A stretch of 35,319 nt of DNA from Candidatus Nitrosopumilus sp. (GTDB lineage Archaea; Thermoproteota; Nitrososphaeria; Nitrososphaerales; Nitrosopumilaceae). Position 1 is the stretch's first letter; each line of letters opens with the position of its first letter. The notes beneath the pieces are model-generated. The model was given only the letters and a program-made list of their open reading frames with translations. It was not told where the DNA came from and did not search any database. This document shows positions 1-35,319 of this stretch, one piece after another. The DNA lies in contig JACNFV010000094.1 of assembly GCA_014384445.1 (NCBI GenBank), positions 1 through 35,319 on the forward strand, read 5' to 3'. The position numbers and the translations under genes were made by a program.

Positions 1-35
1 ACAATCCCAAAATTTTCTTTTTAAATTACTTATTT

Positions 36-422
36 TTAAATAATTTTTTTTATTTTTGAAACAAGTTGTTCAGAATTTTTCTCTTTTGGATTAATGGAAA
101 TGTAAAAAGTAACATTGTTTTTATGTAAAATTGCAACATGGGCTTTTGAATGTTTTAAAATCACATGATCCAGTTTTCCAAGTGATTTCTCGCTGGATTG
201 TCTTAATGAGATTAAGGTGGAAACTATGAAAAATTCATTTTTAATTTCTTCAGATTTTAAGAGAGGTTTAACATTAGGTTTGATTATACCAGTTAAAGTC
301 CGACCATATGCATTGATTACACCGGCATATCGAATATGGCCCGATAATTTTAGAATACTTTGACATTGTTTCTTGTAAGATATCACTGCATCTTGCCATT
401 TATCAGCAGGAGTTTTTTTCAT
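36..422 (-). CDS. DUF6659-like thaumarchaeal protein, 128 aa
   Basis: A small soluble protein without signal peptide or membrane segment. The middle (about residues 25-60) has the pattern IRYAGVINAYGRTL followed by a Lys/Pro-rich stretch and the helix KNEFFIVSTLISLRQS. The second half alternates beta strands with charged turns (LDHVILKH, HVAILHKNNVTFYI). This order resembles DUF6659, a family of about 120 aa that I know mainly from ammonia-oxidising archaea and that has no established function; a roadblock/longin-like alpha-beta fold is a guess. It starts at ATG (420-422). It lies head-to-tail with the next minus-strand gene 56 bp upstream and could share its transcript. Family assignment is from memory of the motif pattern, not a search. 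Confidence 0.72.
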   Translation of the reverse strand: MKKTPADKWQDAVISYKKQCQSILKLSGHIRYAGVINAYGRTLTGIIKPNVKPLLKSEEIKNEFFIVSTLISLRQSSEKSLGKLDHVILKHSKAHVAILHKNNVTFYISINPKEKNSEQLVSKIKKII

Positions 423-478
423 ATCAAAAATTAATCTAGGAATCTAATAAGGATTATCAATAATTTAAAATTAAATTT

Positions 479-859
479 CTATGGGTTGTGTCTATCGGAA
501 GGTCTACTTTGTAATTTTTTTCTCAATTCTAAATTCTCTTTAACTAATTTATCATTTTGAGTTTTCAATATCTGAACAGAATTTTTACTAGTAAATAGCG
601 GATGTCCTGGCGGAACTACGGGAGAGTCTTTAGATAGTAATCCTGAAGCATAATCTTGGTACATTCTTTGAAATCCTTGAAGTTTTTGATTCATGGTTTC
701 GTTATGTTGTGCTAGTTGTGGCTTCATCTGATTGTGATTTACTGGCGATAGAGGATGAGTCAATCCAGGAGGCAATCTTGGAAATTGAAATGCCATGTGA
801 GGAATATTTGGATTTAATCCATAAAGGTCTTGTAAGTGTCTCATTACCATGTCATCCAT
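479..859 (-). CDS. Hypothetical protein with C-terminal coiled coil, 126 aa
   Basis: I do not recognise a family. The N-terminal half is rich in Pro, His, Met and Gln (around residues 15-45: NPNIPHMAFQFPRLPPG), so probably extended. Residues about 95-118 form a short heptad-like coiled coil (VQILKTQNDKLVKENLELRK) with Leu/Ile spacing typical of a leucine zipper. No Cys, signal peptide or membrane segment is visible. The ATG at 857-859 is the first in frame; on the minus strand an AT-rich TATA-like stretch (AAATATGCC) lies about 26 bp upstream. The region 860-996 is a divergent promoter shared with the zinc-finger gene at 997. Confidence 0.6.
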   Translation of the reverse strand: MDDMVMRHLQDLYGLNPNIPHMAFQFPRLPPGLTHPLSPVNHNQMKPQLAQHNETMNQKLQGFQRMYQDYASGLLSKDSPVVPPGHPLFTSKNSVQILKTQNDKLVKENLELRKKLQSRPSDRHNP

Positions 860-963
860 AATATCTGTCTAAATTTGGCATATTTGTGGCTTACTTTAGG
901 CATTTGATATACTCTTTAGTCTAATAATAGTAATTTTTGCTCAATTTCAGTTGATCGTAGATC

Positions 964-970
964 ATTATAG
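964..970 (+). promoter_or_regulatory. TATA-like box for the 48-aa zinc-finger gene
   Basis: ATTATAG, centred about 30 bp before the ATG at 997. With archaeal TBP/TFB spacing this predicts transcription starting at or just before the start codon, i.e. a leaderless mRNA. Confidence 0.4.
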
Positions 971-973
971 ATT

Positions 974-995
974 ACTAATTTTGATCAAAATTAGT
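974..995. promoter_or_regulatory. Perfect 22-bp palindrome between TATA-like box and start codon
   Basis: Half site ACTAATTTTGA followed directly by its exact reverse complement TCAAAATTAGT. It ends one base before the ATG at 997 and begins just after a TATA-like box, so a protein bound here would cover the transcription start site. This is the classical position for an archaeal repressor operator. No protein is assigned. A cruciform or RNA hairpin is less likely if the transcript is leaderless. Confidence 0.55.
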
Positions 996-996
996 C

Positions 997-1143
997 ATGA
1001 TGGCATTAAAAAGATCGTGTTTGCGATGTAAAAAAAATATCAAAGACGAAGAGTTACACAAAATTGTAATGTATGTAGTTCAAGAAAAATTTACAGAGCA
1101 CCATTATGAGCATGTTGAATGCCCAGAAAAATTTACAGTTTAA
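997..1143 (+). CDS. Tiny CxxC zinc-finger-like protein, 48 aa
   Basis: A 48-codon ORF starting with two Met codons (997, 1000) and ending TAA at 1141-1143. It has a CLRC knuckle at residues 8-11, a basic N-terminus, HH near residues 35-36, then H39 and C41, which could complete a C2HC-type zinc site. Codon use (AAA, GAA, AGA) matches the neighbours. Support comes from the TATA-like box and palindrome directly upstream and from the convergent gene at 1166 stopping 22 bp downstream. Function unknown; small single zinc fingers in archaea often act as nucleic-acid or protein adaptors, but that is inference. Confidence 0.6.
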   Translation: MMALKRSCLRCKKNIKDEELHKIVMYVVQEKFTEHHYEHVECPEKFTV

Positions 1144-1165
1144 TTGAATTTATAAAAATAAAATA

Positions 1166-1945
1166 CTATCCCTTAAATCCCAATACTTCATAAATCTCGC
1201 CAGTTGATCTAGAACGATAATTCCATTCATCATTTTTCCAAATTATTTTTTCAAAATCATCTTGCAGTGTTGGATGCAGACGCTCACATACATCACTGCC
1301 AATTAAAATTTGATTTGCTTTTGCCATGTTTTGAATTTTTGCGGCAATATTCATTGCAGGTCCCATTAAATCCACATGGGAATTAACTTCGTCTGCACCG
1401 TATCGGACAACAATATTTTGACCAAAATCAACTCCAATTTTTACCATCAAGTCAGGATAGTCATATTGGTTCAGTATGGGGTTAATTCCTTTTTGAATAA
1501 CTGTGTTCATAGATTTTGCGCAGTTAACTGCATTATCAGCTATGAGTAACGAATTGTTATCTGCAACAAAATAACCAATAACTGCATCCCCAACAAATTT
1601 TAAAACATATCCGTTATGACTTCTAATTACTGCAGCCATTTCTTGTGCAAAAGAACTAATGATAATTGCAATTTTTTCTGCAGGCATTTCTAAAGCCATA
1701 GTAGTTGAACCCACCAAATCCACATACAAAACAACCATATCTAATTTAGAAAACACATGTTTTCGAAGAAAATCCTCAGATTCATCTACCACTCCGCTGT
1801 ACTCATACCCTTTTTTCAAAGCACCCCAAACTCGTTTTTGAGTTTCTACAATCATGGTTTCAGAATCTAATGTTTTTTCGGCATGTCTACTAAGTAACAT
1901 GTCAACTACAGTGTTGCCTTTTTTGGTATTTTCTTTCTCAGTCAT
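1166..1945 (-). CDS. Class III nucleotidyl (probably adenylate) cyclase, 259 aa
   Basis: One CHD (cyclase homology) domain at about residues 68-225. The motifs can be read directly: metal-binding Asp76 in YVDLVGST, second metal Asp120 in KFVGDAV, purine-selecting Lys116, and Asp192 in DLMG, the position that is Asp in adenylate cyclases (DIWG in mammals). Asn199 of the N-x3-R motif is kept, but the transition-state Arg is replaced by Lys203 (NIAAK). The pair Lys116/Asp192 argues for ATP as substrate. The N-terminal 65 residues look helical and soluble, with no receiver, PAS or membrane segment seen. It follows a 40-aa zinc-ribbon gene on the same strand with a 10-bp gap, so the two are probably co-transcribed. 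Whether Lys203 lowers or abolishes activity cannot be told from sequence. Confidence 0.88.
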   Translation of the reverse strand: MTEKENTKKGNTVVDMLLSRHAEKTLDSETMIVETQKRVWGALKKGYEYSGVVDESEDFLRKHVFSKLDMVVLYVDLVGSTTMALEMPAEKIAIIISSFAQEMAAVIRSHNGYVLKFVGDAVIGYFVADNNSLLIADNAVNCAKSMNTVIQKGINPILNQYDYPDLMVKIGVDFGQNIVVRYGADEVNSHVDLMGPAMNIAAKIQNMAKANQILIGSDVCERLHPTLQDDFEKIIWKNDEWNYRSRSTGEIYEVLGFKG

Positions 1946-1955
1946 TTTTAGTCAT

Positions 1956-2078
1956 TTATTCCAGTGGAAAATCAATTTTGCAGAGGGTACATTTACCTCT
2001 ATTGCCTCTATAACTAGGGTCATAGTATTCAACAATCGCATTGTTACAATTATCACACAGTAATGTTGATTTATCCAT
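1956..2078 (-). CDS. Tiny zinc-ribbon protein upstream of the cyclase, 40 aa
   Basis: ATG at 2076-2078, stop TAA at 1956-1958. The protein has two CxxC knuckles (LCDNCNN near residue 8 and KCTLCKIDF near residue 30) separated by about 18 residues, the layout of a single treble-clef/zinc-ribbon. It ends 10 bp before the cyclase ATG on the same strand, so it is the first gene of a two-gene operon. Its role is unknown; it could be a partner or regulator of the cyclase, or an unrelated small nucleic-acid-binding protein. It falls below normal annotation length cut-offs. Confidence 0.68.
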   Translation of the reverse strand: MDKSTLLCDNCNNAIVEYYDPSYRGNRGKCTLCKIDFPLE

Positions 2079-2119
2079 GCCTAGAAATAAGAATTAATCT
2101 ATTTAGATATTATTGAGTA

Positions 2120-2212
2120 TTGGAAGAATATGCCAGAACAATAGAAATTCATACAAATAATGATAATGAAGGTTTAAGGAGAGCAAAATTAGGAAAATTT
2201 TTGTGCGACTAG
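2120..2212 (+). CDS. Possible 30-aa ORF overlapping the next gene
   Basis: Open from TTG (2120) to TAG (2210-2212). The translation (EEYARTIEIHTNNDNEG, then a basic GLRRAKLGKF stretch) has ordinary protein composition. It overlaps the GTG start of the next gene by 10 bases, an arrangement typical of translational coupling. An AT-rich TATA-like stretch (around 2093-2103) lies near the expected distance. It might instead be the 5' remnant of a longer version of the downstream gene joined by a frameshift. Weakly supported. Confidence 0.3.
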   Translation: MEEYARTIEIHTNNDNEGLRRAKLGKFLCD

Positions 2213-3042
2213 GTTTAAGATCACCAGATGAATTCATCCAGATACTAAATAAAAAAAATGAATTGATACAAAATGAATTTTTAAAAAAAATTCTAGAGCT
2301 AACAAAAATGGTAGATGTGAAGGTTATGATGGGTGACTCTACAATTACAGAACAAAAAACATTTGATCCAAAACAGATTACAAATTATCTTGAAAAACTA
2401 ATCCAAAAATTAACTAATTGGTCACTTCAAGATGTATCAGTTACCAACAATGAAGATCTTAGAAGAATATTTACAAAATTTGAAGTCAATGAGGGAAATT
2501 ATTTAATATCAGGACACATATCATTACAATTCCACGTATTGCTATTCTACAAACCACTTCAAAGAGTGATTGACTGTCAAAAAGAATTAGCAGAAATTGT
2601 TGATAAAACAAAAAACAAAGAAACAGAGCTATCAGATAACAGTGATCAATTTGTATTGAATAAATTAAAAGAAATGGGATACAAAGATTTTGATCATCAA
2701 AAACTATTTGAAGTCTTTTATGAAGACGAAGAATTTAGCAAAAAAGTATACGAAGAAATCGAGAAAGATTCTGGAGAAGAATTTAAAAGATTATCACAAA
2801 AAAAGGACGAACTGTTTAAGGAATTAGATTCCTTGTTGATTGAAACGTATCAAACAAGTTCTGTACTTATTGATGATACAAGATTAGTTGGGGGTGAGGA
2901 AGGCGCTCTATGTACGCTAGACATAGAATTTATCAAAAATAGTAATCGTGAAGGCCTATTTGATCCAAGAAAAATGTCAAATGTAGCAAAAGAGAATATT
3001 GTAAAAAAATTAGAAGAATTAGAAATAGCAATTAAAGAATAA
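2203..3042 (+). CDS. Hypothetical acidic alpha-helical protein, 279 aa
   Basis: No family recognised. The start is taken as GTG 2203, preceded by AGGA about 8 bases upstream; an ATT codon at 2188 after AAGGAG (2175-2180) is an alternative. The N-terminal half (1-125) mixes helices with short strands (VDVKVMMGDSTI, NYLISGHISLQFHVLLFY). Residues about 130-225 are highly charged and coiled-coil-like (EEIEKDSGEEFKRLSQKKDE). The last part has a strand-rich segment (GALCTLDIEFI) and a final helix. No Cys cluster, membrane segment or nucleotide-binding motif. It precedes threonine ammonia-lyase by about 100 bp but nothing links their functions. Confidence 0.72.
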   Translation: MRLGLRSPDEFIQILNKKNELIQNEFLKKILELTKMVDVKVMMGDSTITEQKTFDPKQITNYLEKLIQKLTNWSLQDVSVTNNEDLRRIFTKFEVNEGNYLISGHISLQFHVLLFYKPLQRVIDCQKELAEIVDKTKNKETELSDNSDQFVLNKLKEMGYKDFDHQKLFEVFYEDEEFSKKVYEEIEKDSGEEFKRLSQKKDELFKELDSLLIETYQTSSVLIDDTRLVGGEEGALCTLDIEFIKNSNREGLFDPRKMSNVAKENIVKKLEELEIAIKE

Positions 3043-3139
3043 AATATTATTTTAATTTTAAAACTACGCATAAAAATTGAATAAAAGAGGATAATCCATC
3101 GATGAACTCAAATACACCAAATAAGTAGCAACATCTCCA

Positions 3140-4348
3140 ATGAATCCAACATATGATGAAATACTAAAAGCAAATGAATTACGGGGAAATGTAATTAGAA
3201 AAACACCTTTAATCCACTCACCCACATTTAGTGATTTAACAAATTCAGAAATTTACCTAAAAGAAGAATTTAGACAAAAAACAGGATCATTCAAAATTCG
3301 AGGAGCATATTATAAAATAAAATCATTGTCTGAAGAAGAAAAAAAACCAGGAGTGGTAGCTGCATCTGCAGGAAATCATGCACAAGGAGTTGCGTTAGCA
3401 TCGTCATTAGAAAAAATTCCATGTACCATCGTAATGCCAAAAAATGCATCACCTGCAAAGGTAGCAGCAACAAGAGGATATGGCGCCAAGGTGATACTAG
3501 AAGGAATGAATTATGATGAATCATATTCAAAAGCAAAAGAAATTGCAAAAGAGACAGGCGCTACAATAGTACAAGCTTTTGATGACCCTCAAATCATAGC
3601 AGCACAAGGAGTAATAGGATTAGAAATATTGGAAGACCTTCCAGATGTTGAAGAAGTTTATCTACCAATAGGTGGTGGCGGTTTAGCTGCAGGAACTGCA
3701 ATAGCCATAAAAGAAAAAAATCCAAATGTCAAAGTAATAGGTGTTCAATCAAAGTCATTTCCTTCAATGTATGAATCAGTTAAACAAAACGAAAGGAGAT
3801 CAACTGGAGGGGATAGAACGATAGCAGATGGCATTTCGGTAAAAATGCCAGGAGAAATAACTTTTGAAATAATTAAAAATCTAATAGATGAAATTGTATT
3901 AGTTGACGATGATGAAATTACTAAAGCAATGTTTCTATTAATGGAAAGAATGAAATTTGTGGTTGAGCCTGCAGGCGCAGTAGGGTTAGCATACTTAATT
4001 TCAAAAAAACCATCACCTGGGAAAAAAGTGGTAGCAGTTTTAGCAGGAGGTAATGTTGACATGTATCTTTTAGGTCAAATTGTAGATAAAGGACTGGCAG
4101 CAATGAGCAGGTTACTAAAATTATCAGTTTTACTGCCTGATAGACCAGGAGCATTTAAAGAAATTGTAGATATAATCACTTTAGCTAATGCAAACATTGT
4201 AGAAGTTGTACATGACAGATTAAGTTCAGATGTAAATGCAGGTTCAGCATCAGTTACACTAAATCTAGAAACGCAAGGAAAAGAACAGGCAGAATCTCTG
4301 ATAAAATCTCTACAGGAGAAAAATGTTCAATTCAAATTATTAACATAG
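3140..4348 (+). CDS. ilvA: Threonine ammonia-lyase (threonine dehydratase), 402 aa
   Basis: PLP enzyme converting L-threonine to 2-oxobutanoate and ammonia, the first step towards isoleucine; cytosolic. The PLP lysine is Lys52 in TGSFKIRGA; SAGNHAQG (76-83) binds the substrate carboxylate, and the glycine loop IGGGGLAAG (177-185) holds the cofactor phosphate. The C-terminal 75 residues (about 327-402, LSVLLPDRPGAFKEIV) form a single ACT domain, the layout of the roughly 400-aa lyases that combine a catalytic domain with one ACT. An ACT domain implies control by an amino acid. Start at ATG 3140. Threonine synthase at 14087 supplies the substrate. Catabolic versus biosynthetic role cannot be settled here. 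Confidence 0.93.
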   Translation: MNPTYDEILKANELRGNVIRKTPLIHSPTFSDLTNSEIYLKEEFRQKTGSFKIRGAYYKIKSLSEEEKKPGVVAASAGNHAQGVALASSLEKIPCTIVMPKNASPAKVAATRGYGAKVILEGMNYDESYSKAKEIAKETGATIVQAFDDPQIIAAQGVIGLEILEDLPDVEEVYLPIGGGGLAAGTAIAIKEKNPNVKVIGVQSKSFPSMYESVKQNERRSTGGDRTIADGISVKMPGEITFEIIKNLIDEIVLVDDDEITKAMFLLMERMKFVVEPAGAVGLAYLISKKPSPGKKVVAVLAGGNVDMYLLGQIVDKGLAAMSRLLKLSVLLPDRPGAFKEIVDIITLANANIVEVVHDRLSSDVNAGSASVTLNLETQGKEQAESLIKSLQEKNVQFKLLT

Positions 4349-4350
4349 AA

Positions 4351-4926
4351 TTATTTGAATTTATTTTTTGTAAATTTTGTGAGTCCTTGTTTCTTTAATT
4401 GTTCAGATTCTTTCAGTACTGAATTGTGTTGATCAGATTTATGTTTCTTTAATTGTTTTTTTAATTCAGAGAACTCATTTGCAAGAATTTTAACAGCATA
4501 TATTCCAGCATTTCCTGCTTTGTTTACGCCAACAGATACAACAGGTGAACCAGATGGCATTTCCGTGATTGACAGTAATGAGTCCAACCCACCAAAAGCA
4601 GAAAATTTTGCTGCGTCAGTTTTTTTTGGATGTTTATCATTATAGACTAAAATCGGAACACCAATTACAGGAATTGTCGTATGAGATGCAATCATTCCAG
4701 GTAAATGAGCTGCCCCGCCTGCTCCGGCAATAATAATTTTAAAACCCATTTTTTCAGCATGTTCAGCATACTCAGATAATCTTGAAGGAGTTCTGTGTGC
4801 AGATACTATTTGATCCTCATGTTTAATTTTAAATTCATCAAATATTTCAGCAGCCCCTTTCATTATCCTACTATCAGAACTAGATCCCATAATAATGCCA
4901 ACTAGAGGCTTTTTTGAATATGTCAT
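4351..4926 (-). CDS. purE: N5-carboxyaminoimidazole ribonucleotide mutase, 191 aa
   Basis: Moves the carboxyl group of N5-CAIR to C4 to give CAIR in purine synthesis. Class I PurE motifs are visible: GSSSD (14-18), SAHRTP (42-47) and GGAAHLPGM (70-78), which form the nucleotide and CO2 pocket. The catalytic core ends near residue 160. A Lys-rich tail of about 30 residues (KKQLKKHKSD and after) extends beyond the usual length and is probably disordered. I use the ATG at 4924-4926; a GTG one codon earlier is also possible. PurK, which makes its substrate, is divergent at 5368. The two are separated by a small zinc-protein gene, and promoters for both directions lie in 4927-4997. Confidence 0.93.
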   Translation of the reverse strand: MTYSKKPLVGIIMGSSSDSRIMKGAAEIFDEFKIKHEDQIVSAHRTPSRLSEYAEHAEKMGFKIIIAGAGGAAHLPGMIASHTTIPVIGVPILVYNDKHPKKTDAAKFSAFGGLDSLLSITEMPSGSPVVSVGVNKAGNAGIYAVKILANEFSELKKQLKKHKSDQHNSVLKESEQLKKQGLTKFTKNKFK

Positions 4927-4997
4927 CACAATAGAAAAAGATTAAGAATAATTAACAATTTCGATTTAACTAAATAATACGAAAATAATCCTAAGTA

Positions 4998-5225
4998 ATG
5001 CCACTTTTTTGTAAGCAATGTACAGGTAGGAGATTACCTAAAACAGCGATGCCAGAAAATAGAACTCTGTGGCTATGTGAAAACTGTAAAAATTTTGTAG
5101 ATTTAGAGGATTTCATAGTACGAGAAGCAAAAGAGGACGAATACAATTCATCACAGGAAGATTATAAAAAATGGGTCAAGTCAATTCCAGCTACAGAAGG
5201 AACTAAAGATTCATTTCGATACTAA
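4998..5225 (+). CDS. Small zinc-ribbon protein, 75 aa
   Basis: Two CxxC knuckles: FCKQC at residues 4-8 and LCENC at 26-30, 18 residues apart, as in a rubredoxin-like or zinc-ribbon fold. A charged C-terminal half follows (EAKEDEYNSSQEDYKKW). Start ATG at 4998, immediately after an AT-rich promoter shared with purE. It lies between purE and purK and on the purK strand, but a separate promoter for purK is likely because 142 bp separate them. No specific function recognised. Confidence 0.75.
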   Translation: MPLFCKQCTGRRLPKTAMPENRTLWLCENCKNFVDLEDFIVREAKEDEYNSSQEDYKKWVKSIPATEGTKDSFRY

Positions 5226-5229
5226 AAAA

Positions 5230-5325
5230 TTAAAAATTAAATTCAATTCCTAAAACTAGTATTTGAACAAGGAATACAACACCCAACACTACAGATCCTA
5301 AAAGAATTTTAAGAATTTTGGACAT
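5230..5325 (-). CDS. Tiny single-pass membrane protein, 31 aa
   Basis: Minus-strand ORF from ATG (5323-5325) to TAA (5230-5232), convergent with the zinc-ribbon gene. The sequence begins with a basic MSKILKIL and continues as an uninterrupted hydrophobic helix ([18 protein letters not shown]) ending in a short polar tail. This is the pattern of a small single-span membrane protein. The ORF fills most of the 142-bp gap and is similar in kind to the 40-aa protein at 27151. No homology is claimed. Confidence 0.45.
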
Positions 5326-5367
5326 TTTACATTAGATATTTTTAGTGCTTTTTAATGAATTCATCTA

Positions 5368-6510
5368 TTGGCAAAAATTTTGGGAATCATAGGAGGAGGA
5401 CAGCTGGGAATGATGTTGACAGAAGCAGCCAAAACAATGCCTGAATACATTTCCAAAGTGATAGTTTTAGATCCAAATCAAAATTGCTCAGCATCATTAG
5501 TTGGAGCAGAGCAAATAATTGCTGATTTTAAAGATAGAGACGCAATTATAGAATTATCAAAAAAAGCAGACATAATCACATATGAAATCGAATCCGGAGA
5601 TAGCGACGTATTAAAATCAGTTGAAGGTAATTCGCAAGTAAGCCCATCCCCTGAAACATTAAAAATAATTCAAGATAAATTATTGCAAAAACAATTCTTG
5701 TCAGATAACAACATTCCAGTGCCAGAATTTATTAAAATTAATGGTTTTAACGATTTGAAAAATGGGTTAGAAAAATTTGGTTTTCCAGCACTACTAAAAG
5801 CACGAAGAGACGCATATGATGGAAAAGGAAATTACAAAATTGATTCTGAAAAAGATGTTCAAAAAGCATTTGATTATTTTAAAGGAAAACCACTACTATT
5901 GGAAAAATTTATTCCATTTGAAATGGAGGTGTCAGTAATAGCTGCAAGAAATACAATGGGACAAATTAAGTCATATCCACTTGTTGAAAACATGCATGAA
6001 AAAAATATTTTGCGACAAACAATAGCTCCTGCACGAGTCTCAAAACAAATTATAGACGAAGCAGATCAAATTGCAGAAAAAACAATGTCTGTTCTAAAGG
6101 GTGCAGGGATTTTTGGAATTGAAATGTTTGTAACAAAAGAAGGCCATATCCTAATTAATGAAATTGCTCCAAGAGTGCATAATTCAGGCCATCACACCAT
6201 GCAATCAGGAAAAACGTCTCAATTTGAACAACATTTACGAGCAATTTTGGGATTAGAATTAGAAAATACAGAACTAATCCACAATACCATAATGTACAAT
6301 ATTTTAGGAAATCCAGATTTTGAAGGGGAGTATAAAAAAATTGAACTTACAGAAAAAAACATATTTTTAAAAATGTATCAAAAGAAAATTTCAAAACCAC
6401 TAAGAAAATTAGGCCATCTGAACATAGTTGGAACAGATAATCAAACAATTGATGTATTGTTAAATGAATTATCTCAGATTAAAGATAAAGTAGAAATCAA
6501 ATCCATATGA
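5368..6510 (+). CDS. purK: N5-carboxyaminoimidazole ribonucleotide synthase, 380 aa
   Basis: ATP-grasp enzyme that carboxylates AIR with bicarbonate and ATP to N5-CAIR, the substrate of PurE. Residues 6-16 (GIIGGGQLGMM) form the N-terminal nucleotide-fold loop typical of PurK. The ATP-grasp part carries KARRDAYDGKGNY (144-156) and the metal/ATP motif NEIAPRVHNSGHHT (264-277). The length is normal for the family. The start is TTG 5368; no in-frame ATG precedes the conserved N-terminus, and the codon sits right after an AT-rich promoter, fitting a leaderless message. Having PurK together with a class I PurE shows the bacterial-type two-step route rather than direct carboxylation by a class II PurE. 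Confidence 0.93.
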   Translation: MAKILGIIGGGQLGMMLTEAAKTMPEYISKVIVLDPNQNCSASLVGAEQIIADFKDRDAIIELSKKADIITYEIESGDSDVLKSVEGNSQVSPSPETLKIIQDKLLQKQFLSDNNIPVPEFIKINGFNDLKNGLEKFGFPALLKARRDAYDGKGNYKIDSEKDVQKAFDYFKGKPLLLEKFIPFEMEVSVIAARNTMGQIKSYPLVENMHEKNILRQTIAPARVSKQIIDEADQIAEKTMSVLKGAGIFGIEMFVTKEGHILINEIAPRVHNSGHHTMQSGKTSQFEQHLRAILGLELENTELIHNTIMYNILGNPDFEGEYKKIELTEKNIFLKMYQKKISKPLRKLGHLNIVGTDNQTIDVLLNELSQIKDKVEIKSI

Positions 6511-6543
6511 TTGGTTTTTATGTTGTGAGTAGTGAATTCTTGT

Positions 6544-6915
6544 ATGGCATTAAAAGCAGCGATGGTACTAGCAGGAATATCCATTGTATTATTGGTGCTA
6601 TATGGCGCAGATGTTGCAGTTTCAATGAGTAATTCAGACAATGAAGGATTCTTACCATTAGACGACATGCAACGAGGCATGGGACTTGGCGGTCCAGCAA
6701 TACTTTTACCGATTGTAGCATTTTTCATTGCACTTAAAGAAAAATCAAAAGGACTAGGAGGCTTAATCATAGTTTCAGGAATTTTAATCATGATTGGGGG
6801 TTTAGCAATGGTTGGAACACCTGCTCCAGAAGGGGTAGAAAGAAATCCCATAATGTTATTTGCACCAGCAATAATTCAACTTGCACTGGGTGCAATTAAA
6901 ATAGTAAAGTCCTAA
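6544..6915 (+). CDS. Small multi-pass membrane protein, 123 aa
   Basis: Probably three or four hydrophobic helices: residues about 5-25 (AMVLAGISIVLLVLYGADVA), 48-66 (GPAILLPIVAFFIALKE), 70-90 (LGGLIIVSGILIMIGGLAM) and 103-120 (IMLFAPAIIQLALGAIKI). A polar loop of about 20 residues with acidic character lies between the first two. Start taken as ATG 6544; a GTG four codons upstream is in frame but adds nothing hydrophobic. Transcribed with purK and the genes behind it (gap of 33 bp from purK). Function unknown. Confidence 0.7.
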   Translation: MALKAAMVLAGISIVLLVLYGADVAVSMSNSDNEGFLPLDDMQRGMGLGGPAILLPIVAFFIALKEKSKGLGGLIIVSGILIMIGGLAMVGTPAPEGVERNPIMLFAPAIIQLALGAIKIVKS

Positions 6916-6928
6916 GAGGATTATACAG

Positions 6929-7075
6929 ATGGCAATTTGTGCAAAATGCAGCAACGATGTAAAAAAAGTATATGATTGTGATCACACAAAATTTGAAGAT
7001 TATTGTGTAGAATGCTATACAGAATTACATTATTACATAACAGAGAATAATTCTAACGAAGATGTTAACTGCTAG
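6929..7075 (+). CDS. Tiny zinc-ribbon protein, 48 aa
   Basis: ATG at 6929, TAG at 7073-7075. Two CxxC knuckles, CAKC (4-7) and CVEC (26-29), with C17 and H19 between them, followed by an aromatic acidic tail. It starts 13 bp after the membrane-protein gene and its end overlaps the next gene's ATG (7062) by 14 bases, so it sits inside a compact operon with translational coupling. That arrangement and the regular Cys spacing make it a real gene despite its size. No function recognised. Confidence 0.7.
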   Translation: MAICAKCSNDVKKVYDCDHTKFEDYCVECYTELHYYITENNSNEDVNC

Positions 7076-7304
7076 AGAAGTTGCAATTTACGCATTAGGC
7101 AAAACTGAAGGAGTAAATTCACTTGCAGAGACTCTAGGAAAGGGAATGGACGATGAAAAATATATCGAAGCATGGAATAAAACAATAAAGCTGCTAGGGA
7201 GCGAAACCCCGTTAGAGGAACTTGAAACAATCTATAATGAATTTGCAAAGAAAATGGAAGAAATTGTAACCAAAACAGAAACTATTGAAAAAAAGAAAGA
7301 ATGA
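7062..7304 (+). CDS. Hypothetical helical protein, 80 aa
   Basis: All-alpha, acidic and soluble. Residues 3-60 read as several amphipathic helices (REVAIYALGKTEGVNSLAE, EKYIEAWNKTIKLLG, LEELETIYNEFAKKMEEIV), ending in a Lys/Glu-rich tail. It overlaps the preceding micro zinc-ribbon gene by 14 bp and is followed after 38 bp by a nucleotidyltransferase gene on the same strand. No family recognised. Confidence 0.65.
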   Translation: MLTAREVAIYALGKTEGVNSLAETLGKGMDDEKYIEAWNKTIKLLGSETPLEELETIYNEFAKKMEEIVTKTETIEKKKE

Positions 7305-7342
7305 GAAAATTTTGATATAGTCGACAAATATTGGATTAGTGA

Positions 7343-8011
7343 TTGAAAGCAATTATTCTAGCAGGAGGTAGAGGTAAAAGACTAAGACCCATTACAGATT
7401 ATGTCCCAAAACCACTAATCCCAATTAATAACATGCCAATAATCGAATGGCAAATTAAATATTTAAAAAAACACGGCATTTCAGAAGTAATAATCTGTTC
7501 AGGGTATAAATCGGAAATGATTGAAAATTATTTGGCAAATAAAAAATTAGGGGTCAAAATAATCTTTTCAATAGAAAGTAAACCTCTTGGAACAGGTGGT
7601 GCTATCAAAAAAGCAGCTAAAAAAATAAAAGACAACTCCTTCATCGTAATTAATGGGGACATAATAACAAACATAGATTTAAAAAAATTAATTGGAAAAG
7701 AAAATTCAATAGCATCAATTCAATTACGAACAAAATTTGGCATTTTGCAAACAGAAGAAAATAAAATAATAAAATTTGATGAGAAAAAGGAAATAATAGA
7801 TTTATGGATGAATGCAGGGATTTATCATCTTAAAAAAGAAACCATAAAAGAATTGCCAGATGCAGGGGATGTTGAAAAAACATTATTTCCAGATTATGCA
7901 AAAAAAGAAAAATTGTCTACAGTAAAATTTAGAAATGTAAAATGGCATTCGATAGACTCCTACAAGGATATTGAAGAATGTTCGTTAGCAATAGAGAAAA
8001 TAATAAAATAA
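7343..8011 (+). CDS. Sugar-phosphate nucleotidyltransferase, 222 aa
   Basis: NTP_transferase family enzyme that joins a nucleoside triphosphate and a sugar 1-phosphate to give an NDP-sugar plus pyrophosphate. Diagnostic motifs: LAGGRGKRLRP (6-16, nucleotide loop), VPKPLIP (21-27, with substrate Lys23), PLGTGGAI (81-88) and NGDI with metal-binding Asp106. At 222 aa it has only the catalytic domain and lacks the left-handed beta-helix of bifunctional or mannose-type enzymes. The start is TTG 7343, giving the canonical MKAIILAGG. Which sugar or nucleotide it uses (glucose/thymidine, mannose/guanosine or other) is not decidable. It probably serves surface glycans or N-glycosylation. Confidence 0.87.
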   Translation: MKAIILAGGRGKRLRPITDYVPKPLIPINNMPIIEWQIKYLKKHGISEVIICSGYKSEMIENYLANKKLGVKIIFSIESKPLGTGGAIKKAAKKIKDNSFIVINGDIITNIDLKKLIGKENSIASIQLRTKFGILQTEENKIIKFDEKKEIIDLWMNAGIYHLKKETIKELPDAGDVEKTLFPDYAKKEKLSTVKFRNVKWHSIDSYKDIEECSLAIEKIIK

Positions 8012-8022
8012 AATTATGAATT

Positions 8023-8214
8023 TTATGCACCTGTTCGGTGTAACGTAACCATCATGTATGCTACTTCCTCAACAAATGATTCATCACTACTAGTAGAAGC
8101 ATATTTTGTTGCATTATGCCAAAATATGCTATTTTTTGTTGATTTTTCAACCATGCTTTGTTGTGTCAATATCATTAATGGATAAATTATATCATAATGA
8201 ACAACCTCAATCAA
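8023..8214 (-). CDS. Hypothetical short protein, up to 63 aa
   Basis: Minus-strand ORF in an otherwise empty 259-bp gap. It opens at TTG 8212-8214, with an internal ATG at 8173-8175 giving a 50-aa form. Composition is mixed (IFWHNATKYASTSSDESF, EEVAYMMVTL), codon use resembles the neighbours, and no motif is visible. It converges on the nucleotidyltransferase with an 11-bp gap. A real gene is plausible but not proven. Confidence 0.4.
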   Translation of the reverse strand: MIEVVHYDIIYPLMILTQQSMVEKSTKNSIFWHNATKYASTSSDESFVEEVAYMMVTLHRTGA

Positions 8215-8270
8215 AATTAACCTAAGACTAAAACAGATACACTAGAATATCCATTAATCGTACAATTTTC

Positions 8271-9236
8271 ATGCGTATTGCATGTAGTTTAGGCTCATTA
8301 CTCTCAGTCAAACAGGTTCTCCAATGTACAGAGATGTTATCTGAAACAAAAATTGATTCAGTTTGGATTCCTGAAACATGGGGAATGGAGAATTTCTCAA
8401 TGCTTGGGGCAGTATCAAATAAGACTAAAAATCAAAAAATAGGCTCATCGATTATCAATATCTATTCTAGAAGCCCTTCAACGATTTCAATGGGGGCTGC
8501 AACTATAGATACCCTATCAGATGGACGATTAATTCTAGGATTAGGTACTAGCAGTGTGCCAATAGTTGAAGATTTTCATGGAGGGGTATTTGAAAACCCA
8601 GTTCAAAGAATGAGAGAATATGTAGAAATAATTCGACTATCTTTAACAAAAAAACAAATTAATTATTCAGGCAAAATTTTTAATCTAAAAAATTTCACGC
8701 TACTGGTAGAACCAAACAGAGAAAGGATTCCAATTTACTTGGCAGCAATCAATCAAAAAATGGTAAATTTGACCTGGGAGATTGCTGATGGAGTAATATT
8801 CTATCTAAGGCCAATAGAGGAAATGGAAAAAACAATATCAAAAATGCAATCACAAAAAAAAATTGATGTGTCATGTCAAATAATTACATGTGTATCAGAA
8901 GATTCAGAAGAGGCAGTAAAACGAGCAAAAAAAACAATTGCGTTCTACATATCCGTAGGAAAAATATACAGGGAATTTTTGAAAAAAAATGGATTTGAAA
9001 CTGATACGAGTAATATTTTTGAAGAATTTAAAAAATCAGGATTTAAATCAAATCATGAACTTGTGACAGATCATATGTTAAAATCACTATGCATAGCAGG
9101 AACACCAGATGAGTCTAAATTACAATTACAGAAATTTAGAGATGCAGGAATTGATCTACCGATAATTCAGTTTAATCCAATAGGTGATGCAATAGAATCA
9201 TTTTCATTATTGAAAAAAACATTTTTTGGTGAATAG
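8271..9236 (+). CDS. LLM-class flavin/F420-dependent oxidoreductase, 321 aa
   Basis: Bacterial-luciferase-like TIM barrel. The start MRIACSLGSL is strand 1. Residues 80-95 (DTLSDGRLILGLGTSS) match the family signature DxLSxGRxxLGxG that precedes the cofactor phosphate site. GGVFENPVQRMREYVEII and IPIYLAAIN are also characteristic. The C-terminal part (SLCIAGTPDESKLQLQKF) is the usual segment of methylenetetrahydromethanopterin-reductase-like and F420-dependent members. Thaumarchaea make F420, so F420 is the likelier cofactor, but FMN is not excluded. The thiolase gene follows after only 2 bp, so the enzyme should act on an acyl-CoA-related substrate in the same pathway. The substrate is unknown. 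Confidence 0.85.
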   Translation: MRIACSLGSLLSVKQVLQCTEMLSETKIDSVWIPETWGMENFSMLGAVSNKTKNQKIGSSIINIYSRSPSTISMGAATIDTLSDGRLILGLGTSSVPIVEDFHGGVFENPVQRMREYVEIIRLSLTKKQINYSGKIFNLKNFTLLVEPNRERIPIYLAAINQKMVNLTWEIADGVIFYLRPIEEMEKTISKMQSQKKIDVSCQIITCVSEDSEEAVKRAKKTIAFYISVGKIYREFLKKNGFETDTSNIFEEFKKSGFKSNHELVTDHMLKSLCIAGTPDESKLQLQKFRDAGIDLPIIQFNPIGDAIESFSLLKKTFFGE

Positions 9237-9238
9237 CT

Positions 9239-10348
9239 ATGTCTGAAGTTGGAATTATAGCATACGGGGCAAGTCCATTTACAAAAGAAGATCATAAAAT
9301 AGAATCTATGCTGCATAAATCTACAAATGATCTTTTCAAAAAAAATCCAGACATAAATAAAAATGAAATTGATGCAGTGTTAGTTTCCACAAATAATAAT
9401 TCAAAATACTTGTCACCAGTATTATCTGAAATGGCTGGAATTAAGCCAAAAATTGCACATTCTATTGAAAGTTTGTGTAATTCAGGCACAAATTCCATAG
9501 TTTCAGCATTTTCTTACATATCGTCAGGGCTTGCGGATATGGTTCTAGTTACGGGTGCTGAAAGATATGATAGTCCAGGCCAAATATTAGAATGGGATAA
9601 TTCTAGAGGGGAATTCAAACATCCAATATTTTGGGCATCAATTTTTTCAAAATCATACAAACGAGAATACGGGATTTCAGATGAACAATTGGCAATAGTT
9701 TCAGTTAAAAATCACAAACAGGCAAAAGAAAACCCAAACGCATTATCAAAAAAAACATACACCGTAGAAGACGTCATGAATTCTAAAAAATTAACAGATG
9801 ATCTAAGATTATTAAATTGTTCAAGACCATGTACAGGAAGTGCATCCATTCTATTAGCATCAAAAGAAGTTGCTGAAAAATATACAGATATGCCAATATG
9901 GATTACAGGAATAGGGCAAAAAACAACATCAGCAGGGTTTACAAAAAATACATCGTTGACGTCAATGGAGTCCACTGCAATTGCAGGACAATCAGCATTA
10001 AAAATGTCAAACAGGAATATTTCAGAAATTGATGTTGCAGAAGTGCATGATGCATTTTCAGTTTGTGAACCTATGATATTGGAATCTTTAGGATTTACAA
10101 ATCCAGGAGAAGGAGTAAACATGGCTCAAAAACTACATGAAGAAAACAATTTCATGGTTAATCCACGTGGAGGGTTAATCGGATCTGGACATCCACTGGG
10201 TGCAACAGGCATTTCACAAACTATAGAAATCGTACAACAGTTACAAAAAACTGCAGAAAATCGTCAAACAAATAATCCGAAAACAGGGTTAGTGCACAAC
10301 ATGTCTGCTGCTGCAACGTCATCAACAGTATTGGTATTAGAGAAATGA
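9239..10348 (+). CDS. SCP2-type thiolase / acetyl-CoA acetyltransferase-like, 369 aa
   Basis: Thiolase-fold enzyme for Claisen condensation or cleavage of acyl-CoA. The nucleophile is Cys80 (ESLCNSGTNS); His270 lies in AEVHDAFSVCE and His318 in GSGHPLGATG. The HDAF signature and the lack of the C-terminal CGGG loop of classical thiolases (replaced by HNMSAAATSS) place it in the SCP2/nonspecific-lipid-transfer subfamily, as for archaeal thiolases. It is followed by a DUF35 gene with an ATGA overlap, the standard partner arrangement in archaea. Unlike methanogen clusters there is no HMG-CoA synthase next to it. Either acetoacetyl-CoA formation for mevalonate or another beta-ketoacyl-CoA reaction is possible. 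Confidence 0.88.
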   Translation: MSEVGIIAYGASPFTKEDHKIESMLHKSTNDLFKKNPDINKNEIDAVLVSTNNNSKYLSPVLSEMAGIKPKIAHSIESLCNSGTNSIVSAFSYISSGLADMVLVTGAERYDSPGQILEWDNSRGEFKHPIFWASIFSKSYKREYGISDEQLAIVSVKNHKQAKENPNALSKKTYTVEDVMNSKKLTDDLRLLNCSRPCTGSASILLASKEVAEKYTDMPIWITGIGQKTTSAGFTKNTSLTSMESTAIAGQSALKMSNRNISEIDVAEVHDAFSVCEPMILESLGFTNPGEGVNMAQKLHEENNFMVNPRGGLIGSGHPLGATGISQTIEIVQQLQKTAENRQTNNPKTGLVHNMSAAATSSTVLVLEK

Positions 10349-10653
10349 GTTTTGAAAATGAATTAGAGAAAGGACAGTTTTATCTTCCCGAATGTATTTC
10401 GTGTAAAAAATGGGTTTGGCCTCCATCAGAATTTTGTGACAGGTGTAATGGAAAAACGTCCTTAAAAAAAGAAGAATTTGAGGGTAAAATTATCGAATTT
10501 TCAAAACAAAATGACAATTATTTTTGTATTGTAGAGTTCTATGATTCGATTAGAATAATAGCCAATATGACAACATGTCCAAAAAAAGACCAAATAGTAA
10601 AAATTTTAAAATGCGGAATAAATGACGGGGGTTATTTTTTTCACATTATTTGA
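10345..10653 (+). CDS. DUF35 zinc-ribbon/OB-fold acyl-CoA-binding protein, 102 aa
   Basis: An N-terminal rubredoxin-like zinc ribbon with C17, C20, C31 and C34 (PECISC and FCDRC) is followed by a short OB-fold (FEGKIIEFSKQ, YFCIVEFYDSIRIIANM). Archaeal DUF35 proteins hold thiolase and HMG-CoA synthase together in one complex and pass the acyl-CoA intermediate (established for a methanogen). This one is short for the family (often about 130 aa), with a trimmed OB part. Its ATG overlaps the thiolase stop (ATGA), indicating equal translation and probably complex formation. The last 8 bp overlap the convergent methyltransferase gene. Confidence 0.85.
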   Translation: MSFENELEKGQFYLPECISCKKWVWPPSEFCDRCNGKTSLKKEEFEGKIIEFSKQNDNYFCIVEFYDSIRIIANMTTCPKKDQIVKILKCGINDGGYFFHII

Positions 10654-11473
10654 ATTTTGTAAAAATATAGGGAGTTTCAACCAATTGATCAAAAGTCCAT
10701 ACTGTTGGTAATGAAACAGTATCAATAACATCCAGTTTATGTGTTTCAATTAAAGAACTCCAACCACCGTCAGAAAGATTTCCAGATAATTGTCGTTTAG
10801 TATTAGTTCCTGCAAATATCATTCCAGTATTTTTTTTCAAATTAATTTTATTATGGATTTTTTCAATAATGCTTGTTGCTAAAAATTCTCCACCCATTTG
10901 AGGTAGACCACCAATAAAGAACGCAGGATTTTTTAAATTTAATATTGAATAATCAAACTCTAATGCATCTTCACATTTAGGATTAAAATTTTGATTTGTT
11001 TGTGTAGAGATGGTGTTTTGTAATTCCACTAGACTGTCATCGATTTCTATACTGTATGAAGTAAAACCTAAAATTTTGCCACAAAATGCAATTCTCCCGT
11101 CACCAGAACCAATATCTACAAGTTCTGAAAAATTCATTTTTTTTGCAATTAGTGCCATCACATATGCAGACATAATCCAAGTTGGGTAAAATGGCTGACA
11201 ACTAGAACCATGTTTGATACTGTTTAGCCAGTAATCATTAATGTCGCCCTCATACACCATGCAAGGTATTCCCAAAATATCTTCTTCAAAAGAATTAAAG
11301 TAGATAGGATTTTTTTCTGCAAAATTATGTAATTGTTTTAAATGATTTTTGTCAATTGGGAAATCATCAGAAATCTGAGAAGGGATTACCTCTTGGATAT
11401 GTGCACTTCCCGAGTAATTCTTGGCAAAATCTCGTTTAATTTTAATTAAATTTTGAACCACCGTATCGAACAT
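10646..11473 (-). CDS. Class I SAM-dependent methyltransferase-like protein, 275 aa
   Basis: Motif I of Rossmann methyltransferases is clear at residues 118-126 (LVDIGSGDGR). It is followed after the expected spacing by the acidic residue of motif II (SIEIDDSLVE, 141-150) that binds the SAM ribose. The preceding region HGSSCQPFYPTWIMSAYVMALI is conserved-looking and probably caps the active site. The C-terminus has strands DVIDTVSLPTVWTF. The substrate is unknown. It converges on the thiolase/DUF35 operon with an 8-bp overlap of the 3' ends, so a functional link is only positional. Start at ATG 11471-11473. Confidence 0.75.
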   Translation of the reverse strand: MFDTVVQNLIKIKRDFAKNYSGSAHIQEVIPSQISDDFPIDKNHLKQLHNFAEKNPIYFNSFEEDILGIPCMVYEGDINDYWLNSIKHGSSCQPFYPTWIMSAYVMALIAKKMNFSELVDIGSGDGRIAFCGKILGFTSYSIEIDDSLVELQNTISTQTNQNFNPKCEDALEFDYSILNLKNPAFFIGGLPQMGGEFLATSIIEKIHNKINLKKNTGMIFAGTNTKRQLSGNLSDGGWSSLIETHKLDVIDTVSLPTVWTFDQLVETPYIFTKFK

Positions 11474-11513
11474 TAAATTTCTAAAATATAGGGGTATGAT
11501 AAACTGATTGAAG

Positions 11514-11717
11514 TTAATTTTGATTTTTAGATGAAATTTGAGAAATTTCTTGTTGTATTTTATTTAAATTATCTAGAGTGTTTTTTTCAATTTCTTTAAA
11601 TTGTTTGATTTCATCATCAGTAGGATCCATCATTAATTGGAAACTGACCTGTTTGAGAATATTAAGATAAGAATCACGTGTTTCAAATAATTTTTCAATA
11701 TTAAATTCAGACATCAA
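11514..11717 (-). CDS. Hypothetical coiled-coil protein, 67 aa
   Basis: A short, acidic, almost fully helical protein (FETRDSYLNILKQVSFQL, then a Glu/Lys/Asn/Gln-rich heptad region KEIEKNTLDNLNKIQQEISQ). There are no Cys residues or hydrophobic spans. ATG at 11715-11717, or MSEFNIEK one codon later. It shares a divergent intergenic region containing a long inverted repeat with the Hjc-like gene. Function unknown. Confidence 0.6.
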   Translation of the reverse strand: MMSEFNIEKLFETRDSYLNILKQVSFQLMMDPTDDEIKQFKEIEKNTLDNLNKIQQEISQISSKNQN

Positions 11718-11745
11718 TAATAATCAATTTTTTTAAGTATATAGA

Positions 11746-11805
11746 TATTAGAAATTATTAAAAAGGAATAAAATAATCTTCATTAAAAATAGATAATTTC
11801 TAATA
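11746..11805. repeat. 13-bp perfect inverted repeat with 34-bp spacer
   Basis: TATTAGAAATTAT (11746-11758) and its exact reverse complement ATAATTTCTAATA (11793-11805). It lies in the divergent promoter region between the coiled-coil gene and the Hjc-like nuclease gene. It could be a pair of operator half-sites for a dimer or tetramer, or a stem-loop. It lies upstream of, and does not overlap, the TATA box at 11851. Confidence 0.55.
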
Positions 11806-11850
11806 AAAAGAATAACATGTTTTAAGTTATAATGTAATTACCTAGTTTAC

Positions 11851-11856
11851 TATATC
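11851..11856 (+). promoter_or_regulatory. TATA box of the Hjc-like gene
   Basis: TATATC centred about 26 bp before the ATG at 11879, the expected TBP distance for a leaderless archaeal transcript starting at the A of the start codon. Confidence 0.55.
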
Positions 11857-11878
11857 TGATAATGGTTAAAAAAGAGAT

Positions 11879-12445
11879 ATGGAATCAAAATCATCATCAA
11901 TAGTTATCATGAAACAAAAATTAACAAAGGGAAATCATACTAATCATCAAAAAGCTGCAAAAACACGTAGGCAAAGAGGGTATCAGTGGGAAGACACCAT
12001 TGTGAAAAGATTTAGAAAAACAGAAAATTGGAAAGCATTTAGACTTGGATCACCTAGTATTGCATTACCCGATGTGTTAGCAGTAAATACAGAGGAGAGT
12101 ACAATATTTACAATTGAAGCAAAATCAGGAACCAGCACATCGCTTCCAGTCCCAGCAGATCAAATAGAACGATGTCTGGATTGGATTAAAACATTTGATA
12201 TTTATCAAAACAAAAAAGTGTTACTTGCATTCAAATTTCTTTCAAAAAAGCGTATCGATGTAGGAGTATACAAAAATAGAGAATTAAGAGAATTTTTTAA
12301 AATTTGGGATGAATCCTTAGAAATTACTGACTGTGTATGCACTTACGATGGAAAGATTTTTGCAAAAAATATTAGTTCAAAAAAAGAATTATTTTTAAAA
12401 GAATGTAAAATGCCATTTAAGACAAAACAAAGAACTAGTGCCTAA
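11879..12445 (+). CDS. Archaeal Holliday junction resolvase (Hjc)-like nuclease, 188 aa
   Basis: PD-(D/E)XK nuclease fold with the Hjc arrangement: Glu38 in RGYQWEDTIV, Asp65 in IALPDVLAV, and Glu80-x-Lys82 in TIEAKSG. Upstream basic residues (RRQRG) and the Ser/Pro loop (LGSPSIALPD) match the DNA-binding face of Hjc. Hjc cuts four-way junctions symmetrically during recombination and fork repair. At 188 aa it is longer than the usual 120-145 aa, with a C-terminal extension (residues about 135-188, ending Lys/Arg-rich) and an N-terminal Ser/Lys-rich leader. The first ATG is supported by the TATA box 26 bp upstream. A second Met (residue 11) is possible. A different restriction-like endonuclease of the same fold cannot be fully excluded. 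Confidence 0.82.
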   Translation: MESKSSSIVIMKQKLTKGNHTNHQKAAKTRRQRGYQWEDTIVKRFRKTENWKAFRLGSPSIALPDVLAVNTEESTIFTIEAKSGTSTSLPVPADQIERCLDWIKTFDIYQNKKVLLAFKFLSKKRIDVGVYKNRELREFFKIWDESLEITDCVCTYDGKIFAKNISSKKELFLKECKMPFKTKQRTSA

Positions 12446-12480
12446 GACTACATTATTTTCAAATCATTATTAAGGCTAGA

Positions 12481-12945
12481 ATGATGCATAATGACATGGT
12501 AGAAGATAATTCAAAAGACGACCAAATGGAATCGATTACAGAATCGTTGTTAGAAACAGTGTCTGATGCAGAAGTTGATTCTAGAGTAAGTTTTGAAGAA
12601 TTTACAGACGAAAGGGCACTGATCAGCCATGATGCATTTGGGAAAAAACAAATGAAAATTAAAGTTTTAGAAGTATCTGATGAAAACCCAGTTCTACAAT
12701 GGAAGTTTGGAGATAGAGTAAAAATTACTAAAATCCTGGTAACCATTAAACATCTTACAACACAAGAAGTCGAAGAGGCCGAATTTGATATTGAAGAAAT
12801 AGAGCGAGAAATGCAAGAAAAAAGACATTTCTCATCTACAAATAGGTGGGTACCTGCAGGAGACATAAAAAATGGCTATGTTGTAGGTGCAATGCATACA
12901 AGATTGATCAGTGACGCAGCAGCATTAGATCACATTATGTTTTAA
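12481..12945 (+). CDS. Hypothetical acidic protein, 154 aa
   Basis: No recognised family. Residues 1-45 are very acidic and probably disordered. Residues about 48-125 look like a beta-rich domain (KKQMKIKVLEVSDENPVLQW, FGDRVKITKILVTIKHL), followed by an acidic helix (VEEAEFDIEEIEREMQEK). The tail WVPAGDIKNGYVVGAMHTR looks conserved in character. The first codons are ATG ATG. It lies 35 bp after the Hjc-like gene on the same strand and may be co-transcribed, which would hint at a DNA-related role (inference). Confidence 0.65.
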   Translation: MMHNDMVEDNSKDDQMESITESLLETVSDAEVDSRVSFEEFTDERALISHDAFGKKQMKIKVLEVSDENPVLQWKFGDRVKITKILVTIKHLTTQEVEEAEFDIEEIEREMQEKRHFSSTNRWVPAGDIKNGYVVGAMHTRLISDAAALDHIMF

Positions 12946-12984
12946 TCTTAAATTTAGGATATCATAATAAATTCTTCAAAAACA

Positions 12985-12990
12985 TTATAA
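12985..12990 (+). promoter_or_regulatory. TATA box of the 13013 gene
   Basis: TTATAA centred 25-26 bp before the ATG at 13013. This spacing selects 13013 over the upstream TTG (13001) and ATG (13007) as the start of a leaderless message. Confidence 0.55.
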
Positions 12991-13012
12991 ACCACAATTT
13001 TTGAAAATGATT

Positions 13013-13330
13013 ATGAGTGCAAAAGAATTTGATGTCAATGGGACAGATTATTCCATTACAATAACAGAGCAAGTTATTGGTCACATCAATAATTTAAAAA
13101 ATCTCTACAATGCAGCATATGAAGATCCAGAAAGTTTTGAAGATGTGAGTGCAGAAATTTCAAGTACCATTACAGAGATTGCAAGCACGGTAGAGCCAGA
13201 TGTTGAAGATAGTGATTTGGATGGATTAATTCAAGAGATAATGAAAACAGTGGATAAAAAAGCCGCAGAGATCGAAAAAGAGTTATCAGTTAAAGAAAAG
13301 CCTGCAAAAAAATCAAAATCAAAAAAATAG
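13013..13330 (+). CDS. Hypothetical acidic protein with Lys-rich tail, 105 aa
   Basis: Starts MSAKEFDVNGTDYSITIT. A short beta segment is followed by helices (GHINNLKNLYNAAYED, ISSTITEIASTVEPD, LIQEIMKTVDKKAAEIEKEL) and a basic tail KPAKKSKSKK. Strongly acidic before the tail; no Cys or membrane segment. The ORF is open from a TTG at 13001, with ATGs at 13007 and 13013; the TATA box favours 13013. Unknown function. Confidence 0.65.
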   Translation: MSAKEFDVNGTDYSITITEQVIGHINNLKNLYNAAYEDPESFEDVSAEISSTITEIASTVEPDVEDSDLDGLIQEIMKTVDKKAAEIEKELSVKEKPAKKSKSKK

Positions 13331-13398
13331 AATCAGATCGGGATCAAACTTAGAGAAACTTAAGAGATAAATGCAATGTAAATAACAGTACTAGGGAT

Positions 13399-13515
13399 AT
13401 GACTAAAAGTTGTGAGTGTGGAATATGTGATCACTATAGTGAGTCAGAATGTATTGAAAAAGAATGTAAATGCTGTTTAAATTTTCATGAAAGATCAGGT
13501 CCCAAATCTAAATAG
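13399..13515 (+). CDS. Cys-rich micro-protein, 38 aa
   Basis: ATG 13399 to TAG 13513-13515. Seven of 38 residues are Cys (MTKSCECGICDHY, then ECIEKECKCCLNFH), with His at 12 and 30. This is enough for one or two zinc or other metal sites in a compact knuckle fold. It stands alone on the plus strand and converges with another Cys-rich micro-gene at 13537. Such very small Cys-rich ORFs are common in thaumarchaeal genomes in my recollection, but no function is known to me; metallothionein-like storage or a nucleic-acid adaptor are guesses. Confidence 0.6.
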   Translation: MTKSCECGICDHYSESECIEKECKCCLNFHERSGPKSK

Positions 13516-13536
13516 TAATTATTTTAATTGCAGATT

Positions 13537-13635
13537 TTATTTGTAACAATTACATTTTTTTGAAAAGTGTCTAGAACATCCAATTAACCTATGATCAAGA
13601 CACCCACACAAAATGCATTTTTTTTTATCAGTCAT
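13537..13635 (-). CDS. Second Cys-rich micro-protein, 32 aa
   Basis: ATG 13633-13635, TAA 13537-13539. Six Cys (KKCILCGC, then GCSRHFSKKCNCYK) and two His make a C-x2-C-x-C ... C-x-C metal-binding pattern. Its start codon overlaps the stop codon of the upstream 132-aa gene as ATGA, the strongest operon signature available and good evidence that it is translated. It converges with the Cys-rich gene at 13399 with a 21-bp gap. Not recognised as any named family. Confidence 0.6.
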   Translation of the reverse strand: MTDKKKCILCGCLDHRLIGCSRHFSKKCNCYK

Positions 13636-14030
13636 AAGTTACTCATTAATTCCCTTGTATCATCCATCATGTGTTTGTCTTTTAGTGCTTCCAATATTTT
13701 TAATCTCATATTTTTAACGCGCGACATATCATTAGAGTATAACCCAGCCATGGTTTTAATTTCTGTTTCAAAAGAGTAGTTTTCCAGATATCGAGAAAAT
13801 TTTATTTTCAGTGTTTCAAAATCAGACACAGGGATTTTATCAACATCGATTTTATTTGAAACGACCCTTATGAAGCCATTAATTTTTAACATTTCTTTTT
13901 CAATTTTAGAAAGATCTCCAGGCTTATCTTCAATTTCGTTAAGAAACTGATAAGAATCAAGAATATGATTTAAAATATTTTTTAAATGTTCAACATAGGT
14001 GACCATGACCCCATTAGAAATAACAGGCAT
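13632..14030 (-). CDS. Hypothetical helical protein, 132 aa
   Basis: Predicted all-alpha, with charged amphipathic helices (YVEHLKNILNHILDSYQFL, KIEKEMLKINGFIRVVSNK, DFETLKIKFSRYLENYSFE, RVKNMRLKILEALKDK). No membrane segment or Cys. ATG at 14028-14030; Met9 is an alternative start. It is coupled by an ATGA overlap to the downstream Cys-rich micro-protein, suggesting the two act together. Divergent from threonine synthase. I do not recognise the family. Confidence 0.68.
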   Translation of the reverse strand: MPVISNGVMVTYVEHLKNILNHILDSYQFLNEIEDKPGDLSKIEKEMLKINGFIRVVSNKIDVDKIPVSDFETLKIKFSRYLENYSFETEIKTMAGLYSNDMSRVKNMRLKILEALKDKHMMDDTRELMSNL

Positions 14031-14086
14031 CTAAAGTTTAGGAAATTAGCTCGAATTGTGTAAAAATTTACCATTTGTTTTAAATT

Positions 14087-15448
14087 ATGATCAAATATCT
14101 ACAATTACAAATGCAAGGCGACGCGTATCTCAAGTGTGTTAATCCAAAATGCGGATTAGAATATCCAATAATGAGCACTAATGTACAGTGTGAAAAGGGC
14201 CATGTACTAGATGTAATATATAAAAATAAACCATCACCGGACCTTAAAGAAACATTTTATCAAAGAAGGGATTCCAAGGGAAATATTTTTAATGAAAGTG
14301 GTGTTTGGCGGTTTCGAGATTTACTAAATTTTTGTCAAATAAATACAGAAGATAATGATGAATGTTCAAAATATCTGGTTTCTTTGGATGGTGCAGAAGG
14401 AAGACAGTCAAAACCATACCAAATGTCAAAAGCAGCAGAATTCCTAGGCATTAACAAAGAAGGATTATGGTTGCAGCCAGAAGGATACAATCCAAGTGGG
14501 TCTTTCAAAGATAACGGCATGGTAACAGCTGTTACCCATGCTAAGATGGTTGGTGCTAAAAAAATTGTATGTGCGTCAACTGGAAACACATCAGCATCAG
14601 CTGGAATGTTTGCAGCAAATGAAGGAATAAAATGTGACGTGTATATTCCTGCAGGACAAATTGCACCAGGAAAACTTAGCCAAGCATATCAATTTGGAGC
14701 TCAAATCAGACAAGTCGAAGGGAATTTTGATGATGCGTTAAAACAATCATTAGATGACGCAAAAAACTATGATGGGTATACAGTAAATTCTGTAAATCCA
14801 TTTAGAATAGAAGGTCAAAAAACAATTCCGTTTAGAGCATTAGAATATTTGAATTGGGAATCTCCAGATTGGATAATATATCCAGGTGGCGCATTAGGCA
14901 ATACATCAAGTTGTGGAAAAGCATTAATGGAATTATACCAGTGGGGATGGATTAAAAAAATTCCAAGAATTGCAGTGATTAATTCAGATGGAGCAAGTAC
15001 ATTATCAGATTTGTATAATGGTAAATTTGAGGATGAGGAATTAAGATGGAATAAAGGAAATCCAAATACAGAATTAATTTCCAGATACTATAATCATTTA
15101 GATAAAGAAGGGTTAAGACCTAAAACAAAAGCAACAGCAATTCAAATTGGAAGACCTGCAAATATCATAAAAGGATTACGAGCATTAGAATTTACTAATG
15201 GCGTTGTAACAACTGTATCAGATTCTGAGATGTTAGATGGAATGTCAGTTGTAGGTCTAAACGGATTTGATTGCGAAATGGCATCAGGTGCATCAGTTGC
15301 AGGAATTAAAAAATTGATGAGTGAAGGAATAATCAAGAAAGATGACGTAGTTGTAGGAATTCTAACAGGAAGGCAGAAGGATGCAATGATCCCAGTGGAT
15401 TATCACAGTAATCCTAAAAACACATTTGCAAACCCCCCAAAAAAATAG
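14087..15448 (+). CDS. thrC: Threonine synthase, 453 aa
   Basis: PLP enzyme turning O-phospho-L-homoserine into L-threonine and phosphate. The PLP lysine is Lys141 in NPSGSFKDNGM, the hallmark of the family, and ASTGNTSAS (163-171) binds the substrate. The glycine loop for PLP phosphate is YPGGALGNTSS. The N-terminal 40 residues contain C17-x4-C22 and C35-x3-H39, the small zinc-ribbon-like leader seen in many archaeal threonine synthases. Length is normal. Start ATG 14087; Met9 (MQGDAYLKC) is the other candidate and would still include the Cys pairs. It makes the threonine used by the ammonia-lyase at 3140, though the genes are not linked in an operon. Confidence 0.93.
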   Translation: MIKYLQLQMQGDAYLKCVNPKCGLEYPIMSTNVQCEKGHVLDVIYKNKPSPDLKETFYQRRDSKGNIFNESGVWRFRDLLNFCQINTEDNDECSKYLVSLDGAEGRQSKPYQMSKAAEFLGINKEGLWLQPEGYNPSGSFKDNGMVTAVTHAKMVGAKKIVCASTGNTSASAGMFAANEGIKCDVYIPAGQIAPGKLSQAYQFGAQIRQVEGNFDDALKQSLDDAKNYDGYTVNSVNPFRIEGQKTIPFRALEYLNWESPDWIIYPGGALGNTSSCGKALMELYQWGWIKKIPRIAVINSDGASTLSDLYNGKFEDEELRWNKGNPNTELISRYYNHLDKEGLRPKTKATAIQIGRPANIIKGLRALEFTNGVVTTVSDSEMLDGMSVVGLNGFDCEMASGASVAGIKKLMSEGIIKKDDVVVGILTGRQKDAMIPVDYHSNPKNTFANPPKK

Positions 15449-15584
15449 GCTCAAACAAGCAAAATAATTCCAAAACAGGGATGGTTTAAATTCATGAATG
15501 AATGATTGTACATAACCAAAAGATGGTGCAAAAAAACTAAATGAGCAATAGAACAAATTATAGAAAAAAATTGAGAGTTAAATC

Positions 15585-16838
15585 ATGGTAGATTTATGGA
15601 TTGAAATTACATCTCTAGCTATTCTTATCGGACTATCTGGATTTTTCAGCGGATTGGAAGTTGCCCTAGTTGGAATAAGAAAATCAAAAGTAGTTCAATT
15701 ATTTAATGAAGGTAAGAAAGGATCCAAAGCGTTACACAAATTAAAAATGAATCCAAGTTGGATGATGTCCAGTGTCAATCTCGGAAACAACCTAGTTAAC
15801 GTAGGAGCATCAGCACTTGCAACAACAGTTGCAATGAGATTATTTGGTAGTGACGGACTAGGTATTGCAGTTGGAATAATGACATTTTTAATTTTAGTGT
15901 TTGGGGAAATAACTCCAAAAACATACTGTAATGCCAACTCTACAAAAGTGGCATTAAGATGTGCTCCAATATTACTAGTATTCAGTTATGTATTTTATCC
16001 AGTTGTAAAATTCTTTGAAACTATTACTAATGGCGTTGTAAGAATAACTGGAAGCAGTCAGACACCGCCACCGATTACAGAAGACGAAATCAAGGGGGTG
16101 ATTGATCAAGGGTTAGAAGAAAACGCATTAGAGAAAGAAGAGATGGAGTTAGTTCATGGTGCTCTAAAATTTGATGACACTGTAATTCGTTCAGTAATGA
16201 CTCCCAGAACAAAGATGTTTGTATTAAATTCAAAGATGTTGCTCTTTGAGGCATTACCACAAATTAATCAAAGAGGTCATTCTAGAATTCCAATTTTTGG
16301 AGATACTAGCGATGACATTGTAGGTTTTATTCACCTTAGTGATGTTTTAAAAGAATTAGAGAAAGATAACAAAATGGTAAGTTTAGAACAAATTGCACGA
16401 AAAGCAGTATTTGTGTCACAAGAAAAAATGGTTAGTAGCATGTTAAAAGAAATGAAAGGAAGGAAAACACACATGGCAATTGTTGTGGATGAACACGGAG
16501 GTGTAGAAGGCTTGGTCACACTGGAAGATTTACTTGAAGAGATAGTAGGGGAGATTGAGGATGAAACAGATGTGACTAAACAAGTAACTTATGAAAGAAT
16601 TGATCAAGATACGATAATTACAAACGGGGACATAGAAATTGACGTGATAAATGATCTTTTTAAAACAAATATTCCAGACGGCGATGATTATGCATCCTTG
16701 AACGGATTATTGCACGAAAAATTGCAAGACATACCTCAAGAAGGTGACAAAATAGAAACCAATGAACTAAGAATCATAGTGGAAAAAGTTTCAAAAAATA
16801 TTGCTAAAAGAATTAGAATTGAAAAAATTAAATATTAA
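15585..16838 (+). CDS. DUF21/CBS-pair/CorC-HlyC membrane protein, 417 aa
   Basis: Three modules in the CNNM/CorB order. Residues 1-150 are a DUF21 transmembrane domain (ITSLAILIGLSGFFSGLEVAL, NLGNNLVNVGASALATT, IMTFLILVFGEITPKTYC). A linker ITEDEIKGVIDQG (164-176) leads to a CBS pair (about 198-325, with DTVIRSVMTPRTKM and HMAIVVDEHGGVEGLVTLEDLLEEIVGEI). The C-terminal 75 residues are the CorC/HlyC domain. Proteins of this build export or regulate Mg2+ and sense ATP-Mg through the CBS pair; the old label hemolysin is misleading. ATG 15585. It shares a 4-bp TTAA overlap with the convergent gene at 16835. Confidence 0.9.
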   Translation: MVDLWIEITSLAILIGLSGFFSGLEVALVGIRKSKVVQLFNEGKKGSKALHKLKMNPSWMMSSVNLGNNLVNVGASALATTVAMRLFGSDGLGIAVGIMTFLILVFGEITPKTYCNANSTKVALRCAPILLVFSYVFYPVVKFFETITNGVVRITGSSQTPPPITEDEIKGVIDQGLEENALEKEEMELVHGALKFDDTVIRSVMTPRTKMFVLNSKMLLFEALPQINQRGHSRIPIFGDTSDDIVGFIHLSDVLKELEKDNKMVSLEQIARKAVFVSQEKMVSSMLKEMKGRKTHMAIVVDEHGGVEGLVTLEDLLEEIVGEIEDETDVTKQVTYERIDQDTIITNGDIEIDVINDLFKTNIPDGDDYASLNGLLHEKLQDIPQEGDKIETNELRIIVEKVSKNIAKRIRIEKIKY

Positions 16839-17230
16839 TCGTCTTTTTTAGGTGTTTTCTTCCAGACTTGTATTTGACCGCCATAAACTTCATCATCATA
16901 TACAAATGCTGAAATTTGCGCATAGAAGCCTTCACGACCACTTTTGAATACTTTTGGAGGTAACGGAATCTCTACTTCTTTTCCATCAGGCATTTTAAGA
17001 GTTGCAATTGCAATTTTAGATTTTTTAGGTTCTTCTTCACTCATGCTTGCTTCAAGATTTTGCCCACTTTTATCTATTTTTGCTTCTTCGTTTGTTGGCT
17101 CCTTTTTTTGAAAATTATCTTTAACGGGTTCAGGTATTAATTTGCTAGAAGTGTTATCAATGTCGTTAATTTTATTTTGAGTGTCGTTCATTAGTTTCTT
17201 AAAATAATCTTTGGATTCTTTTTCACTCAT
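16835..17230 (-). CDS. Hypothetical protein with disordered N-terminus, 131 aa
   Basis: The first 70 residues are charged, Asn/Lys/Glu-rich and probably unfolded. The C-terminal 60 residues form a compact beta-rich piece (KIAIATLKMPDGKEVEIPLP, FYAQISAFVYDDEVYGGQIQVW). The C-terminal part looks conserved in character, but I cannot name a family. ATG 17228-17230; ends in a 4-bp convergent overlap with the CBS protein gene. It lies about 50 bp downstream of GAPDH's stop but on the same strand, so read-through from gap is possible. Confidence 0.62.
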   Translation of the reverse strand: MSEKESKDYFKKLMNDTQNKINDIDNTSSKLIPEPVKDNFQKKEPTNEEAKIDKSGQNLEASMSEEEPKKSKIAIATLKMPDGKEVEIPLPPKVFKSGREGFYAQISAFVYDDEVYGGQIQVWKKTPKKDD

Positions 17231-17281
17231 ATTTTGAGAATCACGCTTTACTAATTAAATAATTGTAATTAAATAATAATT

Positions 17282-18337
17282 TTATTCATTTTGCTTGCAA
17301 AAATGTTCTTGTAATTTTTGTTTTTTCTCATTCATATTAAAAATGGATTCAGTATGAGAAAATGCGTCATTGTATGATTTTCCAAATAGCATTGCTTGCA
17401 TCAACATGTGATTTTCAGGAATTACAATTCCAGTTTGATCATCAGAATACATCATTTGGACAGTATCACCAATAGATACAGTCATGTTTGCATGGATGTG
17501 TATCATGTTTGTATCAGTAAAATTAAAACCCATATTTTGAGCAAAATCTCTGACATCTTTAGTTCCCTTTGCAGTCCATAAAGTTGCAACGCCAAACTCA
17601 TTTTCAAAAATACGGTGAATTTCAGAAGGCTTTGGCGCTGTTTCTTTAAATCTTATATCCATAATGTGCAAGTGCATTTGTCGGCTAGGAACCTTTAGTG
17701 CACGAACGTAAAGAGGTGCATCCTTTCCAAAATACAATTTAACGTCATCTCCATGATGAGGTTTTTCGGTCATCTCAATGGTGTCTGAAACAGTTTTTTC
17801 AGTTTGTTCAATATCAGCCCAACGTCTAACTAAAGTTACATCAAATCTAATAATTTTATCACCAAATGCATCTCGGAGCGGTTCTAAAATTCTTCCCATC
17901 CCGGTAACATTACAACTTCCCTGCATGACATGGGATTTACCTAATGCCTGATCATAGTTTGCCCTCGAATTAAAAAGTAAATCAGAAACGGCTTGATCAC
18001 CCATTGTTGATTCACCGCCTTGATAAATCACGGGAATGTTTTTTGATTCATAAATATTTTTTTTATTTTGATAACCATGTCCGCCGGGGGATGCATCAAT
18101 TACCAAATCACATTCATTTAATGCAGAATCAATAGTTCCAGAAACATCATAATTTTTAAAATTTTCTAATTTATTTTCAGGGACATAGACATTCAATCCG
18201 CTAGATATCGCCTCAGCTACTTTATCATCTGGAGAATACTTGCCAATTCCAATAACAGTGATTTCGGGATCGTCTTTTAGAAATGAAACTATTCTACTAC
18301 CTATGGAACCGTATCCATTGACAAAGACTTTTTTCAT
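17282..18337 (-). CDS. gap: Type II (archaeal) glyceraldehyde-3-phosphate dehydrogenase, 351 aa
   Basis: Interconverts glyceraldehyde 3-phosphate and 1,3-bisphosphoglycerate with NAD(P). The N-terminal Rossmann loop is VNGYGSIGSRI (6-16), and the catalytic cysteine is Cys142 in QGSCNVTGMGR, the archaeal form of the active-site motif. VRRWADIEQ (170-178) replaces the more common RRAADP, and PHHGDDV follows at the phosphate-binding region. Length agrees with archaeal GAPDH (about 335-350). In autotrophic thaumarchaea the enzyme should run in the gluconeogenic direction. ATG at 18335-18337, divergent from the DsbA-like gene. Confidence 0.92.
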   Translation of the reverse strand: MKKVFVNGYGSIGSRIVSFLKDDPEITVIGIGKYSPDDKVAEAISSGLNVYVPENKLENFKNYDVSGTIDSALNECDLVIDASPGGHGYQNKKNIYESKNIPVIYQGGESTMGDQAVSDLLFNSRANYDQALGKSHVMQGSCNVTGMGRILEPLRDAFGDKIIRFDVTLVRRWADIEQTEKTVSDTIEMTEKPHHGDDVKLYFGKDAPLYVRALKVPSRQMHLHIMDIRFKETAPKPSEIHRIFENEFGVATLWTAKGTKDVRDFAQNMGFNFTDTNMIHIHANMTVSIGDTVQMMYSDDQTGIVIPENHMLMQAMLFGKSYNDAFSHTESIFNMNEKKQKLQEHFCKQNE

Positions 18338-18451
18338 AATATCTCTAAGATTATCTCACTTATTTACTAATTTATTTAAAATAATAAAAAATGATAACGA
18401 TACTCAAGAATAGGACAAAAGACTAAATGTACTTAGAGAAAATATTTAGTA

Positions 18452-19156
18452 ATGATACATGCACCATCGCTTGCAATAGGTGCCATAATCGCATCAATTA
18501 CAATTACAGTGGTGATGTTCGGGTTAAACAGCATAACAGATGAAATAGGGTTGTCCATGGAGCCTACACCAAAAATTCAAGGTGCGGAACCTGCAAAAAT
18601 TACGATGGATACGTTTGTATCAAATGGCTCTCCAGTATTAGGGGATTCTAACGCTCCAATAACACTAGTGGAGTTTGGGGATTATCAATGTCATTATTGT
18701 CACGTATTTTTTGATTCAATTGAGGGAGACATTATAAAAAATTATGTTGAAACAGGAAAAGTAAAAATTATTTTTAAAGATTATAACATAATTGGAGAAG
18801 ATTCAGTTAAGGCATCACAGGGAGCACATTGTGCAAATGATCAAGGACTGTTCTGGGAATACCACGACATATTGTATTCAAATTGGACAGGTGAGAATAA
18901 CGGATGGGCATCTTCTGAAAATTTAACAATTTTTGCACGACAAATTGGTTTGAATATGGATCAATGGTCTGAATGTATGGTAGAAGGATCACATGCACAA
19001 ACAATTCTTAGCAGTAACGAGGATGCCAGAGCACTGGAATTAACAGGCACGCCAGCATTTTTTGTAATTAATTCAGAAGGGCAAGTGTCAAAATTGTTTG
19101 GGGCTCAACCATTTGAAGTGTTTAAAAAAATGTTTGATGCTGAATTAAAAAAATAA
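18452..19156 (+). CDS. Membrane-anchored DsbA-like thiol oxidoreductase, 234 aa
   Basis: An N-terminal hydrophobic helix (residues about 6-26, SLAIGAIIASITITVVMFGL) anchors the protein with the domain outside the membrane. After a Pro-rich linker, the thioredoxin-fold domain begins near residue 55. The active site is CHYC (Cys80, Cys83) in EFGDYQCHYCHVFF. The helical insertion has the family pattern GAHCANDQGLFWEYHDILY, and the cis-Pro loop is GTPAFFVI. It introduces or isomerises disulfides in secreted proteins. Thaumarchaea carry several such genes, and CcdA/TlpA-like genes are at 27369-29173. ATG 18452. Confidence 0.9.
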   Translation: MIHAPSLAIGAIIASITITVVMFGLNSITDEIGLSMEPTPKIQGAEPAKITMDTFVSNGSPVLGDSNAPITLVEFGDYQCHYCHVFFDSIEGDIIKNYVETGKVKIIFKDYNIIGEDSVKASQGAHCANDQGLFWEYHDILYSNWTGENNGWASSENLTIFARQIGLNMDQWSECMVEGSHAQTILSSNEDARALELTGTPAFFVINSEGQVSKLFGAQPFEVFKKMFDAELKK

Positions 19157-19170
19157 CAATAAATGAATTG

Positions 19171-19203
19171 CTAGGCGACAAAAAAGAAAAAAATCATGCC
19201 TAG
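19171..19203. repeat. Short inverted repeat upstream of HMG-CoA synthase
   Basis: CTAGGC (19171-19176) and GCCTAG (19198-19203), 21-bp spacer, just after the DsbA-like stop codon and 53 bp before the next ATG. No T-run follows on either side, so a terminator is unlikely; it could be an operator. Short enough to be chance. Confidence 0.3.
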
Positions 19204-19224
19204 TTAACTTAAATTTACAACAAA

Positions 19225-19234
19225 TACTTAATTA
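19225..19234 (+). promoter_or_regulatory. TATA-like box of HMG-CoA synthase
   Basis: TACTTAATTA centred about 26 bp before the ATG at 19256; fits a leaderless transcript. Confidence 0.45.
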
Positions 19235-19255
19235 CTGTTTTTTTTAACGAAGCTC

Positions 19256-20650
19256 ATGACCGCAGGCATAGATGATATTGCAATATACATTCCAAGATTG
19301 TACATTGATGCAGCAGATTTTGCAGAAGCTAGAGGTCTTGATCCAGTAAAATTACAAAAAGGTCTAGGAGTATCTCAAATGGCAATAGTGGATGCAAATC
19401 AAGATCCGGCATGTCTTGCAGCCAATGCATGTTTACGAGTTATGGAAAAAAATAATTTGTCTCCGGACGACATAGGAAGACTATACATTTCAACAGAATC
19501 AGCATTTGATGAGTCAAAAGCAATGAACTCATACGTCATTGGAATGCTAGAGCAAGTTTACGGTCAAGGATCATTTGAGCACTGTGGTGGAGTGGAAACA
19601 AAATTTGCATGTGTAAGCGGATCATATGCACTATACGATAACACTAATTGGATTAGAGCAGGAGAGGCAGAAGGAAAAAGTGCACTGGTGGTGGTGTCAG
19701 ATATTGCAAAATACGACATGGGTTCAAGTGGTGAAATGACTCAGGGTGCAGGTGCAGTAGTAATGTTGCTTAATGACGAACCACGATTATTAGAATTTGA
19801 TCCTAAAGTTACATCAACGTCAATCAAAGATGAATATGATTTTTACAGACCATTTGGAAAAGAAACTCCAATTGTACACGGCCAGTATTCTAATTTACTG
19901 TACATGATTCAAGTTAGAAAAGCACTAGAAGCTTACAAGAAAAAAGTAATTTCTTCAAACTTAATTAAAATGAAAGAGAATGAAACAATTCTAGACCATA
20001 TGGATTACATCAACATGCACTTGCCATACAGTAACATGGGCAAAAAGGCATTAGCATATTTAGTTAGACACGAATGGCGTCAACTTCCAAGATGGAAAAA
20101 TATCTTAGAGCAAATTGGAATGGAAGAACCAATACCAAAAGATCCTCGCGGTACTATTGAATCAGTCTTAGCTGATGAAGAGTTTATGGCAAAAGATCAT
20201 GAATTTACAAAATTGTTTACAAAAACACAAGAATATCAGGATGTATTCGAATCAAAACTTTCAAGTTCACTCATTGCATCTACAATGATTGGTAATCTGT
20301 ATACAGCGTCATTGTATCTAGGGTTTAGAAGTAGTTTAGAATTTGAATATCAAAAAGGCGTGGATTTAGAGGGAAAACGAATAGGATTTGGATCTTACGG
20401 TAGTGGGAGTAGTGCAATGGTGTTCAGCGGACTAGTGCAACCAGAATACGAAGAAATTGTAAAGAGTATGAATTTAGAAGCTGAAATTGGTCAAAGAAAA
20501 AGACTGACATGGAGTGAATACGAGGAACTGCATGAAAACAAATTAACCCCAGAACAGTCCAAGGTCCACACTAAAAAAGAATTTGTGTTAGTTGATGTAA
20601 AAACAGATGTGGAGAGCAGAGGCGAAAGAAGATACGTCTTTACAAGTTAA
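19256..20650 (+). CDS. Hydroxymethylglutaryl-CoA synthase, 464 aa
   Basis: Condenses acetyl-CoA with acetoacetyl-CoA to HMG-CoA at the head of the mevalonate route to archaeal lipids. Catalytic residues are visible: nucleophile Cys119 in ETKFACVSGSYAL, general acid Glu81 in ISTESAFDESK, and His255 in YINMHLPYSNMGKKAL. The length of 464 aa with the C-terminal extension resembles the eukaryotic and haloarchaeal form rather than the roughly 350-aa methanogen form that pairs with DUF35 and thiolase. It stands alone with its own promoter. ATG 19256 at the expected TATA spacing. Confidence 0.93.
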   Translation: MTAGIDDIAIYIPRLYIDAADFAEARGLDPVKLQKGLGVSQMAIVDANQDPACLAANACLRVMEKNNLSPDDIGRLYISTESAFDESKAMNSYVIGMLEQVYGQGSFEHCGGVETKFACVSGSYALYDNTNWIRAGEAEGKSALVVVSDIAKYDMGSSGEMTQGAGAVVMLLNDEPRLLEFDPKVTSTSIKDEYDFYRPFGKETPIVHGQYSNLLYMIQVRKALEAYKKKVISSNLIKMKENETILDHMDYINMHLPYSNMGKKALAYLVRHEWRQLPRWKNILEQIGMEEPIPKDPRGTIESVLADEEFMAKDHEFTKLFTKTQEYQDVFESKLSSSLIASTMIGNLYTASLYLGFRSSLEFEYQKGVDLEGKRIGFGSYGSGSSAMVFSGLVQPEYEEIVKSMNLEAEIGQRKRLTWSEYEELHENKLTPEQSKVHTKKEFVLVDVKTDVESRGERRYVFTS

Positions 20651-20684
20651 TTTTTAAAATTAAATAAAATTCACAGAATTAATT

Positions 20685-20927
20685 TCATTCATTTTCAGCC
20701 ATTTGTTTACGAAGTTTCTTTTCATTACCAATCCAAATGTCTACCATTTGGGCATGATATGCAATATCTTTAGTCAGTTTTACATCATCATGGTCTAATT
20801 GCTTCATTTTTTTTTCTAATTCAGTTTTAGTGGATCCATGAAATTGGATTTTGAATATAATTTCATCCAATTTTTGTTCTTGATATTTTTTAAGTTTATT
20901 TTTAACCTTATTTTTAAAAAAGTCCAT
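20685..20927 (-). CDS. Hypothetical basic coiled-coil protein, 80 aa
   Basis: Starts MDFFKNKVKNKLKKYQEQ. The protein is helical throughout with heptad-like repeats (FHGSTKTELEKKMKQLDHDD) and a C-terminal helix (YHAQMVDIWIGNEKKLRKQM). No Cys or membrane segment. It converges with HMG-CoA synthase 34 bp away. Unknown function. Confidence 0.62.
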   Translation of the reverse strand: MDFFKNKVKNKLKKYQEQKLDEIIFKIQFHGSTKTELEKKMKQLDHDDVKLTKDIAYHAQMVDIWIGNEKKLRKQMAENE

Positions 20928-21066
20928 TATAAAACAAGGTAAAATGAATCCACATAAAAATAATTAAACATTATGGAATAAATCTAAATTCAGACACAGA
21001 CTCTAAAAAAGATCAAAAATAATTCAAACTAGATTATTATGGACTGGATTTATAGGAAAATATACA

Positions 21067-21615
21067 ATGTCAGATGAGGTAAATCCAATCAAAGATCATC
21101 TGTTTGATTATATTAAAAAATCAAACAGTATTGAAAATTTAATTCATGAAAAAAAATTTGACGTCATCATTAATGAGATAATTGAGAATTGTTATGATAA
21201 AGTAATTTTAATGGATAAAAAAGAGAAGGCAGTTGGAATTTTAGCTACAGGCATACTGCATTATCTACTCACAAATGCCCTTCTAAACAGTCAAAGAAAA
21301 GTAGATTATCAAGGAATGGAACTAGACATTGTAATTCCAGATATCAAAACATTAGAAAAGGATGCCAAAATGACACTTTTAATTTTAATTCCAAAATCAT
21401 CAGACAAGAAAATAATTGACGAAAAAATTTCTCAATTAAGAAAGATACAACCAACTAAAGAAAACATCTGGGCAGTATTATCAGATGACGTATCAATTGA
21501 CTGTAAATCATTTGTCTTATCTAAAGAGAATAATTCCTTTTCAAAAATAATTTTTGAGATTGCACGGTTTTCAAATGTGGGCGGATCAAATAAATTTAAA
21601 ATATTACGAATTTAA
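21067..21615 (+). CDS. Hypothetical alpha/beta protein, 182 aa
   Basis: No family recognised. Residues 1-70 are helical (DYIKKSNSIENLIHEKKFDV, VGILATGILHYLLTNALL). Residues 75-150 alternate strands and helices with an acidic edge (GMELDIVIPDIKTLEKD, MTLLILIPKSS, NIWAVLSDDVSIDCKSFVL), a pattern that could be a restriction-like or Rossmann-like fold, though no catalytic motif is convincing. It converges with bioD (gap 13 bp). ATG 21067. Confidence 0.68.
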   Translation: MSDEVNPIKDHLFDYIKKSNSIENLIHEKKFDVIINEIIENCYDKVILMDKKEKAVGILATGILHYLLTNALLNSQRKVDYQGMELDIVIPDIKTLEKDAKMTLLILIPKSSDKKIIDEKISQLRKIQPTKENIWAVLSDDVSIDCKSFVLSKENNSFSKIIFEIARFSNVGGSNKFKILRI

Positions 21616-21628
21616 TTTTTAAAAAAAA

Positions 21629-22345
<717 letters not shown>

Positions 22346-22431
22346 CTAATCGGTATGAATAATCTAATTGGGAATAGTTAGAAAAATAGTGACTCTATAT
22401 AGCAAGGATTAATTTTAAAATATCAATATTT

Positions 22432-22923
22432 TTAGTAACTCAGCATCTCAAGCAGGTTATCAGACATATTATCCATTAAACTTGAATTGGTTTGTTTAAT
22501 CCAAGAAATAATCTTTGATTTATTTTTAATTGAATATGTTTTAAATGGTGCATGATAGTGAATTTGGACAATATTATATTTGATCAAAACGGATAATGTT
22601 CTTGAGGCAGTAGGACGGGATTTTGATATTTTTTCTCCAATTTCAGATTGTGCTAAATCTTTAGAATGTAACAATAGTGATACAGTTGAACTAATTGCAT
22701 TGTTTAGCATTAATTCGTAAAATTCAATTTTTTCTATTTCAAGTAGGGGGTTGTAAAATATTTTAAATTTACCTTTTTTATGGGTGATTTTTTTCTGATT
22801 TTCCAACTCATGGACGTATTTATTCACAGTTTCAGGCGAACATTCTACAATAGTTACTAATTTCATAAAAGTGATAGGTTCAGATAAAATAGATTTTAAA
22901 ATAGATTCTTTACATTTAATCAA
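22432..22923 (-). CDS. Transcriptional regulator with two winged-helix domains, 163 aa
   Basis: Two helix-turn-helix segments can be read. Residues about 17-50 (EPITFMKLVTIVECSPETVNKYVHELE) are followed by a basic wing (KKITHKKGKFKIFY). Residues about 90-125 (AQSEIGEKISKSRPTASRTLSVLIKYNIVQ) have the recognition helix SRPTASRTLSVL. No effector domain is seen, so control would be by a partner or by direct sensing. Start TTG at 22921-22923, since an in-frame stop lies just upstream. It lies directly upstream of bioD on the same strand (116 bp) and may be linked to biotin control, but could equally regulate the divergent membrane-protein gene. Not a BirA: no ligase domain. Confidence 0.78.
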   Translation of the reverse strand: MIKCKESILKSILSEPITFMKLVTIVECSPETVNKYVHELENQKKITHKKGKFKIFYNPLLEIEKIEFYELMLNNAISSTVSLLLHSKDLAQSEIGEKISKSRPTASRTLSVLIKYNIVQIHYHAPFKTYSIKNKSKIISWIKQTNSSLMDNMSDNLLEMLSY

Positions 22924-22980
22924 ATTTTATGCCACATTCCAGAGTCTAAAAAAAGGTTATTTAAATAATTGTCAGGGTGT

Positions 22981-22995
22981 TACCGTATTTTTTTT
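22981..22995. repeat. Arm 1 of inverted repeat flanking the membrane-protein gene
   Basis: TACCGTA followed by eight T, the exact reverse complement of 23400-23414. It lies in the divergent region between the regulator (22923) and the membrane protein (23028). Each arm contains a near-palindrome around TACCGTA, so they may be two copies of one operator. Confidence 0.4.
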
Positions 22996-23027
22996 AAAAA
23001 TTAAATAACATAAAAACATCAAAAAAA

Positions 23028-23372
23028 ATGAATCAAAGAACATCATGGATTGCAGTCATAGTTATTTTTCTTATCTCATCTACAGCAGTATTACTATACA
23101 CAGAAAGTACGCAAAATTTTGCAATACATGTAATCGGCACATTTATCGCGTTCTTTTTATCAATTTTATCTTTTAAAGCGTATTTTAGTTATAAAATAAT
23201 CAGGGTATTGTTTTCAGCAGTAGCATTTTTGATATTTGGAATAGTTCAAGGAATAGAATTAGTAAACGATATAGAATATCATGATAATCCAGTAGACGAG
23301 ATCAGAGATTTTGCCATGATAATCGGATTAAGTTTATTTGCAATAGCTACAATTCCTAAAAAAGAAAAATAA
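23028..23372 (+). CDS. Small four-helix membrane protein, 114 aa
   Basis: Hydrophobic spans at residues about 7-25 (WIAVIVIFLISSTAVLLY), 31-50 (FAIHVIGTFIAFFLSILSF), 56-78 (IIRVLFSAVAFLIFGIVQGI) and 92-108 (FAMIIGLSLFAIATI), with an acidic loop (LVNDIEYHDNPVDEIRD) before the last. No BioY or transporter signature, so I do not link it to biotin uptake. Divergent from the two-winged-helix regulator, which may control it. ATG 23028. Confidence 0.68.
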   Translation: MNQRTSWIAVIVIFLISSTAVLLYTESTQNFAIHVIGTFIAFFLSILSFKAYFSYKIIRVLFSAVAFLIFGIVQGIELVNDIEYHDNPVDEIRDFAMIIGLSLFAIATIPKKEK

Positions 23373-23399
23373 TTTTCAACAATATTCAGATTATCATGA

Positions 23400-23414
23400 A
23401 AAAAAAATACGGTA
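23400..23414. repeat. Arm 2 of inverted repeat; contains palindrome AATACGGTATT
   Basis: Eight A then TACGGTA, inverted relative to 22981-22995. The segment AATACGGTATT (23406-23416) has perfect 5-bp arms around one base and lies about 30 bp before the ATG of the 55-aa gene at 23443, i.e. in its promoter. The same 11 bases also occur by chance inside a coding region near 28470. Confidence 0.35.
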
Positions 23415-23442
23415 TTAATAGAAAAAGTAGTTTAACCTACAC

Positions 23443-23610
23443 ATGTCTTTAGAGTTTCTAAATAAATTAAAAAAAGACAACAAGGAAATAAGACGAGAAC
23501 AAAACAAAAGATACAGACAAAAAAACAGGGAAATTCTCAATTTAAAAAAACAGCGCACGTACTATAAAGAGAGTTTAGAAAAAAAACAAGAAAAAATACG
23601 AATAAATTAA
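23443..23610 (+). CDS. Basic coiled-coil micro-protein, 55 aa
   Basis: ATG 23443 to TAA 23608-23610. Almost all residues are Lys, Arg, Glu, Asn or Gln in a continuous helix (EFLNKLKKDNKEIRREQNKR, then YRQKNREILNLKKQRTYYKE). Codon use resembles the neighbours, though an A-rich stretch can mimic this. It lies between the membrane protein and bioA. RNA or DNA binding by the basic helix is a guess. Confidence 0.5.
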   Translation: MSLEFLNKLKKDNKEIRREQNKRYRQKNREILNLKKQRTYYKESLEKKQEKIRIN

Positions 23611-23640
23611 AACAATATACACAATTCATGAGCAACTGAA

Positions 23641-23648
23641 TTATTAAG
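23641..23648 (+). promoter_or_regulatory. TATA-like box of bioA
   Basis: TTATTAAG centred about 26 bp before the TTG start of bioA at 23671, compatible with a leaderless mRNA. Confidence 0.45.
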
Positions 23649-23670
23649 TTCTCAAATCCAACAATATTAG

Positions 23671-24987
23671 TTGAAAAGTTCAGTATGGCATCCAAATACC
23701 CAGATGAGCGAATGGGGTTCATTTGACACCATAACTAAAGGCAAGGGAGTATGGCTAATAGACTCCAAAGGTAACAAGATGATTGACGCAGTAGGCTCAA
23801 TGTGGTGTAATGTTTGGGGTCACTCCAATCCCCAACTAGTTAAAGCAATTACAACTCAAAGCAGGAAAATTCAACATTCGTCATTGTTTAATCTCACAAA
23901 CGAGCCCGTAGAAAAACTGGCAGGCAGTCTCATAAAAATATCTCCAGGAATGAACAAGGTGTTTTTTTCAGATAATGGCTCATCAGCAATGGAAATTGCA
24001 ATCAAAATGGCATTACAGTACTGGAAAAACATAGGAGAGAGAAACAGAACAAAAATTGCAACAGTGGAAAACGGATATCACGGAGATACGTTTGGAGCCA
24101 TGTCAGTAGGATACGTTCCAGAATTTTTTGCAAAATTTAAAGAACAACTGTTTCCAACAATTCAATTTCCAGTTCCAAATAGGTATAGAATACCAAAAGG
24201 ATTAACTTTTGAAGACTATCAAAATAATTGTTTAGAGAAAATCGAAAAAAGGTTTTCCAAAAAAGATGACATTGCAGCTTTCATAATGGAAAGCGGTGCG
24301 CAGATGGCAGGAGGAGTCATAATTTATCCCAAAGAATTCCAAAAGAAGATTAGCAAGTTATGTAAAAAACACGACATCCTGTTTGTGCTAGATGAGATAG
24401 CAACAGGTTTTGGAAGATTAGGATCAATGGTACAGTATCAAGAACAACAAAGCATACCGGACATAGTGGCATATGGAAAAATGCTAACGGGAGGGTATCT
24501 AACAATGGCTGCAACACTTGCAAATAAAAAAATTTATGATTCATTTTCAGGTGAATTTAATGATTGGAAGCATCTTTTTCACGGTCATACGTATACTGGA
24601 AACCCAATGGCAGCGGCAGTAGCTAATGAGAATATACACATGTATGAAAAATACAATTTGATTAAAAAAATTCAAAAAACATCCAAGGTGTTTGAAAAAT
24701 TTTATGATGAAATTTTAGACATAGATATTGTTGGGGATATCAGGCACAAGGGAATGCTCATGGGAATAGAATTGGTGTCAAACAAAGAAAAAAAGATACC
24801 AATCAAGACAAAAAAATCCATCAACAAAGTATTCTTTGAGGAAGGAAAAAAACAGGGCATATACCTTCGAACTCTGGGAAATATTGTAATGCTAGTTCCA
24901 CCGCTATCAATTCAAGATAATGAATTGGAATTACTTCTAAAGAGAACAATCAAGACTATTCAGGCATCAAAATCAAAGATCATTTGA
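23671..24987 (+). CDS. bioA: Adenosylmethionine-8-amino-7-oxononanoate aminotransferase, 438 aa
   Basis: Class III PLP aminotransferase making 7,8-diaminopelargonic acid from KAPA, with SAM (or lysine in some species) as amino donor. The N-terminal motif WHPNTQMSEW is the BioA signature. FSDNGSSAMEIAIKM (99-113) binds the PLP phosphate, Asp241 in LDEIATGFGR pairs with the pyridine nitrogen, and Lys270 in YGKMLTGG carries PLP. HGHTYTGNP is the usual C-terminal motif. The start is TTG 23671, confirmed by the conserved N-terminus and the TATA-like box. First gene of the plus-strand bio set; bioB follows after 71 bp that hold an operator-like inverted repeat. Confidence 0.93.
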   Translation: MKSSVWHPNTQMSEWGSFDTITKGKGVWLIDSKGNKMIDAVGSMWCNVWGHSNPQLVKAITTQSRKIQHSSLFNLTNEPVEKLAGSLIKISPGMNKVFFSDNGSSAMEIAIKMALQYWKNIGERNRTKIATVENGYHGDTFGAMSVGYVPEFFAKFKEQLFPTIQFPVPNRYRIPKGLTFEDYQNNCLEKIEKRFSKKDDIAAFIMESGAQMAGGVIIYPKEFQKKISKLCKKHDILFVLDEIATGFGRLGSMVQYQEQQSIPDIVAYGKMLTGGYLTMAATLANKKIYDSFSGEFNDWKHLFHGHTYTGNPMAAAVANENIHMYEKYNLIKKIQKTSKVFEKFYDEILDIDIVGDIRHKGMLMGIELVSNKEKKIPIKTKKSINKVFFEEGKKQGIYLRTLGNIVMLVPPLSIQDNELELLLKRTIKTIQASKSKII

Positions 24988-25019
24988 CTGTTAACCCCTA
25001 AAATTAAGAGGGTTAACAA
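24988..25019. promoter_or_regulatory. Biotin-operator-like inverted repeat upstream of bioB
   Basis: TGTTAACC (24989-24996), a 14-bp spacer, then GGTTAACA (25011-25018), extended by A at 25019 towards TTGTTAACC/GGTTAACAA symmetry. The BirA operator in bacteria is TTGTAAACC-N14-16-GGTTTACAA, with GTTAAC variants described in Gram-positive bacteria and some archaea (from memory). Here half-site, spacing and place agree. The right half ends 11 bp before the bioB TATA box, so a bound protein would hinder TFB/TBP loading. The regulator is not identified in the window. Confidence 0.72.
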
Positions 25020-25029
25020 TTACAATATT

Positions 25030-25038
25030 TTTATAAAT
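25030..25038 (+). promoter_or_regulatory. TATA box of bioB
   Basis: TTTATAAAT centred 25 bp before the bioB ATG at 25059; strong match to an archaeal TATA box with leaderless spacing. It gives bioB-bioF their own promoter independent of bioA. Confidence 0.65.
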
Positions 25039-25058
25039 GGAATAAAAGTTGTTTTAAC

Positions 25059-26036
25059 ATGAGTAGTATGGAATTCATCAAAGAGTGCCAAGAAAAGGTA
25101 TTTTCAGGTGAAAGAATTTCCGGAGAAGATGCAAGAAAACTATTCAATGTACCAGATGAAGATCTTAAAGAATTGGCTAGATGCGCCAACGAGATAACTA
25201 GAGATTATAATGGAAATAAGGTAGACGTAGAACAATTAAACAATATTAAAAAAAATGCATGTAGTGAAGATTGTACATTTTGCGGGCAATCAGCATTTTA
25301 TGATACAGGTATTGAAACATATCAATTGCCTACACCAGAAGAAGTTGTAATCAAAGCTAAAAAAGCAAAAGAAGATGGTGCAGACTCGTATTGCTTAGTT
25401 GCAGCATGGAAAGAACCATCACCAAAAGATTTCATAAAAGTTTGTAAAATAATTACAGAAATAAATGTAAAAGTTGGAATTAGTGTAGAATGCAGTTTAG
25501 GGTTTCTTACAAAACAACAAGCATCAAAATTAAAAGAACTAAAAGTAAAAAGATACAATCATAATTTAGAAACAGCAAAATCAAAATTTCCAGAAATATG
25601 TACAACACACACATATCAAGATAGACTAGATACACTAGAAATTGCAAGAGAGGCAGGATTGGAATTGTGTACAGGCGGAATTATTGGGTTGGGGGAAACA
25701 AGGGAACAAAGATTAGAATTAACCTTAGAACTAGCACGGATATATCCAGAGGAAATAACAATCAACATACTAGTTGCAGTTCCAGGAACACCATTGGAAT
25801 TGCAAGTGGATCTTGCAAATTCTGAAATTACCAGAATATTTTCAGTTATACGATTCCTCTTGCCAGAATCAGTGATCAAAATTTCTGGAGGAAGAGAAAC
25901 ACAATTAGAAGATTCAGGGGAAGAATTACTTCAAAGTGGAGCAAACGGAATAATTACTGAAGGATATCTAACTATGGGCGGAAATAAAGCCAAAAAAGAC
26001 CGTGAAATGATAGAAAAAATTGGCCTTGAAGTATAA
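25059..26036 (+). CDS. bioB: Biotin synthase, 325 aa
   Basis: Radical-SAM enzyme inserting sulfur into dethiobiotin. The SAM [4Fe-4S] motif is C68-x3-C72-x2-C75 in NACSEDCTFCGQS. The auxiliary [2Fe-2S] cluster ligands are the Cys in SYCLVAAW, VECSLGF and ELCTGG plus the Arg in KISGGRET. The glycine-rich TGGIIGLGETREQR and the substrate motif NILVAVPGTPLE are typical. Length is normal. ATG 25059 lies one TATA distance downstream of a strong box. Overlaps bioF by 17 bp, so the two are translated from one message. Confidence 0.94.
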   Translation: MSSMEFIKECQEKVFSGERISGEDARKLFNVPDEDLKELARCANEITRDYNGNKVDVEQLNNIKKNACSEDCTFCGQSAFYDTGIETYQLPTPEEVVIKAKKAKEDGADSYCLVAAWKEPSPKDFIKVCKIITEINVKVGISVECSLGFLTKQQASKLKELKVKRYNHNLETAKSKFPEICTTHTYQDRLDTLEIAREAGLELCTGGIIGLGETREQRLELTLELARIYPEEITINILVAVPGTPLELQVDLANSEITRIFSVIRFLLPESVIKISGGRETQLEDSGEELLQSGANGIITEGYLTMGGNKAKKDREMIEKIGLEV

Positions 26037-27150
26037 ACTCAACTTTGTTGATTTAGAATTAGCACGAATTAAAAAAAATAACCTGCATAGAAAATTACAA
26101 TATGGTAAAGCACAAGGTGCCCACATCACAATTAAAGGTAAAAAACTCATCAATTTGTCCTCAAATGATTATCTGGGAATTCCAATAACCAAAATTCAAA
26201 CAAATCAACTGCAGTCAAGTTCTAGACTTGTTTCAGGAAATGATGAATCATATAAAAAATTAGAAAGGGTTCTGGCAAAACACAAATCGCAGCAAAACAG
26301 TCTGATTTATCCCACAGGCTACATGGCAAATCTTGGATCAATTTCAGCAATTGCATCAAAAGGGGATTTAATTCTCAGCGATGAATTAAACCATGCAAGC
26401 ATCATAGAGTCATGTAAATTATCTGGTGCCAAAATATCCATTTACAAACATAATGACATGGATGATTTGGAAAAGAAAATAAAAAAACATGGAAAAAACA
26501 AGTTTGTAATTACAGAGGGCGTGTTTAGTATGGATGGCGACGTATCATCATTAAAAGAAATTACAGAAATTTCACAAAAATCAAACGCGATAACAATTGT
26601 AGATGACGCACACGGAGATTTTGTAATTGGAAAAGATGGAAAGGGAACTCCAGAATATTTCAATGTGGCAAAAAAAATTGATTTGTATATCAGCAGTTTA
26701 AGTAAAGGTCTAGGATCATTTGGAGGGTATGTCGCATCACAAAACAATGTAATTGATTTATGCATAAATAAATCAAAGTCATTTATTTACACATCAGCAC
26801 TGCCATCATTTTTAGTGCAACATTCAATTAAAAGAATAGAGTCAGACAGAGAGACTCAGAAGAAGAAATTAGAAAATAATGTAGAAAAATTAGCAAGAGG
26901 GTTAAGAACAATTGGGTATGAAATAAAATCAAATACACAGATCATACCAATAATTTTAGGAAGTGAAAAATTAGCGATGGATTTTGGTAAATTTTTATCT
27001 CTAAATGGAATATTCGCACAACCAATTAGATATCCCACAGTGCCAAAGAATCAAGCTAGACTAAGAATATCCGTGACTGCGTGGCTAACAAATTCAGACA
27101 TTGAAAAATCATTAAAAATATTTGAAAAAGCCTATAGAAAATTCTTGTAA
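26020..27150 (+). CDS. bioF: 8-amino-7-oxononanoate synthase, 376 aa
   Basis: PLP enzyme condensing a pimeloyl thioester with L-alanine to KAPA. Alpha-oxoamine synthase motifs: SSNDYLGI (47-54), SGNDESYKKLE, DELNHASIIES (121-131), DDAHGDFVIGKDG (195-207) and the PLP Lys229 in SSLSKGLGSFGGY. Start is TTG at 26020 or 26026, inside the end of bioB, indicating coupling. No gene for pimeloyl supply (bioC, bioH, bioW, bioI) is present in the window, so the acyl donor in this organism is not visible here. Confidence 0.93.
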   Translation: MALKYKLNFVDLELARIKKNNLHRKLQYGKAQGAHITIKGKKLINLSSNDYLGIPITKIQTNQLQSSSRLVSGNDESYKKLERVLAKHKSQQNSLIYPTGYMANLGSISAIASKGDLILSDELNHASIIESCKLSGAKISIYKHNDMDDLEKKIKKHGKNKFVITEGVFSMDGDVSSLKEITEISQKSNAITIVDDAHGDFVIGKDGKGTPEYFNVAKKIDLYISSLSKGLGSFGGYVASQNNVIDLCINKSKSFIYTSALPSFLVQHSIKRIESDRETQKKKLENNVEKLARGLRTIGYEIKSNTQIIPIILGSEKLAMDFGKFLSLNGIFAQPIRYPTVPKNQARLRISVTAWLTNSDIEKSLKIFEKAYRKFL

Positions 27151-27273
27151 TTATCTGGAAGCATCCATTCCGCCAAATCCCAAATCTAATGGATTTGCAG
27201 GAGAGCCCACAATAACTGCAACAGTCACAGCTATGGACAAAATGATACCTACGACAATAAATCGTTTATTCAT
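27151..27273 (-). CDS. Tiny secreted or membrane-anchored protein, 40 aa
   Basis: ATG 27271-27273, TAA 27151-27153. A basic start MNKRF, then a 17-residue hydrophobic helix (IVVGIILSIAVTVAVIVG), then a short Gly/Pro-rich outside tail (SPANPLDLGFGGMD). This is a convincing signal-anchor topology. It converges with bioF directly at the stop and shares a promoter region with ccdA in the other direction. In thaumarchaea very small single-span proteins of this style are frequent in my recollection; no function is known to me. Confidence 0.6.
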   Translation of the reverse strand: MNKRFIVVGIILSIAVTVAVIVGSPANPLDLGFGGMDASR

Positions 27274-27291
27274 ATCTAAATCATCAAACTC

Positions 27292-27331
27292 CTAGTTAAA
27301 AACGGATTGTGTAGATACTAGTTAAAAAACG
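27292..27331. promoter_or_regulatory. Direct repeat CTAGTTAAAAACG in ccdA promoter
   Basis: CTAGTTAAAAACG (27292-27304) and CTAGTTAAAAAACG (27318-27331), start-to-start 26 bp, differing by one A. Lies upstream of the ccdA TATA box. The first copy, read on the minus strand, may serve as TATA box (TTTTTAAC) for the 40-aa gene. Equal facing on the DNA helix (about 2.5 turns) is not exact. Confidence 0.4.
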
Positions 27332-27340
27332 TAAGAAGGC

Positions 27341-27348
27341 TTTAAAAG
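27341..27348 (+). promoter_or_regulatory. TATA box of ccdA
   Basis: TTTAAAAG centred about 25 bp before the ATG at 27369; leaderless spacing. Confidence 0.55.
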
Positions 27349-27368
27349 AAAAATTATGAAATTAGCAT

Positions 27369-28100
27369 ATGACGGAACCTACAATATTTGTAGAACTATT
27401 TGCAGGATTGGCCTCATTTATCGCCCCATGTATCCTACCAATGATTCCCGCATTCTTAGCATATATTTCTGGAACCACATTAGCTGAAATAAAAAATGAA
27501 CAAAAATCAAATGTTCAAATAAATAAAATCAACATCATAGCAAATACAATATTTTTTGTTTTAGGATTTTCAATTGTTTTTTCAACTTTAGGTGTTTTGA
27601 TTAACAGTGTATTAGTAGAAAACGTTAATGATTTTACAGATAGTTTAAACATAATTGCAGGAATAATTATCATCATCTTTGGAATATTCTTAATACTATC
27701 TACAAAAATTAATTCTTTGAACAAAGAAAAAAAATTCCACATTAAAAATTTTAAATCAAGCTATCCAATGTCATTTGTGTTTGGTTTGGCATTTGCAATA
27801 GGATGGACGCCGTGTGTCGGACCAATATTAGGAACAATACTCACATTAGCTGCAACCACACCGTCAATTTCATTTAGTTTACTGTTAGCGTATTCCACAG
27901 GTTTAGGCATTCCATTTATTTTAATGGGGATATTTTATTCTAAATCTACAAAAATTATTTCTTCCATGACAAAACATTTAAAATATTACAATATAGTATT
28001 AGGGGGATTTATCATCTTGCTAGGAATTTTAATATTTACAAACCAACTTGCATATATTGCAAATTTTCCATTACTTAACGAGATCGTGATGTTAGGATGA
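27369..28100 (+). CDS. ccdA: CcdA/DsbD-family transmembrane electron carrier, 243 aa
   Basis: Six-helix membrane protein that carries reducing equivalents from cytosolic thioredoxin across the membrane by a Cys pair. The two cysteines are Cys21 in FIAPCILPMIPAF and Cys149 in GWTPCVGPILG, each followed by Pro as required. Hydrophobic spans at about 6-33, 55-82, 95-112, 134-160, 165-190 and 207-232. It is coupled to the thioredoxin-like gene by an ATGA overlap, the arrangement in which CcdA reduces the partner. Role: cytochrome/cupredoxin maturation or general repair of extracytoplasmic thiols. Confidence 0.92.
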   Translation: MTEPTIFVELFAGLASFIAPCILPMIPAFLAYISGTTLAEIKNEQKSNVQINKINIIANTIFFVLGFSIVFSTLGVLINSVLVENVNDFTDSLNIIAGIIIIIFGIFLILSTKINSLNKEKKFHIKNFKSSYPMSFVFGLAFAIGWTPCVGPILGTILTLAATTPSISFSLLLAYSTGLGIPFILMGIFYSKSTKIISSMTKHLKYYNIVLGGFIILLGILIFTNQLAYIANFPLLNEIVMLG

Positions 28101-29173
28101 ATGCGGAAATTAAAACAGGCATAATTTTTGGTGGACTAATTGCTGCAGGAGTAGTATTTTTAGCCATATTATTTACAGGTCTAGACGAATCGGTGTCAAT
28201 AATTCAAGATTCAGGAATCAAAAAGGCTCCAAATTTAGTAGGGATATCAGATTATCTCAACACATCACCTGAAAAATTATCTAATGATATGGAGAACAAG
28301 GTAATCCTATACGATATCTGGACATACAGCTGCGTTAATTGTATCAGAACACTTCCGTACATTACAGCATGGAATGAAAAATATGCAGAACAAGGATTGC
28401 TAATAATTGGAATTCATTCACCAGAATTTGAATTTGAAAAAAATGCAGAAAACGTTCAAGTTGCAATGGACAAATACGGTATTGACTATCCAGTAGTTTT
28501 AGATAATGATATGAAAACATGGAAAGCATTTGAAAATAATTACTGGCCAAGAAAATACATTGCAGACCATCAGGGAAATTTAAGATATGATCATATCGGA
28601 GAAGGAGGGTATCAAGAAACAGAAAAAATTATTCAACAATTATTAGAGGAAAGATCTAAAGCAATGAAAATAGAAGATGTATCTACAATGACATCATTGG
28701 TATCTATTGAAGAATTTGAACATACTTTGTTTAGAACTCCAGAAGTATATTTTGGTTATAAATTTGCACAAAATAGGAATCAATTGGGAAGTGAAGAAGG
28801 GTTCCAACACGAAAAAATTGTAAAGTATCAGGAACCAAATAATATTGAATTAAATAAATTTTATCCGATAGGAAATTGGAATAATCATAAAGACAGTATG
28901 GAATTAACTGAAACAAAAGGATCCATAAAATTATCATATAATGCAAAAGAAGTGAACATTGTTACAGAAAATTATGCAGAATTAGAAATTTTTCTTGACG
29001 GGGTTCCATTAACTAAAGAGTATCAAGGAACAGACATGACAGACAGTAGCAAGATAAAAGTTTCAAATCCAGGCATGTACAATATCATAAGTAATGAAAT
29101 TAGTTCATCCCACATAATGGAAATAAAAATTGAAGGTAAGGGATTTCAAATATTTACATTCACTTTTGGCTAG
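28097..29173 (+). CDS. TlpA/DipZ-like membrane-anchored thioredoxin, 358 aa
   Basis: N-terminal signal-anchor (residues about 7-27, TGIIFGGLIAAGVVFLAILF), then a redoxin domain with active site CVNC (Cys79, Cys82) in IWTYSCVNCIRTLPY. This motif is typical of the thioredoxin part of DipZ rather than of classical TlpA (WCPPC). After residue about 190 a second beta-rich domain follows (residues about 240-358, with NIVTENYAELEIFLDGVPL), like the carbohydrate-binding-module-like C-terminus of DipZ proteins. In bacterial DipZ the CcdA-like and thioredoxin parts are fused; here they are split into two overlapping genes. Reduced by CcdA; targets unknown. Confidence 0.88.
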   Translation: MNAEIKTGIIFGGLIAAGVVFLAILFTGLDESVSIIQDSGIKKAPNLVGISDYLNTSPEKLSNDMENKVILYDIWTYSCVNCIRTLPYITAWNEKYAEQGLLIIGIHSPEFEFEKNAENVQVAMDKYGIDYPVVLDNDMKTWKAFENNYWPRKYIADHQGNLRYDHIGEGGYQETEKIIQQLLEERSKAMKIEDVSTMTSLVSIEEFEHTLFRTPEVYFGYKFAQNRNQLGSEEGFQHEKIVKYQEPNNIELNKFYPIGNWNNHKDSMELTETKGSIKLSYNAKEVNIVTENYAELEIFLDGVPLTKEYQGTDMTDSSKIKVSNPGMYNIISNEISSSHIMEIKIEGKGFQIFTFTFG

Positions 29174-29274
29174 AGTGGAATCTTTTAGGATTACCAGTTT
29201 TTTTTTGAAATTTTTACATATGTTTATTCAAATATCGTATGATAATCTTAAATGTCTAATAGCCATGTATAGTC

Positions 29275-30318
29275 ATGGTTGTAGGATCATTAGGAACGTA
29301 TGCCACAGTCAAATCTTATAGTCTAAAAGGAAAATTACTAACAAAAAAAACATTCCAAACATTAGCAGAATCTAGAAATTTAGATGAATTTGTAAGTAGA
29401 TTAAACAGTACCAAGTATGCCGATTGCGTTAGACAAATTCCTAAACCTTATTCTTCAAATAACATTGAAATGAGTCTTAGAGGAAAACAATCTGAACTAT
29501 ATTATAAAATGATGGGTGCTGTAGGCGGTTCTAATTTATTGATGGCATATTATTATAAATTTATTTTTAAAAATTTAAAAAATATAATTAAAGGTAAAAT
29601 TTTAAAAAAAAGTATAGATGAAATAAAATCAACAGTAACATTAAGAGCTGAAGAATTAATACAAAGAAGAGATGTAACTCTCAGAGCATTATCTGCAAAT
29701 ACAATTGAAGAAGTTATTGCAAATTTAAAACCATATGGTTTTGGTAATGAAATAGAAAAAGCGTATCTAATGTATAAAGATACAAAGGAAATTGGAATAA
29801 TAGATACATATCTTGATAAAATTTTATATCAAAATTTAGCTGATAGTATTAAAAGTAAAGCGGATTTAAATTTGTTAAAATTATTTGGAACTGAATTAGA
29901 CGTGTATAATTTAACAAATATTGTTCGTGCAAAATTTTGGAATATGGACAGTCAAATGATTAAAGAATTATTAGTATCACATACTGCTAGTACATCTGAT
30001 GATTTATTATCTAAAATGATTGATGCTGAAAATATAAAGATGTCTTTTATTGAATTATCAAAAACTAAATTTGTGGATATTATTCCAACTGAAGGGAATG
30101 ATATTTTTATGATAAATGAATTTGAAACAAAATTAAATATTTTCTTATACAATTCACTGCTAAAAGAATTTGCAAATATGTTCAAATTATCCACAGCAGT
30201 ATCTGTTGTCAGATTATATGATTATGAAATTCAAAATTTAGCATCTATTTCATATGCTGTAGAAAACAACATCTCAACTGAAACAACTATGACTAAAATT
30301 ATTGCACCAGTTCAATAA
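29275..30318 (+). CDS. atpC: A/V-type ATP synthase subunit C, 347 aa
   Basis: Homologue of V-ATPase subunit d/AC39, which sits on the rotor ring and receives the central stalk. The N-terminus ATVKSYSLKGKLLTKKTFQT and the following LAESRNLDEFVSRLNSTKY are the recurring pattern of this family: Leu-rich helices ending in a Leu-x-x-Thr-x-Tyr motif, seen again as VIANLKPYGFGNEIEKAY. All-alpha, about 350 aa, with no transmembrane segment. The other ATPase subunits are not in the window, so subunit C is encoded apart from them here. ATG 29275, with an AT-rich TATA-like stretch near 29247-29252. Function is established for the family; assignment is by motif. Confidence 0.82.
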   Translation: MVVGSLGTYATVKSYSLKGKLLTKKTFQTLAESRNLDEFVSRLNSTKYADCVRQIPKPYSSNNIEMSLRGKQSELYYKMMGAVGGSNLLMAYYYKFIFKNLKNIIKGKILKKSIDEIKSTVTLRAEELIQRRDVTLRALSANTIEEVIANLKPYGFGNEIEKAYLMYKDTKEIGIIDTYLDKILYQNLADSIKSKADLNLLKLFGTELDVYNLTNIVRAKFWNMDSQMIKELLVSHTASTSDDLLSKMIDAENIKMSFIELSKTKFVDIIPTEGNDIFMINEFETKLNIFLYNSLLKEFANMFKLSTAVSVVRLYDYEIQNLASISYAVENNISTETTMTKIIAPVQ

Positions 30319-30381
30319 TTAAGAATATTAGTCATAATGAAAAATATTTACGTGTGAAAATAATTAAATTCGGGATTTTGA

Positions 30382-30418
30382 ATAGTGTAACTGTACATAG
30401 TGTAACTAAAGGTACAGT
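30382..30418. repeat. Direct and inverted repeats upstream of cdvB
   Basis: ATAGTGTAACT occurs at 30382-30392 and again at 30397-30407 (15-bp period). Overlapping these, ACTGTAC (30390-30396) and GTACAGT (30412-30418) form a 7-bp inverted repeat with a 15-bp spacer. If cdvB starts at 30456 or 30477 this is a control region; if it starts at GTG 30354 it encodes a short five-residue repeat (SVTVHSVTKGT). Confidence 0.45.
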
Positions 30419-30455
30419 GCAAAGAGGTACAACTCCCTTTAAAGCAAAAAAATCC

Positions 30456-31127
30456 ATGGAAGTTAGAGAAATTATAATGATAAGCAATTCTTGGAATAAA
30501 TCAGAAGGAGGAAGTATCTCTGAAAAAGTAATGAGTAGGGTAAAACCAGATGTACCATTAAAAAATAGATTAAATTTTGCTCAAAAACAATTAGAAGTTC
30601 AAATTACAAAATTATCCGGAATTAATGAAAAAATACAAATAAAACATGACATAATATTTGAAAAAGTAGTTAATGCTCAAAGAAACAACAAACCAGTTTA
30701 TGCACAAGCATATGCAGGAGAACTAGCTAACATTAGAAAATACAAAAATATGGTTAGTACAGCAAAATTAGCTTTTGAACAAGTTAAACTTAGACTAGAT
30801 ACAGTTTCAGATCTTGGAGATATGGTGGTGACATTAAGCCCATGTATGTCAATTATCAAAGGGTTAGCACCGTCATTAAGTGGAATTATGCCAGAAGCAA
30901 ACGCTTCAATGCAAGATTTGTCACAAGTACTAGGAGATATGATGTCTGGTTCATCAGTAGGAATAGAAGATAACTTTAGTGTTAGCACTGAAACAAATTC
31001 AGATTCACTTGCAATTTTAGAAGAAGCACATAGCATAATTGCAGGACAAACAAAAACATCAATTCCTGAAGTTCCAATTTCATTTAATCAGCAAACAGCT
31101 AATAGAAAAACAGATATTTTTACTTAA
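30456..31127 (+). CDS. cdvB: CdvB, ESCRT-III-like cell-division protein, 223 aa (216 from the second ATG)
   Basis: Snf7-family helical filament protein. The core begins PLKNRLNFAQKQLEVQITKL, the ESCRT-III helix 1 pattern, followed by the long hairpin helix (NIRKYKNMVSTAKLAFEQVK) and LRLDTVSDLGDMVVTLSP. It ends with an acidic linker and helix, without an obvious broken-wing CdvA-binding domain, as in CdvB paralogues. In Thaumarchaeota, Cdv proteins constrict the membrane at division. The ORF opens at GTG 30354, but its first 34 residues do not fit the family and lie over repeats. I place the start at ATG 30456; ATG 30477 is equally possible. Confidence 0.88.
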   Translation: MEVREIIMISNSWNKSEGGSISEKVMSRVKPDVPLKNRLNFAQKQLEVQITKLSGINEKIQIKHDIIFEKVVNAQRNNKPVYAQAYAGELANIRKYKNMVSTAKLAFEQVKLRLDTVSDLGDMVVTLSPCMSIIKGLAPSLSGIMPEANASMQDLSQVLGDMMSGSSVGIEDNFSVSTETNSDSLAILEEAHSIIAGQTKTSIPEVPISFNQQTANRKTDIFT

Positions 31128-31134
31128 AATAATA

Positions 31135-31482
31135 TTACTTTAATTTAGATTTTGCTTTACTTTTTTGAACTAAAATTTTTTTTATTCTAGAAATTGTGGG
31201 ATAACTGTATCCACGTGTTCGATAGTTAGCAATCATCATTTTCCAATTTTTTAAACGCCACTGAGCCTGTTCAAGTGTAACAGAATGAACTTCTTTTTGC
31301 ACAATACTTTTTCGGCCAACTTTTAAAGTTCCAGCATCTTTTGCAGTCCATCTGCTTTTTGCAAATTTAAGCCCTGAAATAATTTCACTGACAGGCATTT
31401 CTTTAAAATATTCTTTCAATTTTTTTAATTCAAGATCGCTAGGTTTACTAGAAATAGAAAGTTCGATGGAATGTTTTACCAT
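31135..31482 (-). CDS. Hypothetical basic protein, 115 aa
   Basis: The N-terminal part is alpha/beta (SIELSISSKPSDLELKKLKEY). The middle is rich in Lys/Arg and Trp (KFAKSRWTAKDAGTLKVGRK, AQWRLKNWKMMIANYRTRGY). The C-terminus is a strongly basic helix (ISRIKKILVQKSKAKSKLK), so nucleic-acid binding is plausible. It converges on cdvB with a 7-bp gap. No family recognised. ATG 31480-31482. Confidence 0.62.
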   Translation of the reverse strand: MVKHSIELSISSKPSDLELKKLKEYFKEMPVSEIISGLKFAKSRWTAKDAGTLKVGRKSIVQKEVHSVTLEQAQWRLKNWKMMIANYRTRGYSYPTISRIKKILVQKSKAKSKLK

Positions 31483-31593
31483 GAAATTTTTAGAATATTG
31501 TGCTTTAAGAGAATCATGCTAAAAGAGAATTAACTAAAGTAGAGAATAATTGAAAAGATTTGATTAAAAATACACTAAACAATTTACTTGATC

Positions 31594-31689
31594 TTAGATA
31601 CAACGCAACATTTGATCAAGTTTATCCTTTGAAGTAATTTTATTCATAGTAGTTTTAGTAATTGTGTCAAAACTCGGAGAAGAGTTCAT
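31594..31689 (-). CDS. Possible 31-aa ORF
   Basis: ATG 31687-31689 to TAA 31594-31596. The translation is polar (NSSPSFDTITKTTMNKI, then TSKDKLDQMLRCI) and would be a short amphipathic helix at the end. No motif or ribosome-binding site; an AT-rich TATA-like stretch lies upstream on the minus strand. Could be chance. Confidence 0.25.
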   Translation of the reverse strand: MNSSPSFDTITKTTMNKITSKDKLDQMLRCI

Positions 31690-31785
31690 CACAAATATAA
31701 TTAGATAAAAAATCAAACTAATTGTTTCTAATGGCACTTTGTTATGATGAGGATCTATTAAGTGTCATTAGAGACATTGATTTCA

Positions 31786-31796
31786 TTTTTATAAAA
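31786..31796 (+). promoter_or_regulatory. TATA box of the 31816 gene
   Basis: TTTTTATAAAA stretch; its centre is about 25 bp before the ATG at 31816 but only 7 bp before the ATG at 31798, so it decides for 31816 as the real, leaderless start. Confidence 0.6.
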
Positions 31797-31815
31797 TATG
31801 AATTTGATAATAGAG

Positions 31816-32118
31816 ATGGCAAGACGTAGCGCAAAGATGGAAAAAGAACATGAGGAAAAGGATTATCTGAGAGGTCATAAAATTGTCCAAACTTGCAATC
31901 ACGTTCAAGAGTTGGGAATAAAGCCAACTAGACATAATCAAGATGATAATTTAATATGCGCTGAATGTATTCTTGATTTCTTTATGGCAATGGGCAGAGC
32001 AAAAGATGACGAAAAATCACATGAAGAAGTTATTGTAGAATATGCCCAAGGAGATCAAACATATTCTATTTGTTTAGATTGTTCAAACAAATCTCAAGAC
32101 TTGGAAGAACTGAAATAA
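31816..32118 (+). CDS. Small putative zinc-binding protein, 100 aa
   Basis: A basic/acidic N-terminal helix (MARRSAKMEKEHEEKDYLRG) is followed by a Cys/His region: TCNHV, then LICAECI and, after a helix, SICLDCS. Two CxxC pairs plus the CNH make a likely zinc site. No signal peptide. An in-frame ATG at 31798 would add six residues, but the TATA box sits too close to it. Family not recognised; probably lineage-specific. Confidence 0.65.
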   Translation: MARRSAKMEKEHEEKDYLRGHKIVQTCNHVQELGIKPTRHNQDDNLICAECILDFFMAMGRAKDDEKSHEEVIVEYAQGDQTYSICLDCSNKSQDLEELK

Positions 32119-32169
32119 TTTAGTTTCACACATTCATGTCAACATATTATAAAAGATGTCCTGGGAAGT

Positions 32170-32559
32170 CTATATTTTCTTTAATTTCTTTTTAGATTTC
32201 TTCTTAGTGTTATTCACTGGCTTTTGATTCATCTTTAATACAGTAATTTCATTTTCTAATTTTCCAACTAACTTTGCTGTGATTAAAGCAACCATGCCAA
32301 TTATTCCCTCTCGAAGTTTTAGAATAGAAGTTAGAATTAGGATGTTATCTTCATGCGATTCTTCTTTAGTTGTGAGTTTACCAGCCATTTCATAATATTT
32401 CATATAGACATTAACCACTTGTTTGATTTTCATATTTGATATCTCAAATTTACTATCACTTAATTTCAAAGATAGTTCCTGAAAATCTGCCATTAGTTTG
32501 TCAATAGATGGTTTATCAATTTTAAAATCTTTAGGAAAATCCAACTCAAAACTAACCAT
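32170..32559 (-). CDS. Hypothetical helical protein, 129 aa
   Basis: Starts MVSFELDFPKDFKIDKPSID and is mostly alpha-helical with regular hydrophobic spacing (LMADFQELSLKLSDSKFEIS, ILILTSILKLREGIIGMVAL). It ends in a very basic tail (KKKSKKKLKK). The helical part could oligomerise or contact membranes; the tail could bind nucleic acid. Its ATG directly abuts the stop of the DUF1059 gene (0-bp gap), so it is the second gene of that operon. No family named. Confidence 0.65.
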   Translation of the reverse strand: MVSFELDFPKDFKIDKPSIDKLMADFQELSLKLSDSKFEISNMKIKQVVNVYMKYYEMAGKLTTKEESHEDNILILTSILKLREGIIGMVALITAKLVGKLENEITVLKMNQKPVNNTKKKSKKKLKKI

Positions 32560-32838
32560 TTACAGTCTTACCTTTTTATCCGCGATTAGTTTGTTTACTT
32601 TTTCCATCTTCTCGCCCCACCACCAAAATCTTCCTGATTCTACTGGAACTCCATCTTTGAAGATTTTTGTTTTAATTTGTGTTTTGAATATGCAATAATT
32701 TTCAGGACTCAATTCAATTTCTTTGTGTTCGGCTAAAACGTGTTCTTTAATTCTTGACATTAACTCTTCTTCATTTTCTGATGATGCTGACCAAGTGCAG
32801 TCTTTTTCTGCATCTTTGCAACTAATTGATTTTGTCAT
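32560..32838 (-). CDS. DUF1059-like small putative metal-binding protein, 92 aa
   Basis: From ATG 32836-32838 the protein begins MTKSISCKDAEKDCTWSAS, the DUF1059 pattern (Cys-x-Asp-x6-Cys then an acidic helix EEELMSRIKEHVLAEH ending in His, with ELSPE after it). Residues beyond about 50 (KTQIKTKIFKDGVPVESGRFWWW) are an extra strand-rich tail. An upstream TTG (32919) keeps the frame open, but the ATG is preferred because it matches the domain start and a TATA-like AATATTTTAT on the minus strand (32861-32870) is centred about 26 bp upstream. DUF1059 proteins are presumed metal binders; role unknown. Confidence 0.75.
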   Translation of the reverse strand: MTKSISCKDAEKDCTWSASSENEEELMSRIKEHVLAEHKEIELSPENYCIFKTQIKTKIFKDGVPVESGRFWWWGEKMEKVNKLIADKKVRL

Positions 32839-33242
32839 AACTATGTGATTTTTTACTTCCATAAAATATTGCAAAAGTGCTAGGCGTGAACTTTGTCCAA
32901 CACTTGCCAAAATTGACAAATGGGGTTAGAAATACATCAAATAATTATAGCAGTAAAAATGTAATTAAAAAAATATAAAAATTTAGATTAATAATTATCA
33001 GCTAACTATTTCTTACTAGTGTTTCCAAAGATAATCCAAAATAGTCATCATTAGAATCGCCTACAGATTTAATCAATTGTATTTTCAGTGATCTAAAATC
33101 TTTTTCTGATTTCATAATTAGATAAGAACAATCTAAGTCATAATCCTCTGTTTTTAATGAATGTAAACTAATAGCTCACAGTGTATCAATAATTAATTAT
33201 TAAAAAATACTTTTATGACAAAAAAAAATTATAGCAAAACAG
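32839..33242. other. Gene-poor divergent region, 404 bp
   Basis: Contains the TATA-like box of the DUF1059 gene (32861-32870, minus), a 37-codon minus-strand ORF (33002-33115) whose frame is open well upstream of its ATG, and an AT-rich promoter for the helicase gene (TTTTAT at 33211-33216, about 29 bp before its ATG). No RNA gene seen. Confidence 0.5.
33002..33115 (-). pseudogene. Short ORF or remnant, 37 aa from ATG
   Basis: ATG 33113-33115 to TAG 33002-33004 (MKSEKDFRSLKIQLI, then DDYFGLSLETLVRNS). The frame stays open upstream to about 33180 with equally protein-like sequence (SLHSLKTEDYDLDCSYLI) but without a usable start. A second frame begins at TTG further up (MIHCELLVYIH) and ends in TAA just where the first would continue. 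This suggests a frameshifted small gene, or simply a short gene. Not recognised. Confidence 0.35.
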
Positions 33243-35319
33243 ATGAAATTTTGTGAAAATTGTGAAACTAAATTATCACAAAATCACAAAGATTTAGGCG
33301 CACCTTGGATTTGTCCAAAATGTAATCCAGAAAAAATAGTTGTAAGAAAGCCAACGTATGGTGTAAATTATTCAGGAAGAACAAAACAATGTTCAAAGGG
33401 GTGTGGTTCAGAAATTTATTGGGATGAAGAATTTAAATCAAATAGCGGCAAATTTATTCCTCTTGATGCGAGAACAGATGAACCGCATAGTTGTAACGGT
33501 CCAGAAAGCACAAGCACATATTTTCCTGACGAAATAAGAAAAATTACAAAAAAGGTAATTCCGAGTCCAATTACAGAAAAATTAAAAATTACAATCCCCG
33601 AGAGCATTCTGTTTGATGTTAATAAAATTCCAAAATTAGAAATTGACAATGATTTAATCGTACATGAAATAGTAGAAGGTCACAGAAATCAATCATTAGC
33701 AATAATAGATTACAAAAAAATGACAACACTGGAGCCTGAAAAAATCCCAATAGAGAATCTAAAGGACGTATTATCAGAAAACATCATAGAGGGATTAAAA
33801 AAATATGGGTTTTCAGGAGTACTGCCATTCCAAAATGAATCAATTCGATCTATCTTAAAGGGAAATAATTCAATTATTTCAGCATCAACAGGTTCAGGCA
33901 AAACAGAGGCATTTGTAATACCAATTTTACAAAAAATATTGGAAAATCCAATAAAAGGCGTATTTGTATTACTAATCTATCCATTAAATGCATTAATTGA
34001 TGATCAAGTGTCAAAAATTTCAGATTTAATTCAAAAATGTAAATTAGAAAAAATCATGTCCACATATTCTATCCACGGAGGTCAAAGTTCGGAATACAAG
34101 GATAAAATTATTTCAGAATCGTATGTAAAATCAATAATTCTTGCAACAAACTTTGATTTTATTAATTATCATTTAATTTTACAAGATAAAAAATGGAATC
34201 AATTATTTAAAAATGCAAAAATAATCGTAATGGATGAATCACATTCGTATACTAGTTTTCACGGCTCTAACGTATACCATGTTTTAAAAAGAATGAAAAA
34301 TTATATGAAACAATTTCAAATAATTGGCTCATCTGCAACATTAGATAATCCTAAAGAATTTTTTTCAAAAATGTTTGATTTACCAGAAAATTCATTTTCT
34401 CATATCAAAAGTGAATTTAGAAGAAAACAAAACATGCATCAATTTTTTATAATGCCAAGAAAGTTTGGACAAAGAACTACAATGGAAATGGTTTCATCCA
34501 TATGTTATAAAAATAATTCAAAGCAATTAGTATTTAGTAATACCCATAACGATGCAGAATTTTTAGCATCAAATGTAGAGGGGGCAAATGATGGAATCAG
34601 AATCCAAATTCATCGAGGAGGTCTAGATCAAAAAGATAGAAAATTGTATGAATTACAAATGAAAGAAGGGGAATTAGATATTCTATCATGCACACCCACA
34701 TTAGAGTTAGGCATAGATATTGGAAATGTGGATGTTGTTATTTCTGCATTCAAAAATGAATATGATTCGTTTGTTCAAAGAATCGGCAGGGCAGGAAGAA
34801 AAGGTCAAAAATCATATGCAATTTGCGTATTTGATCCAGAGGACGCAGCATGTCATTATTTTGCACGAAATATTACATCATACCTAAAACAAAATCATCG
34901 TGTTGAAATTAATAAAAACAATCCAATTATTTCAGAAAAGCACACAGCGTCAATAGAAATTGAAAAACATGCTGCAGTTGAATCAGATAAATCAAAGTTT
35001 TTTGATTTTGCAAATAGTGTTAATCTCAGAGGAACATCGGGAGAAATTGGAATTTTTTATAATTCAAAAAAAATAGGAACAAGAGATACACCTACAGGGT
35101 ATTATCAATTACATCAAAATGCAATTTATCATTTTAACAAACAAAATTATGAAGTAGAGTCAATAGTAAAAATTCAAAATGGAGCAAATGTATATTTAAA
35201 AAAATCTAGTGAAGTACAAAAAATGACAATACCAGTTGTCAAGACATCATTAACACAATTGTCCGAAGAAAAATCAATTAAAAAAGCGCCTCTATATCAT
35301 GCATCGCCCAAATTCTCGG
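33243..35319 (+). CDS. DEAD/DEAH-type helicase, Hrq1/MrfA(YprA)-like, with N-terminal zinc modules; 3' end beyond window
   Basis: 692 codons are visible; the ORF runs off the window end. Residues 1-30 hold C4, C7, C24 and C27, a zinc ribbon. Residues 46-85 hold a second Cys/His module (C50, C54, then IPLDARTDEPHSC). The helicase core has a Q-motif-like LPFQNESI (194-201), Walker A STGSGKT (215-221), Walker B DESH (331-334; Ser where DEAH/DEVH is usual), SAT (364-366), ELGIDIG (488-494) and QRIGRAGRKG (512-521). Spacing and the TGSGKTEAFVIPIL form resemble the Hrq1/MrfA group of 3'-5' DNA helicases, which carry a C-terminal DUF1998 zinc domain not reached here. Role: DNA repair, or part of a defence system if partners lie downstream. 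Confidence 0.85.
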   Translation, partial: MKFCENCETKLSQNHKDLGAPWICPKCNPEKIVVRKPTYGVNYSGRTKQCSKGCGSEIYWDEEFKSNSGKFIPLDARTDEPHSCNGPESTSTYFPDEIRKITKKVIPSPITEKLKITIPESILFDVNKIPKLEIDNDLIVHEIVEGHRNQSLAIIDYKKMTTLEPEKIPIENLKDVLSENIIEGLKKYGFSGVLPFQNESIRSILKGNNSIISASTGSGKTEAFVIPILQKILENPIKGVFVLLIYPLNALIDDQVSKISDLIQKCKLEKIMSTYSIHGGQSSEYKDKIISESYVKSIILATNFDFINYHLILQDKKWNQLFKNAKIIVMDESHSYTSFHGSNVYHVLKRMKNYMKQFQIIGSSATLDNPKEFFSKMFDLPENSFSHIKSEFRRKQNMHQFFIMPRKFGQRTTMEMVSSICYKNNSKQLVFSNTHNDAEFLASNVEGANDGIRIQIHRGGLDQKDRKLYELQMKEGELDILSCTPTLELGIDIGNVDVVISAFKNEYDSFVQRIGRAGRKGQKSYAICVFDPEDAACHYFARNITSYLKQNHRVEINKNNPIISEKHTASIEIEKHAAVESDKSKFFDFANSVNLRGTSGEIGIFYNSKKIGTRDTPTGYYQLHQNAIYHFNKQNYEVESIVKIQNGANVYLKKSSEVQKMTIPVVKTSLTQLSEEKSIKKAPLYHASPKFS

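Follow-up and report, generated by a model that had tools for sequence, protein, structure and literature searches.

Two questions are raised by the inverted repeat that lies between bioA and bioB of this Nitrosopumilus genome: is it an operator for the biotin-protein ligase BirA, and does the same protein serve any other promoter? The window, i.e., the whole stretch of 35,319 nucleotides that was analyzed, is an entire contig of the draft genome, and the closest named relative in our search is Nitrosopumilus sp. BACL13 with a 99% identical bioB. The initial annotation had described the repeat as TGTTAACC-N14-GGTTAACA with perfect 8-bp arms, ending 11 bp upstream of TTTATAAAT, and had read it as a BirA operator controlling bioB-bioF and leaving out bioA and bioD; it had proposed to scan the genome with the site, to look for an N-terminal HTH domain on the ligase and to align the bioB upstream regions of relatives. 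The palindrome is present and the 11 nt to TTTATAAAT are borne out, but its perfect arms are 9 bp long, with TGTTAACCC at 24989-24997, GGGTTAACA at 25010-25018 and N12 between them. It occurs at one place in the window and at none in 100 dinucleotide shuffles, and the scan of the 1.32-Mb draft genome returned the bioB operator itself as the sole exact match.

Table 1. Positions of the promoter elements and genes around bioB in the window
Feature	Position	Strand	Basis
Predicted BirA-type operator TGTTAACCC-N12-GGGTTAACA (= TGTTAACC-N14-GGTTAACA)	24989..25018	.	sequence and conservation in relatives, diverged spacer
Putative BRE (25023-25029) and TATA box TTTATAAAT (25030-25038) of bioB	25023..25038	+	sequence, archaeal promoter rules, TATA offset kept in relatives
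bioB, biotin synthase	25059..26036	+	TIGR00433 384 bits (cutoff 225)
bioF-like 8-amino-7-oxononanoate synthase, overlaps the end of bioB, same operon	26020..27150	+	TIGR00858 348 bits, under curated cutoff 426
bioA, without own operator	23671..24987	+	TIGR00508 451 bits
bioD, without own operator	21629..22315	-	TIGR00347 154 bits
Two-winged-helix protein	22432..22923	-	weak HTH matches only

The operator starts 1 nt past the stop codon of bioA (24985-24987). As the first base of TTTATAAAT is 29 nt from the ATG of bioB, the bioB mRNA is probably leaderless. This bears on the idea that the inverted repeat acts as an RNA hairpin, either as terminator of bioA or as attenuator of bioB, which draws on the folding of the RNA strand with z = -2.87. 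The leaderless mRNA implied by the TATA position speaks against it, hybrid operators of the form GTAAACC..GGTTAAC would break a pair of the stem, and the same element is found before rpl3 (see below) and at loci where bioA was not found upstream. Despite the folding score, the hybrid operators and the element's presence without an upstream bioA led us to discard the hairpin, which we regard as extremely improbable.

The predicted control of the bio genes is split, as had been proposed. Before bioA and bioD there is no operator in this genome, and the relatives agree apart from genome G231 and those in which bioA and bioB are divergent and have one common operator; for this genus the split therefore holds. 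In G231 (genus g17, locus L203) bioA has a near-match of its own, GTTAACC-N14-GGTTAAT, and bioD is divergent beyond it.

The half-site of the bioB operator equals the known BirA half-site, both that of the published consensus TTGTAAACC-N14/15-GGTTTACAA (PMC545781) and that of Bacillus subtilis bioO, TTGTTAACC, the reverse complement of primer SKH035 (PMC4016012). A palindrome of the type TTGT(A/T)AACC-N14-16-GGTT(T/A)ACAA near the promoter of a biotin gene is thus found before bioB; of the outermost T/A pair of the BirA consensus, only the right-hand A is present, and C takes the place of the left-hand T. The alignment of the bioB upstream regions showed that the inverted repeat is conserved: most of the archaeal family has kept the operator upstream of bioB, with both half-sites retained and the 14-15 bp spacer varying freely (N14 or N15). 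At least 13 of the 14 positions of GTWAACC-N13-16-GGTTWAC were matched by 82 of 103 bioB promoters; shuffled versions of these sequences score as high in at most 1%. A match was not required for inclusion in this set; a minority of its rows was obtained via the pattern itself and is hence biased, and the rows obtained via a BioB protein search and from named loci give the same picture. The information content of the half-sites, taken from sites chosen by their pattern, was left out of the argument. The distance between operator and TATA box is usually 12-13 nt at bioB; in genus g14 operator and TATA box are directly adjacent. In G020, which has an intact HTH, the bioB operator was not found, and G128 and G146 have weak bioB sites only. 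In g11 (Nitrosarchaeum), the bioB promoters without a BirA site (L122-L125, L127 and L133) have in common an ACGCA-like element about 25-35 nt upstream of the TATA box.

Would a protein be available to bind this site? The genome encodes one biotin-protein ligase (G000:C157, locus L021:1222-2223), which matches TIGR00121 with 196.8 bits (cutoff 83.1), PF03099 (BPL_LplA_LipB) and PF02237 (BPL_C). The HTH domain sought at its N-terminus is there, as HTH_11 in residues 12-65 (PF08279, 50.0 bits, cutoff 25); the match of this part to TIGR00122 (50.3 bits) stays under the curated cutoff of 70. As the protein also aligns full-length with the BirA proteins of Staphylococcus aureus and Escherichia coli, its domains identify it as a group II ligase with an intact BirA-type HTH. 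A second copy of this HTH was found in none of the genomes tested, matches at E 0.04-0.1 being disregarded. At locus L274 (G222, genus g16) birA was read as two parts and has in-frame stop codons; the gene may carry a frameshift or be broken.

Across the family, the operator is conserved together with an HTH-bearing ligase and is absent where the HTH is absent, the exceptions being G020, G128/G146, g9, g11 and G107/G108. The HTH is missing or decayed in g7 (G017, G019), g12 (G041), g21 (G244, G245), g22 (G247, G249) and G005, with 2-35% identity to the HTH of our BirA as compared with 30-42% for the ligase part; for G245 this was judged by the HTH search alone. No operator was found at bioB in these 8 genomes, nor at rpl3 in the 6 of them where it was assessed. 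The form of the operator follows the HTH as well: with the recognition helix LSR(A/T)A (g10, g15, g18, g19) the bioB operator is mostly GTAAACC-N14-GGTTTAC, and with ISRVA it is GTTAACC..GGTTAAC or a hybrid. Since the hybrids occur in ISRVA lineages (g2, g4, g16, g17), the operator form is not fixed by the recognition residue alone. Counted on the L3 tree, loss of the HTH amounts to at least three changes by parsimony, the tree being weakly resolved, and supported branches leave one independent pair; a sign test on independent pairs is without power. The change of operator form (the helix contrast is about one clade) and the gain of the rpl3 site are each essentially one phylogenetic event. 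The repeated joint loss of HTH and operator makes a useful natural experiment on the specificity of BirA.

The initial annotation had also named the two-winged-helix protein encoded at 22432, or another regulator that had converged on the same site, as a candidate for binding at bioB. This protein has an HTH-like region and in our genome its gene stands beside bioD and bioA. However, in the bio gene neighbourhoods that were searched, a relative was present in 4 of the 80 named bioB loci, all from close Nitrosopumilus, while most of these loci carry the site, and the form of the site tracks the HTH of the ligase. The protein is locally too rare for a conserved partner, and a role for it or for another converged regulator is highly improbable. 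Taking together the conservation of the site, the HTH-bearing ligase and the co-variation of operator and HTH, we conclude that the bioB palindrome is very likely a BirA operator at which BirA is predicted to bind, and the reading of the initial annotation is strongly supported in this respect.

In a family-wide pattern search, a second site turned up in many genomes, usually at a distance of several kb from bioB. This second operator precedes rpl3, the first gene of the order L3-L4-L23-S19-L22-S3-...-L14-...-S4e-...-L6. In a search with the L3 protein, which is blind to the site, it was present in 20 of 21 genomes of g1, g5, g9 and g11; in g13 the rpl3 sites are known via pattern matches. All 30 named loci of this clade that include rpl3 have it, among them Nitrosopumilus salaria and Nitrosarchaeum sp. 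BD3, and such an upstream site was found in none of 28 rpl3 promoters from outside the clade. On the L3 tree one gain and one loss (G146) are required; by this count the rpl3 operator was gained once, in Nitrosopumilus, Nitrosarchaeum and three allied genera. Our genome has, outside the window on another contig, a site of the rpl3 type with one mismatch (G000:C118:44-71), which adjoins the same RNA-methyltransferase gene as in the relatives; the contig ends just before rpl3.

In the complete genomes of the Nitrosopumilus clade, rpl3 is the only other recurrent site beside bioB. When 28 genomes were scanned with at most one mismatch for N14 sites (N15 sites were covered in the family-wide pattern search), the recurrent matches beyond bioB and rpl3 were a sequence in g16 and one common to our genome and a near-twin. 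The g16 match, conserved in several genomes, falls within 16S rRNA and was dropped as a further BirA target. The other is TTTAACC-N14-GGTTAAC at G000:C47:558-585, with one mismatch, also present in the near-identical G094 (C1:61660). In two rpl3 promoters of g16 an N15 match of 13/14 positions spans the TATA box, and across the TATA box of the g16 promoters L205 and L207-L209 there is GTTAYC-N15-GGTTAAC, possibly a weak operator at a repressing position. Where rpl3 promoters lack the upstream palindrome (L169, L173, L178, L181, L207, L208 and L210-L212), a half-site follows closely on the TATA box: GGGGTTAAC(G/A) in ISRVA lineages and GGGGTTTAC(G/A) in the LSRAA lineages g10, g18 and g19, the half-site changing here like that of the bioB operator.

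Three groups, g9 (G021), g11 (Nitrosarchaeum) and G107/G108, have lost the bioB site and kept both the rpl3 site and the HTH, the HTH being more conserved than the ligase domain (70-82% vs 53-67% identity). It is difficult to see why an HTH should be kept after loss of the bioB site if bioB were the sole target of BirA, and the rpl3 site is the only recurrent candidate found. Alternatively, BirA could be confined to the bioB site, and some other ribosomal-protein gene regulator that recognises an equal half-site could bind the rpl3 palindrome. The two kinds of site do differ, rpl3 operators having always N14 and AT-richer spacers (86% vs 73% at bioB), and the cases just described show that they can be uncoupled by loss of the bioB site. 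Arms and spacing are, however, identical at both sites, the HTH of BirA has no second copy in the genomes, it is kept where the rpl3 site alone remains, and genomes without it have neither site. We therefore consider a separate rpl3 regulator unlikely and hold that BirA probably serves rpl3 also.

How BirA would act at the two promoters has to be judged from their layout. The rpl3 site lies 13-15 nt upstream of a TATA-like box (14-15 nt in 63 promoters), an offset nearly equal to that at bioB. In genera without the site rpl3 has a near-consensus TATA box (GTATATAATGGGG, CTTATAATGGGG), equally far from the ATG; in genera with the site the box is degenerate, mostly GGTTTAATAGAGGG or GGTTTATTAGACGG, except in g9 which keeps TTTATAAA. 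A core promoter weakened beside a gained upstream site would be the trace expected of an activator. For dual archaeal regulators such as TrmBL1, Tgr and VNG1451C, a site upstream of BRE/TATA means activation and a downstream one means repression (PMC4158304); the bioB operator, upstream of BRE/TATA, is at an atypical place for an archaeal repressor. This precedent and the nearly equal TATA offsets would fit a BirA which recruits TBP or TFB at both promoters, with bioB induced and not repressed. Such a scheme appears rather improbable to us, since biotin-induced biotin synthesis would be a positive feedback, the bioB site of g14 would block the BRE and known BirA proteins are repressors (PMC4016012, PMC6391492). 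Weighing the upstream-activator precedent against the strong bioB TATA box, the feedback logic and the abutting site of g14, we infer the sign at each promoter separately: the strong TATA box and the feedback logic make repression probable at bioB, biotin repression of bioB-bioF thus being plausible, and the weak TATA box tips the balance slightly toward activation at rpl3.

We propose that the ligase, once loaded with biotinyl-5'-AMP, would dimerize and that the dimer would sit on two GTTAACC half-sites which are two helical turns apart. Bound BirA would then control the bioB-bioF promoter, most likely by repression in biotin excess, and in Nitrosopumilus, Nitrosarchaeum and their three allied genera BirA would have gained a second target by an N14 operator just upstream of the rpl3 core promoter. 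As a whole, control of bioB-bioF by BirA via the palindrome, with the rpl3 operator as second target, seems quite likely from the sequence comparisons.

In several respects this resembles the group II BirA systems of B. subtilis and S. aureus (bioO, yuiG/bioY, yhfU/yhfST), which likewise have an HTH-bearing ligase and more than one target per genome (PMC4016012, PMC6391492), with a TTGTTAACC-type half-site at B. subtilis bioO (PMC4016012). Unlike there, the operator lies ahead of the core of an archaeal TATA/BRE promoter, and where those systems have transport or lipid genes, a ribosomal-protein operon takes their place as second target. The BirA signal of Rodionov et al. 2002 for bacteria and archaea, as cited in PMC545781, has the same palindrome and spacing before biotin genes; what differs here is that within a single archaeal family the operator form shifts along with the HTH, and that rpl3 joins the targets. 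With TrmBL1, Tgr, VNG1451C and the activator Ptr2 (PMC4158304) our sites at rpl3 and bioB share the place of the activating sites upstream of BRE/TATA, but those proteins, which serve sugar or other control, and their sites are unrelated, and BirA is an enzyme as well. We found no earlier description of a ribosomal-protein operon as BirA target in the open literature; the BirA operator at bioB is of a known kind, and to our knowledge the ribosomal-protein target is what is new.

Few autotrophs of the ocean are as abundant as the ammonia-oxidising archaea of the Nitrosopumilus group, whose CO2 fixation needs biotin. BirA loaded with biotinyl-AMP would signal that the acyl-CoA carboxylase which fixes CO2 has the biotin it requires. 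Quite tentatively, and with somewhat less than even confidence, we suggest that BirA could be a growth regulator in this clade, the holo-protein activating the weak-TATA rpl3 promoter and shutting bioB, such that ribosome synthesis would follow the capacity for carbon fixation. One biotin-sensing protein may in this way serve both vitamin synthesis and ribosome synthesis, and a BirA operator fixed before the main ribosomal-protein operon would link the cofactor of the carboxylase directly, and testably, to growth.
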